NCBI RefSeq assembly: GCF_004087915.1
Contig: NZ_CP035108.1
Span: 1,612,001 to 1,676,000, forward strand
DNA: 64,000 bases
Origin: Geovibrio thiophilus
GTDB taxonomy: Bacteria > Chrysiogenota > Deferribacteres > Deferribacterales > Geovibrionaceae
Direction: 5' to 3'
Positions 1 to 64,000 of this stretch are shown one piece after another (the first letter of the stretch is position 1; every line of letters starts with the position of its first letter). The translations under genes were made by a program, and so were the position numbers. A model generated the notes under the pieces. It had not been told where the DNA came from. It saw only the letters and a list, made by a program, of their open reading frames with translations, and searched no databases.

Positions 1-414
1 CTTAAGGATGACGGGTGCAGGGTTACTCTGTATTTCGGCGGGCGTAATCAGGAGGATATTATCCTCGCTGATGAGTTTCGTCCGCACATAGACAAGCTCA
101 TTATCACCACGGATGACGGCAGCATAGGGGAAAAAGCCCTTGTGACGGCGCCATTTGAAAAAGACGCAGCAGGGTTTGACAGGGTTTACGCCTGCGGTCC
201 CAAGCGTATGCTTCAGGCCGTGAGCGAAATCTGCGTCAAGGGCGGCGTTCCTGTGGATGTCTCTCTGGATGAACGCATGGCGTGCGGCATGGGCGCCTGT
301 CTCGGCTGCATCATCTATGTGAGGGAAGGAGAGGAAACAGTGCAGAAAAGGTGCTGTGTGGAAGGACCCGTGTTTGACGGCTCAAAGGTCGTTTGGGAAT
401 CGGTTTGCAGGTAG
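1..414 (+). CDS. pyrK: Dihydroorotate dehydrogenase electron transfer subunit, 5'-truncated by window edge
   Basis: The frame is open from base 1, so only the C-terminal part is present. PyrK is the FAD/[2Fe-2S] subunit that passes electrons from PyrD to NAD+ in class 1B dihydroorotate dehydrogenase. Visible are a nucleotide-binding segment (YFGGRNQEDI near the start) and then the C-terminal cysteine cluster DERMACGMGACLGC with a further CC pair downstream, the usual ligands of the [2Fe-2S] centre. The stop lies six bases before pyrD, so the two subunits are almost certainly co-transcribed. The GTG at 142 lies inside the open frame and is not the gene start. Confidence 0.93.
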   Translation, partial: LKDDGCRVTLYFGGRNQEDIILADEFRPHIDKLIITTDDGSIGEKALVTAPFEKDAAGFDRVYACGPKRMLQAVSEICVKGGVPVDVSLDERMACGMGACLGCIIYVREGEETVQKRCCVEGPVFDGSKVVWESVCR

Positions 415-420
415 GTTGAA

Positions 421-1338
421 ATGTCCGTACTGAAAGTAAACATCTGCGGGGTGGAATTCAAAAACCCCGTTATCACGGCAAGCGGAACCTTCGGCTACGG
501 GCTGGAGTACGCGCGCTTCATAGATATATCAAAACTCGGCGGAATCTCCGTTAAGGGGATTTCATACAACGAAGTCAGGGGCAACCCTATGCCCCGAATC
601 ATGGAAACCACCTCTGGCATGCTGAACGCAATCGGCTTGCAGAACGTCGGTGTGCATAAGTTTCTCAAGGAAAAACTGCCGCTTTTAAGGAAGTATGACA
701 CAAGAGTGATCGTAAACTTCTGGGGCAAAACCATAGAGGAATATGTTCAGGTGGCAGAAATTCTTGATAACGCTGATATTGATATGCTTGAAATGAATAT
801 CTCATGCCCCAATGTGAAAGAGGGCGGAATAGCCTTCGGCTCTGACCCGTCCATGACGGCAAAGGTCGTGAGCGAATGCAGAAAAGCCATTAGGAACAAA
901 CCTTTACTGGTGAAACTTTCACCTAATGTCACAGATATTAAGCCCTTCGCCAAAGCCTGTGAGGACAGCGGAGCGGATGGAATCAGCGCTATAAACACCC
1001 TGCTGGGCATGGCTGTGAATATCCATACCAGAAAGCCTTATATATCAAACGTTACAGGCGGTCTCAGCGGTCCTGCCATAAAGCCTGTCGCCGTGCGCAT
1101 GGTGCACGAGGTATCTAAAGTTGTGAAGATCCCCATAGTAGGCATGGGCGGCATAATCAGATGGGAGGACGCGGCGGAGTTCTTCCTTGTGGGCGCATCA
1201 GCAGTTCAGGTTGGTACGGCAAACTTCGTTGATCCGGAACTCACGCTTAAAATCGTTGATGGGCTTGAGAAATATGCCAAAAGTCAGGGACTCTCAAACA
1301 TATCTGAGCTCACCGGAAAGGTGGACTTGAGTAAGTAA
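421..1338 (+). CDS. pyrD: Dihydroorotate dehydrogenase B, catalytic subunit
   Basis: A 305-residue FMN-dependent TIM-barrel enzyme of pyrimidine synthesis (dihydroorotate to orotate), the normal length for class 1B. The active-site loop MNISCPNVKEGG at residues 125-136 supplies Cys129, the catalytic base typical of class 1 enzymes (class 2 uses Ser). Glycine-rich FMN phosphate-binding segments (GLSGPAIKP, GMGGI) follow. It sits directly after pyrK, as in other PyrDB/PyrK pairs, and ends at a strong terminator. The other pyr genes of the window (pyrRBC) lie about 27 kb away. Confidence 0.97.
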   Translation: MSVLKVNICGVEFKNPVITASGTFGYGLEYARFIDISKLGGISVKGISYNEVRGNPMPRIMETTSGMLNAIGLQNVGVHKFLKEKLPLLRKYDTRVIVNFWGKTIEEYVQVAEILDNADIDMLEMNISCPNVKEGGIAFGSDPSMTAKVVSECRKAIRNKPLLVKLSPNVTDIKPFAKACEDSGADGISAINTLLGMAVNIHTRKPYISNVTGGLSGPAIKPVAVRMVHEVSKVVKIPIVGMGGIIRWEDAAEFFLVGASAVQVGTANFVDPELTLKIVDGLEKYAKSQGLSNISELTGKVDLSK

Positions 1339-1344
1339 AAATAA

Positions 1345-1368
1345 GGCAGCCGTCCGGCTGCTTTTTTC
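1345..1368 (+). terminator. Rho-independent terminator after pyrD
   Basis: GCAGCCG (1346-1352), a two-base loop, CGGCTGC (1355-1361), then six T. The same hairpin with its flanking AAG recurs at 2320-2335. Confidence 0.85.
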
Positions 1369-1481
1369 ATATTCTGTTGAAAATCAAACTCATACTGATA
1401 TAATGCAGCAAGGTCAATCGAAGCTCTTCAGAAGTTCTTATTTTCCTAATCTATTCGTTTCAACAAAAATAAGGAGACTTT

Positions 1482-2120
1482 ATGAAATCATCACGCAGAA
1501 GTTTTATCAAAAATGCTGCTCTGACCGGAGTATTGGTTTGGAGTTTCGGATGTGCCGCTTACGGAAGTGAGATTGCTACGGATCCCGTCAGCATCAGAGA
1601 AGCTAAAATCAAAGGAGAGTCCTTTGATGATGGTAATTCGGCATATGACAAAGAAAAAAAACAGTTCAAATTGCGTAAGGACGGGGATGAGATAGTCTTT
1701 TCCGCAAAAGATATTCCTTATGATTATAATAAAAAACTCAAGAAGGCAGAATCCTTAGGATTTCCCGGAATGACTGTTACTTATAATAACACAACAATAA
1801 ATGTTGATTATCTTTCAAGCTTCACTGTGGAACGTAATGGTTACTGTATGATAATAAAAAACGGGAGTGATTTGATAGTAAACAGTTATTTTTTGACAGA
1901 AGGGGACATTGATCCCGAAATACCGGTTTTTCCGATAACTTTGAAATACAATAACCTGTTCTTCACAATTAACGACGATATTGTGACTCTTGAAGTAAAC
2001 GGCAGCAGTTTTGTCGGTGAACAAATTATATTTAATAGTTCAAGCGATACATCCATTGTAAAAAACGGTGCAGACATCGAAGTAAAACAACTACCGTTCA
2101 GGAAACAAAATGAGCACTAG
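1482..2120 (+). CDS. Tat-signal exported protein of unknown function, paired with a mini-ferredoxin
   Basis: A 212-residue protein I do not recognise. It opens with a twin-arginine signal (SRRSFIK at residues 4-10, a hydrophobic stretch, then an AYG-S type cleavage region near residue 29), so it is probably exported folded. The mature part is rich in beta-prone, Asn/Lys/Asp segments with no cysteine motif or catalytic signature that I can see. A clear ribosome site (AAGGAG, five bases before the ATG) fixes the start. The ferredoxin gene at 2110 overlaps its end by 11 bases, implying coupled translation. Its last 60 or so residues resemble the exported protein at 41089-41511 (for example ITLKYNNLFFTINDD against TTLQFKDITAVFDD), which is also followed by a mini-ferredoxin. 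Function unknown; a redox-linked periplasmic role is only inference. Confidence 0.8.
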   Translation: MKSSRRSFIKNAALTGVLVWSFGCAAYGSEIATDPVSIREAKIKGESFDDGNSAYDKEKKQFKLRKDGDEIVFSAKDIPYDYNKKLKKAESLGFPGMTVTYNNTTINVDYLSSFTVERNGYCMIIKNGSDLIVNSYFLTEGDIDPEIPVFPITLKYNNLFFTINDDIVTLEVNGSSFVGEQIIFNSSSDTSIVKNGADIEVKQLPFRKQNEH

Positions 2121-2298
2121 AGTTGTAATTGATGAAGATAAATGCACTGGTTGTGGATTATGCGTGATAGTCTGCGGAGCAAGCCTTATCTATATGGATA
2201 ATGACAAGGCAAAAACAAAGAGATATTTTTGTATACCATCAGATTGTGTGAAATGCGTCGAGGCATGTCCAGTAAATGCTATAACTTTGTTAGCATGA
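2110..2298 (+). CDS. Mini-ferredoxin, two 4Fe-4S motifs
   Basis: 62 residues with cysteines at 12, 15, 18, 22 (CxxCxxCxxxC) and 41, 46, 49, 53 (Cx4CxxCxxxCP), consistent with two [4Fe-4S] clusters of a bacterial 2[4Fe-4S] ferredoxin. The first motif ends in CG rather than the usual CP. There is no signal peptide, so it is cytoplasmic unless it travels with the overlapping Tat substrate upstream. Its ribosome site (AGGA, six bases before the ATG) lies inside the upstream gene. The acceptor or donor is unknown. A related but divergent ferredoxin is paired with a related exported protein at 40878-41511. Confidence 0.88.
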   Translation: MSTRVVIDEDKCTGCGLCVIVCGASLIYMDNDKAKTKRYFCIPSDCVKCVEACPVNAITLLA

Positions 2299-2318
2299 AT
2301 ACCTTATAATACAATAAA

Positions 2319-2341
2319 GGCAGCCGTCCGGCTGCTTTTAT
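2319..2341. terminator. Bidirectional terminator, copy of the pyrD terminator
   Basis: GCAGCCG (2320-2326), two-base loop, CGGCTGC (2329-2335), followed by TTTTATT on the plus strand and by CTTTATT on the minus strand. It can end both the ferredoxin transcript and the convergent fabF transcript. Confidence 0.8.
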
Positions 2342-2359
2342 TAATTTTCGAGTGAAGAA

Positions 2360-3622
2360 TCAGCGAAGTTTACCGAAAACAGCTATGGCACAGTGTCCAC
2401 CGAATCCAAAGGTATTGCTCATCGCAACGTTCACAGACTTTTTCCTTGCTTTGCCGAGAATGATGTCCAGCCCCTGCGGTGTATCGTCGTCAAGGTTTTC
2501 CGTATTTATAGTGGGCGGTATTACACCGTCCTTAATCGTCATAACGCAAATAAGCGCTTCTATAGCTCCGGCTGCACCAAGCAGATGCCCCGTCATAGAT
2601 TTTGTAGCACTGATGGACAGGTTTTTGGGTTTTTCGCCGAAAAGCTTGATAATAGACCTTATTTCGCTATCGTCACCAGTGGGGGTGGAAGTAGCATGCG
2701 CATTGAGATAATCCACATCCTCTGCTTTCAAGTCTGCATCTTCAAGAGCGTTTTTCATCCCGAGATAAGCTCCCATGCCCTCAGGGTGAGTGGCAGTGAG
2801 GTGATAAGCATCCGCTGCAAATCCTGCGCCCAGAACCTCGGCATATATCTTAGCTCCTCTGGCTTTGGCGTGTTCATATTCCTCAAGAACAAGTCCAGCT
2901 GCGCCTTCGCCCATTACAAATCCATCGCGATCCTTGTCAAACGGGCGTGAAGCCTTTTCGGGAGCATCATTTCGCTCGGAAAGCGCTTTCATTGCGTTGA
3001 AACCTCCCATGGATGAATCGCAGATGGCAGATTCAGCGCCGCCTGTAATGATGATGTCCGCCTTGCCGAGTCTGATATAATTGAAAGCATCGGCTATGGC
3101 GTTTGTCGATGAAGCACATGCGGAAACGGGGCAGAAGTTTATTCCCATAAGTCCGAACCTGATGGAAATGAGACCTGAGGCTATGTTCGTGATAATTTTA
3201 GGAACGAGAAAAGGGGAGAATCGGGGTTTTCCCCGATGTGAGGCGTAGTCTATAATCTGTTCGTCCATAGTGGGCATACCGCCAACGCTGGATGACCATA
3301 TGACACCTGCGCGGGTTTTGTCAAATTCCGCAATGTTCAGATTTGCGTCTCTAAAAGCCTCGTCCGCCGCCGCTATGCTGTAATGGCTGAATATATCCAG
3401 CCTGCGGGCTTCCTTTGCGTCAAAATACGATAATGTATCAAATCCTTTTACCTCGCATGCGAAACGGGTTTTGAAGCCGGATGCGTCAAATTTGGTAATA
3501 GGTCCTGCGCCGCTGACTCCGCTCATAAGATTATTCCATGAATCCGCAACATTGTTGCCGAGAGGGGAAACTGCGCCTAGCCCTGTAACCACGACTCTTT
3601 TAAGTTGAATTGTCTTTGGCAT
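2360..3622 (-). CDS. fabF: Beta-ketoacyl-ACP synthase II
   Basis: A 420-residue condensing enzyme that elongates acyl-ACP with malonyl-ACP. The thiolase-fold triad is intact: Cys169 (SACASS), His309 (NAHATSTPTGD) and His346 (SMTGHLLGAAG). I place the start at 3622, where AAGGTGAT lies just upstream; reading further upstream adds 39 residues that only overlap the MarR gene in another frame. It follows the MarR regulator by four bases, so the pair is one transcript. No other fatty-acid synthesis gene adjoins, so this may be a second, specially regulated FabF rather than the housekeeping one. Confidence 0.94.
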   Translation of the reverse strand: MPKTIQLKRVVVTGLGAVSPLGNNVADSWNNLMSGVSGAGPITKFDASGFKTRFACEVKGFDTLSYFDAKEARRLDIFSHYSIAAADEAFRDANLNIAEFDKTRAGVIWSSSVGGMPTMDEQIIDYASHRGKPRFSPFLVPKIITNIASGLISIRFGLMGINFCPVSACASSTNAIADAFNYIRLGKADIIITGGAESAICDSSMGGFNAMKALSERNDAPEKASRPFDKDRDGFVMGEGAAGLVLEEYEHAKARGAKIYAEVLGAGFAADAYHLTATHPEGMGAYLGMKNALEDADLKAEDVDYLNAHATSTPTGDDSEIRSIIKLFGEKPKNLSISATKSMTGHLLGAAGAIEALICVMTIKDGVIPPTINTENLDDDTPQGLDIILGKARKKSVNVAMSNTFGFGGHCAIAVFGKLR

Positions 3623-3626
3623 ATAA

Positions 3627-4061
3627 TCACCTTCCGTATTTGATACGACGAGAGATAAGCTTGACGGCGTTGATACCGTCTTCTCCCAATATATCATATA
3701 TTTTGGTCTGAACATTCTTCCAGTCCGGACGAGAGGCAAGAAGCAGTTCTCTGCCTTTTTCAGAGATGTCTATTCTTTCGTCCCCGGTTTCGTACAGCCA
3801 GCCGTTTTTTATCATTCTATCCAAGTTTCTGGTTACGGTGGATTTCTCCATCCGAAGTATTCTGCTGATCTCGGAACGCTTTTTAGCCCCGTCTGCCGCC
3901 AGAGAGATCAGGATAGACGCCTGACTGATTTTTAAGCCGTGCTTCTTCAGCTCTCTGTCGTAAATGCCGGTTATTACTCTGTTCATGAGGCGCATTTTTC
4001 CTGCTGTGCATTCTTCGATAACTGTCAATGCGAACTCTGTGATTTCGTCAGTTTTATCCAT
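3627..4061 (-). CDS. MarR-family transcriptional regulator
   Basis: 144 residues. The winged helix-turn-helix occupies about residues 50-110 (segments SQASILISLAADG, KKRSEISRILRMEKSTVTRNLDRM), matching the MarR fold, with helices at both ends for dimerisation. It is co-transcribed with fabF. A perfect 14-base palindrome sits 11 bases before the start codon, which suggests that the protein represses itself and fabF. MarR relatives that control fatty-acid synthesis (FabT in streptococci) are known, and the gene order hints at a similar job here, but that is inference. Confidence 0.88.
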   Translation of the reverse strand: MDKTDEITEFALTVIEECTAGKMRLMNRVITGIYDRELKKHGLKISQASILISLAADGAKKRSEISRILRMEKSTVTRNLDRMIKNGWLYETGDERIDISEKGRELLLASRPDWKNVQTKIYDILGEDGINAVKLISRRIKYGR

Positions 4062-4071
4062 CAGCCACCAT

Positions 4072-4085
4072 GTTGTATATACAAC
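4072..4085. promoter_or_regulatory. Probable MarR operator
   Basis: GTTGTATATACAAC is a perfect inverted repeat and resembles the TTGnnnnnnCAA type of site used by MarR proteins. It lies immediately before the regulator's start codon. Confidence 0.7.
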
Positions 4086-4177
4086 TTAATAAAAAGCATT
4101 AGAAATGTCAAGCTTGAGAAAGAGTCAAAGGGCAGGGGGAAACTTAAACAGAATGTATAATATTTATTCACAGATAT

Positions 4178-4627
4178 TTATCCGATAAGATAAGTCCCTG
4201 TTCCGGCGGCGATGAGTAAGCCTTCGTCATTATGAAGCTTTGCCGTGGAGACGGCTATCTTGTTTCCGGCTCGGAGAGTTTCGCCTGTCGCGGTGAATGA
4301 CTTGCCCCGTCCGGGCTGAATATAATCTATACGCAGGTCAATTGTGCCGACCTTGCTTACACGCTTCATTATCTGGTCTGCCGACTCTCCGGGATACTTC
4401 ACAGGCAGGCAGAGCAGGGCGGAGATTCCCGCGGTTACATCCATGACAGAGGCTATAACTCCGCCGTGGAGAATACCGTAATCGAAGTTGCCTATCAGCT
4501 CGTTTCTCATTTTGAAGGTGATAACGGGGGTGAATCTTTCCGTTACCTCCAGCTTCATGCCCAGAAACCTCTGAAAAGGGCTGAGCGTTTCAAATCTCTC
4601 TTTAAAACGTGTAATAATTTCGTCCAT
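4178..4627 (-). CDS. PaaI/YdiI-type hotdog-fold thioesterase
   Basis: About 149 residues of a single hotdog domain with the signature LHGGVIASVMDVTAG, in which the HGG...D segment binds the acyl-CoA and activates water. It probably hydrolyses an aryl- or acyl-CoA; the substrate cannot be read from sequence. I chose the ATG at 4627 because GAGGGA lies five bases upstream; a GTG at 4645 would add six residues. It lies just upstream of the MarR-fabF unit on the same strand but is separated by about 115 bases that include the operator. Confidence 0.85.
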   Translation of the reverse strand: MDEIITRFKERFETLSPFQRFLGMKLEVTERFTPVITFKMRNELIGNFDYGILHGGVIASVMDVTAGISALLCLPVKYPGESADQIMKRVSKVGTIDLRIDYIQPGRGKSFTATGETLRAGNKIAVSTAKLHNDEGLLIAAGTGTYLIG

Positions 4628-4657
4628 TTTTCCCTCATAAATCACAGATCAGTATAA

Positions 4658-4682
4658 CAAAAAAGGAGCCCGAAGGCTCCTC
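4658..4682 (-). terminator. Terminator of cydAB
   Basis: AGGAGCC (4664-4670), loop CGAA, GGCTCCT (4675-4681), followed on the minus strand by six T. It lies 25 bases beyond the cydB stop. Confidence 0.85.
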
Positions 4683-4706
4683 TAAATTTACAGGCAGCGG
4701 AAATTC

Positions 4707-5735
4707 TCAGTATGTTTCCACGTCGGGGTCTGTTACATCCTCCGGTTTCACCGGATGTCTGAATATGTAATATGTCCATATCTGGTACGCGATTACTATT
4801 GGAATAAATATCAGCACCACAACAGTCATTATCATCAGTGTATAGTCGCTGGAGGATGAGTTGAATGCTGTTATGCTGTACATCGGGTTGATTTTTGATG
4901 GGAGCAGGTTAGGGTAAAGTCCCGCAACACCGGTGAATATAAATGTAAGCACAGCGGCGCATGAGGCTAGAAACGCCTGAAACAGCGATTTTTTGTATAT
5001 AAAATAAACATATACAATGCCAAGAGCGCATACAGCAGGCAGTAGGAACAGTATGGGCATCTTGAAGAAGTTCCCAAAAAGCGGTGTTGAGAAGAAGGTG
5101 GCAATCAGGAACATCACCACAGCGAAAGCGAGCAGCGGAACAAGATACGGCATCAGTGAAACTGCCCGCTCCGATACCCTGCCGTCTGTTTTAAGACCTA
5201 TCCACAGTGCGCCGTGGGTGATGAAAAATACTACAAACACCGCTCCGGTAAGCAGTCCGTATGGATTGAGCAGATCAAAGGTTGTTCCGAAATATCCGTA
5301 ACCATCCAGCAGGAGTCCCTGAAATATGTTGCCGAAAGCCACACCGAAGAGGAAAGGAGGGACAAAGCTGCTGAGAGATATAAGGAAATCCCATGTTTTT
5401 TTCCATTTGTCAGACTCTGCCTTGCCTCTGAATTCAAAAGATACGCCTCTGATTATGAGTCCGAAAAGGATTATAAGCAGCGGAGTATAAAACCAGCTGA
5501 ACATGTAGGCATATGTTGTGGGAAATGCGGCAAAAGTCGCGCCGCCCGCAGTGACCAGCCATACCTCATTGCCGTCCCACACGGGACCGAGTGAATTTAT
5601 TATCTGTCTGCGTTCCATATCTGTTTTGCCGATAAACGGGTGGAGCATTCCGGCGCCGAAGTCGAATCCGTCGAGCATAAAATAAACAGCCCAAAGCAGA
5701 CCCCATAAAACAAACCATAGTGTTTGGAGCATCAT
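4707..5735 (-). CDS. cydB: Cytochrome bd quinol oxidase subunit II
   Basis: A 342-residue polytopic membrane protein with the opening LWFVLWGLLWAVYFMLDGFD typical of CydB, including the GFDFGAGMLHPF segment and the WDGNEVWLVTAGGATFAAFP motif. With CydA it forms the high-affinity terminal oxidase that takes electrons from menaquinol and reduces O2 without pumping protons. In an anaerobe the usual role is oxygen removal. The start lies one base beyond the cydA stop, so translation is coupled. No cydX-type small subunit is apparent in the 25 bases before the terminator. Confidence 0.97.
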   Translation of the reverse strand: MMLQTLWFVLWGLLWAVYFMLDGFDFGAGMLHPFIGKTDMERRQIINSLGPVWDGNEVWLVTAGGATFAAFPTTYAYMFSWFYTPLLIILFGLIIRGVSFEFRGKAESDKWKKTWDFLISLSSFVPPFLFGVAFGNIFQGLLLDGYGYFGTTFDLLNPYGLLTGAVFVVFFITHGALWIGLKTDGRVSERAVSLMPYLVPLLAFAVVMFLIATFFSTPLFGNFFKMPILFLLPAVCALGIVYVYFIYKKSLFQAFLASCAAVLTFIFTGVAGLYPNLLPSKINPMYSITAFNSSSSDYTLMIMTVVVLIFIPIVIAYQIWTYYIFRHPVKPEDVTDPDVETY

Positions 5736-5736
5736 A

Positions 5737-7074
5737 TTACACCGCCTCTGCTGTTCTGCGACCTTCTTTCTCAGGTCCTTTAGCAGAAAACTTAAACAAA
5801 AGGTAGAAGTCTATTAGCATAAGTGTTCCGTAGAAGATGAAAAACCCCGCAAGCGATATTGCCACCTGCTGCGTTGTCAGATTCACTGAGACTCCGTCTT
5901 CTGTTCGCATGAGACCGTAAACAATCCACGGCTGGCGACCGACCTCAGCCACAATCCAGCCGAGCTGTGCCGCTATATACGGCAGGGGTATGGAGTAGAG
6001 AAGGGCGCGAAGCAGCCATTTTTTATTGCTCAGGGTACCCTTGCGCAAATAGTAGAGTGCAGTGCCTGCGAGCAGTATAAACAGTGCGCCTAATCCGACC
6101 ATAAGGCGGAATCCCAGAAATACAGGCGTTACAGGCGGACGGTCTTTGGCTGGTATATCCCTGAGACCGGTAACCTCCGCGTTCCACTCCTTAAAAGCCA
6201 TGAAGCTGGCAAGTTTGGGGATGGGGAATAATTCCACAGAGTTGCGTTCTCCCTCTTCGTCAGGTATGGCGAAAAGTATTACCGGCGCTCCTTTTTCTGT
6301 TTCCCAGATAGATTCCATTGCCGCAAATTTGGAGGGCTGAGTTTTAGCCACTTCTGCCGCGTGAAAATCACCTATTCCCGCGACTGCGAGAGATGAGAAA
6401 AGTCCGAATATAGCGGCGGTTTTCATGGATTTTTTAAATATCTGAACCTCATTCCCCTTAAGAAGATGATAAGCGGAAACACCCATTACAAAGAATGCGC
6501 CGATCACCCATCCGCTTGTTGCTGTGTGAAAAAATTTAAGCCATGCGTAGGGGGAGAGTATTACCGCCGTAAAGTCTGTCAGTTCGGCTCTGCCGTTTAT
6601 TATGGTATAACCCACAGGGTGCTGCATCCATCCGTTTGCGATGAGAATCCATAACGCCGAAAGATTGGAACCGAGAGCTACCATCCATATAGAGAAGAGG
6701 TGAACCCGTTTGGAAACCTTTTTCCAGCCGAAAATCCATATGCCCAGAAAGACGGATTCAAGGAAAAAAGCTACCGTGGCTTCAATCGCAAGCGGCGCTC
6801 CGAATATATCCCCGACGTATTTTGAATACTCAGCCCAGTTCATCCCGAACTGAAACTCAAGAGTTATCCCTGTAACCACACCGATAGCAAAGTTTATGAG
6901 AAAAAGCTTGCCCCAGAATTTAGTCATTCTGAGATAGTCTCGATCTCCTGTTCTTACATAGACCGTCTGCATAAAGGCGATAAGAACTACCAAGCCAAGG
7001 GTTAGCGGAACAAAGATGAAGTGGAATCCGGCAGTAACTGCAAACTGGATTCGTGACAGCATCAAGGCATCCAT
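5737..7074 (-). CDS. cydA: Cytochrome bd quinol oxidase subunit I
   Basis: 445 residues, shorter than the roughly 520 of the E. coli enzyme because the periplasmic Q-loop is the short form. His18 (FAVTAGFHFIF) is the expected heme b595 ligand, the HTATSGW segment carries the second conserved His, and EVGRQPWIVYGLMRT is the GRQPW signature with the Met heme ligand nearby. The ribosome site AGGAGG lies eight bases before the ATG. It is first in a two-gene operon with cydB. A nearly 700-base gene-free stretch separates it from the Rrf2 regulator gene on the same strand. Confidence 0.97.
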   Translation of the reverse strand: MDALMLSRIQFAVTAGFHFIFVPLTLGLVVLIAFMQTVYVRTGDRDYLRMTKFWGKLFLINFAIGVVTGITLEFQFGMNWAEYSKYVGDIFGAPLAIEATVAFFLESVFLGIWIFGWKKVSKRVHLFSIWMVALGSNLSALWILIANGWMQHPVGYTIINGRAELTDFTAVILSPYAWLKFFHTATSGWVIGAFFVMGVSAYHLLKGNEVQIFKKSMKTAAIFGLFSSLAVAGIGDFHAAEVAKTQPSKFAAMESIWETEKGAPVILFAIPDEEGERNSVELFPIPKLASFMAFKEWNAEVTGLRDIPAKDRPPVTPVFLGFRLMVGLGALFILLAGTALYYLRKGTLSNKKWLLRALLYSIPLPYIAAQLGWIVAEVGRQPWIVYGLMRTEDGVSVNLTTQQVAISLAGFFIFYGTLMLIDFYLLFKFSAKGPEKEGRRTAEAV

Positions 7075-7087
7075 AACTTAGCCTCCT

Positions 7088-7380
7088 GTTATTTAGATAT
7101 ATAATTGGTGTATTTATGCAGAACCTGTCGCAATGGCAAAGTGGTGCATACAAGTAAATAATAACACTCAATGCTTGCCATGCAATAAAAATATTCAAGA
7201 AAATCAATCATATAGGATAACTATGATTAAAATGGTATTATTTAATCTTTAGTAAAAATAATTTAGATTAGTACCTAAATTTATCCATTGAAAAGAGCAA
7301 ATGATTGTTTATCGATGTACGATATAAGAATATCAATCGGAAACAGTTCTTTTTACAGGGGAAAACTCTCTCGGTTGCGA
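7088..7380. other. AT-rich gene-free region upstream of cydA
   Basis: No coding frame fits. Two inverted repeats are visible: AATTTAG (7260-7266) with CTAAATT (7275-7281), and TATCG (7310-7314) with CGATA (7320-7324). Either could be an operator in the cydAB promoter region; neither matches a consensus that I can name with confidence. Confidence 0.35.
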
Positions 7381-7772
7381 TGATTTGAGCAAAGGAGTGT
7401 CTTTGCTTTAACCTTTTTGCTAAATCAGTTCTCAGGGGATTTTAGAGCCTCGATTTTTCTCTGCTTAAAATCACTGGATTGATTATCCAGAAGGGAAGCG
7501 ATAGTTTCATTTTAAAAACGTCTGATAAGATATATTATGTTAAGTTAAAAGAGAGGTATACCGGAATTGAAGTAAAATGACAGGCTCTGCCGGATAGGAA
7601 AACAGAGCCTTGTTGGTATCTTAGAAGCTGCTGTGTACGAAAAGACGGTTGATTATTTAGGTTTTAAACCCTGTCTGAGGAATCTCGACAGGTAAAGACA
7701 AGGGCTGAGTCTTTTTCTTGCATTAGAAGAGGAAATTCGGCGCTGCACTTTCATTACAGCACCGATTTTTTA
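7381..7772 (+). ncRNA. Candidate structured RNA ending in a plus-strand terminator
   Basis: A gene-free stretch with a succession of stem-loops. These are AGCAAAG (7388-7394)/CTTTGCT (7401-7407) inside an outer TGATTT/AAATCA stem; GATTTTA (7438-7444)/TAAAATC (7466-7472); CTGGAT (7474-7479)/ATCCAG (7485-7490); AGGCTCTG (7582-7589)/CAGAGCCT (7603-7610); CCTGTC (7670-7675)/GACAGG (7687-7692); and AAAGAC (7694-7699)/GTCTTT (7709-7714). The last hairpin (7737-7765) is followed by six T on the plus strand although no plus-strand gene precedes it. I find none of the conserved cores of tmRNA, RNase P RNA or SRP RNA. It could be an unrecognised small RNA or a remnant; the 5' end is a guess. Confidence 0.4.
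7737..7771 (+). terminator. Plus-strand terminator with no upstream gene
   Basis: TCGGCGCTG (7737-7745) pairs with CAGCACCGA (7757-7765) with one C-A mismatch, then a T-run. It overlaps the stop codon of the minus-strand Rrf2 gene. Its existence is the main evidence for a plus-strand transcript here. Confidence 0.6.
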
Positions 7773-8207
7773 TCCTTTCAGCCAGCTTAAGGAAAAGCTG
7801 GACACATCTGCCTTAGCCACCAGATCCGCAAGAGAGGTTTTTTCCAGTTCTTCGTAAAGCTTTTCAAAAGCTTTCCCTACTCTTTGCGTTATTTCGCAAA
7901 CACCTTGAGCATCACAGTTTCTGTTGGCAAACTGGCAGGAGATACTTTTCGGCGTGTCTTCAAACACACGGAATATATCAGCGAGAGTTATTTTAGTCAG
8001 CTCTTTTCCAATGCAGTATCCGCCGTTTACACCCGGACTTGCTTTTATCATTCCTGTTTTAGAGAGCTCCTGCATCACTTTTGCGAGATAAGATTTTGAT
8101 ATATTCTGCTTTTCCGCAAGCTCTTCAAGCTGAACATGGCTGCCGCATCTGCAAGCTATAATCACAAGACTGTGCACCGCATATTCGGTCTTTTTAGACA
8201 TCCTCAT
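7770..8207 (-). CDS. Rrf2-family Fe-S transcriptional regulator
   Basis: 145 residues with the Rrf2 winged helix (MSKKTEYAVHSLVIIA..., SKSYLAKVMQELSKTG) at residues 1-60. The cluster loop holds three cysteines spaced Cx6Cx5C (CQFANRNCDAQGVC), close to the Cx5Cx5C of IscR and the related loop of NsrR, so it probably senses [Fe-S] status, NO or O2. No isc or suf genes adjoin. Its nearest neighbour on this strand is cydAB, a plausible target. ATG 8207 has GGGG about eight bases upstream; a second in-frame ATG at 8201 is possible. Confidence 0.9.
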   Translation of the reverse strand: MRMSKKTEYAVHSLVIIACRCGSHVQLEELAEKQNISKSYLAKVMQELSKTGMIKASPGVNGGYCIGKELTKITLADIFRVFEDTPKSISCQFANRNCDAQGVCEITQRVGKAFEKLYEELEKTSLADLVAKADVSSFSLSWLKG

Positions 8208-8327
8208 TACAATGCCCCATAAAATTTATTTGTTTTTTCTATTTTGAACTTCACAAAAATCACTGTGTTCTTATAATATATACCCTATACGATTGAATTT
8301 AAAATAAAAAAATTAACGGATAATGCA

Positions 8328-8963
8328 ATGTTTAGGATGATAATTTTTGATCTTGACGGTACGGTTCTCAATACTCTGGATGATATTCACTCCTCTCTGA
8401 TGGATACTATGGAAAAGTTTGATTTGGAAAAATTCGGTATAGAGACCACGAAAACCTATGTCGGTGACGGAATAAGTAAGCTTATAGAAAGAGCTGTATC
8501 ATCAGAGAAATACAGCGAAAATATAGAAAACTGCTTTAGGGAAATCTACAACAAAAAGCTGGTGGAAACAACAAAACCTTATGATGGAATTACAGACATT
8601 ATGGAACGCTTTAAGGCAGCCGGAGTCTGTCAGGTGGTGCTCTCAAATAAGGCAACAGAGTACACCGACTCCATAGTACGGCACTTCGGGCTGGATAAAT
8701 ATCTGGACGGCTGGTACGGCTTTGACTGTTTCCATGAGAAGAAGCCCTCGCCTCTGCCCGTTCGTGAAATATTGAAAGAAAAGGGCTTTTCTCCTGAGGA
8801 AACCCTGATGATTGGCGACAACTACACCGATATAGAAAGCGGCGCCGGAGCGGGTATAAAAACTTGCTTTTGTAAATACGGCTATGGTAAATTGAGAGCT
8901 GTTCAGGCGGATTATTTCATTGATTCGCCTTCGGAAATCCCTCTGATAGCAGGTTTTAAATGA
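8328..8963 (+). CDS. HAD-family phosphatase (phosphoglycolate phosphatase-like)
   Basis: 211 residues. All four HAD motifs are visible: DLDGTVLNT (nucleophile Asp8), LSNKA (motif II), KPSPLPV (motif III Lys) and GDNYTDIESG (motif IV acidic pair). A helical cap lies at residues 15-80, as in the HAD-IA group that includes Gph. The true substrate cannot be assigned. Its end overlaps the next gene by four bases (ATGA), so it is translated together with the MTA/SAH deaminase. Confidence 0.88.
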   Translation: MFRMIIFDLDGTVLNTLDDIHSSLMDTMEKFDLEKFGIETTKTYVGDGISKLIERAVSSEKYSENIENCFREIYNKKLVETTKPYDGITDIMERFKAAGVCQVVLSNKATEYTDSIVRHFGLDKYLDGWYGFDCFHEKKPSPLPVREILKEKGFSPEETLMIGDNYTDIESGAGAGIKTCFCKYGYGKLRAVQADYFIDSPSEIPLIAGFK

Positions 8964-10240
8964 CAAAAAAGGCAATCTACGCAGACTGGATCTACTATGA
9001 CGGAAAGATTGAGCAGAATAAATATCTTGTAATCAATGACAATATAATCGAGGGTCTTGCCCCCGCGCCTGAAAACGGCTGTGAGGTTGTCAGGCGTGAA
9101 AATTCCGCCATATTCCCCGGGCTTATAAACACCCACGCCCACCTTCCTATGTCAATGTTCAGAGGGCTTGCGGACGATCTCGCTCTCATGGACTGGCTCA
9201 GGAACCACATATGGCCTGTGGAATCCAAGTGGCTTTCGGAAACATTCGTGCATGACGCCACCCTGCTCTCCGCCGTGGAAATGATACGCTGCGGAACGGT
9301 GTGCGCCAATGATATGTACTTTTTCTCCGATCATGTGGCTTCAGCCCTTATCAGATGCGGGCTTCGCGGTGTAGTGGGTGTCGGGGTGCTGGATTTCCCC
9401 ACCAAAACCGGCAAAGGCGCTGATGATTACATCTCCAAAGGCGCCGCCCTTTATCAGAAATACAAAGATCATGAAACAATAGATATTTCCATCTGTCCGC
9501 ACGCTCCGTATACGGTTAATCCGGACAATTTCCGTAAATGCGTGGAGTTCTGCGGCAGACATGATATTCTGCTGCATACCCACCTTCTGGAAGCACCTAC
9601 AGAAAGAGCTGATATAACAGAAAGATATGGCAAATCGCCAGTTGAGCTCATGAACGAGGTCGGAGCGTTCGATATAAAGTCGATCTTCGCCCACACAATA
9701 CACCCCACTGATGAAGAAATCGAACTCATGGGCAGCAAGGGCGTGTGCGTATCGCATTGCCTTGAAAGCAACATGAAGCTTGCCAGCGGATTTTCACCTG
9801 TCAAAAAGATGCTCGACGCCGGAATGAACGTCACCATCGGAACTGACGGACAGGCAAGCAACAATGATATTGATATGATTGGTGAAATGAGCAGCGTTGC
9901 CAAATTCCATAAGGCGTTTAATATGGATGCGACCGTTCTGGATGCTGCGACAGTGCTTGATATGGCTACCAAAAACGCCGCAAAAGCCCTCGGACTTGGA
10001 AAATGCGGTGAACTGAAAGCGGGTTACAAGGCAGACTTCTTCGTTCTTTCATTTGATGCAGTGAACCTGACTCCCGTATACAATCCTGTTTCGCACCTTA
10101 TATATTCCGCAAGCCAGCGGGACGTCACTGATGTTTATGTAAATGGCAAGTGTCTGATGAAAAAAGGGATTATTACTGTCATCGATGAGGATGAGATAAA
10201 AGAGAAAGCCCGTTCATGGGCGGCTAAGATAAAAGAATAA
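8960..10240 (+). CDS. mtaD: 5-methylthioadenosine/S-adenosylhomocysteine deaminase
   Basis: A 426-residue amidohydrolase. Metal ligands are in the expected order: NTHAHLPMSMFRG (HxH), LLHTHLLEA, FAHTIHPT and the GTDGQASNND Asp. The LADDLALMDWLRNHIWPVE segment is characteristic of the MTA/SAH deaminase group rather than of guanine or cytosine deaminases. It converts these adenosyl by-products to inosyl forms, part of methyl-cycle and polyamine by-product salvage. It is coupled to the HAD gene and followed by purB, so the block is purine and nucleoside oriented. Confidence 0.9.
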   Translation: MTKKAIYADWIYYDGKIEQNKYLVINDNIIEGLAPAPENGCEVVRRENSAIFPGLINTHAHLPMSMFRGLADDLALMDWLRNHIWPVESKWLSETFVHDATLLSAVEMIRCGTVCANDMYFFSDHVASALIRCGLRGVVGVGVLDFPTKTGKGADDYISKGAALYQKYKDHETIDISICPHAPYTVNPDNFRKCVEFCGRHDILLHTHLLEAPTERADITERYGKSPVELMNEVGAFDIKSIFAHTIHPTDEEIELMGSKGVCVSHCLESNMKLASGFSPVKKMLDAGMNVTIGTDGQASNNDIDMIGEMSSVAKFHKAFNMDATVLDAATVLDMATKNAAKALGLGKCGELKAGYKADFFVLSFDAVNLTPVYNPVSHLIYSASQRDVTDVYVNGKCLMKKGIITVIDEDEIKEKARSWAAKIKE

Positions 10241-10317
10241 CTACAACTTCTGACAGTACGTGCATAGTCAGATTACTAAGACCGAAGACCGGATAAAATA
10301 CTATGAAAGGACATAAA

Positions 10318-11751
10318 ATGGACATCAATACTTACTCAAACCCTCTCAACGAGAGATACGCAAGTAAAGAGATGCTTTACCTCTTCTCTCCACACAAAAA
10401 ATTCTCTACATGGAGAAAGCTTTGGATAGCACTTGCCGAATCAGAAAAGGAGCTGGGGCTTAACATCACCGATGAGCAGATCGCCGAGATGAAGGCAAAT
10501 GTTGACAATATAGATTTCCCCTATGCTGCTGAAATGGAAAGGAAATTCCGCCATGATGTTATGGCGCATGTTCACACTTTCGGTAAAGTATGCCCGAAGG
10601 CTATGCCGATAATACATCTCGGTGCTACGAGCGCTTATGTCGGTGATAATACTGACCTTATCGTGATGAAAGAGGCAATGGTTCTGATACGCAAAAAACT
10701 CATCAGCGTTATGAATAATATAGCCAAATTTGCCGTGAAATATAAAGACATGCCCGCTCTCGGCTTCACCCACTTTCAGCCGGCTCAGCTTACCACTGTG
10801 GGCAAGCGTGCTTGTCTCTGGCTTCAGGACTTCATGCTGGATTTTGAAACTCTTGAGTTCGCCATTGAGAACCTCCGTTTCAGGGGTGTTAAAGGAACCA
10901 CGGGCACTCAGGCGTCATTCCTTCACCTTTTTGAGGGTGACCACGACAAGGTTCGCAGGCTGGATATAACTGTTTCCTCCAAAATGGACTTTGACAAGGT
11001 TCTCACAATCACGGGACAGACATATACCAGAAAACAGGATTCAAGAGTGCTTGCCGCCCTCGCCTCCCTTGCGGAATCAGCCCATAAGATGGCGACAGAT
11101 ATAAGGCTTCTTGCCAACCTTAAAGAGGTCGAAGAGCCCTTTGAAAAGAACCAGATAGGCTCCAGCGCCATGGCTTACAAACGCAACCCTATGCGAAGCG
11201 AGCGTGTATGCTCTCTCTCAAGGCACGTGATAACACTCAGCATAAATCCATACATGACCCACGCCACGCAGTGGTTTGAACGTACTCTGGACGACTCTGC
11301 CAACAGAAGAATCAGCAACTCCGAAGCTTTCCTCACCATGGACGCCGTTCTGGAGCTGCTTTACAACATAACAGACGGTCTTGTGGTTTACGAAAGGATG
11401 ATCCACAGGCGTGTAATGGACGAGCTGCCTTTTATGGCAACGGAAAACATCATCATGGAATCTGTAAAACGCGGCGGCGACAGGCAGGAACTCCACGAAA
11501 TAATCCGTGAGGCATCCATGGAGGCGGGAAAACGGGTTAAGTCCGAAGGGCTTGACAATGATCTTCTTGAGAGGCTTGCGAATCACTCAGGTGTGCCCCT
11601 CACCCGCGAGGAGATAGACAGTCTCCTTGAGCCTTCCAAGTTTGTCGGCAGAGCCCCTGAACAGGTCACAGACTTTTTGGAAGGTGAAGTTCAGCCGATA
11701 CTGGATAAATACAGGGACTGCATCGGTCTGGATGTGGATATAAAGGTTTAA
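10318..11751 (+). CDS. purB: Adenylosuccinate lyase
   Basis: A 477-residue fumarase-superfamily lyase that acts twice in purine synthesis (SAICAR to AICAR, and adenylosuccinate to AMP). The superfamily signature appears as [15 protein letters not shown], with the catalytic flexible-loop Ser. The length and the sequence around it resemble the longer, animal-like PurB rather than the roughly 430-residue Bacillus type. I prefer ATG 10318, with AAAGGA five bases upstream, over the in-frame ATG at 10303, which lies before the ribosome site. Confidence 0.95.
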
Positions 11752-11757
11752 TAACGG

Positions 11758-11784
11758 AGCGGGTGTAACAGCTCGCTTTTTTTA
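11758..11784 (+). terminator. Terminator after purB
   Basis: AGCGGG (11758-11763) pairs with CTCGCT (11772-11777) with one G-U, followed by a run of eight or more T. It also abuts the stop of the convergent MFS gene. Confidence 0.75.
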
Positions 11785-12993
11785 TGTTCCCGTGACCTTG
11801 CCTGCGCTCCAATCAGCAGGCTCATTACCGATTGCCGACATGGATTGAGCTGAAATTCTGCCGGTTCTCATTAAGAAAAAAACAATTGTCGAAACTATCC
11901 CCATGAGTCCTGAAAATATAAAAACTGATTTAATTCCGGCATATTTGAAAAGAATTGAGCTGAAAACGGGGCTGCATGCAAAACCAAGCCCCATAAACAT
12001 ATTAAAGTGCCCTAGGATACTGCCGTGCACAGCGCTCTCACTCTGTTCCATCAGGAAGGCAAGGCAGGCAGGCTGGGAAACAGCACTGAATATACCGCTG
12101 AAAAGCAGTACAGCAAGTATATACACATAGCTGTTAAGCAATACGGTTGCGATAAGAAGGGATGATACTGCCAAACCTCCGCAGACAATAAGTATTTCTT
12201 TATGAAAATAATCTGCCAATCTACCAGTAAACGGTAAAAAAACCGCGGTTAGCAACGCTGACAGACTGAGAGCCAGACCGATTCCTTTTACAGATACGGA
12301 TAATCCGCTGAGGTATATAGGAAGGAAAACCGTGACAGCGGAAATTCCCCATGCTCTGCAAAAGATATAAATCATCATAGTGTTGATCTCTGTCTTTTTA
12401 AAAACCTGACTTTGTTTTTTGTCGTATATAGGCTCATTTTTCTTGTTTTCCCCTATGAAAAAAACAAGAAAAATGCAAAAACAACAGCAAAGTATTATAA
12501 ATAAAAATAAATAACCGAATCCGAAATTTTCGACAATAACGCTGCCTGTAAACGGTGCCGCCGCAACAGCGGAATAAAACGATAAGTCAAAAATACCCAA
12601 GGTTTTTCCTCTTTGTTTTTCAGAAAACTCAAGCAGGCAGTACATCACAGGACGAAACATGGCACACGCAATTCCCTGTAACGCTCTTAATATCAGAATA
12701 ATCTTTGCTCCATGTACCAAACAGAACATGAGCGAGACTGTGGTGAACAATACAAGCGCGAAAAAGAGAACTATACGTGAACCATACCTGTCAATAATGC
12801 TGCCTGCCAGAGGTGAGAACAATATTTTTGATGCAGCATAAAAAGCAAACGCAAACCCGAATGTCAGTCCCTGTGAATAGTATTTATTATAAAATAACGG
12901 GAAAAGTGAGTCATTTGCCGCAAAAGCAAGTGTGATAAAAAAATTTATTGTGAAAAGAATTATGAATCTCCGCTTTTGCATATTATTCCGCAT
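11782..12993 (-). CDS. MFS transporter, last gene of the flavoprotein locus
   Basis: About 403 residues with twelve hydrophobic segments. The conserved MFS loop 2-3 motif appears as GSIIDRYGSRIV, and a related GRLADYFHKE sits in the second half, as expected for the two-fold MFS repeat. Substrate is unknown; the position suggests import of the reductase's substrate or export of its product. I chose ATG 12993, with AGGA seven bases upstream; a GTG at 13017 would overlap the cytochrome gene. It lies 13 bases after the cytochrome, so one transcript is likely. Confidence 0.85.
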   Translation of the reverse strand: MRNNMQKRRFIILFTINFFITLAFAANDSLFPLFYNKYYSQGLTFGFAFAFYAASKILFSPLAGSIIDRYGSRIVLFFALVLFTTVSLMFCLVHGAKIILILRALQGIACAMFRPVMYCLLEFSEKQRGKTLGIFDLSFYSAVAAAPFTGSVIVENFGFGYLFLFIILCCCFCIFLVFFIGENKKNEPIYDKKQSQVFKKTEINTMMIYIFCRAWGISAVTVFLPIYLSGLSVSVKGIGLALSLSALLTAVFLPFTGRLADYFHKEILIVCGGLAVSSLLIATVLLNSYVYILAVLLFSGIFSAVSQPACLAFLMEQSESAVHGSILGHFNMFMGLGFACSPVFSSILFKYAGIKSVFIFSGLMGIVSTIVFFLMRTGRISAQSMSAIGNEPADWSAGKVTGT

Positions 12994-13006
12994 GGTGCAT
13001 TCCTGT

Positions 13007-13378
13007 CTATGGAACACTTATTGTGAAAGTATGGTGACATTCTTTGTTACAATACAACTCCGAAGGGGAATGAATATGATGGCATATAGTGCACCTCAGG
13101 GAACCAGTGTGGGCATTATGAGGGTTTACTGAATACTCTTTGCCGTCAGCGCTTTTGAGAATAAGGTTTTCACCTGCGTCAATATTCTCATGGCAGGATC
13201 TGCACGATTGCTGCGAAGCAGATCTGGAAGGAGTGTCTGTTTGGTGGCAGTCACTACATGTTATTCCGGCTTCTGCATGCTTCGCATTAATTTGTTTATC
13301 GGAAGCCTCTGCGAAACCCCAGAGAGAGACTGTCAGAAAAACGAGTACAATAGTATATATGTGTTTATTATTTAACAT
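13007..13378 (-). CDS. Exported small tetraheme cytochrome c
   Basis: 123 residues with a Sec signal (hydrophobic residues 8-24). Heme-binding motifs are CSDCH (41-45), CRSCH (59-63), CTICH (96-100) and CNKECH (110-115). The last has three residues between the cysteines, a rare CX3CH variant. Additional histidines (His34, His87, His90) can serve as distal ligands. Size and spacing resemble the tetraheme domain of flavocytochrome c fumarate reductases or small tetraheme cytochromes. It most likely feeds electrons in the periplasm to the FAD reductase encoded at 15219-16760, which lacks its own heme domain. Confidence 0.93.
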   Translation of the reverse strand: MLNNKHIYTIVLVFLTVSLWGFAEASDKQINAKHAEAGITCSDCHQTDTPSRSASQQSCRSCHENIDAGENLILKSADGKEYSVNPHNAHTGSLRCTICHHIHSPSELYCNKECHHTFTISVP

Positions 13379-13442
13379 TTATTTCTCCATTTGTGAGTTT
13401 AGGCAGTACAGATATGCAAGTTCCGTACTGCCTTCAATGGTG

Positions 13443-14360
13443 CTAAAGTTTCGTTGAGAAGGTTAACCAGAGAGCATTGCCCTCTGTTGAGTCTTCAGTG
13501 CTGAACTCTTTGTAATATTTTATTTTTACCTGACCGTTGATTTGGGAGATAAAAGCGTTGAGCTCCGGACCGATTCCGAATTTCCTGTCGTGAACAGATT
13601 TATCCCATGACACATCTTTTCCTGAATCATCAGTAATCTGCCAGTGAGCATAGCCTGAAAGACCTGCATCAAAGATTCCGATTGTCCGCCCTACTCCCCA
13701 TTCCAAGTTCAGGTCGTCCCCGTATGTAATATCAAGATCCCTGTTTTCAAAGTGTTTCTCATGTCTGGCTAAAACAGAAACGCTCCACAGTTTGTCTTCA
13801 TCCGGATAGAAGGTTACGCCGTATGTAGTCATCAGTGTATAATGATCATTGCCTGTATTGGCCAAATCTGATTTGTCGTATTCTCCAGTGGGGAGATACA
13901 TGGCAGCACCAAAGACAGCGTCATATCTTTTGCCGTGCCATGCGAGAGTCAACGGTTCAATGGTTGTGTCACCGATATTAAACTCGCTGTCATCACCGGC
14001 GGCTGTTTCAATATCAACATAAACAGCCGGGATTATCAGATTCATTCCGTAATCAGCACCGAGGATTTTCTTTTTTGTCATCCATATAAAACGGTGAACG
14101 TTGGCAAATGTTTTGATTTCCGGAGGATTGTCAATTTTATCACCGCTGCGGTCTCTGAATTCATCGGAAGAGAAATATTGGTTGTACATTACATAGTAAA
14201 AGCCGGGTCCGGGTATGCTGGCGGCCTTTATACCTTCTGAACCAAGCGCGTAATCCTGCGCGTTTGCAGGTGAAAAAGCTGATACCAGAAAAAGCAGAAG
14301 CAGTACGATTACCGCTTTTCTGATTTTTATAAAAGTTATGGGCATATATCTGGCTAACAT
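13443..14360 (-). CDS. Outer-membrane beta-barrel protein (phenol MetA-pathway transporter-like)
   Basis: 305 residues with a signal peptide ending near FSPANA-QD and a mature part of alternating aromatic/polar beta strands ending in a terminal aliphatic/aromatic strand (ALWLTFSTKL), typical of an outer-membrane barrel. The overall pattern (opening strand, GDTTIEPLTLAWHG, MYLPTGEYDKSDLANTG) matches the family annotated as putative MetA-pathway phenol degradation protein. It may admit an aromatic or other organic electron acceptor. The start has GAGG seven bases upstream. Gene order places it between the regulator and the cytochrome. Confidence 0.8.
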   Translation of the reverse strand: MLARYMPITFIKIRKAVIVLLLLFLVSAFSPANAQDYALGSEGIKAASIPGPGFYYVMYNQYFSSDEFRDRSGDKIDNPPEIKTFANVHRFIWMTKKKILGADYGMNLIIPAVYVDIETAAGDDSEFNIGDTTIEPLTLAWHGKRYDAVFGAAMYLPTGEYDKSDLANTGNDHYTLMTTYGVTFYPDEDKLWSVSVLARHEKHFENRDLDITYGDDLNLEWGVGRTIGIFDAGLSGYAHWQITDDSGKDVSWDKSVHDRKFGIGPELNAFISQINGQVKIKYYKEFSTEDSTEGNALWLTFSTKL

Positions 14361-14471
14361 ATAAAATCCTCACATTAATAAACTGTTACGCGGTTCTTTG
14401 ATATGGGCGTTTTTTCACTGCCAAAAGAAAAAGGTAAAAAATTAATGCCAAACGGGTAAAAAACAGCAGGG

Positions 14472-15161
14472 TTACTGCGTTTCAGTCCAATCGTACATGT
14501 CTTCAAAGAGTGACGAATGAACGTAAATATTCCGCTTGTTTCTGCTCATTAATTTTTTCTCATACATTTCAACAACCGTGCGGCAAACCGTAACCTCTGA
14601 TGCTCCGAGTATTTGTGCGTATTCTCTGTGACTAAGATAGATGGGGAGCATGTTCCAGCCGTTTTTAATTTCCGGATTATATGAAGTTACAAGCACTTTT
14701 AAAAATACTCTCAACCTTTCGGGAACACTGAGAGTATAGTTGGCGATCATGGCTTCCATATGGGTTTCTTCCTTAGCTACCACTCCTTTAGTGTAAAGAA
14801 GCATAAGCTCGGGGTTATTACCGATATACTTTTGCCATACATCGTAGGTGATGCTCAAAACTTCCGAAGGTCTTATCACGCTGTCAGTTACATTGACTAA
14901 CTCTCTTGTCAGACCGTCAATATCAGCAAGTGCACGCCCGGGGATAACGAGGCTGAAGATGAAGCTTCGTTCGTGCTTGTCCTGAAATGAGAATGCTGCC
15001 AATCCTTTTTTCAGATAATAAAATTTTCCTTCGGATCCTCCGTTCATCAATGGGGTGCCGCGCCCCAGTGATTCCAAAGAACCATATTTTAAATAAATTT
15101 CACGGAGTTGAGGCGGTTCTTCAATGTAGATCCATGGCTTTTGAAAAAATACCTGTCTCAT
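14472..15161 (-). CDS. Crp/Fnr-family regulator
   Basis: 229 residues: an N-terminal cyclic-nucleotide-binding-like barrel (about 20-120), a long dimer helix, and a C-terminal winged helix with LSHREYAQILGASEVTVCRTV at about 175-195. The sensor domain lacks the cysteine cluster of FNR and a convincing cAMP phosphate-binding cassette, so the effector is unknown. It lies inside the flavoprotein operon and is the obvious local activator, as with Crp-type regulators embedded in other respiratory reductase clusters. Confidence 0.87.
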   Translation of the reverse strand: MRQVFFQKPWIYIEEPPQLREIYLKYGSLESLGRGTPLMNGGSEGKFYYLKKGLAAFSFQDKHERSFIFSLVIPGRALADIDGLTRELVNVTDSVIRPSEVLSITYDVWQKYIGNNPELMLLYTKGVVAKEETHMEAMIANYTLSVPERLRVFLKVLVTSYNPEIKNGWNMLPIYLSHREYAQILGASEVTVCRTVVEMYEKKLMSRNKRNIYVHSSLFEDMYDWTETQ

Positions 15162-15183
15162 AATCTACCGCTTTGTTAAATTG

Positions 15184-15205
15184 GCGGCGGTTTATTTACC
15201 GCCGC
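15184..15205 (-). terminator. Hairpin between flavoprotein and Crp/Fnr genes
   Basis: GCGGCGG (15184-15190), loop TTTATTTA, CCGCCGC (15199-15205). The minus-strand tail is only AT-rich (AATTTAA), so it is a partial terminator or a stability hairpin that could make the reductase mRNA more abundant than the distal genes. Confidence 0.55.
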
Positions 15206-15218
15206 TCTCAAATTAAAG

Positions 15219-16760
15219 TTATTTTTTAATTTTACCAAGTTTTACGGCAATATGCTCAGAAGCGATTCTGCCTCCTGTTGCCGCATAGCTTGAAAGAGAA
15301 CCGGGCATGATAAGATCGTAGGTATCACCGAACATGCCCCCTGCGTCTATACCGGCCGCATAAAGACCGTTTATCGGAGTATCATCATCCGTTACAGCCT
15401 GCATGTTTGCGTTAATGCGTACACCGCCGATTGTGCTCATAAATGACGGTTCTCCTTCAACTGCGTAGAAAGGACCTTTTTCGACTTTGCGGAGAAATCT
15501 TCTGTCTTTGCCGAATACCTCATCGTAGTTATAATCGGTAAATCTGTTAATATCAGCGACAGTTTTCTTAAGATTTTCAGCGGGCACACCAATTTTTTTG
15601 GCAAGAGCGTCAATTGTATCCGCTTTGAAAGCATAGCCTTTTTTCTCGCCTTCTTTAATTCCCTCATCAATGAGGTTTAAGTGTGTTCCTGCCGGAACCC
15701 AGTCGCTGTAAGGCATAAGAGTTCCTTTTGTTTTAAGCTCATTGACAGTGTTCTGATCCATAACAACAAAGTATCTTTTCCCGACGCGTTCAATAGCATT
15801 CTGAGAAACAGTCCAGTCTGAGGAGTGCTGCTCATTGAAGAAACGGTTGCCCGCCTTGCTGACCCAGAGAAGCGGCTGACGGAGAACACTGGTGATCTGC
15901 CCGAGAGGGGTTGTGTCTGTGAGGGTTTGGTTAGGATCCTGACCGATAGGAATGCCGCCGAGCACAAGCAGAGAGCTCATGCTTTCCGTTCCTGCTCCTG
16001 CTGCCATAGCCATGTTTATACCATCGCCTTCACGACCGGCTTTCGGACCGGCAACGAGCTGTTCGGCGTTGGCAATGTACTTTTTCATCATCTTCAGGTT
16101 GTTGGCAAATCCGCCTGTGCAGAGAATTACGCCGCCTTTGGTGTGAAATTCTATCTCGTCACCGCTGTCAGTGTTTTCTGCTATTATTCCGACGACATTA
16201 CCTTTGCCGTCAGTAATGAGTTTTTTCCCGGCGGTTTCGGTCATTGTTTTATTACCCGTTTTATGGATAATATCGACAAGAGTTTTAACGGCTGTCGCAC
16301 CTGAACCCTCATGGAACAGATGCCATGTTTTAGGACCGTTATATATTACGGTGTGAACCTTTTCAAAGACCACTCCGCGCTCTTTCATCCAGTCGACATT
16401 TTCCGCCGAACGGTTAATTAATGCCCTCAGCACTGCGCCGTTGGCTTTCCAATGGCTGAATTCCATTGCCATATTCCACGCCTGATCGGTTGTTATCCTG
16501 TCAGAAGATTGCCGCTGCATGTAGCTTTCGACAGCGAATGTGCCTTCAACAAAAGGAGCGGCTCCTCCTAATGTAGGCATTTTTTCAATAAGATAAACCT
16601 TCAGCCCGTTTTCTGAGGCGACAGCCGCAGCAGAAAGACCGGCAAGACCTGAACCGACAACTACAACATCAGTTTCAACAATTTGCCGCTTCGGTGCAGC
16701 AAGGACTGATGATGCGCACAGCATCATCACTGCTAAATAAACAAATAAATTACGCAACAT
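15219..16760 (-). CDS. Periplasmic FAD-dependent reductase of the flavocytochrome c/fumarate reductase family
   Basis: 513 residues with a Sec signal (cleavage near VLA-AP, residue 21) and the dinucleotide-binding segment DVVVVGSGLAGLSAAA at 31-46, then a family-typical GGVILCTGGFANN and a C-terminal FAD loop. Unlike Shewanella FccA it has no N-terminal heme domain; the tetraheme cytochrome downstream probably replaces it, as in two-subunit methacrylate reductase systems. By my eye alignment the FccA substrate residues are missing: the HHTMGG His is in MSTIGG, the ANRLGGNA Arg is in YDLIMPGS, and the TTRD catalytic Arg is in QHSSDW. The substrate is therefore unlikely to be fumarate. A strong AAGGAGG precedes the start. 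Confidence 0.88.
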   Translation of the reverse strand: MLRNLFVYLAVMMLCASSVLAAPKRQIVETDVVVVGSGLAGLSAAAVASENGLKVYLIEKMPTLGGAAPFVEGTFAVESYMQRQSSDRITTDQAWNMAMEFSHWKANGAVLRALINRSAENVDWMKERGVVFEKVHTVIYNGPKTWHLFHEGSGATAVKTLVDIIHKTGNKTMTETAGKKLITDGKGNVVGIIAENTDSGDEIEFHTKGGVILCTGGFANNLKMMKKYIANAEQLVAGPKAGREGDGINMAMAAGAGTESMSSLLVLGGIPIGQDPNQTLTDTTPLGQITSVLRQPLLWVSKAGNRFFNEQHSSDWTVSQNAIERVGKRYFVVMDQNTVNELKTKGTLMPYSDWVPAGTHLNLIDEGIKEGEKKGYAFKADTIDALAKKIGVPAENLKKTVADINRFTDYNYDEVFGKDRRFLRKVEKGPFYAVEGEPSFMSTIGGVRINANMQAVTDDDTPINGLYAAGIDAGGMFGDTYDLIMPGSLSSYAATGGRIASEHIAVKLGKIKK

Positions 16761-16831
16761 TGTGCTTCCTCCTTTACAAGGTATAAAGGGAAGTTAGCAC
16801 AGCATATGCAGTGAAAAACTATCATACGATA

Positions 16832-16851
16832 CTATTTTTGAAAAAAAATAG
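16832..16851. promoter_or_regulatory. AT-rich inverted repeat upstream of the flavoprotein operon
   Basis: CTATTTTT (16832-16839) pairs with AAAAATAG (16844-16851), about 70 bases before the flavoprotein start. An ATC/GAT half-site pair (ATCATACGAT, 16821-16830) sits beside it. Either could be the Crp/Fnr site or the end signal of ptsP; the sequence does not decide. Confidence 0.35.
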
Positions 16852-16906
16852 GTTGGGAAGTGTTTAATATTAGGTAAAATCAAAGAAACTGATCATATCA
16901 TTAATT

Positions 16907-19018
16907 CTAACAGAGTGTATTTCTGATAAAATGTCTTAAATCATTAATAACATATGGGTTCAGACTGAAAATCCTGTATCCGGTTTTTATAAGGTGGCTG
17001 AGGATCCGTTCATCCGCCGCTATCTCGCCGCAGATTTCCAGCTTCCTGCCTGTTTTGGCGACTCTTTGGTATATGTGCTCAAGAAGAGCAAGAAATGCTT
17101 TATTATTAGTTTGATACAGTGAGCTCACCGCAGGGTTTGTTCTGTCCACCGCGAAAAAGTACTGAAAGAGATCGTTTGAGCCTATGCTGAAGAAATCGCA
17201 GTATTCCGCCAGCTCCTCGATGTAGAATACGGCGGACGGGATCTCTATCATAGTGCCGAAGGACGGAGCCTTTACTCCTCTCTCCTCCGCTATCTGTCTG
17301 CCGAGGAGTACAACATCCCGCAGCTCCTCCGGAGTTGATACAAAAGGAACCATTATCTTCAGCGAAGGGTAAGACGAATATACTTCAATAAGCGCCCTGA
17401 GCTGCTCCTCAAGCATCCGCTTACCGTCCAGAAGGAGCCTTATTCCTCTGTTGCCCAGCGCCGGATTATCCTCAGGGATTTCAAGATTGCTTTTCTTGTC
17501 CGCGCCTATGTCAAACAGCCTGAAAACCACATCTCCCGGAAACATGGAGAGGATTTCCTCATATGCTTTCACCTGCTCTTCAAATCCGAAGCCTGCGGGA
17601 TTCTGAAGATAGAAAATCTCCGTGCGCACAAGCCCTATTCCGTCCGCCTTGAGGCTGCGCGCCCTTTCAGCGTCCAGAAGGCTTGATACGTTGGCGTAGA
17701 AATACACCCGCTCCCCATCAGGGAGAACAATGTTCGGGTCAGCCTCGCCCAGATCCGGCTTCTGCTTTATATTATTGAGCTTTTCGTTATATTCCTTAAG
17801 CCTTTCCGCAGTGGGGTTGATAAATATCTCCCCGCTGTCACCGTCAAGGATTATTGTCTGCGCCACTTCCATAAACTCCGAGAGCTTCTTCACTCCGCTT
17901 ACCGCTGGTATATGTCTGCTTTTCGCAAGGATTGCCGTGTGGCTTGTCGCCCCGTCCTTTGAGGTTATGAAGCCTGTAACCTTTTCAAGGTCAAGGGAAG
18001 CTGTTTCCCCGGGTGTGAGGGCATCAGCTATGAGGATGCTGTTTTCGCCCAACTCCACATCCCGTCTCATAACGCCCAAGTGACTGAGAAGGCGTTTTGA
18101 TATGTCCTCAACATCCCCTGCTCTCTCCCGTATGTATCTGTCCGGTATGGACATAAAGCGCTTTATCACCTTATCCGCCACATGGCGGACGCTGAATGCT
18201 GCGCTTTTCCTGTGTTCTGTGACGTGTTTCTTTATATCTTCCCTGAACATGCTGTCTTCCAGCATCAACAGGTGTGTCTGAAAAATCTCCGAATCCGAGT
18301 TGCTGCCGTTATTATCAAGTTCATCAATAAGTTTCAGGAGATCTGCCTTGGTCTTCAAGAAAGCGTTTTCGAGCTCCTGAAGCTCTCTGGATATATCAAG
18401 ATTCCCTGTGTTTTTTTCCACGAACCTTGAAAGCACCATAGCGGGTGAGCCTATGGCTATTCCGCCGGAAAGGGGTATTCCCCGCACGTTGATTTCGCCC
18501 TCGTACATATCGTCATCGTTGTGCGGCTCATAAAGATAGTGCTTCATCATTATGGTGGAAACCTGTGCGGCGGCAGCTTTGATAAGCGCTTTCATAGCTT
18601 CGGTGTTCTTTCTGTCCTTCTTGAACTGGAAAACAAGCACGCCGATGATATGGGCGCGCCCCTTGAGAGGAACGCCTATGTATGTATTGAAGGGTTCTTC
18701 GTTTATGCCGGGAAAATAGTTGAATCTGGGGTGTTTGGAAGCGTTTCTGATGAAAGTATACTCGCCGTTAGTGAAACTGAGCCCTGTCAGACCTTCAGAG
18801 GTTTTCATGGTTACATTGCCCACGGCGGACTGGCTGAGACCGTCCGTAGCCATGAGCGTGAGCGTGTCTTTTTTGAATTTGCTCAAAAGATAAACCGAAC
18901 AGACGTCACTGCCCAGACCCCGCCTAAGATGGGTTACTGTTCTGGTAATAACATCTTCCATGCTTTCGGCATCCAGAATGATATTGCTGATTTCAAGCAG
19001 AAGTTCAATTTTTCTCAT
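16907..19018 (-). CDS. ptsP: Phosphoenolpyruvate-protein phosphotransferase PtsP (GAF + enzyme I)
   Basis: 703 residues: an N-terminal GAF domain (about 1-160) followed by complete enzyme I. The phosphorylatable His360 lies in ATSHTAILAKS, the PEP-binding barrel carries GIGLVRTEIFYL and GTMIEIPSAV, and the C-terminal active-site Cys is in LEICGEIA. This is enzyme I of the nitrogen-type PTS, a phosphorelay used for regulation rather than sugar uptake. No HPr, EIIA-Ntr or rpoN is in the window. It is the last gene of the minus-strand run from prfB, 69 bases after mqnD, so it may have its own promoter. Confidence 0.93.
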   Translation of the reverse strand: MRKIELLLEISNIILDAESMEDVITRTVTHLRRGLGSDVCSVYLLSKFKKDTLTLMATDGLSQSAVGNVTMKTSEGLTGLSFTNGEYTFIRNASKHPRFNYFPGINEEPFNTYIGVPLKGRAHIIGVLVFQFKKDRKNTEAMKALIKAAAAQVSTIMMKHYLYEPHNDDDMYEGEINVRGIPLSGGIAIGSPAMVLSRFVEKNTGNLDISRELQELENAFLKTKADLLKLIDELDNNGSNSDSEIFQTHLLMLEDSMFREDIKKHVTEHRKSAAFSVRHVADKVIKRFMSIPDRYIRERAGDVEDISKRLLSHLGVMRRDVELGENSILIADALTPGETASLDLEKVTGFITSKDGATSHTAILAKSRHIPAVSGVKKLSEFMEVAQTIILDGDSGEIFINPTAERLKEYNEKLNNIKQKPDLGEADPNIVLPDGERVYFYANVSSLLDAERARSLKADGIGLVRTEIFYLQNPAGFGFEEQVKAYEEILSMFPGDVVFRLFDIGADKKSNLEIPEDNPALGNRGIRLLLDGKRMLEEQLRALIEVYSSYPSLKIMVPFVSTPEELRDVVLLGRQIAEERGVKAPSFGTMIEIPSAVFYIEELAEYCDFFSIGSNDLFQYFFAVDRTNPAVSSLYQTNNKAFLALLEHIYQRVAKTGRKLEICGEIAADERILSHLIKTGYRIFSLNPYVINDLRHFIRNTLC

Positions 19019-19087
19019 AGGTATTGATTTTAAAGCCTCAGAAGATTATACGCAAGCGGAAATTGAGGCTTTTGCGGGAGCCGGTTT

Positions 19088-19876
19088 TCACACGAAATCA
19101 GTTTGTTTGCAGCCTAAAAAACCGCACAGACCGTCAATAGCGGGCGACATATCTATGGAATAATCATTTACATAAAGATTGATATGGCTTTTAATCACTG
19201 TATTATCAAGCTCTTGAGCATGCTTTCTAATGTACTGCTCTATTTCTGCGTACCTTGTATCCGCAAAATTGATGGATTCTCTGATAAGAGAGTTAATTTC
19301 ATCGGCGTATGAGGCGTATTTTTTCCTTATGAGTATCGCGCCGAGAGGGATCGGAGTCTTGTATTTTTCTTCCCAGAGCTCTCCCAAGTCACAGAGCTTC
19401 ACAAGTCCTTCCTGCCTGTAGATAAACCTGCCTTCGTGGATCACCACTCCGGCAAGAATTCTGCCATCTTTCACCGCCGGCATTATTTCATCAAAGCGCA
19501 TTTCGGTAAACTCATAATCCTCACCGAAGAAGTGTCTGAAGAACCTGAAAGCGCTTGTGTGGACACCGGGTATGGCTATTTTGGCGCCTTTAGCCGAAGC
19601 TATGTCTATCTCCCCTGCGGCAACCACCAAGGGTCCGCAGCCGAAGCCCAGCGCCCCGCCAGCCTTCAGCACGGCGTAATCGTCAAGTACCTGCGGAATC
19701 ATGCCGTAGGAAACCTTAACTATGTCAAGCTCACGGCTCAGCGCTTTATTATTGAGCACCTCTATATCGTCCATGAACGGAGTGAAAGTATGAGGGGTTT
19801 TGATATACCCCTCAAGCAAAGCGCCGAAAATATATGTGTCGTTAGGGCATGTGGATATGCCAATGTGAAAATTCAT
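19088..19876 (-). CDS. mqnD: 1,4-dihydroxy-6-naphthoate synthase (menaquinone, futalosine pathway)
   Basis: 262 residues of the periplasmic-binding-like fold used by MqnA/MqnD. The N-terminal STCPNDTYIFGAL and the VVIHEGRF segment, which carries the catalytic His, are MqnD hallmarks. It converts cyclic de-hypoxanthine futalosine to dihydroxynaphthoate, so the organism makes menaquinone by the futalosine route. That fits cytochrome bd and the periplasmic reductase as menaquinol oxidisers. It follows the MCE gene by nine bases with AGGCAG upstream. Other mqn genes are not in the window. Confidence 0.93.
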   Translation of the reverse strand: MNFHIGISTCPNDTYIFGALLEGYIKTPHTFTPFMDDIEVLNNKALSRELDIVKVSYGMIPQVLDDYAVLKAGGALGFGCGPLVVAAGEIDIASAKGAKIAIPGVHTSAFRFFRHFFGEDYEFTEMRFDEIMPAVKDGRILAGVVIHEGRFIYRQEGLVKLCDLGELWEEKYKTPIPLGAILIRKKYASYADEINSLIRESINFADTRYAEIEQYIRKHAQELDNTVIKSHINLYVNDYSIDMSPAIDGLCGFLGCKQTDFV

Positions 19877-19885
19877 TCTGCTGCC

Positions 19886-21448
19886 TTAAAACGAGGGAAT
19901 GCTTCCCATCAGGTATTTAAGGTCGTCGTCATTAAACTCAACGCCGCCGCCGAGGAAAAGCGTTCTGGTGTCGCTGTTTGCTATGTTGTCCACACCGCCT
20001 GTAACGAAGAAGTTCTCAAAGAATTTGTATTTGGCGTACGCCTTAACATTTACGTTTCTGTCTTCGTCTTCATCGGGAAAGTCGTAAACATCAAGCTTGA
20101 GCTCAAGGTTTTTATGATTTTTAAGCGGATAAAAGTCACCGCCCACACCGAATTCGGACTCCATGAGACCAATGCGGAAGTAGAAATTGTCAAAGAACCT
20201 GTGGGCATACATCGCCGTGAATGTAAGCTCGTCCTTGTTGACTGTTCTTTCCCCTTCTACATCCACCCAATAGCCGTCTCCGCCTGACGGATTGCCGCCG
20301 TTATATATCTTCTGACTGAATTTTTCCGTTGTATCTCTCCCGTTGGGATGGCTTTCAACACCGAGGAGATAATATCTTTTCTCGTTTGGGACAAGCTTAA
20401 GCCTGAAATAGCCTTTGTTTTCGCTCTCCTCAAAGTTATGCTGCCCTTCAAATGAGAGATAAACCTTCATCTTATCCAGCTTGCCCATGGTATTTTTAAG
20501 ACCAGTGAGAGTTTCATTTACATTATCAATGGTTTTATTATCATAAATCAGTTTGCCCACTGTGCCTTCGCCGGATTTTATCTGTCCGGTGATGTCGTTC
20601 ATGTTGTCCACAGTGGTTTCAAGCTTCGCAGTGACTGCGCGGAGACTCTTTATAGTGTCGTTTATGTCGCTTTTGTTTCCGCCGACTATGTCGTCTATAT
20701 CGCCTGTAACATTTTTAAGGTTTTCGGCTATCTGGGGAGTCTGCATCCTCAGATCTTCCGTGATCAGGCGTATATTCGCAATAATCTCATTCATGTTTTC
20801 CTGATTACCCACAGCAAGGCTGTTCAGCGAGCCAGTGAGCGATTCGACATTGCGCATTATTGCGTTTACACGCATCTCGTTCTGGGCGAGAATCTCACGG
20901 AGCATGTCTGTGGTATAGCGGACATTCTCAAGGGTCATCTTCATGTGATCCTTGGCTTCTGCTGTGGCGAGAACCTCTTTAAGAGCGGAGGTTATCTCCT
21001 TGACATCTCCGGCTATGTCGCCGAGCTTGTTTCCGAGTTCGTCAAAGTCTGTGGAGCTTGCGGATTCTCTGATTACATCATCCTGCTGGAGCGTTCCGGT
21101 GAACTCATCGCTTTTCATCTGGAGTTCGGCGTATTTCTCACCGAGAAAGCCGCTGGAGCGCACGGCGAGTATAATATTTGAGGGTATTTCGTACTGCTCA
21201 TCGATCACCATAGTAATCACCGGCTTTCCGTTAATGAGCCTGACCTCTGTGACCTTGCCCACCTCCACGCCGTTGAACATAACTGCGGAATCTGCCGTGA
21301 GTCCGGCGGCATTGCTGAGCTCCGCCTTTATCTCCATCCCTTTTTGACTGCCCAGAGAAAACGAGCCTGCCTTAAGAGACATAAAACCTATCAGCACAAA
21401 ACATATGATTACGAAGGCGCCAACCTTGGCTTCAAGTCCTGCTTTCAT
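19886..21448 (-). CDS. MCE/MlaD-type lipid-transport protein with long helical and beta-rich C-terminal parts
   Basis: 520 residues: an N-terminal membrane anchor (10-30), one MCE domain (about 38-115, MFNGVEVGKVTEV and GFLGEKYAEL), a long helical segment with repeated VTxxLxxxxxxxxEIxxN-like phases (about 130-330), and roughly 190 residues of beta strands at the C-terminus (for example RYYLLGVESHPNG, DNFYFRIGLMESEFGVGG, FENFFVTGGVDNI). Ordinary MlaD is about 180 residues. The C-terminal part looks like outer-membrane barrel strands, so one polypeptide might span from inner to outer membrane. It follows mlaF by 14 bases. Confidence 0.88.
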   Translation of the reverse strand: MKAGLEAKVGAFVIICFVLIGFMSLKAGSFSLGSQKGMEIKAELSNAAGLTADSAVMFNGVEVGKVTEVRLINGKPVITMVIDEQYEIPSNIILAVRSSGFLGEKYAELQMKSDEFTGTLQQDDVIRESASSTDFDELGNKLGDIAGDVKEITSALKEVLATAEAKDHMKMTLENVRYTTDMLREILAQNEMRVNAIMRNVESLTGSLNSLAVGNQENMNEIIANIRLITEDLRMQTPQIAENLKNVTGDIDDIVGGNKSDINDTIKSLRAVTAKLETTVDNMNDITGQIKSGEGTVGKLIYDNKTIDNVNETLTGLKNTMGKLDKMKVYLSFEGQHNFEESENKGYFRLKLVPNEKRYYLLGVESHPNGRDTTEKFSQKIYNGGNPSGGDGYWVDVEGERTVNKDELTFTAMYAHRFFDNFYFRIGLMESEFGVGGDFYPLKNHKNLELKLDVYDFPDEDEDRNVNVKAYAKYKFFENFFVTGGVDNIANSDTRTLFLGGGVEFNDDDLKYLMGSIPSF

Positions 21449-21462
21449 CTATTACCCCTCGC

Positions 21463-22218
21463 TTATATTACTTTTATGGGTCCTTCCATGGAGGCGGAAA
21501 GGAACTGACGCACATAAGGATTATCAGTTGACTTAAACTCATCCGGAGTTCCGAAGAGAACCACCCTGCCGTCATAGAGCATAGCCATATAGTCGGCAAT
21601 TTTCAAAGCGCTGTCTATGTCATGGGATATGACAACTGAGGTTATATTCAGTTCCTTCTGTGTGTCATTTATGAGGTTGTCCACCACATCGCACATGATC
21701 GGGTCAAGTCCTGTGGTGGGTTCATCGTAAAGAATAATCTGCGGTTCAAGGGCTATGGCTCTTGCCAGCCCGACTCTTTTTCTCATACCGCCGGAAAGCT
21801 CGGAAGGGAGTTTCTTTTCAATATCTCTCAAGCCCACAAGGCGGAGTTTTTCTATAACTATGTCATGGATCTGTTTTTTATTAAGCTTAGTGTGTTCCAG
21901 AAGCGGGAAGGCAACATTCTCGAAAACTGTCATGGAATCAAACAGCGCCGCGTTCTGGAAAAGGATGCCGAATTTTTTTCTCAATTCCAGCAGATCCTTA
22001 CCTTTAAGTCCGACTATGCTTTTGCCGTCCACCAGAACATCCCCTTTGGTCGGGGGCATAAGACCGCACATCTGCTTGAGCAGAACGCTTTTTCCTGTTC
22101 CGGAAGGACCTATGATGTAAGTGATGGCGTTTTTATGCACCTGAATATCAATCCCTTTATGGATTTTATATTCGCCGAAGCTTTTATGTACGTCTTTCAG
22201 TTCTATCGCAAATTCCAT
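21463..22218 (-). CDS. mlaF: ABC transporter ATPase of the MCE (Mla) system
   Basis: 251 residues with Walker A GPSGTGKSVLLKQ, signature LSGGMRKRVGLARAIA and Walker B ILYDEPTTGLDP followed by the switch His (VISHDID). The GTGKS variant and the C-terminal tail are typical of MlaF/Ttg2A. It drives the phospholipid transporter formed with MlaE (next upstream gene) and the MCE protein (next downstream). AGGCGG precedes the ATG. MlaB and MlaC are not found here. Confidence 0.95.
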   Translation of the reverse strand: MEFAIELKDVHKSFGEYKIHKGIDIQVHKNAITYIIGPSGTGKSVLLKQMCGLMPPTKGDVLVDGKSIVGLKGKDLLELRKKFGILFQNAALFDSMTVFENVAFPLLEHTKLNKKQIHDIVIEKLRLVGLRDIEKKLPSELSGGMRKRVGLARAIALEPQIILYDEPTTGLDPIMCDVVDNLINDTQKELNITSVVISHDIDSALKIADYMAMLYDGRVVLFGTPDEFKSTDNPYVRQFLSASMEGPIKVI

Positions 22219-22226
22219 GAGACCGC

Positions 22227-22997
22227 CTAAAACATGAATGCCGTAAGAATATAGTCAAAAACAAGAATCAGTATGCACGCAAGAACCACTGACTCTGTCG
22301 TGGCTTTACCTACGCCTTCCGCGCCGCCTGATGTGTAATAGCCTTTGTAGCAGCCTACAAGAGTTACCAGCAGTCCGAAGACAACAGACTTTATCATTCC
22401 GTTCATGAAGTCGGAAAGGTCGATATAACGGTACATATTATCAAGATAGAGTGTTTTGTTTATGCCGAGAATGCTCACACCGACGAAAACCCCGCCGATA
22501 GTTCCGCAGAAGACCGCAACAGCATTGAGCAGAGGCATAACGAAGACTCCCGCGAGGATTCGGGGCACAAACAGATACTGCACCGGATCAACCGCAAGGG
22601 ACGAAAGAGCGTCTATCTGCTCCGTAACCTTCATTGTGCCTATCTCGGCAGTGATCGCTGAACCGGCTCTGGCAGCAACCATTATCGCAGAGAGAACAGG
22701 TCCGAGTTCACGTGCCATGCCGAGGGTGACAACAGTTCCCACCAGATATTCCGCGCCGAACTTACTGAAGCCTATGTAACTCTGAAAAGCGAAAACCATT
22801 CCTGTGAAGCTTCCGGTGAGTATTATGACTGAGAGCGAGTTTACGCCTATGAACTCAACCTGCTTGATGAACAAGCTGAACCTGTAGGGCGGCATAAATG
22901 CCACACGAAGCGTTTCCCAGAGCAGAAGAGAGAGCCTGCCCGCTCCGACGCTCATTACTGTAAAAGGTCTGCCGATAAATGCCAAAAGTCCGTTCAT
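22227..22997 (-). CDS. mlaE: MlaE-family permease
   Basis: 256 residues with about five membrane helices and the MlaE signatures TGMVFAFQSYIGFSKFGAE and LGPVLSAIMVAARAGSAITAEIGTMKVTEQIDAL, where the EQIDAL loop contacts the ATPase. It is the membrane core of the lipid transporter. It follows alr by 18 bases and precedes mlaF by eight, so it lies within one operon. Confidence 0.96.
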   Translation of the reverse strand: MNGLLAFIGRPFTVMSVGAGRLSLLLWETLRVAFMPPYRFSLFIKQVEFIGVNSLSVIILTGSFTGMVFAFQSYIGFSKFGAEYLVGTVVTLGMARELGPVLSAIMVAARAGSAITAEIGTMKVTEQIDALSSLAVDPVQYLFVPRILAGVFVMPLLNAVAVFCGTIGGVFVGVSILGINKTLYLDNMYRYIDLSDFMNGMIKSVVFGLLVTLVGCYKGYYTSGGAEGVGKATTESVVLACILILVFDYILTAFMF

Positions 22998-23015
22998 TTC
23001 AGGTGGACTTCTCCT

Positions 23016-24107
23016 TTAGTCTTTGTAGATTCGGGGTATTCTGTCGGATATGCCGCAGAGAACTTCATAGCTTATAGTGTCTGCCAGTTCCGCCCATTTG
23101 TCAGCGGTTATATTATCTCCCAGAATTTCCACTTCGGGATACATCCCGTTAAGCGGAACATTCGTGAGGTCTATCATAGTCATATCCATACAGACAGTTC
23201 CCAGCACAGGACAGTTCACACCGTTAACACGCATTTCCGCACGGTTTGAAAATCGTCTGGAATAGCCGTCCGCATACCCAATGGGAACAACGCCTACGGT
23301 CATTTCCCTGTCAGCGGTGAAACGTCTGTTGTAGCTCACTGTTTCACCGCTTTTGATTCTTTTTATATGAACCACTTTTGAGTATATCCTCATAACTTTC
23401 TTTAAGGCAACCTCATTATTGCCATAGAGATAGCCGTAAAGCATTATTCCCGGGCGTGCCAGCGAGAACTCGTTTTTGATATTCGCTATACCGGAGGAGT
23501 TCAGAAGGCTTGTGTTCGATTTTATGTGATTTTTTTTTATGAACGCGCTGAAAAGCTCCTTCTGGTGATTGCTGTATTCCAAATCCGTGTCGGAGCTTGA
23601 GAGATGGCTCATCACATGGCATACACGGAAACGGGGATACTTCACCGTAAAGCTGTAATAGTCCATATCCGGCTGATAACCCAGCCTGTGCATGCCTGTA
23701 TCTATCTTGAGGGTTATATCCGCCGTGCGGTCATGTTTTACGAGGTAGGAATGGTAAGCGGAGGCTATTTCATCATCAAAAACAGCGGGGATGAGGTTAT
23801 TGGAGAACAGCTCCTCATGGAGGAATTGATCTACATAACCGAGGAGAAAGATCATGGGCTCACGTCCCAGATGCTCACGGAGGATCATCCCCTCAAGCAC
23901 TGTCGCCACGCCGAAGCGCTTCACACCGCAGTTTCTCCAAGCGTACTCCGCCATCTTCAGGGCTCCGTGACCGTAGCCGTCCGCCTTGATGATGGCTATA
24001 ATATCCGTTCCGCTTAAGCTTCTTGCCTGTTCTATGTTATGTGCGAATGATTTTAAGTCTATCAGCGCGTATGTGGGTCTTAAAGACTCAATTTTCTTTT
24101 GCGTCAC
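23016..24107 (-). CDS. alr: Alanine racemase
   Basis: 363 residues. The PLP-binding Lys is in IIKADGYGHGALKMAEYA near residue 40, and the catalytic Tyr of the partner face in VSYNRRF near 263. It supplies D-alanine for peptidoglycan. The start is a GTG at 24107 that overlaps the prfB 3' end by 20 bases, so the two are translationally coupled. Confidence 0.96.
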   Translation of the reverse strand: MTQKKIESLRPTYALIDLKSFAHNIEQARSLSGTDIIAIIKADGYGHGALKMAEYAWRNCGVKRFGVATVLEGMILREHLGREPMIFLLGYVDQFLHEELFSNNLIPAVFDDEIASAYHSYLVKHDRTADITLKIDTGMHRLGYQPDMDYYSFTVKYPRFRVCHVMSHLSSSDTDLEYSNHQKELFSAFIKKNHIKSNTSLLNSSGIANIKNEFSLARPGIMLYGYLYGNNEVALKKVMRIYSKVVHIKRIKSGETVSYNRRFTADREMTVGVVPIGYADGYSRRFSNRAEMRVNGVNCPVLGTVCMDMTMIDLTNVPLNGMYPEVEILGDNITADKWAELADTISYEVLCGISDRIPRIYKD

Positions 24108-25209
24108 TTTCTATACCTGCCGAATGAAGAAGATATGATCTGATAAAGGGTTCCAGCCCGCCGTCCATTACACTGTCCACGTTTCCGGTTTCGTGTCTGG
24201 TTCTGAGGTCTTTTACCATTTTATACGGATGGACTACATAGCTTCGTATCTGACTGCCCCATGCGATGTCGGTTTTGGTGCTTTCCAGCTTGTCACGCTC
24301 TTCGTTGCGCTTTTTCATTTCGTGGTCATAGAGCTTCGCTTTAAGGAGCTTCATTGCGTGGGCTTTGTTTTTATGCTGGCTGCGCTCGTTCTGGCATGTG
24401 ACAACTATCCCCGTCGGCTGGTGAGTTATGCGTACGGCGGAGTCCGTAGTGTTGATATGCTGCCCGCCCGCACCGCTGGCACGGTATGTGTCTATCTGGA
24501 GTTCGGATTCGTTGATTTCTATCTCAATATCATCGTCAATCTCAGGGAGAACGAATACTGAGGCGAATGATGTGTGCCTTCTGCTCTGGGAGTCAAACGG
24601 GGAGATGCGCACAAGCCTGTGAACGCCTATCTCTCCCTTGAGATAACCGAAGGCGTAAGCTCCTATTATGTTGAAGGTAACGGATTTTATACCCGCTTCC
24701 TCCCCTTCTATCATGTCCATCACTTCGCACTTGAAGCCCATGCGCTCTGCGTATCGGGTGTACATGCGGTAAAGCATCTGCGCCCAGTCATTGGACTCTG
24801 TTCCGCCTGCGCCGGAGTGGATGGTGAGGATTGCGTTATTAGGATCGTGCGGATCGTCAAGGATCAGTTTAAGCTCAAACTGCCTGATTGTGGCTTCCAG
24901 TTTGTCTGTGGTAGATATTATATCTTCCGCAACCTCATCAGCGCCTTCGCCGTAAAGCTCAAGGAGAGTTTCAACCTCGTCCACGAGATTTTTCACATCT
25001 TTCCACTCATCAAGAAATTTCTTCATGTTTGACTGCTCTTTAAGCAGCGCCTTAGATTCCTTTTTTGTCCAGAAGTCAGGCTCATTGATGGACATTTCGT
25101 CCACACGGCGTATTCTCTCCGTTATGTCTTCTTCGTTGACTACAGGATAAAAGCCCTTGACCTGATCTTTCAGTTCCCAGAATAAGCTTTGTGATTCTTC
25201 AATACTCAT
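24088..25209 (-). CDS. prfB: Peptide chain release factor 2
   Basis: 373 residues. The SPF tripeptide (203-205) that reads UGA/UAA and the catalytic GGQ (248-250) identify RF2. The N-terminal segment runs uninterrupted through the region where most bacteria place an in-frame UGA and programmed +1 frameshift near codon 25, so this copy lacks the usual autoregulatory frameshift. It is first in the run prfB-alr-mlaEF-MCE-mqnD. Two tandem repeats lie immediately upstream. Confidence 0.96.
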   Translation of the reverse strand: MSIEESQSLFWELKDQVKGFYPVVNEEDITERIRRVDEMSINEPDFWTKKESKALLKEQSNMKKFLDEWKDVKNLVDEVETLLELYGEGADEVAEDIISTTDKLEATIRQFELKLILDDPHDPNNAILTIHSGAGGTESNDWAQMLYRMYTRYAERMGFKCEVMDMIEGEEAGIKSVTFNIIGAYAFGYLKGEIGVHRLVRISPFDSQSRRHTSFASVFVLPEIDDDIEIEINESELQIDTYRASGAGGQHINTTDSAVRITHQPTGIVVTCQNERSQHKNKAHAMKLLKAKLYDHEMKKRNEERDKLESTKTDIAWGSQIRSYVVHPYKMVKDLRTRHETGNVDSVMDGGLEPFIRSYLLHSAGIESDAKEN

Positions 25210-25220
25210 TTATGTGTCCT

Positions 25221-25440
25221 TCTACCATAGTTCGTAAACGGCACGTCCTGTCCGTTTCCTCACACGCTCGCGCCGCATGAATGCGGCTTCGCTTCGCACG
25301 GCGCAACCCCGTCCATGGGGTTGTTATATACATTTGTCTACCATAGTTCGTAAACGGCACGTCCTGTCCGTTTCCTCACACGCTCGCGCCGCAATGAATG
25401 CGGCTTCGCTTCGCACGGCGCAACCCCGTCCGTGGGATTG
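25221..25440. repeat. Tandem pair of about 102-base repeats upstream of prfB
   Basis: Copy 1 begins at 25221 and copy 2 at 25337 (period 116). They differ by one inserted base and two substitutions over about 102 bases. Each starts TCTACCATAGTTCG, contains GGCACGTCCTGTCCG, ACACGCTCGCGCCGC and a small palindrome (GCCGCAT/ATGCGGC in copy 1), and ends near CAACCCCGTCC. A diverged relative in opposite orientation is at 45053-45165. No coding frame is plausible inside. Confidence 0.85.
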
Positions 25441-25445
25441 TCTGC

Positions 25446-26753
25446 CTAACTTCCGCTTATTGTAAGTTTATCAAATAATACATCCCCGGTAACTACGTTG
25501 CCGTGGATGCGGGTGTTATCATATACTGCCGTGACTGCCTTAAGGAGATCCATCAGATTGCCGGTGAGTACCGATTCCCTGAATGATGAAACAGGCTCGC
25601 CGTTTCTCAGCACGACGCCTGATATGCCCAGCGAAAAGTCACCGCTGACGGTATCCGCCGTGTGCAGCCCCATAACATCCAGAACTTTCACCACATCACC
25701 CTGAACTGCTGTGATCGCAGATGCTTTTTCCGTGGAGCCGATAACGAGGTTTGAAGCCCCTATGCCTATTTTCCCTGAACCCGTGCGAACTGCGTTTGCC
25801 GTGTTCGCAGTCTTCATTAATCCGGCAGTGTAACCGTTATGGAGATAGGATTCAAGATCTCCTTTTGTAACAAGATGTGTCTTCACAGCCGCAGTTCCTT
25901 CATCATCAAACCTGTATGAGCCTATGGCGTCAGGATGAAAGGGATCATCCCATATGCTCAGCACAGAGGAAGCAACAGCCTGCCCCAGTCTGCCTTCAAA
26001 CAAGCTCATATGTTTTAAGATATTTTCTGCGTCGCACATCTCAGAAATAAGCTCAAAGAACTGAGCTGCGGTGCCGGAATCGAAAAGTATATTATACTTT
26101 CCGGTTTTCAGAGGCTTTCCGCCGAGGAGACTCACCGCCGTTTCTGCGGCTTTTTTTCCGGTAAGCACCGGTGTAAAGGGCTTGCCGAAGTAAACCGTTT
26201 CCCCTTCGTAGCCTTCCTGAATATCGCCGTTATCCTCCGCCAGACACTGGCAGAAAGATGAAATAAGCTGTCTGTTCCATACTTTAGCGGCTATATGTGT
26301 TCCGGTGATTAATGTTTTCTGATTAATATATGAGCATGACGCAGATTTAACTGATTTCACCCTTGCATCAAGCCCTTTAGCTCCGCTTTCTGTTACCAGT
26401 GCGAAGCTTTTCAGCTTTTCAATATCGGGTTCAGCAAGATCCGTAACATATTCATAAGTCTCCGGAGAGGAAGGGATAAATACGTTTTCATCCTTTTCGG
26501 TAAGATTGATAACATCCTGAGCCTCCCGAAAGAAGGCATCGAGCCTTTCCTCGTTAACCCCGCCGGATGTGTAGTAAAGGATTCTGCCTTCTTTAAAGAC
26601 CCTGATCTTGAGACCGGAGGATGAATTGACAGCAACGTCTTCCACCTCTCCGTCTCTTGTGTCCACGGTTTTCGAGCTGCCTTCAGAAAGCTGTATCTCT
26701 ATACTGTCAAAATTTTTTGCATATTTATCAATTAGTCGTCCGGCGAAGTCCAT
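25446..26753 (-). CDS. pmbA: PmbA/TldE-type metallopeptidase subunit
   Basis: 435 residues of the TldD/PmbA family. There is no HExxxH motif, so this is the TldE (PmbA) partner, which works with TldD to degrade unfolded peptides or mature modified peptides. The N-terminal SKTVDTRDGEVEDVAVNSSSG and the C-terminal barrel segments (FSLGISGVVLRNGE) match the family. ATG 26753 is chosen because GGAG lies five bases upstream. It shares the TGATG junction with the acetyltransferase gene. No tldD is in the window. Confidence 0.9.
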   Translation of the reverse strand: MDFAGRLIDKYAKNFDSIEIQLSEGSSKTVDTRDGEVEDVAVNSSSGLKIRVFKEGRILYYTSGGVNEERLDAFFREAQDVINLTEKDENVFIPSSPETYEYVTDLAEPDIEKLKSFALVTESGAKGLDARVKSVKSASCSYINQKTLITGTHIAAKVWNRQLISSFCQCLAEDNGDIQEGYEGETVYFGKPFTPVLTGKKAAETAVSLLGGKPLKTGKYNILFDSGTAAQFFELISEMCDAENILKHMSLFEGRLGQAVASSVLSIWDDPFHPDAIGSYRFDDEGTAAVKTHLVTKGDLESYLHNGYTAGLMKTANTANAVRTGSGKIGIGASNLVIGSTEKASAITAVQGDVVKVLDVMGLHTADTVSGDFSLGISGVVLRNGEPVSSFRESVLTGNLMDLLKAVTAVYDNTRIHGNVVTGDVLFDKLTISGS

Positions 26754-27202
26754 CAAAGCTCCATAGCCATTGCGGTTTCGTCGCAGTCAGGAAACTTGGC
26801 GCACTTAAGACAGTCCGACCAGATTTTTTTCGGCAGCGTGTCCTTCTCAACCTCTTCAAAGCCGAACTTTGCGAAGAAATCTGCCTTGTAAGTGAGGAGG
26901 AATATTTTTTTGGCTCCGATCTCTCTGGACATTTCCAGAACCTTCTCCACCATCACCTTGCCTATGCCGTGTCTGGAGGAGTGTTCCGCAACCGCTATTG
27001 AGCGGAGTTCGACAAGATCTTCCCATGAGGGGTGCATAGCACAGCAGCCGAGGAGTTCGCCGTCCTCCTCCCAGACTATGAATTCGAGTATTCTTTCGCA
27101 TATTTCGCTTATGCTTAAGGACAGCATTTCGCCTTTTGAGGCGTAAGCATTGACCAGCTTCTGTATTTTTCTGGTATCAGCCAGAGTGGCCTTTCTGAGC
27201 AT
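26753..27202 (-). CDS. argA: Short N-acetylglutamate synthase (GNAT)
   Basis: 149 residues of a single GNAT domain. The acetyl-CoA loop appears as SSRHGIGKVMVEKVL, and the C-terminal KKIWSDCLKCAKFPDCDE with three cysteines is typical of the short ArgA-like acetyltransferases that acetylate glutamate in bacteria without classical ArgA. No other arg gene adjoins, so the assignment rests on the sequence pattern. It begins inside the stop of the lipoprotein gene (TAATG) and ends in TGATG with pmbA, a tightly coupled trio. Confidence 0.8.
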   Translation of the reverse strand: MLRKATLADTRKIQKLVNAYASKGEMLSLSISEICERILEFIVWEEDGELLGCCAMHPSWEDLVELRSIAVAEHSSRHGIGKVMVEKVLEMSREIGAKKIFLLTYKADFFAKFGFEEVEKDTLPKKIWSDCLKCAKFPDCDETAMAMEL

Positions 27203-27591
27203 TAAAAATTCCTGATAAACTGTTTGTAGAGATATACGGCAGTTTCTTTATCGGGCAGAAGATTCAGGGTTTTTCTGGCTTTTATGGTAACCTTGACTTT
27301 GCCGAGTCCCTGATCTTCGATGAATGCGAATACATCCGCATTGGGCAGAACGGCCTCTATTTTACCCTCTGCAATGCTGGAATCGCGGATTACGCCTCTT
27401 TCAGTCTTAATGACATCAAGCATGGTTTCAAAAGCGGCTTCCGGGCTTGCGGTAATAATATCCGTCACGCCGTCTGTGGTTACGCTGTAGGTTGCTCCTG
27501 CCGCTCCGGCTCCGACAATAAGAACCGCCGGAAGGCACCCGTACATAAAAAGGGAGACCACGGCAGCGAAAAGGACAGTTCTTAACTTCAT
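27202..27591 (-). CDS. Small lipoprotein, DUF3568-like
   Basis: 129 residues with lipobox LFMYGC (Cys19) and a short alpha/beta domain with TYSVTTDGVTDIITASPEAAF, resembling DUF3568 proteins, whose function is unknown. I start it at ATG 27591 with GAGG immediately upstream; an upstream in-frame ATG at 27663 would bury the signal peptide. First gene of the lipoprotein-argA-pmbA unit. Confidence 0.78.
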   Translation of the reverse strand: MKLRTVLFAAVVSLFMYGCLPAVLIVGAGAAGATYSVTTDGVTDIITASPEAAFETMLDVIKTERGVIRDSSIAEGKIEAVLPNADVFAFIEDQGLGKVKVTIKARKTLNLLPDKETAVYLYKQFIRNF

Positions 27592-27716
27592 TTTTACCTC
27601 TTTAATTGATTGGTTTGTCGCATCATAAACTTGCGCATTTAACAGCGGAAATATTCCTGCCATTTTACTAATCGTATAATATTACGAAATAATTAGGATT
27701 TTATCAATGATATTTA

Positions 27717-27745
27717 TTGACAGCAAAATCTCTGAGATCTAATAT
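27717..27745 (+). promoter_or_regulatory. Sigma-70 promoter of pyrRBC
   Basis: TTGACA at 27717-27722 and TAATAT at 27740-27745 with a 17-base spacer, close to consensus. The predicted start near 27752 leaves a leader of about 115 bases before pyrR. Confidence 0.75.
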
Positions 27746-27780
27746 GAGGCTTGAGATGAGAAAACGCAGAAAGTTCACAA

Positions 27781-27838
27781 ATTCTTACAGAGAGCTCTAA
27801 GGCCTTCCGCCCATTTCGGGACGGAAGGCTTTTTTTTT
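27781..27838 (+). promoter_or_regulatory. Probable PyrR-controlled attenuator in the pyr leader
   Basis: The leader holds TTACAGAGAGCTCTAAGG (27785-27802), which resembles the PyrR-binding loop of Bacillus pyr leaders (CAGAGAGG core). It runs directly into a terminator: GCCTTCCG (27802-27809)/CGGAAGGC (27822-27829) and nine T. The terminator lies between a good promoter and pyrR with no gene ahead of it, as expected for attenuation by the PyrR protein encoded next. Confidence 0.7.
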
Positions 27839-27867
27839 GAAAAAATACAGACTGCGGAGGGTCGTTG

Positions 27868-28410
27868 ATGGGTCACGGAAAGGAGATTCTAAGCAGCGAA
27901 GAAATGGCAGGCATGATAACCAGAATGGTTTTTCAGGTCTTGGAGTCTGTCCGTTCTTCGGATAATTTCGGAATCGTTGGGATTAAAAGCGGCGGCGATG
28001 TGCTCGCCCGCAGAATAGCGGACGAAATCGCAAAACACAGCGGGAAAAAGCCTGATGTGGGGTATCTGGACATTACTCTCTACCGTGATGACCTAGCCCA
28101 GACGCAGATTGCAGATTTCCCCGTTGTCAAGGGAACGGAGATCGGGTTTGATGTTGCCGGCAGACACATAATCCTTGTGGATGATGTTGTGTTCACCGGA
28201 AGAACGGTGAGAGCGGCTCTGGATGCCCTCACAGACTTCGGCAGACCCTCAAAGATAAGTCTGGCTGCGCTCATTGACAGGGGACACAGGGAGCTGCCTG
28301 TTCAGCCGGATTTCACGGGAAAATCGGTTCCGACGGCACTCAGCGAAAGTGTGCAGGTAAACTTCAGAGAAACCGCCGGAGCGGACTCTGTTTGCATAAT
28401 AAAGAAATAA
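27868..28410 (+). CDS. pyrR: Bifunctional pyr operon regulator / uracil phosphoribosyltransferase
   Basis: 180 residues of the type I PRTase fold with the PRPP motif ILVDDVVFTGRTVRAA near residue 100. It binds pyr leader RNA when UMP is high and has uracil phosphoribosyltransferase activity. ATG 27868 has GGAGG seven bases upstream. The attenuator-like leader supports an RNA-binding role here. It is followed by pyrB after 26 bases. Confidence 0.94.
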   Translation: MGHGKEILSSEEMAGMITRMVFQVLESVRSSDNFGIVGIKSGGDVLARRIADEIAKHSGKKPDVGYLDITLYRDDLAQTQIADFPVVKGTEIGFDVAGRHIILVDDVVFTGRTVRAALDALTDFGRPSKISLAALIDRGHRELPVQPDFTGKSVPTALSESVQVNFRETAGADSVCIIKK

Positions 28411-28436
28411 TCCTCTAATTTATTAGGAGCGGACAA

Positions 28437-29366
28437 ATGTCTTACAGCAGGAAAGACCTCATAGGGATGATAGACCTCTCGAAAGAGGAGATTCTTCATC
28501 TTCTGGACACGGCGGAAAAATTCAGGGAAATAAACCACAGAGACGTAAAAAAAGTCCCCACCCTCAAAGGAAAAACGGTTGTGAACCTCTTCTTTGAAAA
28601 CTCCACCCGCACGAGAACCTCCTTTGAAATAGCCGGCAAAAGGCTTTCCGCCGATACGGTAAACTTTTCGGCATCAGCAAGCAGCACTGCCAAGGGTGAA
28701 ACTCTCATAGACACAGTGCACAACATCGAAGCCATGAGCACGGATATATTTGTAGTGCGCCACGCATACAGCGGCGCGGTAAAGTTCATAGCCGAAAATA
28801 CCAAGGCATCCGTTGTCAACGCAGGTGACGGACTGAACGAGCACCCTACCCAGTCGCTTCTGGATATGCTTACAATAAAACAGCACAAGGGCAGGCTTGA
28901 AGGGCTTAATGTGGCGATCATCGGCGATATTACCCACAGCAGAGTCGCACGCTCAAACATATGGGCAATGCCCCGATTAGGCATCAACCTCCGCCTATTC
29001 GGTCCCAAAACCATGCTTCCCCTCTGCACAGACCCGTTCGGTGTTAAAATATGCGGTAACATGGAGGAAGCTGTGGAAGGAGCGGATGTTATAATGACTC
29101 TCCGCATACAGAGAGAGCGTCAGGGCAAGCTTCTCATTCCCTCCGTTAAGGAATATGCCCGGTACTTCGGACTGAACGCCGCAAGGCTCAGGCTCTCCAA
29201 CAACGCAATAGTAATGCACCCCGGACCAATCAACAGGGGGGTTGAAATATCAAGTGAAATAGCGGACTGCGGTCAGTCTGTAATCCTGCCGCAGGTTGAA
29301 AGCGGCGTGGCGGTGAGAATGGCGGTTCTTTACACGCTGGGAACAGGTCAGAGAGGTATCGAATAA
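28437..29366 (+). CDS. pyrB: Aspartate carbamoyltransferase catalytic subunit
   Basis: 309 residues. Carbamoyl-phosphate binding motif [13 protein letters not shown] near residue 55 and the downstream HPTQ and HPGPINRG segments are all present. It commits carbamoyl phosphate to pyrimidines. The stop overlaps the pyrC start by one base (TAATG). No pyrI regulatory subunit follows, consistent with control by PyrR. Confidence 0.97.
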
Positions 29367-30637
29367 TGAAAATACTCCTTACAAACTGCAAGATTGTTAA
29401 CCACGACAAAACACTTACCAAAAACATCCTCATTGAGGACGGGATAATAAAATCCCTCACGGATGATACCCCTCAGGCAGATAAAACCTACGATCTCAAA
29501 GGGAAAATGGTTCTGCCCGGGCTCATAGATATGCACGTTCACTTCCGTGATCCGGGTCTTGAATATAAGGAAGACATTATTTCCGGATCTTATGCCGCGG
29601 CAGCAGGCGGAGTTACCGCTGTCTGCCCGATGGCAAACACCAAGCCTGTGAACGATAATGCCATAATTACCAAATACATGGCTGACAAAGGCAAAGAACT
29701 GGGCATCTGCGATATTCTCCCTGTAGGCGCTGTTTCCAAAGGTATGCACGGAGAGGAACTCACCGAAATGGGCGACATGCTCAGTGCCGGAGCCTGCGCC
29801 TTTTCCGATGACGGTAAGCCCGTCCTCGGTTCGGACGTTATGCGCAGGGCTCTTGAATATGTATCGGGCTTCGGCGGGATGATACTCAGCCACAGTGAGG
29901 ACAAGCAGCTTGCGGGCGAAGGCGTGATTCACGAAGGCGAAGTATCCGCTATCACAGGTCTGCGGGGGATTCCCGCCGAGACGGAAGAGATAATGATAGC
30001 CCGTGACATTCTCCTCGCCAAGCTCACAGGCGGACATGTGCACATATGCCACATCAGTACCAGATACGGCGTTGAGCTTGTGAGATGGGGCAAATCCAAA
30101 GGGATAAACGTTACCTGCGAAGTTACGCCTCATCACTTCTCGCTCACGGACAGAGAGCTTCTTTCCTATGACACCAACTGCAAGATGAACCCTCCCCTGC
30201 GCAGCGCTGATGATGTGAAGGCTATGAAGGAAGGGCTTATGGACGGAACAATCGACTGCATAGCCACAGACCACGCTCCCCACAGCAGGGATGAAAAGTT
30301 TCAGGAGTTCGACCTCGCCCCATTCGGTATAACAGGGCTTCAGACACTCGTTCCGCTCACGCTGAACCTTGTGCGTGAGGGTGTTATAAACGAAAACGAC
30401 TTTTCCAGACTTTGCAGCTACGCTCCGGCTCAGCTTCTCCGCCTGAAAGGCAGAGGTGTCATAGAGGAAGGAGCCATGGCGGACATAGCAGTCATAGACC
30501 CCGATAAAGAATATGTGTTTGATAAAAAACTGAACAAGTCAAAATCAGTAAACACTCCGTTCATGGACAAAACCCTGAAAGGACTCTGCGTTCTTACCTT
30601 CAAAAACGGCAGAGAGGTTTATAAAGCAGATATTTAA
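29366..30637 (+). CDS. pyrC: Dihydroorotase
   Basis: 423-residue type I amidohydrolase. Zinc ligands begin with DMHVHFRDPGLEYKED at residue 53 and continue with HSEDK, HICHIS and the late TDHAPHS Asp. The active length and full metal set argue for a working enzyme rather than the inactive PyrC-like partner found in some pyrB operons. Last gene of pyrRBC. Confidence 0.97.
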   Translation: MKILLTNCKIVNHDKTLTKNILIEDGIIKSLTDDTPQADKTYDLKGKMVLPGLIDMHVHFRDPGLEYKEDIISGSYAAAAGGVTAVCPMANTKPVNDNAIITKYMADKGKELGICDILPVGAVSKGMHGEELTEMGDMLSAGACAFSDDGKPVLGSDVMRRALEYVSGFGGMILSHSEDKQLAGEGVIHEGEVSAITGLRGIPAETEEIMIARDILLAKLTGGHVHICHISTRYGVELVRWGKSKGINVTCEVTPHHFSLTDRELLSYDTNCKMNPPLRSADDVKAMKEGLMDGTIDCIATDHAPHSRDEKFQEFDLAPFGITGLQTLVPLTLNLVREGVINENDFSRLCSYAPAQLLRLKGRGVIEEGAMADIAVIDPDKEYVFDKKLNKSKSVNTPFMDKTLKGLCVLTFKNGREVYKADI

Positions 30638-30644
30638 CAGCGGC

Positions 30645-30676
30645 GCGGGCAGGACATCCTGCCCGCAGTTTATTAT
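30645..30676 (+). terminator. Terminator after pyrC
   Basis: GCGGGCAGGA (30645-30654), loop CA, TCCTGCCCGC (30657-30666), followed by AGTTTATTATT. Confidence 0.7.
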
Positions 30677-30688
30677 TAAGGTGATCCC

Positions 30689-31111
30689 GTGAAAAAACTC
30701 ATTATTATCTTACTACTCGCACTCAGCGTTTCCGCTTTCGGCGCTGAATCTGCCTCTGTAAAAGCGGTTACTCTGACAAAATCCATACTGAGCTGGAACG
30801 GAGCCCCCCTCCCCCCGTATCCTGAGGGACAGCCGGAAGTTACTGTGCTTAAAATAACTATTCCTGCCGGAGCGGTTCTCCCGCTGCATAAGCATCCGCT
30901 TATCAATGTCGGGGTGCTTATTTCCGGCGAGCTGAAAGTCACAACCGAAAAAGGGGATGAACTGATTCTTCGTGCCGGAGAAGCAATAGTCGAGGTTGTG
31001 GACACGTGGCACAAAGGCGAAAACACAGGTGATGTTCCTGCGGAAATCATTGTCTTTTATGCGGGAGCCCCTGAAACGCCGTTAAGTCTTTTTCCGGAGA
31101 ACAGTAACTAA
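30689..31111 (+). CDS. Exported single-domain cupin
   Basis: 140 residues with a signal peptide (hydrophobic residues 3-17) and one cupin barrel: motif 1 [18 protein letters not shown] supplies two His, and motif 2 ends in [10 protein letters not shown]. It probably binds a divalent metal in the periplasm; no reaction can be assigned. The start is GTG with AAGGTGA seven bases upstream. It is separated from pyrC by the terminator. Confidence 0.82.
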
Positions 31112-31119
31112 GTTTTTAT

Positions 31120-31155
31120 AAAATAAAACAATAAAACATGTTTTGTTTATTTTCT
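31120..31155 (+). terminator. AT-rich palindrome after the cupin gene
   Basis: An almost symmetrical stretch centred on AAAACATGTTTT (31133-31144), flanked by AAATAAAACA and TGTTTATTTT. It could form a weak terminator hairpin. Confidence 0.4.
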
Positions 31156-31213
31156 CTTTTCTTTTTATTTTACAGTTGTATAGTGCTCACTATCAAGTCT
31201 GTGAGGTGAGCCT

Positions 31214-31378
31214 GTGTCCGCTGAAAATGTTTCCGAAAAAACTGAAAGCTGCTTTGATATGTTGGATGATGAGGCATTTTGCGCTGTTGAGGGTCATATA
31301 GGGTTTGACAGCGTGAAAGCCGCCCGGGAAAGAAAAGACGAAATCGAAGAAAAAATGCTGACAATTTCCATCGGTTAA
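31214..31378 (+). CDS. Small acidic protein of unknown function, 54 residues
   Basis: GTG start at 31214 preceded by GAGGTGA. The product begins VSAENVSEKTESCFDMLDDE, has two cysteines and a charged helical tail (VKAARERKDEIEEKML), and ends at a TAA. There is no signal peptide or membrane segment. It stands alone between the cupin and the Gate-domain gene with about 50 bases downstream. The good ribosome site is the main support; the family is not recognised. Confidence 0.55.
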   Translation: MSAENVSEKTESCFDMLDDEAFCAVEGHIGFDSVKAARERKDEIEEKMLTISIG

Positions 31379-31427
31379 ACCCGCTTTAGTATATTGCCCG
31401 TTTCCGGCGGCTATGCTAAAGTAACTG

Positions 31428-32384
31428 ATGATAAAACTGGTTTCAGAATTACTCAAAGAAACTTACAGCATCTGCAAAACTCTCTTCAGGATTATGATCC
31501 CGGTCATAATCGCTGTTAAGATACTCTCCGAGATGGGAGTCATTAAGGTTCTCTCCTCTCTGCTCAACCCGTTCATGAAGTTCCTCGGTCTGCCGGGCGA
31601 ACTCGGGCTTGCGTGGGCGACCGCTCTTTTCACAAACATCTACGGCGGCATAATAGTTTTCATCAGCCTGTCTGACGGACTCAGCCTCACTGTAGCTCAG
31701 GCGACTGTATTCGCGTCAATTGTCCTGATCGCCCATTCCATGCCCGTTGAACTCCAGATAATGCGCAAATCCGGTCCCCGACTCCGCGCGATGCTTATTC
31801 TGCGCATGGGCGGGGCGATCCTTTACGGCTGGCTGCTCAATCTCATATACACGGCGACTGATACGCTTCAGGAACCGCTTAAGATCCTGTGGGTTCCGCC
31901 GGTAAGGGAGAACACTCTTTCTGCTTGGGCTTTGGGCGAGGTTAAGAACCTTATCTGGATCACCTGCATCATCTTCACATTGGTCGTTGTTATGCGCATT
32001 CTCCATGCGCTTGGGCTTATGAAGCTCATGGAACGTTTGCTGGGTCCGGTGCTGCGCTTCTTCGGCGTGAGCGCACGTGCCTCCACCCTTACTATATTCG
32101 GGCTCACCATTGGTCTCTCATACGCAGGCGGGATGATTATTAATGAGGCAAAAAGCGGTAAATTAAGTGAAGCAGATATATTTTTCTCCATTTCTCTCCT
32201 CGGTCTGTGCCACAGCCTGATAGAAGATACACTTCTGCTGATGGTGGTCGGCGGTCACCTTTCAGGCATATTCTGGGGTAGGATATTCTTCTCAATCCTG
32301 ATTGTTATTCTCATTCAGAAGATAATCAGAGCAATGAAGCCAGAATATTTTCATAAAATGTTATTTTTACCTTCAAGAAACTGA
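31428..32384 (+). CDS. Gate-domain (nucleoside recognition) membrane protein
   Basis: 318 residues with about eight hydrophobic segments and two Gate-like repeats: the first near MIPVIIAVKILSEMG and LFTNIYGGI, the second near LTIGLSYAGGMIINEA and LLGLCHSLIEDTLLLM. Such proteins are related to nucleoside transporters and spore-maturation proteins SpmA/B, but the transported solute is unknown. Weak ribosome site. Confidence 0.82.
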   Translation: MIKLVSELLKETYSICKTLFRIMIPVIIAVKILSEMGVIKVLSSLLNPFMKFLGLPGELGLAWATALFTNIYGGIIVFISLSDGLSLTVAQATVFASIVLIAHSMPVELQIMRKSGPRLRAMLILRMGGAILYGWLLNLIYTATDTLQEPLKILWVPPVRENTLSAWALGEVKNLIWITCIIFTLVVVMRILHALGLMKLMERLLGPVLRFFGVSARASTLTIFGLTIGLSYAGGMIINEAKSGKLSEADIFFSISLLGLCHSLIEDTLLLMVVGGHLSGIFWGRIFFSILIVILIQKIIRAMKPEYFHKMLFLPSRN

Positions 32385-32397
32385 GATTCCTATTTAC

Positions 32398-32425
32398 TTT
32401 ACAATCATTTAATATGTGTTATAAT
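32398..32425 (+). promoter_or_regulatory. Promoter of the OmpA-family gene
   Basis: TTTACA at 32398-32403 and TATAAT at 32420-32425, 16-base spacer, 30 bases before the start codon. Confidence 0.6.
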
Positions 32426-32455
32426 TAAGATAAGTTATATCCTATAGGAGGAGAA

Positions 32456-33547
32456 ATGAAAAAACTTTTTACAGCATTACTCATGTGTGCGTTCACATTC
32501 GGGAGCGCTGCTGCATACGAAATGAAAGATGCCTACTATTTCGGTCCGTATGCCGGCTACAAAGCATTTGATGATAAATCTGATTTTAAAAACGATATGG
32601 AAGTTGGTCTGAAACTGGGGTATTTCATCACTGAACATTGGGCTGCCGAACTTTCAGGCGGCTATGCTGAAGCAGAGTACGACAGCAAAAGCGGTTCCGA
32701 GGATGTGCTCACTCCCGGGCTTCACGCTTTATACCACTTCAGACCCTCTATGGACAATGCTCTCCTCCCCTTCCTTCAGGCAGGTGTTGAGACTCGTATA
32801 GCAGATGACACCAACACAGGACTTGCAGTCGGCGGCGGTCTTAAATATCTTTTCACTAAAAGCTTCGCAGGTGATGTTTCATTCAAGAACATCTACTTCG
32901 GCGAAGGCAAACACGACCAGCTTATGGCAGTGTCTGTTGCTTACTTCTTCGGCGTAAGGGAAAAAGCTCCTGTTATGGCTGCTGAACCTGTTCCCACACC
33001 TGTTGCAGCAGCAGTTAAGGAAGAACCTGCGCCTATGGCAGCGGTTGTTGCTGAAGAAAAGAAAGAAGCAGTCGTAGTTGCACCCGTTGATTCCGACGGT
33101 GACGGCGTTTACGATGATCAGGATCAATGCCCCGGCACTCCTCAGGGTTATGACGTAAATGAGAAAGGCTGCTTCAAAAACCTGAAACTTTATGTTAACT
33201 TCGCGAACGACAGTGACATGATTGATGACGCTTCAATGGTTAGAGTTCGGGAATTCGCTGATTTCATGAAAGCTACTCCCGTTCTCAAAGTTGAGATTCA
33301 GGGTCACACAGACAGCAAAGGAACAGAAGCTTACAACCAGAAGCTCTCAGAAAGAAGAGCTGAAGCTATAAGCAGCGCACTTATAAACCTCGGCATAGAG
33401 GCTGACAGAGTGTCTGCCAAAGGCTACGGCGAAACTAAACCCATTGCCCCCAACGCTTCACCTGAAGACAGAGCTAAAAACAGACGCATCGAAGCTGTTG
33501 CCGTTGATGAAGAAGGAATGAAAGTCCAGTCACAGAAACCCGAATAA
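32456..33547 (+). CDS. OmpA-family outer-membrane porin
   Basis: 363 residues: signal peptide (to AAA-YE near 21), an N-terminal eight-stranded barrel (about 22-170), an Ala/Pro/Val-rich linker, a thrombospondin type 3 calcium segment (DSDGDGVYDDQDQCPGTP), and a C-terminal peptidoglycan-binding OmpA domain with EIQGHTDSKG and KNRRIEAV carrying the diaminopimelate-contacting Asp and Arg. It anchors the outer membrane to the wall. The promoter, GGAGGAG ribosome site and strong terminator suggest high, single-gene expression. Confidence 0.95.
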   Translation: MKKLFTALLMCAFTFGSAAAYEMKDAYYFGPYAGYKAFDDKSDFKNDMEVGLKLGYFITEHWAAELSGGYAEAEYDSKSGSEDVLTPGLHALYHFRPSMDNALLPFLQAGVETRIADDTNTGLAVGGGLKYLFTKSFAGDVSFKNIYFGEGKHDQLMAVSVAYFFGVREKAPVMAAEPVPTPVAAAVKEEPAPMAAVVAEEKKEAVVVAPVDSDGDGVYDDQDQCPGTPQGYDVNEKGCFKNLKLYVNFANDSDMIDDASMVRVREFADFMKATPVLKVEIQGHTDSKGTEAYNQKLSERRAEAISSALINLGIEADRVSAKGYGETKPIAPNASPEDRAKNRRIEAVAVDEEGMKVQSQKPE

Positions 33548-33573
33548 CAACAATATAAAAAAAGTATACAACA

Positions 33574-33600
33574 GGGGGGCGAAAGCCCCCTTATTTTTTT
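33574..33600 (+). terminator. Terminator of the OmpA-family gene
   Basis: GGGGGC (33575-33580), GAAA tetraloop, GCCCCC (33585-33590), then TTATTTTTTT. Confidence 0.92.
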
Positions 33601-33840
33601 GACATTTATTTGAAACATTTAATTCATTCTCTTTTTAATTATTTAGCATTAAAGAAGTTTTATTACTACGATATTTGACGTAATGGTAACAATGATACAG
33701 TATATCATCATAGTTTTTACAAATACGTGTAACTACTTATATTTTCAGGATTATACGAAATTTAATAAATGAAACAACTCAATAATATATGTGTGACATT
33801 TTTCACTTATCCTCCGTTTGGTTGTTACACCAAATATTTT
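33601..33840. other. Gene-free leader region of the alkaline phosphatase gene
   Basis: AT-rich with no coding frame. It holds ATGATA (33692-33697)/TATCAT (33703-33708), a six-base inverted repeat that may be an operator, and TTGGT/ACCAA (33819-33834) just before the ribosome site. I looked for a Pho box and see no convincing direct repeat. Confidence 0.4.
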
Positions 33841-33854
33841 TTGGAGGACTTAAA

Positions 33855-36782
33855 TTGAAAACGAAACTTTTTAAGTTATTGCTTCTCGTTCTTACTCTCA
33901 GTGTACTTGCTGCGTGCGGTTCTGACGGGAATGACGGAAGCACAGGACAGGACGGACAGAACGGCGAAGACGCATGGGCTCTTCCCAAGCATGTTATTCT
34001 TTTCATAGGCGACGGTATGCACGAAGAACATGAGGCTGCCGCAAGCCGCTATTACTACGGCGATGAAACCAGCCTTATATGGAAGGATTCATCAGTATTC
34101 CCCTACTCCAACTACGCTACCACATGGGATGTTACTGCCTACAACACTCTTGCCGGAGAAAGAGGTGACAACACATACTCAACTGACTCAATCAATGGCA
34201 GAACAGGCTTTGATGTTCTTCAGATGGGGCTTTCTTCACTTACAAAAGACAAATACTTCCTTGACTCCTCAACTGGTGCAGCCGCAACTGACTCAGCATC
34301 CGCAGGAACAGCCATAGCTACAGGCGTCAAAACTGATGCCGGCAACATTGCGTGGGAATCAGGAGACCCCACCGACGGTGAGATTCAGACAATAGGCGAA
34401 TATTATCAATCTAAGACTACACCCGGTAAAATCGGTATAGTCACAACTGTTCCGATCTCTCACGCCACTCCCGCAGCATTTGTAAGCCATAATGTTTACA
34501 GAAATAACTACCATGCCATCTTTACAGAGCTCAGCACTGTAACAAAGCCTGATGTTGTCATAGGCGGCGGTCATCCTCAGGTTTATAACGAAACCTATAT
34601 GTCAAACGCTCTGCTTGCGACAGTTCAGGGCGATGCCGATTATGAGTATGTTGCAAGAAACACAGGCACTGACGGAGCTGCCTCTCTTGCTACCGCCGCA
34701 GCAAACGCAGTATCAAACGGAACCAAACTTTTCGGGGTTTTCGGCAGCGCAGGTGGTCAAATAGCCACTCCAACCGTTACAGATACTCCCGGCACACCCT
34801 CTTTTACTAAGACAGAGGACGAAAGCCCTGTTTTATCAGAGTCTACTGAGGCAGCGCTCACTGTTCTCAGTTCCGGAGGCGGCGCAGGCGGTTTCTTTGT
34901 AATGCTTGAACAGGGAGACATAGACTGGACAAACCACTCCAACGACTTCAAAGGTATGGTCGGCGGCGTGCTGGACCTTCACTATGCGGTGGAAAAAGCG
35001 GAAGAGATGATTGAGGACGGCGTTAACGGCATGAGCTGGGCAAACACCACAATCATAATTACTTCCGACCACGGCAACAGTTACCTGAGATTCAACAGGG
35101 GCAAAACCAACGGTCTGGGTGATCTTCCTCTTCAGGAAGTTAAAAACTCATCCAACTGCCCTGCCGGAAACTACTGCGGAAACTATGTATACCCCGACGG
35201 CGAAGTGTTCTACGGCACTGGCGGGCACACTAACGAGCTTGTTTCTGTATATGCCAGAGGTGCTGACACTGCATTTCTTGAAGCACGTCAGGGTGTGCTC
35301 TATCCCGGAACAGAGCTCATAGACAACACCGACCTTTTCAGAGCAATGAAATCAATTGCTGATGCAAACCGCAACGTAATCCTTTTTATCGGTGACGGTA
35401 TGCAGAAGGCTCACGAAGTTGCCGCTTCACGTTATATGTTTGGTATCGACAATCCCGAGGCACTCTCCTTCCATGATTTTGACTTCAAAGCAAACTGCAC
35501 TACATGGGATGTTGATACTTACAACTCATACGCCAGAGCGAAAGGCAAAGATCTGTATGCAGTGGCTAAGTTGAATAACAGGATAGAGTATGGCACAGTA
35601 GGTTATGATGTTGCGGTTGCAGGAAGCTACTCTTATCCCCAGCTTGAGGATGAGTATATCCGCAGATATGCTGCAACAGACTCCGCCTCAGCCGGAACAG
35701 CCCTTGCCACAGGCAACAAAACGGTTGACGGCAATATAGCATGGCTCCCCGGAGACCTCGCAGGCGGCAATCTCACTACAATCGCAGAAAAAGCCAAGGC
35801 TCAGAGAAAAGGCGCAATCGGTGTGGTTACAACAGTTCCTTTTTCCCACGCAACTCCCGCAACCTTTGTTTCTCATAATATAAACAGAAACAATTACGGC
35901 GAAATAGCGGAGGAAATAATAACAACCACCAGACCCGATGTTGTAATAGGCGCAGGACATCCGTCATTTGTCGGTACTCCCGCTGCTCCCAATTATCAAT
36001 ACATGACAGAAGCCTCGTACAACGCTATAAAGGCTGACACTGGTTATGTTTTTGTAGAGAGAACAGACGGTGTAACAGGCGGAACGGCACTTCTTAATGC
36101 TGCTGATAATGCGGTAACAGCTAAGAAAAAACTCTTCGGTCTTTTCGGCGGAACAGGCGGACAAATAGCTACACCTACTGTAACGGACACTCCCGGCGCT
36201 CCCACTTTTGCGGCAACCGACTCTGAAAGTCCTCTGCTTGCGGACTCAACTGAGGCAGCGCTTAAGGTTCTCGCACAGAACAAAAACGGCTTTTTCCTTA
36301 TGGTTGAACAGGGAGACATAGACTGGACAAACCACGCCAATGACTATAAAGGCATGGTCGGCGGCGTAATAGATCTTGAATACGCTGTCAAGAAGGCTAT
36401 GGAGTTTGTTGATGAACCCGGCGACAGTATTGACTGGTCAAACACTATGCTCATAGTCACTTCTGACCATGGCAACAGTTTCCTCAGACTCAACAACACA
36501 CTAAAGCCCGGGCTTGGCGATCTTCCTGCTCAGCAGAGCTATGTTGCTCCCTGCCCCGGCACATGGTGCGGCAGCAATATCTACCCTGACGGAGAGGTAT
36601 TCTACGGTACAGGCGGACACACCAACGAGCTTGTTTCGGTGTACGCAAAAGGTGATTTCGCAAGTGAAACCTTCAGCAAATATAACGGCAAAATGTATGA
36701 TGAAGACGTAACAAATATCATCGACAACACATTCATCTTCAAGGCAATGGCTAACTTCCTCGGAGTAACAGTAAGCCAGTAA
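33855..36782 (+). CDS. Lipoprotein with two tandem alkaline phosphatase domains
   Basis: 975 residues from a TTG start at 33855 with GGAGGA seven bases upstream; this start puts a clean lipobox (LSVLAAC) at the N-terminus. A short Gly-rich linker is followed by two complete alkaline phosphatase domains, about 46-506 and 507-975. Each begins with a VILFIGDGM metal site and has a phosphorylated Ser in TDSASAGTA (Ser147 and Ser610), a DIDWTNH ligand pair, SDHGNS and GGHTNELVSVYA. Both sets of ligands look intact, so both halves may be active. The halves are clearly similar to each other, an internal duplication. It probably releases phosphate from organic esters at the cell surface or in the periplasm, with the nucleotidase downstream. 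Confidence 0.93.
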   Translation: MKTKLFKLLLLVLTLSVLAACGSDGNDGSTGQDGQNGEDAWALPKHVILFIGDGMHEEHEAAASRYYYGDETSLIWKDSSVFPYSNYATTWDVTAYNTLAGERGDNTYSTDSINGRTGFDVLQMGLSSLTKDKYFLDSSTGAAATDSASAGTAIATGVKTDAGNIAWESGDPTDGEIQTIGEYYQSKTTPGKIGIVTTVPISHATPAAFVSHNVYRNNYHAIFTELSTVTKPDVVIGGGHPQVYNETYMSNALLATVQGDADYEYVARNTGTDGAASLATAAANAVSNGTKLFGVFGSAGGQIATPTVTDTPGTPSFTKTEDESPVLSESTEAALTVLSSGGGAGGFFVMLEQGDIDWTNHSNDFKGMVGGVLDLHYAVEKAEEMIEDGVNGMSWANTTIIITSDHGNSYLRFNRGKTNGLGDLPLQEVKNSSNCPAGNYCGNYVYPDGEVFYGTGGHTNELVSVYARGADTAFLEARQGVLYPGTELIDNTDLFRAMKSIADANRNVILFIGDGMQKAHEVAASRYMFGIDNPEALSFHDFDFKANCTTWDVDTYNSYARAKGKDLYAVAKLNNRIEYGTVGYDVAVAGSYSYPQLEDEYIRRYAATDSASAGTALATGNKTVDGNIAWLPGDLAGGNLTTIAEKAKAQRKGAIGVVTTVPFSHATPATFVSHNINRNNYGEIAEEIITTTRPDVVIGAGHPSFVGTPAAPNYQYMTEASYNAIKADTGYVFVERTDGVTGGTALLNAADNAVTAKKKLFGLFGGTGGQIATPTVTDTPGAPTFAATDSESPLLADSTEAALKVLAQNKNGFFLMVEQGDIDWTNHANDYKGMVGGVIDLEYAVKKAMEFVDEPGDSIDWSNTMLIVTSDHGNSFLRLNNTLKPGLGDLPAQQSYVAPCPGTWCGSNIYPDGEVFYGTGGHTNELVSVYAKGDFASETFSKYNGKMYDEDVTNIIDNTFIFKAMANFLGVTVSQ

Positions 36783-36803
36783 CCTTCCTCATAACGCCCG
36801 CAA

Positions 36804-36838
36804 AGCCCGTGAGATTTGACTCTCACGGGCTTTTTTAT
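36804..36838 (+). terminator. Terminator after the tandem phosphatase
   Basis: AGCCCGTGAGA (36805-36815), TTTGAC, TCTCACGGGCT (36822-36832), T-run. Nearly identical to the terminator at 38983-39018, and the similarity continues for about 20 bases downstream. Confidence 0.9.
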
Positions 36839-36863
36839 CGCCAAATGCGCTCATAAGATCATA

Positions 36864-36958
36864 GCTGAATTGGATGCTAAAAAACACATGAGGGTATGAA
36901 TACAGCGTAAAGTCTACTCTCAGTGAGCTTGGCAGACACAATTACAGTATTCAAATGG
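36864..36958 (+). pseudogene. Decayed fragment of the downstream ABC-F ATPase gene
   Basis: About 95 bases closely match 39404-39498 inside the ABC-F gene; for example TATGAATACAGCGTAAA occurs in both. Translated with one frame shift the fragment reads AELDAKK...GYEYSVKSTLSELG, against AELDAKNAWGYEYSVKSVLGELG in the intact gene. The shift and a stop codon near the middle make it non-coding. Together with the similar terminator just upstream it records a local duplication that was later eroded. Confidence 0.85.
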
Positions 36959-37132
36959 ACACATTTTTCTCCAATATATCAAAATTTTACTGTGTCAGAC
37001 TGGATTCATGAATATCCCCGAAAACTCGGTCTGTTGTTCAACCGGATATTTTTCTGTTATTTGATAAAAACATCATTTTTTCTTAATTGATTTTCATTAT
37101 TCTTCGCTATTCATAATAATCAGAGGTGCAAT
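36959..37132. other. Gene-free region before the 5'-nucleotidase gene
   Basis: AT-rich, no coding frame and no hairpin worth naming; it presumably carries the promoter of the nucleotidase gene. Confidence 0.3.
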
Positions 37133-38956
37133 ATGAGGAAATGGTTTAGCAGCAGGCTTAAGGTGTTTTTTTTCACTTTAGCTGTCCTGTCTTTCGTTAT
37201 TCAAGGCTGCGGAGGAGATTCAAGCTCAGACAGCAGCGCCGGGAAGGAGCACAAGGCTGTTTCGGTAAAAATCATTCATATTAACGATCACCACTCTCAT
37301 CTCGATCAGGAATCCACAACTCTCACCATCGCAGGTTCTGAAGTTGAAATTGAGCTTGGCGGGTTTGCCAGAGTTGTATCAAAAATCAAATCCCTCAGTG
37401 CTGAAACACCCAACAATATTATTCTCCATGCGGGGGATGCAATATCAGGGACTCTCTATTACACTCTTTTTAAAGGAGCCGCTGATGCCGCTGCTATGAA
37501 TCTTGTGAATTTTGACGCAATGGCTGTGGGAAATCATGAATTTGACAATGGAGATCAGACACTTAAAGATTTTATCGATCTATTGGACTTTCCCGTAATC
37601 AGCGCCAATGTGAAACCGGCATCAGGCAGCACACTCGACGGTTCCATCGCTCCTTATATCATTAAGGAAATAAACGGCGAAAAAATAGGTATAATCGGCT
37701 TAACGATCAAGGACAAAACCGAACAATCCTCAAGTCCGAGCGATAACATAACCTTCATTGAAGAAAAAACCGCAGTTGAGGACACAGTCGAAGACCTTGA
37801 GGAGCTGGGTGTAAATAAAATAATTCTTCTCAGCCATTACGGATATGACAATGTTCGTGACTTGGCGAGAGAAGTCAGAGGCATCGACGTTATTGTTGAC
37901 GGAGACTCCCATACGCTTCTCGGCGATTTCGATGATTTAGGACTCGCTGCGTCCGGTTCATACCCCACTATGGAGGCATCTTTGACGGGTGAGCCTGTCT
38001 GCATTGTTCAGGCATGGCAGTACAGTTATGTTGTGGGCGATTTAGACGTTGCAATGGACAAGGATGGGCGGGTTACAAGCTGCCTTGGAAATCCGGTGCT
38101 TCTCGTCGGCGATATTTTGAGTGTATCAAGTCCTACATCATTGTTCGCAGCTGCTGCTGCCGATAACCAGACCATCATCGACGCAATCAACGCCAATCCC
38201 AATATCGAAATTGTTGATGAAGATACAGCTGTGACGGCTGTTATAAGCGAGTATTCCGAAGAAGTTCAGGAAATGAAGGCTATGGTTATAGGCAAAGCCG
38301 GTGAGGATCTGCTTCATAACAGGATTCCCGGTGTAACTTATAGCGGCGTAAATCTCCCCCTCGGTTCGGATATAGCTCCGATCGTTGCCAAAGGATTTCT
38401 CGAACTGGCTCTCAGAGCTGACGTATGTATTCAAAATGCGGGCGGAGTGAGGATAAGCATAGAAGGAGATACGGATATATCTTATGATACCGCTTATACT
38501 CTCCTGCCTTTTGCGAACACCCTTTTTGAAATAGAAATGTACGGTTCGGAAATCAAGTCAGTGCTTGAGGACGCGGTTGATTTTGCTGTAGTCGGAGCCT
38601 CTTCCGGAGCATTCCCTTACTCTTACGGACTGAGATATGATGTTAACGCAGGAAATGAATTCGGGAACAGGATACTCAATCTTGAAGTAAGAGACAGGGC
38701 AACAGACACATGGTCACTGATAAATGAAAATGAAATGTATGTTGTGGTCACAAACTCATTTACTGCAAGCGGGCAGGACGGCTACACCACATTTAAGACA
38801 GTTCAGGATCAAAGAGGTCTGGGTGTGGATACTTTCCTTGACTATGCAATGTCGTTTGTCAATTACGTGGAAATGGAGACTGCGGCAGGAAATGATATTA
38901 TGAAGCTTCCCGCTTCCGAGCACCCTATAAAAAGCTATACTCCGGCAGTTGATTAG
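37133..38956 (+). CDS. 5'-nucleotidase/UshA-type lipoprotein
   Basis: 607 residues with a lipobox (FVIQGC, Cys27) and a Ser-rich spacer. The metallophosphatase domain shows INDHHSHLD, the GDAISGTLYY and GNHEFDNG dimetal motifs and HYGYDN. The C-terminal 5'-nucleotidase domain (about 380-600) carries QNAGGVR and the substrate-clamp LPFANTL. It likely strips phosphate from extracellular nucleotides, as UshA does, giving nucleoside and Pi. It follows the tandem phosphatase and its terminator, so the two are neighbours in purpose but separate transcripts. Confidence 0.92.
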   Translation: MRKWFSSRLKVFFFTLAVLSFVIQGCGGDSSSDSSAGKEHKAVSVKIIHINDHHSHLDQESTTLTIAGSEVEIELGGFARVVSKIKSLSAETPNNIILHAGDAISGTLYYTLFKGAADAAAMNLVNFDAMAVGNHEFDNGDQTLKDFIDLLDFPVISANVKPASGSTLDGSIAPYIIKEINGEKIGIIGLTIKDKTEQSSSPSDNITFIEEKTAVEDTVEDLEELGVNKIILLSHYGYDNVRDLAREVRGIDVIVDGDSHTLLGDFDDLGLAASGSYPTMEASLTGEPVCIVQAWQYSYVVGDLDVAMDKDGRVTSCLGNPVLLVGDILSVSSPTSLFAAAAADNQTIIDAINANPNIEIVDEDTAVTAVISEYSEEVQEMKAMVIGKAGEDLLHNRIPGVTYSGVNLPLGSDIAPIVAKGFLELALRADVCIQNAGGVRISIEGDTDISYDTAYTLLPFANTLFEIEMYGSEIKSVLEDAVDFAVVGASSGAFPYSYGLRYDVNAGNEFGNRILNLEVRDRATDTWSLINENEMYVVVTNSFTASGQDGYTTFKTVQDQRGLGVDTFLDYAMSFVNYVEMETAAGNDIMKLPASEHPIKSYTPAVD

Positions 38957-38981
38957 TAATTTGCATCTGTAATACAAATTA

Positions 38982-39019
38982 AGAGTCCGTGAGATTTGCC
39001 TCTCACGGGCTTTTTTATT
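38982..39019 (+). terminator. Terminator after the 5'-nucleotidase
   Basis: GTCCGTGAGA, loop TTTGCC, TCTCACGGGC, then six T. It is a sister of the hairpin at 36804-36838. Confidence 0.88.
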
Positions 39020-39055
39020 GCCAAACGCAGTGAAGATATATAATAATTCTCTCCT

Positions 39056-40894
39056 ATGAATCTTTTATCAATTGAAAAACTTAAGAAGAACTATGGCGAC
39101 AGGACAATATTTGAGAACGTAACCTTCGGGCTGAATGAAGGTGACAAAGCTGCCATAATAGGCATAAACGGCAGCGGAAAATCCACCCTGCTTAAGATTA
39201 TCGCAGGGTTTGAGGAGGCTGACGGCGGGAATGTTGCCATAAATAAAACATGTATCATAAACTATTTATCTCAGTTACCTGATGTAGTGCCTCATGTCAG
39301 CGTGATAGACTACATCTTCAAGTCAGATACGCCGACGATGCGCCTTATTAAGCGGTACGAACAGCTCTGTAATACAGACAGCCCTGAGCTGCACAGGGTT
39401 ATGGCTGAACTGGACGCAAAAAATGCGTGGGGATATGAATACAGCGTAAAATCTGTTCTCGGTGAGCTTGGAATCCACGACTACAATATGAAAATGGGCG
39501 AACTCTCCGGCGGAATGGCGAAGAAGGTCTCTCTTGCTCAGGCACTTATTGACGAGGGGAATCTGCTCATACTCGATGAACCCACCAACCACCTTGACGT
39601 CGATACGGTGGAATGGCTCCAGAACCATATGGAAGCCACCAAAAAAGCTGTTTTGCTTGTCACCCATGACAGATACTTCCTTGATAGTGTCTGCAATGTT
39701 ATTTTTGAGATAGACGAAGGCGGATTCACAAGATACGACGGCAACTACTCATCCTACCTTGAGAAAAAAGCGGAATCCGAAGCCCACGAGCAGCGCAGGC
39801 AGGACAGGCTGGCAAATATTATGCGGAATGAGCTTGTATGGCTCCGCAGAAGCCCCAAGGCGCGTACGACCAAGCAGAAAGCAAGGATAGACCGTGCTGC
39901 GGTGATTCAGGACAGCATAGTACGCAAAACCGACCGTGAGCTTGAACTTAAGACCCTCGGACGGAGATTGGGCGGCAAAATTGTTGACCTGAAGGATGTC
40001 TCCAAGGCATATGGTGATAAGGTTCTGTTCCGTGATTTCAGCTACTCCTTCAAAAAAGGGGAAAAACTCGGCATCGCCGGCGCCAACGGCAGCGGAAAAT
40101 CAACCTTCCTGCGCATTCTGACGGGTGAGGAACAGCCGGACAGCGGAATTGTCGATATAGGTATAAATACATTCTTCGGCGTGTTTGATCAGCACAGTAA
40201 AGAGCTGGACCCGGAGATGAAGGTTATTCAGTATATTGAGGAAACAGCAAAAAACATTAAGCTGGATAATGGGCTTACCTTGTCCGCGTCACTGATGCTT
40301 GAGCGCTTTCTTTTTCCGAAGGACAGCCACTACCGCCCTATCGGAAAGCTTTCCGGCGGGGAAAAGCGGAGGCTGCATCTTGTGAACGAGCTTATCAAAA
40401 ACCCTAACTTTATCATTCTGGATGAACCGACGAACGACCTTGATATACAGACATTAAGCGTGCTTGAGGATTTTCTTGAAGACTTCGGCGGCTGCGCTGT
40501 CGTGGTTTCTCACGATAGATACTTCATGGACAGAGTCTGCGATACTATGTTTATTTTTCAGGGAGACGGCATTTTTGAGCACTTTCCCGGCAGTTATTCC
40601 AATTGGCTGGAATCCAGAACCAAAGTGAAAGATAAAACCGCAGAAAAGAAGGAAGCCCCCAAACCCGCACAGGAAAAGAAACGTAAGCTCACATACGCAG
40701 AAAAGAAGGAATATGAAGGCATTGAGGCGGAAATAAGCCGTCTGGAGGGCAAGCTTGCCGACATGACGGCGGAGCTTGAAAAAGGCGGAAGCGACTACTC
40801 CCGCCTTGCGGAGCTGCAACAGAAGATAGATGCCGCTGAAACCGAGCTCCTTGAAAAAATGGAAAGATGGGAGTATCTTAACTGCTTATCATAG
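39056..40894 (+). CDS. uup: ABC-F family ATPase (Uup-like)
   Basis: 612 residues with two soluble ABC domains and no membrane part. Walker A motifs GINGSGKSTLLK and GANGSGKSTFLR, signatures LSGGMAKKVSL and LSGGEKRRLHL, and Walker B ILDEPTNHLD and ILDEPTNDLD are intact. The interdomain linker holds RRSPKARTTKQKARIDR, and the C-terminal 70 residues form a charged coiled coil, as in Uup. ABC-F proteins act on the ribosome or on branched DNA. A decayed piece of this gene lies at 36864-36958. Confidence 0.93.
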   Translation: MNLLSIEKLKKNYGDRTIFENVTFGLNEGDKAAIIGINGSGKSTLLKIIAGFEEADGGNVAINKTCIINYLSQLPDVVPHVSVIDYIFKSDTPTMRLIKRYEQLCNTDSPELHRVMAELDAKNAWGYEYSVKSVLGELGIHDYNMKMGELSGGMAKKVSLAQALIDEGNLLILDEPTNHLDVDTVEWLQNHMEATKKAVLLVTHDRYFLDSVCNVIFEIDEGGFTRYDGNYSSYLEKKAESEAHEQRRQDRLANIMRNELVWLRRSPKARTTKQKARIDRAAVIQDSIVRKTDRELELKTLGRRLGGKIVDLKDVSKAYGDKVLFRDFSYSFKKGEKLGIAGANGSGKSTFLRILTGEEQPDSGIVDIGINTFFGVFDQHSKELDPEMKVIQYIEETAKNIKLDNGLTLSASLMLERFLFPKDSHYRPIGKLSGGEKRRLHLVNELIKNPNFIILDEPTNDLDIQTLSVLEDFLEDFGGCAVVVSHDRYFMDRVCDTMFIFQGDGIFEHFPGSYSNWLESRTKVKDKTAEKKEAPKPAQEKKRKLTYAEKKEYEGIEAEISRLEGKLADMTAELEKGGSDYSRLAELQQKIDAAETELLEKMERWEYLNCLS

Positions 40895-41087
40895 TGAAGC
40901 ATTGCTCAGGACATAAATGAAAACAAACTAAAGGACAAACACTGTAGCATTTAGATGATTGAATATCAAAGTCATCATGACCGTTCATTTTTTCAAAAAC
41001 ATTAGCTGGACAGGCAAGAATACAATTTTGGCACCAAGTACAATGGGTATCAGTCCATATTAAATTGTATAAATGAACAACTGCCAT
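40878..41087 (-). CDS. Divergent mini-ferredoxin with a cysteine ladder
   Basis: 69 residues. One canonical 4Fe-4S motif (HCTWCQNCILACP, Cys16/19/22/26) is followed by five cysteines spaced exactly four apart (Cys47, 51, 55, 59, 63), not the usual CxxCxxCxxxCP, so the second cluster is altered or different. It starts one base after the stop of the exported protein at 41089, mirroring the pair at 1482-2298. Its 3' end overlaps that of the convergent ABC-F gene by 17 bases. No signal peptide. Function unknown. Confidence 0.8.
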   Translation of the reverse strand: MAVVHLYNLIWTDTHCTWCQNCILACPANVFEKMNGHDDFDIQSSKCYSVCPLVCFHLCPEQCFTMISS

Positions 41088-41088
41088 T

Positions 41089-41511
41089 TCAAAGCTCTTT
41101 AAAACTAAAGATAAATGCTCTGCTGTCAGCTATAAACAATTCAATCGAACTCTGCGATTTATTATAAATTATTTTTATATTATCATATTTGGCAGTTGCC
41201 TCGCTACTGTCTTCATTGAGACTACCGCCATTAACGTTTAGCTCATTCTTACCATCGATCATTTGTTTTGAGAAGATCTCACTGCCGCCTCGTGTGATTT
41301 TCACAGACTCAGTTTTATCGTCAAATACTGCTGTAATATCCTTAAACTGTAATGTTGTTATATCGCCCTTCTTCTTCACAGAACCAAGATGAAAGACTTT
41401 ATAATCAGATGCAGAAGCTGTGTTAAAGCTGAATAATAACATTATTCCAACGGCGACAATACTGATTGCGGAAAACCTCAGAAAAGTTCTTTTAGACATA
41501 TTAATTTTCAT
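41089..41511 (-). CDS. Tat-like exported protein, paralogue of the protein at 1482-2120
   Basis: 140 residues with a twin-arginine-like signal in the KR form (SKRTFLRF at 6-13, then a hydrophobic stretch and cleavage near TASA-SD). The mature 100 residues are beta-prone without cysteines: GDITTLQFKDITAVFDD, VKITRGGSEIF, LNVNGG. They resemble the last part of the larger protein at 1482-2120. A good AGGAGG precedes the ATG. It is directly followed by a mini-ferredoxin, so the two-gene arrangement is conserved although sequences have diverged. Function unknown. Confidence 0.78.
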   Translation of the reverse strand: MKINMSKRTFLRFSAISIVAVGIMLLFSFNTASASDYKVFHLGSVKKKGDITTLQFKDITAVFDDKTESVKITRGGSEIFSKQMIDGKNELNVNGGSLNEDSSEATAKYDNIKIIYNKSQSSIELFIADSRAFIFSFKEL

Positions 41512-41609
41512 GGCAGCCTCCTGTAATAATATTAGACTGCCATAATAATGTACATGCTGTCAAGTATGTTTGATACAGAGAATCAACATAAGCTCACAAC
41601 ATTTTTATA

Positions 41610-43463
41610 TTATTCATCATCCCCAAGTTCTTTCAAAAGTGTTTCGTATTTCGCTGATTCAAACTCGAAGTCCTCTGTAGCCGTTTCAAGCTGCTTAAAG
41701 AGCTTTTCGATTTCCGATTCCCATTCGGTAAGCTCCTTTGAGAGTGAGCTTATTTTGGCGGTGTCGCCGTTCTCGGAAGCGGTTATCAGAAAGCTGTTTA
41801 TATCCGCAACTCTTTTTTCGGCGGTCTCTATGGCTGTTTCTGTATCCTGCACCCTTTTCTCAAGCGGAGCAACGACCCTGCTCTTTTCGCTCAGCAGATC
41901 GGAGCGCTTTTTTCTCAACTCTTTTTTTGTCAGCTTACCCTGTGATGTGACTTTCTTTTTTGGCTTCGGAGTTTCTTCCTCTTCGTCCCAGCCTTCTTTC
42001 TCAAGAAATTCGGCATATGTGCCGTCAAAAACGCTTATCTTATTGTTTTTGAAGACTATAAGCCTGTCCGCCAGAGCATGGAGAAACATCTCGTTGTGGG
42101 TGATCAGAAGGAGTGTTCCCGGAAAATCATCCAGAGCCTCAAGGAGTGAATCGCAGGACTGCATATCAAGGTGGTTCGTCGGCTCATCCAGCATGAGGAA
42201 GTTCAGCGGTTTCGCAAGGAGTTTGCCCAGCATTACCCTGCTTTTCTCACCGCCGGAGAGAACGCCTATCTTCTTAAGCGCCGAATCCCCTTCAAACATC
42301 ATTATTCCCGAGATGTTGCGCGCTCTCTGCCTGTCCACATCCGGTGCGGTATGGAGGAGCTCCTCCTCAATTGTGCGCCTGTCGTCCAGAGTTTTTATAT
42401 TTGTCTGCTCGTAAAAGCCTTTCTCTATTCCCGGACCGTAATAGATTTCACCTGCGTCCGGTTTCATTTCTCCTGCAAGCAGCTTAAGCAGGGTAGTTTT
42501 GCCCTTGCCGTTTTTACCGATTATGCAGACACGTTCGCCGGTGGTAATATTTATGCTGAAATCTTTAATCAGCGGATCGTTTTTGTCATAGCCGAAGGTT
42601 ACCCCTTTGGCATTCAGCCCTGTTTTACCTTCGTAGTGTTTGTAACGGAAGCCGAAGTCCAGATCTTTTATATCCTCCAGCTTTGCCCTTGAACCCATCT
42701 TCTCAAGCATCTTCACCCTTGATTGGGCACGGCTTGCCAGAGACGCTTTGGATTTGAAACGGGTGATGAACGCCTCAACCTCTTTGCGCTTCTGTTCCTC
42801 ATTCTGGCGGGTTTTCTCGTAGATCTCTTCTTCGGTCGCTATCTGCTCATAGAGCTTGCCCGTATCCCCTTCTATTTTTCGGATCTTCCTGCGGTGGATG
42901 GCAACGGTATGGGTCACCACGGCGTCCATAAAGCTTCTGTCGTGAGTGATAAGCATCAGCTCGCCCTTCCAGCTTCTTAAGAAATTTTCCAGCCAGCGCA
43001 CAGAGGTAATGTCCAGATAGTTTGTCGGCTCATCGAGAAGGAGCATGTTCGGTTCGGAAACAAGAACCTTAGCCAGATCCAGACGAACCTGATAACCACC
43101 CGAAAACTCGGACGGATGACGGTACATATCATCCTCTGTAAACCCGAGACCGAAAAGGATCTTCTCCACTTTCCAGATCTGCCCCTCATCTTCTTCCCGA
43201 AGTCCTTTGCAGCCTTCCTCAATAACTGTGTTTTCTGTGAAATCAAGGTGCTGCTTAAGATGCCCTATCACATATCGTTTCGGGAAGCTCACCTGACCGG
43301 AATCAGGCGTTTCCTCACCTATCATCATGCGGAAAATTGTCGTCTTGCCGTGTCCGTTTCTGCCGACCAGCCCTGCTCTCTCCCCTTTATTTAATCTGAA
43401 TGAGGCATCCTCAAGGAGAACCTGCCCCCCGTAGCTTTTGCTTATGTTTTCAACGTTTACCAT
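41610..43463 (-). CDS. ABC-F family ATPase (YheS-like)
   Basis: 617 residues. Walker A GRNGHGKTTIFR and GKNGKGKTTLLK, signatures EFSGGYQVRLDLA and VLSGGEKSRVMLG, Walker B LLLDEPTNYLD and LMLDEPTNHLD are present, and the C-terminus is a long coiled coil (about 520-617). Start 43463 is chosen for GGAG eight bases upstream; a longer frame adds 23 residues without a ribosome site. It is a second ABC-F, of a different branch from that at 39056. Confidence 0.93.
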   Translation of the reverse strand: MVNVENISKSYGGQVLLEDASFRLNKGERAGLVGRNGHGKTTIFRMMIGEETPDSGQVSFPKRYVIGHLKQHLDFTENTVIEEGCKGLREEDEGQIWKVEKILFGLGFTEDDMYRHPSEFSGGYQVRLDLAKVLVSEPNMLLLDEPTNYLDITSVRWLENFLRSWKGELMLITHDRSFMDAVVTHTVAIHRRKIRKIEGDTGKLYEQIATEEEIYEKTRQNEEQKRKEVEAFITRFKSKASLASRAQSRVKMLEKMGSRAKLEDIKDLDFGFRYKHYEGKTGLNAKGVTFGYDKNDPLIKDFSINITTGERVCIIGKNGKGKTTLLKLLAGEMKPDAGEIYYGPGIEKGFYEQTNIKTLDDRRTIEEELLHTAPDVDRQRARNISGIMMFEGDSALKKIGVLSGGEKSRVMLGKLLAKPLNFLMLDEPTNHLDMQSCDSLLEALDDFPGTLLLITHNEMFLHALADRLIVFKNNKISVFDGTYAEFLEKEGWDEEEETPKPKKKVTSQGKLTKKELRKKRSDLLSEKSRVVAPLEKRVQDTETAIETAEKRVADINSFLITASENGDTAKISSLSKELTEWESEIEKLFKQLETATEDFEFESAKYETLLKELGDDE

Positions 43464-43582
43464 CGTATATACTCCATGTATTTGCGCCGCGCCTGTGCGC
43501 AGGCGGGTATAATCTACTGGAAATCTTCGCAAAAGTGAAGGATAATGCGCCGATTCAAACTTTATTAACAGGAGTAACAGAT

Positions 43583-44248
43583 ATGATTCCGGTTATTTCA
43601 TTTGTAGGAAGCAGTAACAGCGGAAAAACAACACTGGTTGAGCAGGTCATCAAAATCCTATCTGACAAAGGCGTGCGTATATCACTTATCAAGCACGACG
43701 CCCACGGATTTGAGATTGACCACGAAGGGAAGGACACGTGGCGGCACAAAAAAGCCGGAGCCGTGCGTGTTCTCATATCATCGCCCGCTAAATATGCCGT
43801 TATCTCCGACGGAGAGGCGGATCTGGGCTATATGCTTTATATGGCGGGTGACGGAGACATTGATCTCATAGTTATCGAAGGCTACAAATCCTCCTCACTG
43901 CCGAAGATCGAGGTTTTCAGGGAAGCCAACGGTAAGAAGCCTGTCTGTATAGGGCATGAGAGTCTGCTTGCCGTTGCCACGGACACACCGGACAGTGAGC
44001 AGCTCAGAGATGCGCCCATGCTGCTGGACATCAACAGTCCTCAGGAGATTGTGAGCTTCATAGAGGAGCGCATACTCAGTGAGGAGAAGCCGACGCCTTT
44101 TGTGAGTCTGGTTGCGGACGGCAAAAAGATTGACCTCAACCGTTTTGCTTCATTTTCTCTGGCAAATACTCTGAAAGGCTATCTGAAATCGCTGAAAGGT
44201 GCTGAGGACGCTGAGGTGTTTGAAATAAAAGTCGACCTGAAAAAATAG
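43583..44248 (+). CDS. mobB: Molybdopterin-guanine dinucleotide biosynthesis adapter MobB
   Basis: 221 residues. The P-loop GSSNSGKTTLVEQ at 9-21, followed by LIKHDAHGFEIDHEGKDTWR, is the MobB signature. MobB assists MobA in making the bis-MGD cofactor of molybdenum and tungsten oxidoreductases. A C-terminal extension of about 55 residues (from FVSLVADGKKIDLNRF) follows the standard domain. AGGAG lies six bases before the ATG. It is divergent from the ABC-F gene and no other moco gene adjoins. Confidence 0.92.
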   Translation: MIPVISFVGSSNSGKTTLVEQVIKILSDKGVRISLIKHDAHGFEIDHEGKDTWRHKKAGAVRVLISSPAKYAVISDGEADLGYMLYMAGDGDIDLIVIEGYKSSSLPKIEVFREANGKKPVCIGHESLLAVATDTPDSEQLRDAPMLLDINSPQEIVSFIEERILSEEKPTPFVSLVADGKKIDLNRFASFSLANTLKGYLKSLKGAEDAEVFEIKVDLKK

Positions 44249-44255
44249 AATCAAA

Positions 44256-44332
44256 AGACCACGGGGCGGGATGTCCGCTAAAATCCCTGAGCGAAAAACG
44301 CATGGGAATCAGGGCGCCCGCTCCGGTGTGTT
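44256..44332. other. Structured element between mobB and nitroreductase genes
   Basis: An outer stem pairs CCAC-GGGGCGGG (44259-44270) with CCCGCTCCGGTG (about 44317-44328). Inside, CCCTGA pairs with TCAGGG and GCG with CGC around AAAAA. There is no T-run. It could be a leader element, an end signal for mobB, or a dispersed palindrome; I cannot match it to a riboswitch class. Confidence 0.4.
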
Positions 44333-44365
44333 TATTTTAATATGCGCCGTAATTTCTGACCATGC

Positions 44366-44393
44366 TTGACACCCGCTGTCTTTGATATAAAAT
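44366..44393 (+). promoter_or_regulatory. Promoter of the nitroreductase gene
   Basis: TTGACA at 44366-44371 and TAAAAT at 44388-44393, 16-base spacer, 23 bases before the start codon. Confidence 0.65.
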
Positions 44394-44416
44394 TGATACT
44401 CAGACGGGGGTAAAAA

Positions 44417-44995
44417 ATGGAAAGAATAAAAGAGCTTATACAAATCAACCGTTCTTACCGCAGATTTGACAATTCCAAAAAGCTTGATATGGGCTTTCTG
44501 GAAGATCTTATCTATTCAGCGCGCATGGCGCAGAGCGCCGCCAACCTTCAGCCGCTTCGCTATATCACAGTCACTGATGAGCAAAAGGCGGAGCAGGTGT
44601 TCTCCACCCTCGGCTGGGCGGGCTATTTGAAGGATTGGGACGGTCCCGAACCTGATGAGCAGCCGGTGTCGTATATAGTTGTCCTCACAACGAAGGATTC
44701 GTCCTACGCTCAGGTGGACGCCGGACTTGCCATGCAGAACATATGCCTCACGGCTATCGCCGCCGGCGTGGGCTCATGTATACTCGGCAACATCAAAAAG
44801 GAGCGTCTGGCGCAGATTCTGGAGCTTGAAGAGGATTTAAGCATACTTTATGTCGTCGCCCTCGGTTATCCGGTTGAGAATGTCAGAGTAATCAGCATCA
44901 GGGAAGCTCCTGACCATAAATATTTCAGGGATGAAAAAGGGAACCATTATGTTCCGAAAAGATGTATAGACGACCTGCTGATCAAGGAACTGTAA
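44417..44995 (+). CDS. Nitroreductase-family flavoprotein
   Basis: 192 residues of the FMN-binding nitroreductase fold: RRFDNSKKLD near the start (RSYRRF), ARMAQSAANLQPLRY for FMN binding, and the C-terminal ALGYPVE. The reductant and substrate are not evident. A consensus-like promoter and GGGGG ribosome site precede it, and it stands alone. Confidence 0.88.
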   Translation: MERIKELIQINRSYRRFDNSKKLDMGFLEDLIYSARMAQSAANLQPLRYITVTDEQKAEQVFSTLGWAGYLKDWDGPEPDEQPVSYIVVLTTKDSSYAQVDAGLAMQNICLTAIAAGVGSCILGNIKKERLAQILELEEDLSILYVVALGYPVENVRVISIREAPDHKYFRDEKGNHYVPKRCIDDLLIKEL

Positions 44996-45036
44996 GATAG
45001 ATTACTTCACCTCTGCGGAGTTCGCAATAACGCAAA
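44995..45036. repeat. Short dispersed repeat unit
   Basis: AGATAGATTACTTCACCTCT followed by GCGGAGTTCGCAATAACG resembles one arm of the palindromic repeat at 63427-63505 (AGATTGCTTCAC, then GCGGGGTTCGCGATGAC). Confidence 0.55.
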
Positions 45037-45052
45037 CAACCTCAAGGATGTA

Positions 45053-45165
45053 GTTGTGCCGCGCGGAGCAAAACCGCCGTTTTTCGGCGGTTTCTGTACC
45101 AAGCTTGCTGAAAAGCCGTGTTCAGCACGGCGCGAGCGTGTACATCAAACTGACAGGACGTGCGG
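45053..45165. repeat. Diverged inverted-orientation copy of the 25221-25440 repeat
   Basis: GTTGTGCCGCGCGGAGCAAA, a hairpin AACCGCCG/CGGCGGTT (about 45072-45092) and then CGGCGCGAGCGTGT and GACAGGACGTGC (ending 45164). These match the reverse complement of the prfB-upstream repeat at both ends (GTTGCGCCG..., GGCGCGAGCGTGT, GGACAGGACGTGC), with different sequence in the middle. Confidence 0.7.
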
Positions 45166-45180
45166 TCAGATGTTGTCAAG

Positions 45181-45633
45181 TCAGAGTTCCTTATCCATAT
45201 ACACATGGGTGTCCTTCTTCCAGCCGTTGCGGGAGTAGAACTGTATGCCCTTATGGTTTTTCTCCAGAACAAGGAGATGAATGCGGATGTGCCCGCTTTC
45301 ACGGCAGCAGTTCTCAACGGCAGTGAGGAGCTTCGCCCCCACTCCTGAGCTGCGCAGACTGCCTCTGACCACCATGTTTTCGACATAAGCCACCTTAGCA
45401 CCTTCATCCACGGAAATAAGCGACTGAGCCTGACACATACCTACAACTTCCCCATCCTGCTCCGCAATGAAAATGCAGCAGCGCTCAGGATCACTCATAA
45501 GCATTTCAAACCCTTTTCTCATGGCGGCTTCGTCCACTGTTTCGTTTTCAAGGGCGAGAAGCTCGCTTAAAACCTCTATCATACCGCTTATATCTCTCTT
45601 TTCCGCAGGGCGGAGGGTGATGGTGTCTGTCAT
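45181..45633 (-). CDS. GNAT-family N-acetyltransferase
   Basis: 150 residues of one GNAT domain: DISGMIEVLSELLAL, the strand-4 VAYVENMVVRGSLRSSGVGAKLL acetyl-CoA loop, and the C-terminal GIQFYSRNGWKKD. The substrate is unknown. It is a single gene with its stop next to the repeat at 45053-45165. Confidence 0.87.
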   Translation of the reverse strand: MTDTITLRPAEKRDISGMIEVLSELLALENETVDEAAMRKGFEMLMSDPERCCIFIAEQDGEVVGMCQAQSLISVDEGAKVAYVENMVVRGSLRSSGVGAKLLTAVENCCRESGHIRIHLLVLEKNHKGIQFYSRNGWKKDTHVYMDKEL

Positions 45634-45764
45634 GTCAGCTCCGTTACAAATTATGATAAAATTTCATATAATATTTTTGATCTTTAAAAGCAAATACTCT
45701 TTATAAAACATAGCAAAAACGTGTTAACAACGGGGGCAATTAAATTTGTCAAAAAACTATTGCG

Positions 45765-46040
45765 AAATGGGTAAAGGCTTATATCTTAGGTTATATAGCA
45801 GATGCACGGAACGCACGGGAAGCGACATTCCCCTGAGTTGTTCGGAACTCTATGTTAAGAACAAGAGCCGCAGAAGCATCGCTGGAGACAGATACGGAGG
45901 TGTTACCCGTTGAGTCACTTTAAAATCCCCTGCCCGGCAAGGTAAAAAAACGCAATGTGCCGATAGTCGGGCAGGGTTTCCAGAATTATCAATATGTTAT
46001 GACATAGAAAAGGCACGGAGACATGAACCGTGCCTTTATT
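45765..46040 (+). ncRNA. Candidate structured RNA with terminator
   Basis: No coding frame fits. ATGGGTAA (45767-45774) can pair with TTACCCGT (45903-45910) to close a domain. Inside it GATGC (45801-45805) pairs with GCATC (45876-45880), and hairpins GGGAA/TTCCC (45817-45832) and GAGTT/AACTC (45835-45850) follow. ATTGCG (45759-45764) can also pair with CGCAAT (45951-45956). Next come CCCTGCCCG (45928-45936)/CGGGCAGGG (45968-45976) and a terminator at 46011-46035. The segment around TTCCCCTGAG faintly recalls 6S RNA, but the fold is more branched. No riboswitch core is recognised and no gene follows in sense, so a free small RNA is the likelier reading. Confidence 0.5.
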
Positions 46041-46042
46041 AT
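46010..46042 (+). terminator. Terminator of the candidate RNA
   Basis: AGGCACGG (46011-46018), loop, CCGTGCCT (46028-46035), then TTATTATTT. No plus-strand gene precedes it for over 1 kb. Confidence 0.8.
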
Positions 46043-46099
46043 TTGTGAAATTATTGTCGGACTTCTTGCCTTGTACCTTCAGGAAGGTACGTTTGCATT

Positions 46100-46223
46100 G
46101 AGATCCTTCGCCCTCCGCTCAGGATGGCATATCTGCGATATTGGCGCTAAGCGTCATTCTGAATGAAGTGAAGAATCTCTTGTTTGTTATGATGTTGAGA
46201 CTCTTCTCTTTGCCCAGAGTGAC
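46100..46223. repeat. Dispersed palindromic repeat cluster
   Basis: Three units of one family. GTCATTCTGAATGAAGTGAAG... (46153-46179) and its inverted partner (46197-46223) make a 27-base-arm hairpin around a 17-base loop. A third unit (46100-46129, reading TGCCATCCTGAGCGGAGGGC on the minus strand) lies upstream. Repeats of this GTCATYCTGA...GAAGRATCTC type are common between genes of many bacteria. Confidence 0.7.
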
Positions 46224-46235
46224 TGTTTTATCAAC

Positions 46236-46263
46236 AAAAAAGCGGAGTCCGAAAGCTCCGCTT
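46236..46263 (-). terminator. Terminator of phoH
   Basis: AGCGGAG (46241-46247), loop TCCGAAAG, CTCCGCT (46256-46262); the minus-strand tail is TTTTTTGTTG. Confidence 0.85.
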
Positions 46264-46275
46264 AGTAAATTTGTC

Positions 46276-47691
46276 TTACAGCACCCTTGCCGCTTCTGTG
46301 GCGAGTCTGCTTCGTTCCCCTTTGTCGAGGAAAACTGTTGTGCAGTGGCGGAAGCGAGCCTGAGTGAACTTCTCGGATGCGTTTATGAGTCCGTTGTCCC
46401 ACTCGTTGAGGTATGGGTTATCAATCTGCTTAAGGTCACCGGTGAAGACAATTTTTGCATTGTGCCCTGCCCTAGTGATGATTGTCTTCATCTCGTGCGG
46501 GCTGAGGTTCTGCGCCTCGTCTATGACGACGTATGTGTCGATCAATGTCCTGCCTCTTATGTAGGTCAGCGCTTCGATTTCAAGTATGTTTGATGCCTTC
46601 AGGTAGTCGATAGTGATATTGTTCATCTGACTTTTGTAGTAGATGCCGTCCTTGCCGTCTCTCAGCTCTTTGTTGCTGTTGCCTATGATGAAATCAAGGT
46701 TGTCGTAAATCGGCTTGAGCCAAGGATCAAGCTTCTCCGCTATATTGCCCGGCAGATAGCCCAAATCACGCCCCATGGGGATCGGAGAACGTGTGACAAG
46801 CACTTTTTTGTATGTTCCCTCATTGAGAACGGAGTACATGCCGGCGCAGAGGGCAAGGAGGGTCTTGCCCGTTCCGGCTATGCCGATGGCGAAAACAACG
46901 TCAATGTCAGGGTCAAGAAGCGCTTCCATGAGGTATTTCTGCTTCCTGTTGGCGGGTGATATACCGAAGATGTTTTCATACTCTGTCACCCTTTTAAAGC
47001 CTTTGACCTCACCCTCATCCTCAAAGTATTTCACGAGAACGCCCTTTTTCTCGTCAACTTCGCTTTTCATCACGAAATATTCGTTAATTCTGGGCTTGAA
47101 GTCCTCCATATTGATGCCGTAAATGTAATCCGGCATGGGGAGTTCGCTTTCCTGATACATAGTGTTTATATATGAGTCCGGCACGTAGAGCGTGTCGTCT
47201 TTGTTTTCCGTGAAGCTGCCCATGCGTTCGTGGTAGTAGTCCTCCGCTTTTATGCCGAGAGCATTCGCCTTAACACGCAGGTTAACGTCTTTGGAGATTA
47301 TTATAGTTTCGTTCTTCGACTCGCTCTGGAGCTTTTTCGCTATGCCCAGTATGAGGTTATCATTTTTCCTGCCGGAAAACTCCTCAGGGACGCTCTCTTT
47401 TGATTCCCTGTCATGGAACGAGATGAAAAGTGTCGCCCCGCTCTCCATTTTCACACCTTTCAGGAGATCGCCGCCAGTTCTGTAGTCCTCAATTTTGCGG
47501 ATGAACTCACGGGCGTTATAGCCGTTGAGGTCAACGCCTTTTTTAAATGAGTCCAGTTCCTCAAGCACAATTGCGGGGATATAAATGTTGTTGTCATCGA
47601 AGGTTTCCAGAGCTTTCGGGGAGTACAGAATTACGTTTGTGTCGATTACGAAGTTCTTGATCTTTGTAGATTTTTTTACCGCTTTAGGCAT
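46276..47691 (-). CDS. phoH: PhoH-like protein with PIN domain (PhoH2 type)
   Basis: 471 residues: an N-terminal PIN nuclease-like domain (FVIDTNVILYSPKAL with the first acidic residue, about 12-150) joined to a C-terminal PhoH ATPase (GIAGTGKTLLALCAG Walker A and VIDEAQNLSPHEMKT Walker B). PhoH2 proteins unwind and cut RNA in vitro. ATG 47691 follows GGAG; a TTG at 47703 would add four residues. No antitoxin gene adjoins, so it looks like the housekeeping form rather than a toxin module. Confidence 0.93.
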   Translation of the reverse strand: MPKAVKKSTKIKNFVIDTNVILYSPKALETFDDNNIYIPAIVLEELDSFKKGVDLNGYNAREFIRKIEDYRTGGDLLKGVKMESGATLFISFHDRESKESVPEEFSGRKNDNLILGIAKKLQSESKNETIIISKDVNLRVKANALGIKAEDYYHERMGSFTENKDDTLYVPDSYINTMYQESELPMPDYIYGINMEDFKPRINEYFVMKSEVDEKKGVLVKYFEDEGEVKGFKRVTEYENIFGISPANRKQKYLMEALLDPDIDVVFAIGIAGTGKTLLALCAGMYSVLNEGTYKKVLVTRSPIPMGRDLGYLPGNIAEKLDPWLKPIYDNLDFIIGNSNKELRDGKDGIYYKSQMNNITIDYLKASNILEIEALTYIRGRTLIDTYVVIDEAQNLSPHEMKTIITRAGHNAKIVFTGDLKQIDNPYLNEWDNGLINASEKFTQARFRHCTTVFLDKGERSRLATEAARVL

Positions 47692-47840
47692 TAACCACTC
47701 CAACCTTTTCTATGTTGTAATTTTCAACCGAGTAACCTCTAAAGTCAAGGATAGTTTTATGTTAACCCTTGATCGGACAAAAATTTAACCCTTTTCCATC
47801 GGACTTGACACGAAGTTTTCCATCGCATAAAAAAACAGAT

Positions 47841-48224
47841 ATGAAAATTTTTGTTTACGGAACACTGATGAAAGGATTTGCGGGGCATATTGAATACCTG
47901 TCAGGAAAGGAGCCGGAAGCGACTGGATATATTCAGGCGAGGATGTACTATCTGCCCGTTGGTTATCCTGTTATCATCCTTAAGCAGGGCTATAGGGTTT
48001 ACGGGGAAATATATGATGTTAATGAAGAAACTATGGAGGCAATCCGCATATACGAGGATATATTCGAGGCTGAGCCGATGTATGAGGAGCGGATTCTTGA
48101 CGTGCGCACAGACAATGGGGTAATCAGCGCGGCTGTGTTTTCAGCATCAAAGAGCTGCGAAAAACAGGTCGAAGCCTTCGGAACACACGTCCCCTCCGGC
48201 AGATGGGATGAGTTTATTCTATAA
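47841..48224 (+). CDS. Gamma-glutamylcyclotransferase-like (AIG2/GGCT fold) protein
   Basis: 127 residues. The N-terminal VYGTLMKGFAGHIEYL is the YGxLxxG substrate loop of the family, and GEIYDVNEETMEAIRIYED follows with acidic residues typical of the fold. The reaction may be release of 5-oxoproline from a gamma-glutamyl compound. The ATG is supported by family alignment although the ribosome site is weak. Its 3' end overlaps convergent bioB by six bases. Confidence 0.83.
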   Translation: MKIFVYGTLMKGFAGHIEYLSGKEPEATGYIQARMYYLPVGYPVIILKQGYRVYGEIYDVNEETMEAIRIYEDIFEAEPMYEERILDVRTDNGVISAAVFSASKSCEKQVEAFGTHVPSGRWDEFIL

Positions 48225-49181
48225 GCCCTTTTCAGCGCTGATGTGGCGGTTTATAGCGTCCATATCACTTTGAAGCCCTTCCCCCTTCACAACCAGATAA
48301 TCGCCCACCATAAGCCCTGAAATACCTGATTTTAAGAGCTTTCCTTTCTCTTCTCCGGGGAAGATAAGCGTTCGCCCTCCGCATACCCGCACATGCTTTT
48401 CAGGCAGCATGAAACGGAACAGAGCTACGATCCTTAATGCTTCTTCCTGCGGAAGAGGCTTGGTTCCTTCCAAGGGCGTTCCTGTGATAGGGTTAAGGAA
48501 ATTTATAGGCACAGACTGAACGCCTATTGCTTTCAGCTCACGAGCTAACTCCACTCTGTGCTGCCAGCTTTCGCCTATGCCGAATATGCCGCCGGAACAG
48601 ACATAAAGCCCCGCCTTCACAGCGGCTTTAACGGCGTTTACGTCCTCGTCGTATTCATGGGTGGTACAGATATTCCTGAAAAAGCTGCGGGATGTCTCAA
48701 GATTGTGATGATAGCCCTTCAGACCGCTTGCTTTAAGAGTCAGCAGCTGTTTCTCAGTGAGTATGCCCACAGATATATCAGCATCCAGACCGAAGGAGGT
48801 AATTATTTCAACCGACTGTCTTAAAAGCTCAAACTCATGCTCGTTCGGGGATTTTCCGCTGATTACAGCGGCATAGCGTTTAACACCCGCTTCCGCCATG
48901 CGCGCGGCATGGGTGCGTACCTCTTCAATATCTATATAAGGATAAACAGGAGTGCCTGTTCTGTGGTGGGCAGACTGCGCACAGAAGATACAGTCCTCGC
49001 TGCATAAGCCGCTTTTGGCGTTTATTATGCCGCAGGTGCTTATCTCGTCTGCGAAGAAATGCTTTTTCAGCCTGTATGAATACTCCAGAAGCTCTTCCAG
49101 AGGCGTGTTAAGAATCAGCTCAATGTCGGAATCATCTATATCATGCCCTCTCAGGCACTTGGTGTACAGGTTTTCAATCAT
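48219..49181 (-). CDS. bioB: Biotin synthase
   Basis: 320-residue radical SAM enzyme that inserts sulfur into dethiobiotin. The radical SAM cysteines are Cys60, Cys64 and Cys67 (CSEDCIFC), and the [2Fe-2S] site residues lie further on, including the RVCGGRT segment (YNHNLETS-like YHHNLETS also present). ATG 49181 has AAGGTG six bases upstream. It follows the small lipoprotein gene by five bases. No other bio gene is here. Confidence 0.95.
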   Translation of the reverse strand: MIENLYTKCLRGHDIDDSDIELILNTPLEELLEYSYRLKKHFFADEISTCGIINAKSGLCSEDCIFCAQSAHHRTGTPVYPYIDIEEVRTHAARMAEAGVKRYAAVISGKSPNEHEFELLRQSVEIITSFGLDADISVGILTEKQLLTLKASGLKGYHHNLETSRSFFRNICTTHEYDEDVNAVKAAVKAGLYVCSGGIFGIGESWQHRVELARELKAIGVQSVPINFLNPITGTPLEGTKPLPQEEALRIVALFRFMLPEKHVRVCGGRTLIFPGEEKGKLLKSGISGLMVGDYLVVKGEGLQSDMDAINRHISAEKGL

Positions 49182-49186
49182 CAAAA

Positions 49187-49462
49187 TCACCTTAAAGCTT
49201 CGATTTCCTCTTCTGCGTGTCTGAGGTTTTGCTCTGCTTCCTGTATTTCTGAGGTCTGACCGTCAATCTCGGCGGAAAGCCCGTCCAGCTTGGTCTCAAG
49301 ATCATTTATGCGGTTTTTGAGTGCGGTTGTGTCCTCCCGCATTTTCCGCATTTCAGTTTCCATACCCTTAAGCGCGTCCAGAGTGGGGTTAGTCTTCCCT
49401 GCGCAGGCAGATAGAAAAAATGTGAAAAAAACAATAACCACAAAGTATTTATTCACAGCCAT
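49187..49462 (-). CDS. Small coiled-coil lipoprotein
   Basis: 91 residues: lipobox FLSAC (Cys20), then about 60 residues of continuous heptad pattern (TEMRKMREDTTALKNRINDL, LDGLSAEIDGQTSEIQEAEQ), like the Lpp or SlyX type of trimeric coil. Its start overlaps the ExeA-like gene by 14 bases, so the two may act together at the envelope. Confidence 0.8.
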   Translation of the reverse strand: MAVNKYFVVIVFFTFFLSACAGKTNPTLDALKGMETEMRKMREDTTALKNRINDLETKLDGLSAEIDGQTSEIQEAEQNLRHAEEEIEALR

Positions 49463-50792
49463 CCTGCTGATTTATTTCATTCACATAGTCGGCGAAGAGC
49501 CAGCCTTCCCTTCCGTTAATTGTGGAACGCCACCACTCTCCTTCACGTCCAGTAAGCCTTACCTTGCTGTTGTAAACGGCAACGCCGATAACCTCTCCGC
49601 TCGGTGAAGGCTGATTTCTCATTTTGAGACCGCTTCTTGCTGTGATGCAGCCGTATTTAACCACAGGTTCTGCGGGAGGTGTAACCGGTGCGGCTACAGG
49701 AACCGCAGGTATCCGGACAGGCTGAACAGCAGGAGATTCTTCCTTTATTGGTTCCGGTTCGGAGACGGGAGCTGGTTCAGGAGATGTTTCCGCTACAGGG
49801 GCGGGTTCAGAAGTCCGGACTGGTTCGGCTTCGTGAACTGTTTCCTCAACAGCAGGCTTTGCTCCGGCGTACTGTTCTTCTATATCTTTCATATCATAGA
49901 ATGTTTTTATCTGTAAACCGCCGAGAAGAAGGACGAGAAGAATAAGCACTGGCGTCAGATACTGCGCAATGGTAAATACTCTCAGTGGCTGTCTTATACC
50001 CGAGATATGCTTAATCGCCTCTTTAACGTGCTTGGGACCGACTTTTTTGTCTTTAGCATCCGCTGCCGCCTGAAAAGCTTTATCCGCAACGAGATTTATC
50101 TCCAGCGGGAGACCGTGGGAATAACGGAAAATTTCCACAACGGCAGTGCGTTTAAGAACCTCCGGATCTGTCCCTTTGGCGGTTCTTATGCGGTGTTGAA
50201 GATAGTTCGCCGTATCGCTCAGCCCGAGAAGGTTCAGCTCCGTGACGGAGAGAACCCGCTCACTCAGGTTTTTAACATTGCCGTACATCAGCTTGCTGCA
50301 AAGTTCCTGAGTCCCCACAAGGAGAACCTGAACCAGCTTGCACTGCTCGATCTCCACCTCGGAGAGCTTTTCCAGTGTGCGGAAGCTGTCTATGGAGTAT
50401 TCGTCCGCATCATCTATTATGATCAGGTTGTTTCTGCCTTTTTTGTATTCACCCACGAAGTAGTCCATCATCACACCGAAATATTCGTTTTCGGTGGATT
50501 TGAACATCGCTTCTATGCCGAATCCGTTGCAGATTTTCTGGAGAAGATCAGTGTCAGACGTTTTAGGAACATAGGAAACACTACAGTTAACAAGTGTTTC
50601 ACGAAGCAGGAAGCAGAGCGTTGTTCTTCCTGTTCCGGGCAGACCGTAAAGCAGCATGAAGCCCTTGCGGCTGTTGATGCCGTATTCAAGCATAGTCATT
50701 GCCCTGTCGTGGGGCAGTGAGCAGAAAAAAGCGGAAGGTTCGGGGGTGAGTCTGAAAGGTTTGTCCCTGAAACCGAAAAAATCGATATACAT
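49449..50792 (-). CDS. ExeA/GspA-like AAA ATPase with membrane helix and SH3 domain
   Basis: 447 residues. The N-terminal ATPase (YIDFFGFRDKPFRLTPEPS, Walker A YGLPGTGRTT, Walker B LIIIDDADEY) matches ExeA-type proteins. One membrane helix (about 278-297, LTPVLILLVLLLGGL) is followed by a Glu/Pro/Val-rich linker and a C-terminal bacterial SH3 domain (about 378-440) that could bind peptidoglycan. ExeA/GspA proteins help place secretins in the wall. No secretin or other type II genes are in the window. Confidence 0.88.
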   Translation of the reverse strand: MYIDFFGFRDKPFRLTPEPSAFFCSLPHDRAMTMLEYGINSRKGFMLLYGLPGTGRTTLCFLLRETLVNCSVSYVPKTSDTDLLQKICNGFGIEAMFKSTENEYFGVMMDYFVGEYKKGRNNLIIIDDADEYSIDSFRTLEKLSEVEIEQCKLVQVLLVGTQELCSKLMYGNVKNLSERVLSVTELNLLGLSDTANYLQHRIRTAKGTDPEVLKRTAVVEIFRYSHGLPLEINLVADKAFQAAADAKDKKVGPKHVKEAIKHISGIRQPLRVFTIAQYLTPVLILLVLLLGGLQIKTFYDMKDIEEQYAGAKPAVEETVHEAEPVRTSEPAPVAETSPEPAPVSEPEPIKEESPAVQPVRIPAVPVAAPVTPPAEPVVKYGCITARSGLKMRNQPSPSGEVIGVAVYNSKVRLTGREGEWWRSTINGREGWLFADYVNEINQQDGCE

Positions 50793-50895
50793 AGCTTTCC
50801 TTATGTGGTTAATCGCTTAAGACATAATATATGAATTATAAATTATTTTCAATAATATAGGAGCAATAAAAGAGAGCTGCGGGAAAAGGGGAAAT

Positions 50896-50930
50896 TAAAA
50901 AGCTCTCTTCAGTTGAAGAGAGCTTTTTAT
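50896..50930. terminator. Bidirectional terminator after HU
   Basis: AGCTCTCTTC (50901-50910), loop AGTT, GAAGAGAGCT (50915-50924), flanked by A-run and T-run. It works in both directions. A smaller TGTCTC/GAGACA hairpin lies between it and the HU stop. Confidence 0.85.
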
Positions 50931-50967
50931 TTCTTGGAATGTTTGTCTCAGTAAAACAAGAGACAGC

Positions 50968-51240
50968 TTAATCCACGCTGTCTTTGAAAAGTTTGCCAGC
51001 AACAAATTTGGGCACCCTTTTGGAATGGATAGTCATCTCAGCACCAGTCTGAGGGTTTCTTCCCTTGCGCTCTCTCCTTGCGGAAACAGAGAATGTTCCA
51101 AAGCCTACAAGTGTAACTTTGTCATCTGCTTTAAGAGCTTCAACAGTTGCCTCTTCGAAAGCTTTAAGCGCTTTTTCTGCGTCAGACTTTTTCAGTCCTG
51201 ACTTCTCGGCAATCTTCTCAATAAGTTCCTTCTTATTCAC
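50968..51240 (-). CDS. hup: DNA-binding protein HU
   Basis: 90 residues, the standard HU length. It begins (M)NKKELIEKIAEKSGLKK and carries VGFGTFSVSARRERKGRNPQ with the DNA-gripping arm and its conserved NP. The GTG at 51240 has GGAGG five bases upstream, which decides the start over a TTG 18 bases earlier. HU bends DNA and compacts the nucleoid. A consensus-like promoter lies upstream and a strong terminator downstream. Confidence 0.96.
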   Translation of the reverse strand: MNKKELIEKIAEKSGLKKSDAEKALKAFEEATVEALKADDKVTLVGFGTFSVSARRERKGRNPQTGAEMTIHSKRVPKFVAGKLFKDSVD

Positions 51241-51271
51241 TACAACCTCCTCACTCAAGAAGTTTCTATAG

Positions 51272-51300
51272 GTTATACACAGTGGTACCTATAAAATCAA
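51272..51300 (-). promoter_or_regulatory. Promoter of hup
   Basis: On the minus strand TTGATT (51300-51295) and TATAAC (51277-51272) with a 17-base spacer. Confidence 0.65.
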
Positions 51301-51337
51301 GATATTATTCATTCTTAAACCGTAAAAAAACGAAATT

Positions 51338-52180
51338 TTAAAGGCTCAGAAGTAGCTCTCTGACTACCTTTGACGCTGTTACGGTGGATACTCCGCTGTG
51401 ATCATAATGCGGCGAAAGTTCAACCACATCAGCAGCTTTTACGTTTAATTCTTTGATAACACTGAGAATATTGTAAATCTCAATAAACTGCCATCCTCCG
51501 GGCTCGGGAGTACCGGTGCCCGGAAAGCCTGACGGATCAAGGACGTCAAGGTCTATTGTAAGATAGACGGGTCTGTTTCCGATGACTTTGGGCAAATCAG
51601 AGAACGGTGTTACCATTGTACCTTCTTTTTTGATAAGATCAAACTCTTCTTTTGTTCCGGAGCGTATTCCGTACTGAAAAATATTTGATGTGCCAGTTAT
51701 TTCCGAAATTCTTCTGATGACTGTGGCGTGTGAGAGCCTTTCCCCCATGTAATCATCACGGAGATCGGCGTGTGCGTCCAGATGGACAACGCATATATCT
51801 TTGGTTTTGAGGCTCACAGAAAGCGCATGGAAAAGCGGGAGGGTAACGAGGTGTTCCCCGCCGAGGGAGATAAGCCTTTTGCCGGAGTTGAAAACCTCAA
51901 GCGCGGCGGCTTCTATAACGCCGAGGATGCTTTTTTTATTTCCGAAGGAGAGCTCCAGATCGCCTATGTCGCAGATCTTCATCTCTTCAAGGTCGGCGTC
52001 CAGTATGGGGCTGTAGGTTTCTATGCCGCAGGAGGATGAACGGATAGCGTCCGGCGCGAATCTTGAACCGGGTCTGAAACTGCATGTTCCGTCATAGGGT
52101 ATGCCCATGATGATGTTTTCGGCTGTGTCAAAAGGCTCGTCACAGGAAATAAAGCAGTTACTGATAGGTTCAAATTTCAT
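51338..52180 (-). CDS. speB: Agmatinase/arginase-family ureohydrolase
   Basis: About 280 residues. Manganese ligands are in place: GGEHLVTL, VVHLDAHADLRDDY and TIDLDVLDPSGFPGTG. SPEPGGW-type and GADVVELSP-type segments (KAADVVELSPHYD) favour agmatinase, which makes putrescine and urea, over arginase, but formiminoglutamase-like specificity cannot be ruled out. The start may be ATG 52180 or a TTG at 52204; neither has a strong ribosome site. Confidence 0.88.
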   Translation of the reverse strand: MKFEPISNCFISCDEPFDTAENIIMGIPYDGTCSFRPGSRFAPDAIRSSSCGIETYSPILDADLEEMKICDIGDLELSFGNKKSILGVIEAAALEVFNSGKRLISLGGEHLVTLPLFHALSVSLKTKDICVVHLDAHADLRDDYMGERLSHATVIRRISEITGTSNIFQYGIRSGTKEEFDLIKKEGTMVTPFSDLPKVIGNRPVYLTIDLDVLDPSGFPGTGTPEPGGWQFIEIYNILSVIKELNVKAADVVELSPHYDHSGVSTVTASKVVRELLLSL

Positions 52181-52234
52181 ATACTTAGTGGTTTCTCCGT
52201 TCAAAATAAATTCTAAGCTTTTAAATCAAAACAG

Positions 52235-52258
52235 GGGAAGCCGTGCACACGGCTTCCC
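52235..52258 (-). terminator. Terminator of asd
   Basis: GGGAAGCCGTG (52235-52245) pairs with CACGGCTTCCC (52248-52258); the minus-strand tail is CTGTTTTGATTT. Confidence 0.8.
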
Positions 52259-52276
52259 GCCGTAAAATTTACTATA

Positions 52277-53296
52277 CTACTTAATTAAAAGTTCTGCAAT
52301 CTGTACTGCGTTTGTGGCAGCACCTTTTCTGAGCTGATCGCCCACAACCCAGAAGCTGAGTGTGTTGTCTGCGGATATATCCTTTCTGATTCTGCCCACG
52401 TAGCAGTCATCCTGCCCTGCAACATAGAGGGGCATGGGGTATTCGCTCTTTTCGGGATTATCCTTAACTATCAGTCCGGGCGCCTTGCTGAAAAGCTCAC
52501 GGGCAAGCTCGGGAGTAATCTCTTTTTCCGTTTCAACAGTAACAGCCTCGGAGTGAGCGGAGAGAACGGGAACACGAACACATGTGGCGCTGACTTTAAT
52601 GTCTTTATCACCCATGATTTTTCTTGTTTCGTTGAACATCTTCATCTCTTCTTTGGTGTAGCCGTTGGCAGTGAAGCTGTCGATGTGGGGGAAAACGTTG
52701 AAAAGAAGCTGGTTGGCAAATTTTTCAGCCTTAATCTCTTTTCCTTCCGCCCATGCCTTGGTCTGATCCATAAGCTCCTGCATAGCCTGTGCGCCTGCGC
52801 CGGAGGAAGACTGGTAGGATGAAACCACCACTTTCTTTATTCTGGAGTAGGCATGAAGAGGCTGGAGCGCCACAACCATAATGATTGTGGTGCAGTTGGG
52901 GTTGGCTATTATGCCTTTATGTTTGAAAGCGTCCTGCGGGTTGACTTCGGGCACTACAAGAGGCACCTCGTCGTCCATTCTGTACGCTGAGCTGTTATCC
53001 ACAACAACTGCGCCCGCTTTAACCGCGGAGGGGGCAAACTCAAGGCTTCTGCCGCCGCCTGCTGAAAACAGGGCAATGTCTATATCCTTGAAGCTGTCAT
53101 GCGTGAGTTCCTGCACCGTGTAATCCTTACCCTTGAACTTAAGCGTCTTTCCAACTGAGCGTTTGGAAGCAAGAAGTCTGAGTTCTGCTATGGGGAAGTT
53201 TCTCTCTTCGAGAATCTGGAGAAAGGTTTCTCCGACGGCGCCGGTCGCACCGGCAATGGCCACGTTGTAAGCGTCTTTTTTCTGTAATTGCGCCAT
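52277..53296 (-). CDS. asd: Aspartate-semialdehyde dehydrogenase
   Basis: 339 residues. NADPH-binding VAIAGATGAVGETF at 12-25, active-site Cys135 in ANPNCTTIIMV, and the later SYQSSSGAGAQAMQEL segment are intact. It makes aspartate semialdehyde for lysine/diaminopimelate, threonine and methionine. GAGG lies eight bases before the ATG. Single gene with its own terminator. Confidence 0.96.
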   Translation of the reverse strand: MAQLQKKDAYNVAIAGATGAVGETFLQILEERNFPIAELRLLASKRSVGKTLKFKGKDYTVQELTHDSFKDIDIALFSAGGGRSLEFAPSAVKAGAVVVDNSSAYRMDDEVPLVVPEVNPQDAFKHKGIIANPNCTTIIMVVALQPLHAYSRIKKVVVSSYQSSSGAGAQAMQELMDQTKAWAEGKEIKAEKFANQLLFNVFPHIDSFTANGYTKEEMKMFNETRKIMGDKDIKVSATCVRVPVLSAHSEAVTVETEKEITPELARELFSKAPGLIVKDNPEKSEYPMPLYVAGQDDCYVGRIRKDISADNTLSFWVVGDQLRKGAATNAVQIAELLIK

Positions 53297-53465
53297 TATT
53301 GCACCTCAAGGAATATGGTAGTAAATGAAATATTATCAGAACTCCCTTTTGTCAACAGTTAAAGAGTATTTCGGACTTTAGAACACTATTATTTGTCTGA
53401 GCTTGTGTTCGTTGTTTGATCATGCTATCACTGAATAAAGCAGAACTTAACAGGATAAATAACCG

Positions 53466-54011
53466 ATGTATGAAAGGAAGATATACGACATCCCGCTGAA
53501 AGGCGGCAAGACCATGCGCATACGTCAGGGAGCATTCGGCAGCGGAGAACACGAAACCACCCTCGCCTGCCTGAAACATCTCCAAAAAATGGACTTGGCG
53601 GGCAAACGGGTTCTGGACGTGGGCTGCGGCACGGGAATATTGGGTATCGCCGCCTGTATGCTCGGCGCTGAAATGTGCATCGGGTTTGACCCCAGCTTCG
53701 CCGCATGCGAAACCGCCCTCTTCTGCAATGAGCTTAACGGCGTGACGAACAATTATGTTATATGCGGGTATAATGATGCCGTGCGCGGCTGCTTTGACGT
53801 TGTGGCGGCGAATATATATCAGGATATTCTCATTGCACTCTGTTCTTATATAGCTGATATTTTAACAGACGAAGGAATCGCCCTGCTCTCCGGCATTCCC
53901 ATTGAATATAATTATGATGTAAGGGTTTGCTACGAAAGGCAGGGGTTCAAAGTCCTTGACTTGAATCTGCATGATGAATATAGTACGGTTCTTTTGAAAA
54001 AGGGCGGTTAG
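53466..54011 (+). CDS. Short PrmA-like SAM methyltransferase
   Basis: 181 residues. IRQGAFGSGEHETTLACL matches the PrmA AFGTGxHxTT signature, and VLDVGCGTGILGIAA is SAM motif I; VVAANIYQDIL resembles the NPPY-region of PrmA. PrmA is normally near 290 residues with an N-terminal domain that holds ribosomal protein L11; that domain is absent here, so L11 may not be its target. The last codons and the TAG stop (54009-54011) lie inside the tRNA-Arg gene. Confidence 0.83.
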   Translation: MYERKIYDIPLKGGKTMRIRQGAFGSGEHETTLACLKHLQKMDLAGKRVLDVGCGTGILGIAACMLGAEMCIGFDPSFAACETALFCNELNGVTNNYVICGYNDAVRGCFDVVAANIYQDILIALCSYIADILTDEGIALLSGIPIEYNYDVRVCYERQGFKVLDLNLHDEYSTVLLKKGG

Positions 54012-54075
54012 CTCATCAGGATAGAGTGCAGGCCTCCGAAGCCTGAGGTGATGGGTTCGACTCCCATACCGCCCA
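54002..54075 (+). tRNA. tRNA-Arg (anticodon CCG)
   Basis: Acceptor GGGCGGT (54002-54008) pairs with ACCGCCC (54068-54074), discriminator A. The anticodon stem CAGGC/GCCTG encloses loop CTCCGAA, giving anticodon CCG. The T arm is ATGGG-TTCGACT-CCCAT. CCA is not encoded. The first ten bases overlap the end of the methyltransferase gene. Confidence 0.95.
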
Positions 54076-54188
54076 TTTTTTAATTTCTTTCTCCCCAAAT
54101 AACTCAATTTTTATCTTTTTTTATTTGCCTCTCATATCAGCGATTTATCCGCTTACTGAAAACTTTTTTCAAAATATTTTACGCACCT

Positions 54189-54240
54189 GTACCATGGTAC
54201 GATGTTCCTGTTGATTTTCTGATTTAACATTGATTATCAA
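54189..54240. promoter_or_regulatory. Palindromes upstream of the adhesin gene
   Basis: GTACCATGGTAC (54189-54200) is a perfect 12-base palindrome, and TTGATTATCAA (54230-54240) is an 11-base one ending 21 bases before the start codon. Both lie in the adhesin's promoter/leader region and may be regulator sites. Confidence 0.45.
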
Positions 54241-54261
54241 TAAAAACCGAAGAGGTATTTT

Positions 54262-57200
54262 ATGGCTCAGGCAGGAACAATTAAATCAATCAGCGGAACG
54301 GTAACGGCGCAGAGCGCAGACGGTCAGGTCCGCTCACTCGGCGTGGGTGACATAGTTTTTGAAAACGAAATCATCCAGACGGGAATCGGCGGCGCGGTAG
54401 TTATCGTGCTTGCTGACAACAAGGAAATATCACTCGGTGAAAATGCTGAGATGATGCTTGACGAAACAGTTATAGCCTCTGTTGAAGGCGATGACGCGTC
54501 AGTTTCAGATGTTGAGGCTCTTCAGGCTGCACTTGAAGCAGGCGAAAACATTGATGAGATTGAAGAAGAAACAGCCGCAGGTGAGGAAGACCAGTTTCAG
54601 TTCCTCGCATCCTACTATGGCGGTGATGACACCGAAGGTCAGGTTGGCACATACCTTCTTGATGCTGCGGATGATGAAGGCGGACCTGATGCCCCTGATG
54701 AAGACGGCGCAGGCAACGCAGACCCTGTTGCGGCTGACGATGCAATAATTATGGATGAAGACGGTGTGTTCACCGGTCAGCTTCCCGCTGCTACGGACAC
54801 TGACGGCGATAACGTAATCTATGCTGTGGGAACTCCCCCTGTTAACGGTATACTCGTTATCAATCCAGACGGCTCCTACACCTACACCCCCAACCCCAAC
54901 TACAACGGTCCCGACAGTTTCACTTATGTAATTGATGACGGAAACGGCGGAACAGTCACTTACACAGTTGATATAATTGTTAATCCTGTTAACGATGTAC
55001 CCGTGCTCACAGGCGATGAAGGCGATGTTGTCGAAGACGTAACCACATCTGTAAGCGGTCAGGTGACTATAGAAGACATAGACGAAGGCGAAAGCTTTTT
55101 CCGCCCTTCCGAGCTTACAGGCGAGTATGGCTCATTCGTGCTTGACGCAAACGGCAACTGGACATACACCCTCAACAATGACGTTGTACAGTCCCTCCCC
55201 GAAGGCGCCACACTTACGGAATCTTTTGAAGTTGTCTCCCTTGACGGCACAGCAACTGAGACAGTGACTATCACAATAACAGGCACTAACGATGTACCTG
55301 TGATAACAGGCGAAGCAACAGGTAATGTTGTTGAAGACGGCGAAACCCTTTTAACTTCCGGCAAGCTTGATATAGTTGATGTGGATGAAGGCGAAAGCTC
55401 ATTCCAGCCTACCGAGCAGGAAGGCAGCTACGGCTCATTCGCAATGGATGAGAACGGCAACTGGACTTATCAGCTCAACAACGAAAACGGTGCTGTTCAG
55501 GCACTGCCCGCCGGTGTGACACTCACGGAAACATTTGAAGTAATATCCTTTGACGGCACAGCAACAGAGACAGTGACAATCACAATCACAGGCACAAATG
55601 ATGTACCTGTAATAACAGGCGTTGCATCCGGCGATGTTGTTGAAGACGGCGAAGTCCTTTTCACTTCCGGTAAGCTCGATATAGTTGATGTGGACACAGG
55701 CGAAAGCTCATTCCAGCCCGCTGAGCAGGCAGGAGAATACGGCTCATTCGCAATGGATGAAAACGGCAACTGGACTTACACCCTCAATAACGAAGCTGTT
55801 CAGTTTCTCCCCGAAGGTGTGACACGCACTGAAACATTTGAAGTAATATCCTTTGACGGCACAGCAACAGAGACAGTGACTATTACAATCACAGGCACTA
55901 ACGATGTTCCCGTTATAACCGGAGAGGCATCCGGTGATGTCGTTGAAGACGGTGAAGTCCTTTTCACCACGGGCAAGCTTGATATAGCCGATGCGGATGA
56001 AGGTGAAAGCTCATTCGAGCCCTCAGAGCAGACAGGCATATACGGCTCATTCGCAATGGATGAAAACGGCAACTGGACATACACGCTCAATAACGAAAAC
56101 AGCGATGTTCAGGCACTGCCCGCTGAGGCAACTCTTACAGAATCTTTCGTTGTTTACTCATTTGACGGTACAGCTACAGAAACAGTGACTGTCACAATCA
56201 CAGGCACTAACGATGTACCCGTTATAAGCGGCGATAACTCAGGCGATTTGGTTGAAGATGTTACTCTCACTGCGGCAGGCAAGCTTGATATAGCTGATGT
56301 TGACACGGGCGAAAGCTTCTTCCAGCCATCTCAGCAGTCCGGTCAGTACGGTTCATTCGTAATGGATGAAAACGGCAGCTGGACATACGAGCTTAATAAT
56401 CAGGCTGTTCAGTCACTCCCCGCAGGCGCAACGCTCACGGAGGAGTTTGAGGTTCTGTCACTTGACGGCACTGCTTCTGAAACGGTTGTTGTTACAATCA
56501 CCGGAACAAATGATGTTCCCGAAATATCCGGCGATAAAAAAGGCACAGTTTACGAAGACGGTGAAGTTCTCTTCACTTCCGGCAAGCTTGACATCGAAGA
56601 CATAGATGAAGGCGAAAGCTATTTCCGCGCTCAGGAAGACACAGCGGGCAGATACGGCACATTCAGTGTAGACGAGAACGGCAACTGGGTTTATGACCTC
56701 AATAATGACGCGGTTCAGTATCTCCCCGAAGGCGCAAAGCTGAAAGAAACCTTTACGGTAGTTTCCCTTGACGGCACAGCTACCCAGAAAGTGACTGTAA
56801 CCATAGTAGGCACTAATGATGTGCCTGTTATAAGCGGCAAGGACGAAGGCTATGTAACCGAAGATCAGGATGTTTTCTTCGGCAGGCTTATCACAGGCGG
56901 AATGCTCGCTATTGACGACGCCGATCTTCTTCAGGACTTCTTCAAACCTGAAATAGTCAGCGGCGACTATGGCACATTCACTGTCGGACCGCTCGGCGTA
57001 TGGACTTACACAGCGGCTAACGGCAGCGCAGCCATTCAGTCACTTCCAGAGGGAGCAACACTCACTGAAACATTTACAGTAACCTCAATAGACGGTTCCG
57101 CCACTCATGAAGTGACCGTAACCATAACCGGTACTAACGATGTACCGATTATCAGTGGTCAGGATAGCGGCACAGTGACTGAAGACAGTAACTTCCTGTT

Positions 57201-60200
57201 TCTCAGCACCAACGGAAAGCTTGATATAGTCGATGTAGACACAGGCGAAAGCTCCTTCAAGTCCTCTCAGCAGGTCGGAAAATACGGCGCGTTCGTAATG
57301 GACGAAGACGGGAACTGGAAATATACAGCGCTCAACCTGCACCCCTCTGTACAGAGCCTTCCCGCAGGAGCAACACTCACGGAAGAATTCACTGTTGAGT
57401 CCTTTGACGGTACTGCCACTGAGACGGTAACCGTTACCATAGTCGGAACAAACGATGTTCCCCTTATGATAGGCGATTTTAAAGGAACGGCTGTTGAGGA
57501 TGTCAAACTCGGCACTTCCGGCAGAGTTTTTGTTCTGGATATTGATACAGGTGAAAGCTCAGTCATACCCGTTTCTGATGAAGAAGGCACTTACGGTAAA
57601 TTCAACATAGACGCAAACGGTAACTGGACATATGAACTCGATAACGATAACGCAGTTGTTCAGGCACTTCCCGCAGGCGCTAAAGTTACCGATACGTTTG
57701 AAGTAACCTCTTTTGACGGCACTGTTACGAAAACCGTAACTGTCACCATTACAGGCACTAACGATCAGCCCGAAGTCGAAGATGTTTCCAAAGTCGTATT
57801 TGAAGACGGAAGAGTTATTGACGGACAGCTTGAGGTAACAGATGTTGATACGGGTGATACACATACTTTCGCTCTTGTGGATGATGCTCCCGACGGCTTC
57901 ACTCTGAACTCAGACGGCTCATGGTCTTTCGACCCTGATAACGATGCTTACGACAGCCTCGCAAAAGGCGATGTACTTGTGCTTAAGATCCCATACACTG
58001 CCACAGATGATTCCGGCGCCCTCAATGCCGAATCAGAAGAAGGCATGATAACCATCAAGGTTATAGGCACAAACGACAGACCCGAAGTTGAAGATGTTGA
58101 GTTCGGCGTATACGAAAACGGCGCAAAATACACCGGTCAGCTTGATGTGACGGATGTGGACGAAGGCGACAACCATATCTTCCTGCCCGCAAGCAAACTG
58201 CCAGCAGGCTTTATACTGCTGCCCAACGGCGAATACAGCTTCAATCCTTCCAACCCTGCGTATGAAAGTCTGAGAGAAGGCGAAGAGATAACCCTCACAG
58301 TGAAATATGTTGCTGTTGATGATTCATTCTCCCTCAACTCCATTTCCGAGACAGGGACAATCACAATCACAGTGACGGGAACAAACGATCAGCCTTGCGT
58401 TAAAGACGTATTTAAAACTGTTTACGAAGGCGGAAACGAAATCAGCGGACAGGTTCAGGCTCACGACATTGACAGCGGCGATACGCATACCTTCGCTCTT
58501 GTTGACGATGCGCCCGCAGGCTTCACATTCAATTCAGACGGCACTTGGTCATTTGACCCGGCAGACTCTGCGTATGACAGTCTGGCAAAAGGAGAAATTC
58601 TTGTACTCAAAATACCCTTCACTGCCACAGACGACTCAGGCTCAGTTAACGCCGAATCTGACGAAGGCTACATCACAATCAAGATCAAAGGCACTAATGA
58701 CGCGCCCGTAATAGATCTTGAAGCAGACACAGCCAAAACAACCATCACCTACGACTCTCAGAGCGCAGGATTTGATAACGCTATCGGCGTTTACTGGCTG
58801 GATGAAAACGGCGACCCCGTTGATCCGCAGATAATACTCGACGGTTCTCAGAACACTGATTTCGGCGAGATATTCTCTATGGACAGTCTGCCCGGTAACA
58901 TTCAGTTCTTCATCATTGCTGACGGCGCGTCCATCGTGGATGGAAGCACTGTCCTCAGCTTTGACGAAAACGGCAAGCTCCTCATCAACGGTGAAGAGTC
59001 TTCCAAACCGGTTTACTACAGCGAAGACGGTAAGAACCCCGAAGGTCTCCAGTATGTCAGCATTACTGACAATGGTGACGGTACAAGCACAATAGAATTT
59101 GAAGACCAGACCGACGAGGACTTCAATGACGTGGTGCTCACACTGACAGCGGCATCCTTCAGCGAAGGCACAGGCTATGAAACAACTTACGTTGAAAACG
59201 CTGAGCCTGTTTCTATCGCGAGCGAAACAGTTGAGATAACAGATGTGGACGATACCAATATCGAAAGCGCAGTTATCAGGCTTACCAACGCGTTTGAAGG
59301 CGATTTCCTTTCAGTGGGTACCCTCCCCTCAGGAATCGATTATGAAATCAGCTCCGACGGCACAACTGTCACTCTGACAGGCTCCGCCACACTGGCAGAC
59401 TATCAGGAAGCGATCAAGGCAATCGGTTTCGCAAGCGAAAGCGAAAACCCCGCAACAGATGACCGTTATGTTGAAGTAACAGTAAATGACGGTGACGCGA
59501 ACAGCAATACCGCTGTTACAGTTGTCAAAGTTGTTCCTGTTAACGATGCGCCCGTTGCAGTTGATGATTCTATCGAAGTAGAGGAAGACGGTTCTAAAAC
59601 CTTCGGCGTTCTCGGCAACGACTATGATGTGGACGGCGATGATATATCCATCGATGAGTTTACTCAGCCCGCTCACGGTACGGTTACGCTCAATCAGGAC
59701 GGAACATTCACTTATGTTCCCGATGACAACTACAACGGTGAAGACAGCTTCACTTACACAATTGCCGATCCGGACGGTGAAACAAGCACAGCTACGGTTA
59801 ACATCAATGTTACACCTGTGAATGATGCTCCTGTAGCCACTGATGACGGCAGACCGAACTTCAGCTTCACAAGCCTTGCAGGTAACTACTATGCTGTGAG
59901 CACAGAGTTTAACGGTTTGAACGGCAGCACATACAACAATGACAATGGCTATCTGATAGATAACCTGAACGAATTTAAACACATAGTCGATACCACCGAT
60001 CCAGTGGCATCATTTGACGCCACAAAAATCTGGTACGGCTACGGCACGGGAAGTGTTTCTCAGGGCAATAACCTTGCAGGATTCCTCAATCAGGACGGCG
60101 ATTCTCTCAGCTATAACGGCGGGCAGGTCGTAAACTCTGATGAAGGCGGCTTCCATGTCAGCGGTAAAGTGTATATAGAAGCGGGCACTTACAACTTCAA

Positions 60201-63138
60201 GGTTTACGCTGATGACGGCTATGACATACTCATAGACGGCGAAAGCGTAGCGAAGTTTGAAAACAACCAGTCACCCGCAACCCACGTACACGATTCCTTC
60301 ACAATTGAAGAAAGCGGATGGTACGACATTGATATGTACTGGTGGGATCAGGGCGGCGAATATGTGTTCCAGCCTTCAATAAGTGATGACGGCGGACTTA
60401 CATACACCCTTCTGACCAACGAAGGCACATACGTGACTGATGAAGACACAGCCATCGATTTCGATGCGTCTGACCTGCTTGACAACGACTTTGACGTAGA
60501 CGGCGATGACCTCACTATAATCGGTGTTGGCAGCGCGGTTAACGGAGAAGTTGTTCTCAACGATGACGGAAGCGTGACATTCACTCCTGACGCTGACTAC
60601 AACGGTCCCGCTCAGTTTGAATACACCATTTCGGACGGCAACGGCGGAGAAGACACAGCAACGGTTTACCTTGTGGTTTCACCTGTTAACGACGCGCCCG
60701 TGGCAGCGGATGATGAAATATCCCTTGACGAAGGCGACGTTTTTGAAGGCGCACTCCCCGAAGCGTTTGACGCGGACGGTGATGATGTTTCCTACTCGCT
60801 TAAAACACCTGCCGGAAACGGTACAGTGGAAATCAACGAGGACGGTTCATATACCTACACGCCGAACGATGATTTCAGCGGTGAAGACAGCTTTGAATAC
60901 ACTGTTGACGACGGCAACGGCGGAACAAACTCATACACTGTAAGCATCACAGTGAATGACACAAATGATGTTCCCGTGGCTCAGGATGACTTTGCCGGTC
61001 TTGAGGAAGGCGTTTCTACCTCCGGCACTGTGAACCTTGTCCTTGTGCTTGATACTTCAACAAGCATGAATGATATGGTCGGTGGCAAGACAAGACTTGA
61101 AATCGCTAAAGCGGCTCTTAACAACCTTATCGACAAATACGGCGATTCTCTCGGCAGTGTAATGCTCGTTGACTTTAATGACAAAGCAACTCTTTACACA
61201 ATAGACGGCGAAAAATGGCTTACCGGAGATCAGGCTCAAACTGCTATAAACGGTCTGACAACGAAGAACTATACCGACTATGACCATGCTATAGAGGTTG
61301 TGAGAACCTCCTACACCGATGCTCCTGAGGCTGATAAAACTTATGTTTACTTCCTCTCAGACGGTGAGCCGATGGGAAGCGACGGAAGCAACCAGAACAC
61401 TATAAGCAACGGTGAACGCGAAACATGGACTAACTTCCTCAACAGTTCAGACATTGATGAAGTTTTTGCAGTGGGAGTAGGTTCCGGCGTAAGCACAACA
61501 AATCTTGAAACTGTTGCATGGACAAGCGATCCGGATGGTGACCACAGCGGTAACGTGATACCGGTTACAAATGAAAATCAGCTCTCAGCTATACTTGAGG
61601 GCACTGTTGAACTCAACTCTGTTGAGGGCAATCTGCTTGATAACGATGACTTCGGTGATGACGGAGCAGGGACTCCCCAGCTTGTATCTGTTGAGTACAA
61701 CGGAGTGACAGTGGAGTTCGATTCCTCAACAACCCAGCATACCTTTGACCTCGGCGAAGCAGGCAAGGTAACAATCTACAGTGACGGCAAGTATGAATAT
61801 ACTTCCGGAGCGGATGTCGCAGAAGACGCAACTGCCGAAATCAAATATGTTATTCAGGATGCTGACGGCGAAACATCCGAAGCTACGCTTACCCTCACAA
61901 CTGAGGACAGAAGCGAAGTTTTCGCGGCTGACAACGCTAACCACGCAATAATAAACGAAGTGACAGTGGATGAGATTGTTAACGAAACCGATATAAAATT
62001 CGGCAGCAACTCAACCAAAGTCCTCACAGACGATGATGATGCCACAAGCGATAGGTTTGATGTTTCAGTAGGAAGCGGTCAGACTGCTGAAGTAAGCTTC
62101 AACTATCTGGTTGAGAACGTCAATAACCAGAATGATACTTTTGAGTGGACGCTTCAGAAATACGACGGTTCAGGTTCCTATGACTACAGCAGCAACTGGG
62201 ACGATGTTGAAGACGGCACTGTCAAAGTTAACGGAAACGGAACTGTTACCATCGACAACCTCTCATCAGGAAAATACAGACTCGTATTCTACACTGATGA
62301 CAGAGGCAGCGGAACAGACCTTAAAGTGACTGTAAGCAGTATAGTGCTTGCTGTTGTGACAGCAGGGTATACTTACCTTGAAGCTGTTGCGGCAGAAGGC
62401 AATGTTCTTACGGATGCCAACAACTACCTCGACAGTGACGACCAGTGGGGCGCTGTGGATGATATGGGCTCCGAAGGCGCTGCATTCACCGTATTTAACG
62501 GAACCGATTATGTCGCACCCGATGCGGCGGGAACCACAATTGCAGGAGATTACGGAACGCTGGTAATAAAGGCAGACGGTTCATACTCCTACACCCCTGC
62601 TGACGCAGACGGCGCCGGTCAGAGCGAAACTTTTGAGTACAAACTCACTCAGCCTGACGGCGACAGCGACACTGCTCAACTCGTGATAAGCATAGGCAGC
62701 GAAGCTCTTCATGAGATTTATGGTACTGACGGCGCGGATACTATCACATTCGACCCGACTGCTGACCTCATAGACGCAGGCGCAGGCTACGATACTCTCA
62801 TAATCGGCGGCGGCGAGCTTGATTTCAGCAACATAGCTGATGTTGTAAGGAATATTGAAGAAATAGACCTTACAGACGGCGACAACACCCTGAATAACCT
62901 TACTCTTCAGGATGTGCTGAGCATTACAGATGAAGACAATGCTCTGGTTATCAGAGGAAACGAAGGCGACTTTGTAACCATCGATAACTCAGACGGCGCG
63001 TTCGCAGTGGACGGCGATAATCTGGTAGTTAATGACGGCAGCGCCAACATCAGCTTTGAAGGCAACGTAAGCTTTGAAGTGACAGATACTCATATCAAAG
63101 TCACTTTCACTGATGACGGTACCGAAATAGGCGGATAA
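54262..63138 (+). CDS. Giant LapA-like surface adhesin with retention module, VCBS repeats, PA14 and vWA domains
   Basis: 2958 residues. Residues 1-100 form a LapA-type retention module (GTIKSISGTVTAQSADGQ), followed by TAAG at 104-107, the dialanine site that LapG proteases cut to release such adhesins. Twelve tandem VCBS-type repeats of about 100 residues span 54991-58695, nine of one subtype (NDVP starts) and three of another. Then come a DUF4114-like segment with DEDFNDVVLTL (58700-59200), cadherin-like/VCBS domains, a PA14-like domain (about 1866-2046), more VCBS domains, a vWA domain with MIDAS DTSTS (about 2257-2440), and a C-terminal type I secretion target region (GTDGADTITFDP, LIDAGAGYDTLIIGGG). 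It is very acidic, as expected for Ca2+-binding surface proteins. No LapBCE, LapD or LapG genes are in the window. Confidence 0.93.
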   Translation: MAQAGTIKSISGTVTAQSADGQVRSLGVGDIVFENEIIQTGIGGAVVIVLADNKEISLGENAEMMLDETVIASVEGDDASVSDVEALQAALEAGENIDEIEEETAAGEEDQFQFLASYYGGDDTEGQVGTYLLDAADDEGGPDAPDEDGAGNADPVAADDAIIMDEDGVFTGQLPAATDTDGDNVIYAVGTPPVNGILVINPDGSYTYTPNPNYNGPDSFTYVIDDGNGGTVTYTVDIIVNPVNDVPVLTGDEGDVVEDVTTSVSGQVTIEDIDEGESFFRPSELTGEYGSFVLDANGNWTYTLNNDVVQSLPEGATLTESFEVVSLDGTATETVTITITGTNDVPVITGEATGNVVEDGETLLTSGKLDIVDVDEGESSFQPTEQEGSYGSFAMDENGNWTYQLNNENGAVQALPAGVTLTETFEVISFDGTATETVTITITGTNDVPVITGVASGDVVEDGEVLFTSGKLDIVDVDTGESSFQPAEQAGEYGSFAMDENGNWTYTLNNEAVQFLPEGVTRTETFEVISFDGTATETVTITITGTNDVPVITGEASGDVVEDGEVLFTTGKLDIADADEGESSFEPSEQTGIYGSFAMDENGNWTYTLNNENSDVQALPAEATLTESFVVYSFDGTATETVTVTITGTNDVPVISGDNSGDLVEDVTLTAAGKLDIADVDTGESFFQPSQQSGQYGSFVMDENGSWTYELNNQAVQSLPAGATLTEEFEVLSLDGTASETVVVTITGTNDVPEISGDKKGTVYEDGEVLFTSGKLDIEDIDEGESYFRAQEDTAGRYGTFSVDENGNWVYDLNNDAVQYLPEGAKLKETFTVVSLDGTATQKVTVTIVGTNDVPVISGKDEGYVTEDQDVFFGRLITGGMLAIDDADLLQDFFKPEIVSGDYGTFTVGPLGVWTYTAANGSAAIQSLPEGATLTETFTVTSIDGSATHEVTVTITGTNDVPIISGQDSGTVTEDSNFLFLSTNGKLDIVDVDTGESSFKSSQQVGKYGAFVMDEDGNWKYTALNLHPSVQSLPAGATLTEEFTVESFDGTATETVTVTIVGTNDVPLMIGDFKGTAVEDVKLGTSGRVFVLDIDTGESSVIPVSDEEGTYGKFNIDANGNWTYELDNDNAVVQALPAGAKVTDTFEVTSFDGTVTKTVTVTITGTNDQPEVEDVSKVVFEDGRVIDGQLEVTDVDTGDTHTFALVDDAPDGFTLNSDGSWSFDPDNDAYDSLAKGDVLVLKIPYTATDDSGALNAESEEGMITIKVIGTNDRPEVEDVEFGVYENGAKYTGQLDVTDVDEGDNHIFLPASKLPAGFILLPNGEYSFNPSNPAYESLREGEEITLTVKYVAVDDSFSLNSISETGTITITVTGTNDQPCVKDVFKTVYEGGNEISGQVQAHDIDSGDTHTFALVDDAPAGFTFNSDGTWSFDPADSAYDSLAKGEILVLKIPFTATDDSGSVNAESDEGYITIKIKGTNDAPVIDLEADTAKTTITYDSQSAGFDNAIGVYWLDENGDPVDPQIILDGSQNTDFGEIFSMDSLPGNIQFFIIADGASIVDGSTVLSFDENGKLLINGEESSKPVYYSEDGKNPEGLQYVSITDNGDGTSTIEFEDQTDEDFNDVVLTLTAASFSEGTGYETTYVENAEPVSIASETVEITDVDDTNIESAVIRLTNAFEGDFLSVGTLPSGIDYEISSDGTTVTLTGSATLADYQEAIKAIGFASESENPATDDRYVEVTVNDGDANSNTAVTVVKVVPVNDAPVAVDDSIEVEEDGSKTFGVLGNDYDVDGDDISIDEFTQPAHGTVTLNQDGTFTYVPDDNYNGEDSFTYTIADPDGETSTATVNINVTPVNDAPVATDDGRPNFSFTSLAGNYYAVSTEFNGLNGSTYNNDNGYLIDNLNEFKHIVDTTDPVASFDATKIWYGYGTGSVSQGNNLAGFLNQDGDSLSYNGGQVVNSDEGGFHVSGKVYIEAGTYNFKVYADDGYDILIDGESVAKFENNQSPATHVHDSFTIEESGWYDIDMYWWDQGGEYVFQPSISDDGGLTYTLLTNEGTYVTDEDTAIDFDASDLLDNDFDVDGDDLTIIGVGSAVNGEVVLNDDGSVTFTPDADYNGPAQFEYTISDGNGGEDTATVYLVVSPVNDAPVAADDEISLDEGDVFEGALPEAFDADGDDVSYSLKTPAGNGTVEINEDGSYTYTPNDDFSGEDSFEYTVDDGNGGTNSYTVSITVNDTNDVPVAQDDFAGLEEGVSTSGTVNLVLVLDTSTSMNDMVGGKTRLEIAKAALNNLIDKYGDSLGSVMLVDFNDKATLYTIDGEKWLTGDQAQTAINGLTTKNYTDYDHAIEVVRTSYTDAPEADKTYVYFLSDGEPMGSDGSNQNTISNGERETWTNFLNSSDIDEVFAVGVGSGVSTTNLETVAWTSDPDGDHSGNVIPVTNENQLSAILEGTVELNSVEGNLLDNDDFGDDGAGTPQLVSVEYNGVTVEFDSSTTQHTFDLGEAGKVTIYSDGKYEYTSGADVAEDATAEIKYVIQDADGETSEATLTLTTEDRSEVFAADNANHAIINEVTVDEIVNETDIKFGSNSTKVLTDDDDATSDRFDVSVGSGQTAEVSFNYLVENVNNQNDTFEWTLQKYDGSGSYDYSSNWDDVEDGTVKVNGNGTVTIDNLSSGKYRLVFYTDDRGSGTDLKVTVSSIVLAVVTAGYTYLEAVAAEGNVLTDANNYLDSDDQWGAVDDMGSEGAAFTVFNGTDYVAPDAAGTTIAGDYGTLVIKADGSYSYTPADADGAGQSETFEYKLTQPDGDSDTAQLVISIGSEALHEIYGTDGADTITFDPTADLIDAGAGYDTLIIGGGELDFSNIADVVRNIEEIDLTDGDNTLNNLTLQDVLSITDEDNALVIRGNEGDFVTIDNSDGAFAVDGDNLVVNDGSANISFEGNVSFEVTDTHIKVTFTDDGTEIGG
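54991..58695 (+). repeat. Twelve tandem VCBS repeat units inside the adhesin gene
   Basis: Unit starts, marked by the codons for ND(V/Q/R)P, fall at 54991, 55288, 55597, 55900, 56209, 56509, 56815, 57136, 57451, 57760, 58072 and 58384. Spacing is 297-321 bases and always a multiple of three. Units 2-4 are the most alike. Confidence 0.9.
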
Positions 63139-63155
63139 CACGTAAACCACAATAA

Positions 63156-63185
63156 ACACCGTGTCCGGCGAGTCCGGCGCGGTGT
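63156..63185 (+). terminator. Hairpin just after the adhesin gene
   Basis: ACACCG (63156-63161) pairs with CGGTGT (63180-63185), enclosing a repeated GTCCGGCG. There is no T-run; it precedes the stronger terminator. Confidence 0.45.
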
Positions 63186-63203
63186 TGCGATAAGCACAAA
63201 AAA

Positions 63204-63243
63204 ATCCCCCGCAGGCTGTGAAAGCTCTACGGGGGATTTTTTA
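63204..63243 (+). terminator. Terminator of the adhesin gene
   Basis: ATCCCCCG (63204-63211), loop, CGGGGGAT (63230-63237), then six T. Confidence 0.88.
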
Positions 63244-63270
63244 TAAAGTATATTAAATAAATATCCAAGT

Positions 63271-63367
63271 AAATCCTCCCCGACCCTCCTTTGCTAAAGG
63301 AGGGTGTTTTGCTTTATCTGCAATAACTTCCCCCTTTATTAAAGAGGGACAGAGGGGGATTTTTTTA
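63271..63367. repeat. Dispersed C/G-block palindromic repeat
   Basis: CCCTCCTTTGCTAAAGGAGGG (63284-63304) followed by TCCCCCTTTATTAAAGAGGG and AGGGGGATTTTTT. Paired units of this form are frequent in intergenic DNA of many bacteria. Confidence 0.6.
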
Positions 63368-63426
63368 TTTTAGCGGCTTAAGGCTTTGAGATTGCGTCAC
63401 ATTCGTTGATAATGACCGCGGTTTGC

Positions 63427-63505
63427 GTCACTGCGAGGAGCGCAGCGACGCCGCAGTCTCTGAATATACGAAAGATTGCTTCACTCTTGCGGGGTTCGCG
63501 ATGAC
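63427..63505. repeat. Dispersed palindromic repeat
   Basis: GTCACTGCGAGGAGCGCAGC (from 63427) and the inverted AGATTGCTTCACTCTTGCGG (from 63473, ending GATGAC) form a long imperfect hairpin around a short AT-rich loop. Half a unit recurs at 44995-45036. Confidence 0.65.
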
Positions 63506-63568
63506 TATACTGCAAGCTGCAAACCAGTGCATCAAACAGGACTGGATATTCAGCCTGTTATCATCGGG

Positions 63569-64000
63569 TTACATACTCCCTTTCAGCTTGAGCGCTACCT
63601 CCAGCCTGTCTCGGCATCCGGTCTTTACGAATATGGATGAGAGATGAGCCTTCACCGTACGGACGGTTATGCTCATTGATTCGGCTATTTCCTTATTGCT
63701 CATGCCGCGTCCTATGAGCTCAGCCACCTGCTGCTCTCTCTCGCTTAAGTCCTCAAAGAACCCTGAATCAAGCTTGGATGTTCCGTTTTGCGGAACGGAT
63801 GCTATCAGCCTGCTGAGTATTGAGGGCGGAAGCCATATCTGCCCTGAAATAACAGTATGAATCATCTGATTCAGGTTTTCGGGGTTCATGAACCTGTTGC
63901 CGTAACCCTTTACTCCTTTGTGGAGAAAGCGCACCGCTTCGCTGTATCCGGGAACACCTGATAAAACGGTCACGGGGCATCCGCCCACCGGAATCTGTTT
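63569..64000 (-). CDS. LuxR-type response regulator, 5'-truncated by window edge
   Basis: The frame stays open to base 64000, so the N-terminus is missing. What remains is the end of a CheY-like receiver domain (VTVLSGVPGYSEAVRFLHKGVKGYG, where the T/S and K/Y switch positions fall) and a C-terminal LuxR helix-turn-helix (LSEREQQVAELIGRGMSNKEIAESMSITVRTVKAHLSSIF). The receiver end reads GYGNRF instead of the usual GYLxK, so the conserved switch Lys appears absent. It faces the adhesin gene and may regulate it; its sensor partner is not visible. Confidence 0.85.
   Translation of the reverse strand, partial: KQIPVGGCPVTVLSGVPGYSEAVRFLHKGVKGYGNRFMNPENLNQMIHTVISGQIWLPPSILSRLIASVPQNGTSKLDSGFFEDLSEREQQVAELIGRGMSNKEIAESMSITVRTVKAHLSSIFVKTGCRDRLEVALKLKGSM

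What the first reader, a model, noticed from the sequence alone, without database searches (positions are those of the whole stretch)
1482..2298. Duplicated two-gene module: Tat-exported beta-rich protein plus mini-ferredoxin
Two loci about 39 kb apart (1482-2298 and 40878-41511) have the same layout: a twin-arginine-type exported protein without cysteines, then a 62-69-residue ferredoxin overlapping by 11 bases or one base away. The exported proteins look related over their last part, while the ferredoxins differ in their second cluster. Tight coupling of an exported protein to a signal-less ferredoxin is odd and suggests either co-export through Tat or an electron path linked to export. I know of no named system with this layout.
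Basis: partly seen in the sequence, partly recalled or inferred. Interest (0 to 1): 0.75.

Follow-up and report, generated by a model that had tools for sequence, protein, structure and literature searches.

The report
Ferredoxin plus exported-protein cargo pairs
One bacterium carries at least three, probably four, small inserted gene pairs, absent from the matching sites of its closest relatives, that each couple a tiny iron-sulfur electron carrier to a different exported protein of unknown function; the pairing is real, but nothing yet shows that the two proteins work together or are exported together.

Summary
Corrections: Exp1 has two cysteines; Exp2 has a KR, not RR, signal; similarity over the 'last part' is not supported. 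Beyond the claim: (1) the genome holds a third pair (exported protein with Sec-type signal + 62-aa ferredoxin, one-base gap) and probably a fourth (ferredoxin + exported MORN-repeat protein); (2) all four are AT-rich and sit at sites that are empty or differently filled in sister species; (3) pairs 1 and 4 share a 39-bp leader element found nowhere else in the 3.0-Mb genome, so at least these two are related units; (4) none of 30 mini-ferredoxin loci in relatives is paired with an exported protein. No clear homologue of Exp1, Exp2 or Exp3 was found; one weak Exp1 relative is Sec-type and sits next to a methyltransferase gene, not a ferredoxin. Tat co-export therefore cannot be the common mechanism. 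Best reading: small, recently acquired two-gene cargo units; ferredoxin cytosolic, partner in the envelope. A functional link is plausible, not shown.

The parts
1369..4177 (.). Segment absent from sister genome G001 (pyrD then adjoins the thioesterase gene); holds module 1, a fabF-type gene and a MarR-type gene
   Evidence: Collinear blastn against G001
1377..1404 (+). Promoter-like sequence TTGAAA-16-TATAAT, 11 of 12, before module 1
   Evidence: Consensus scan; not evidence of function
1412..1450 (+). 39-bp leader element, also upstream of module 4 (G000:C1 about 1,600,663-1,600,701)
   Evidence: Local alignment score 53 vs at most 31 in shuffles; two matches of its core in the whole genome
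1482..2120 (+). Exp1, 212 aa, twin-arginine-type signal, otherwise no known family
2110..2298 (+). Fd1, 62-aa ferredoxin, two [4Fe-4S] motifs
2317..2340 (+). Terminator-like inverted repeat after Fd1, the same 17-bp core as the one after pyrD (1343-1364)
   Evidence: two copies in the window
40882..41612 (.). Segment without counterpart in G002 (about 150 bp there) and G001 (2.4 kb of other sequence there); holds module 2
41089..41511 (-). Exp2, 140 aa, exported, KR-type signal, no known family
40878..41087 (-). Fd2, 69-aa ferredoxin-like protein, unusual second motif

Best explanation
The two loci belong to a set of three to four small two-gene units, present in this genome and absent from the corresponding sites of its sister species. 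Each pairs a short soluble ferredoxin with a different exported protein. Shown: layout, AT-rich composition, empty or differently filled sister sites, a leader element common to units 1 and 4, absence of the pairing in the relatives examined. Inferred: they were acquired horizontally as cargo, into gaps beside conserved genes, and are expressed from their own promoters; the ferredoxin stays in the cytosol as an electron carrier, and the partner goes by Tat or Sec to the periplasm or envelope. Most likely mechanism (a guess): co-transcription and coupled translation keep both together because they serve one accessory trait, such as a redox or envelope stress response.
For: Four pairs in one genome, 0 of 30 in relatives (nominal Fisher p 0.001). 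Sister sites lack the units. GC 0.33-0.39 against 0.466. Shared 39-bp element at units 1 and 4 only. Overlap or one-base gaps in units 1-3 fit translational coupling (sequence). Sec-type signals in Exp3 and Exp4 fit separate compartments.
Against: No experiment and no second genome links the two proteins. Absence in relatives could also mean loss there. Units 2 and 3 lack the leader element. Unit 1 lies in a larger segment with fabF and a MarR-type gene, so it need not have moved alone. The weak Exp1 relative in G045 has a methyltransferase gene as neighbour, so the partner is not fixed. Fisher counts are not independent and two pairs were known beforehand.
Confidence: 0.5

Rival explanations
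1. Tat hitchhiking: the exported protein folds in the cytosol with its ferredoxin and both cross through Tat together, giving a periplasmic Fe-S electron carrier.
For: Textbook twin-arginine signal in Exp1; tight coupling; precedent for signal-less Fe-S partners (PMC10924467).
Against: Exp3, Exp4 and the Exp1 relative have Sec-type signals; Exp2 has KR only; no complex predicted or tested.
Confidence: 0.12
2. Chance neighbours: AT-rich orphan genes were acquired in small pieces, and ferredoxin and exported gene share a unit without any joint function.
For: Exported partners are unrelated to each other; slots are generally variable and hold other single genes; partner changes in G045.
Against: Three to four repeats of the same combination and a shared leader at two of them are hard to get by chance.
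Confidence: 0.3
3. Envelope toxin or effector with a small cytosolic partner: the exported protein acts on the envelope and the ferredoxin-like protein controls or protects.
For: Strain-specific exported genes with a small partner in slots that also hold a HicAB-like pair; Exp4 resembles proteins annotated as YwqK antitoxin.
Against: No toxin or immunity family hit; ferredoxin cysteine motifs are kept, which argues for cluster binding.
Confidence: 0.08

Closest known systems
Tat heterodimer ('hitchhiker') export and tail-anchored ferredoxin modules (PMC10924467)
   Same: A twin-arginine exported protein encoded next to a signal-less Fe-S protein (unit 1)
   Different: Partners carry no known cofactor or enzyme domain; no C-tail on the ferredoxins; other units use Sec-type signals
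Small 2[4Fe-4S] bacterial ferredoxins (Pfam Fer4 clan; PorD/KorD-type subunits)
   Same: Length, two cysteine motifs, Pfam matches
   Different: Not beside an oxidoreductase; Fd1 and Fd2 have non-canonical second motifs
Recently acquired ORFan genes from integrative elements (PMC2718499) and phage morons
   Same: Small AT-rich units between conserved genes, absent in relatives, partners without known homologues
   Different: Chromosomal, no phage or mobility gene seen nearby; repeated ferredoxin + exported content

Membership tests
Tat-exported heterodimer | Twin-arginine signal on one partner in every unit | tested here: not met
   RR in Exp1 only; KR in Exp2; Sec-type in Exp3 and Exp4
Tat-exported heterodimer | Complex formed in the cytosol and exported together | not testable with these tools
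   Needs fractionation or co-folding
2[4Fe-4S] ferredoxin | Two cluster-binding cysteine motifs (Fd1) | tested here: met
   Pfam Fer4_7, Fer4, Fer4_10 above cut-off
2[4Fe-4S] ferredoxin | Two cluster-binding cysteine motifs (Fd2) | tested here: inconclusive
   First motif canonical, second unusual; Pfam scores below cut-off
Recently acquired cargo unit | Absent at the same site in close relatives, with conserved flanks | tested here: met
Recently acquired cargo unit | Identified mobility gene or donor | tested here: not met
   None seen beside modules 1, 2 and 4; no donor homologue
Phage moron | Location in a phage or prophage genome | tested here: not met
   Housekeeping neighbours; no relatives in viral contigs

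The most novel reading that the evidence does not exclude
A new kind of mobile two-gene unit in which a dedicated ferredoxin is paired with interchangeable exported proteins, in some cases through a common leader element, so that cytosolic redox power is tied to an envelope or surface function.
Probability: 0.2. Interest if true: 0.75.

Novelty: new variant of a known kind. Interest (0 to 1): 0.45.

Why it matters
If the pairing is functional, it would be a redox-linked envelope system that standard annotation splits into 'ferredoxin' and 'hypothetical protein'. Even if not, it is a clean set of recent two-gene insertions with recognisable empty sites, two of them sharing an expression element, useful for studying how small cargo units enter chromosomes without a visible mobility gene.

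Tried and rejected
Homologues of Exp1, Exp2 and Exp3: plasmids, viral contigs and 60 relatives, no clear hit; only Exp1 was also put to GTDB contigs, by peptide seeds, no hit. Spurious: L006 (Exp2 hit inside a malic-enzyme-like gene); the Decorin_bind match of Exp1 (below cut-off). L008, L009, L011 and L012 are not exported + ferredoxin pairs. Structures: Exp1 mean pLDDT 48, Exp2 66.5, mostly beta; no Foldseek PDB match with E below 0.001, so no fold is claimed and an LptC/LptA-like idea was dropped. Leader element: no Rfam match near a gathering score, no better folding than shuffles, absent from viral contigs. Nearest Fd1 relatives in GTDB (80 loci): only 5 are short ORFs, none next to a convincing exported gene.

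Full report
Observation. Both pairs are present as described. Exp1 (1482-2120) ends 11 bases inside Fd1 (2110-2298); Exp2 (41511-41089, minus) ends one base before Fd2 (41087-40878). Fd1 passes Pfam ferredoxin cut-offs; Fd2 only approaches them. Exp1 has two cysteines, Exp2 none. Exp1 has a textbook twin-arginine signal (TIGR01409 just under its cut-off); Exp2 has KR. BLASTP aligns the two exported proteins only over the signal and the stretch after it (E 0.001), not over the last part; the DNA of the two modules is not alike. So 'duplicated' describes layout, not sequence.

More pairs. Searching the window's own genome with Fd1 gave 34 ferredoxin-type matches; I looked at the neighbours of 22 of them. 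One 62-aa ferredoxin (Fd3, about 346 kb, 51% identical to Fd1) follows, one base away, a 158-aa protein with a clean Sec-type signal. A 103-aa ferredoxin with a proline-rich N-terminus (Fd4, 1,600,825-1,601,136, 11 kb left of the window) is followed about 10 bases on, if the ATG is used, by an exported MORN-repeat protein. Fd4 has a TTG start in my reading, so its N-terminus is uncertain; the order of the genes is also reversed. I therefore call the fourth pair probable.

Insertions. Against sister genomes G001 and G002 (same genus): pyrD and the thioesterase gene adjoin in G001, without window 1369-4177; the module 2 gap is 731 bp here, about 150 bp in G002, and holds 2.4 kb of other sequence in G001; module 3 is replaced by about 100-150 bp in both sisters; module 4 is replaced by about 160 bp in G001. 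Module 1 shares its segment with fabF and a MarR-type gene, so it may have come in separately or with them. The modules' ferredoxin and exported genes have GC 0.33-0.39 where measured against a window mean of 0.466; among window stretches of equal length 1.7% and 0.1% are as AT-rich as modules 1 and 2. Such slots are generally variable: other segments in the window missing from G001 hold an outer-membrane-type gene (13395-14405) and a 5'-nucleotidase-type gene (36783-39005).

Leader element. The upstream regions of modules 1 and 4 share 39 bp at 85% identity, local score 53 against at most 31 in shuffles. The 25-bp core has exactly two matches at up to three mismatches in the whole genome, both at these modules, none in the control. 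The core pattern was written from these two sequences, so the informative point is the absence of further copies and the shuffled control. In module 1 the element begins about eight bases after a strong promoter-like sequence, so it is probably the 5' end of the mRNA. It does not fold better than shuffled sequence and is absent upstream of modules 2 and 3.

Control. In 17 relatives searched with a profile of the four ferredoxins (table cut off) I took 31 short-frame loci; 30 could be read, and none is coupled to an exported protein. Most are subunits of 2-oxoacid oxidoreductases or conserved stand-alone ferredoxins; one (L197) precedes a membrane protein. Against 4 of 8 here the nominal Fisher p is 0.001.

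Homologues. Exp1, Exp2 and Exp3 have no clear relatives in the collections searched (only Exp1 was put to GTDB contigs). One weak Exp1 relative (G045, 26% over the last 54 residues, E 9e-7 in a single comparison, 1.7e-4 in the genome search) has a Sec-type signal and overlaps a methyltransferase gene; no ferredoxin is next to it. Structure models are too poor for fold assignment.

Interpretation. The pairing is real and repeated in one genome, and two units share an expression element, which is hard to explain by coincidence for those two. Sec-type partners rule out Tat hitchhiking as the common mechanism, though it remains possible for unit 1; precedents exist (PMC10924467). I favour small horizontally acquired two-gene cargo with a cytosolic ferredoxin and an envelope partner; the functional link is inferred only.

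Noticed in passing
window 1343-1364 and 2317-2340: The terminator-like repeat after pyrD recurs with the same 17-bp core right after Fd1, so module 1 is flanked by direct repeats; whether the repeat is common in the genome was not tested.
   Followed up: partly
L013 (G002), downstream of pyrD: In G002 the slot after pyrD holds what looks like a HicAB-type toxin-antitoxin pair instead of module 1.
   Followed up: no
L145:6857-8499 (G045): A Sec-type exported relative of Exp1 overlaps a DNA-methyltransferase-like gene, an equally odd coupling.
   Followed up: partly
L147:4754-4850: A 19-codon ATG reading frame overlaps the TTG start of Fd4; leader peptide, frameshift or misread start.
   Followed up: no
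L147:11136-11708: A 190-aa minus-strand ORF made of five near-identical repeats beside recG, probably a tandem DNA repeat rather than a gene.
   Followed up: no
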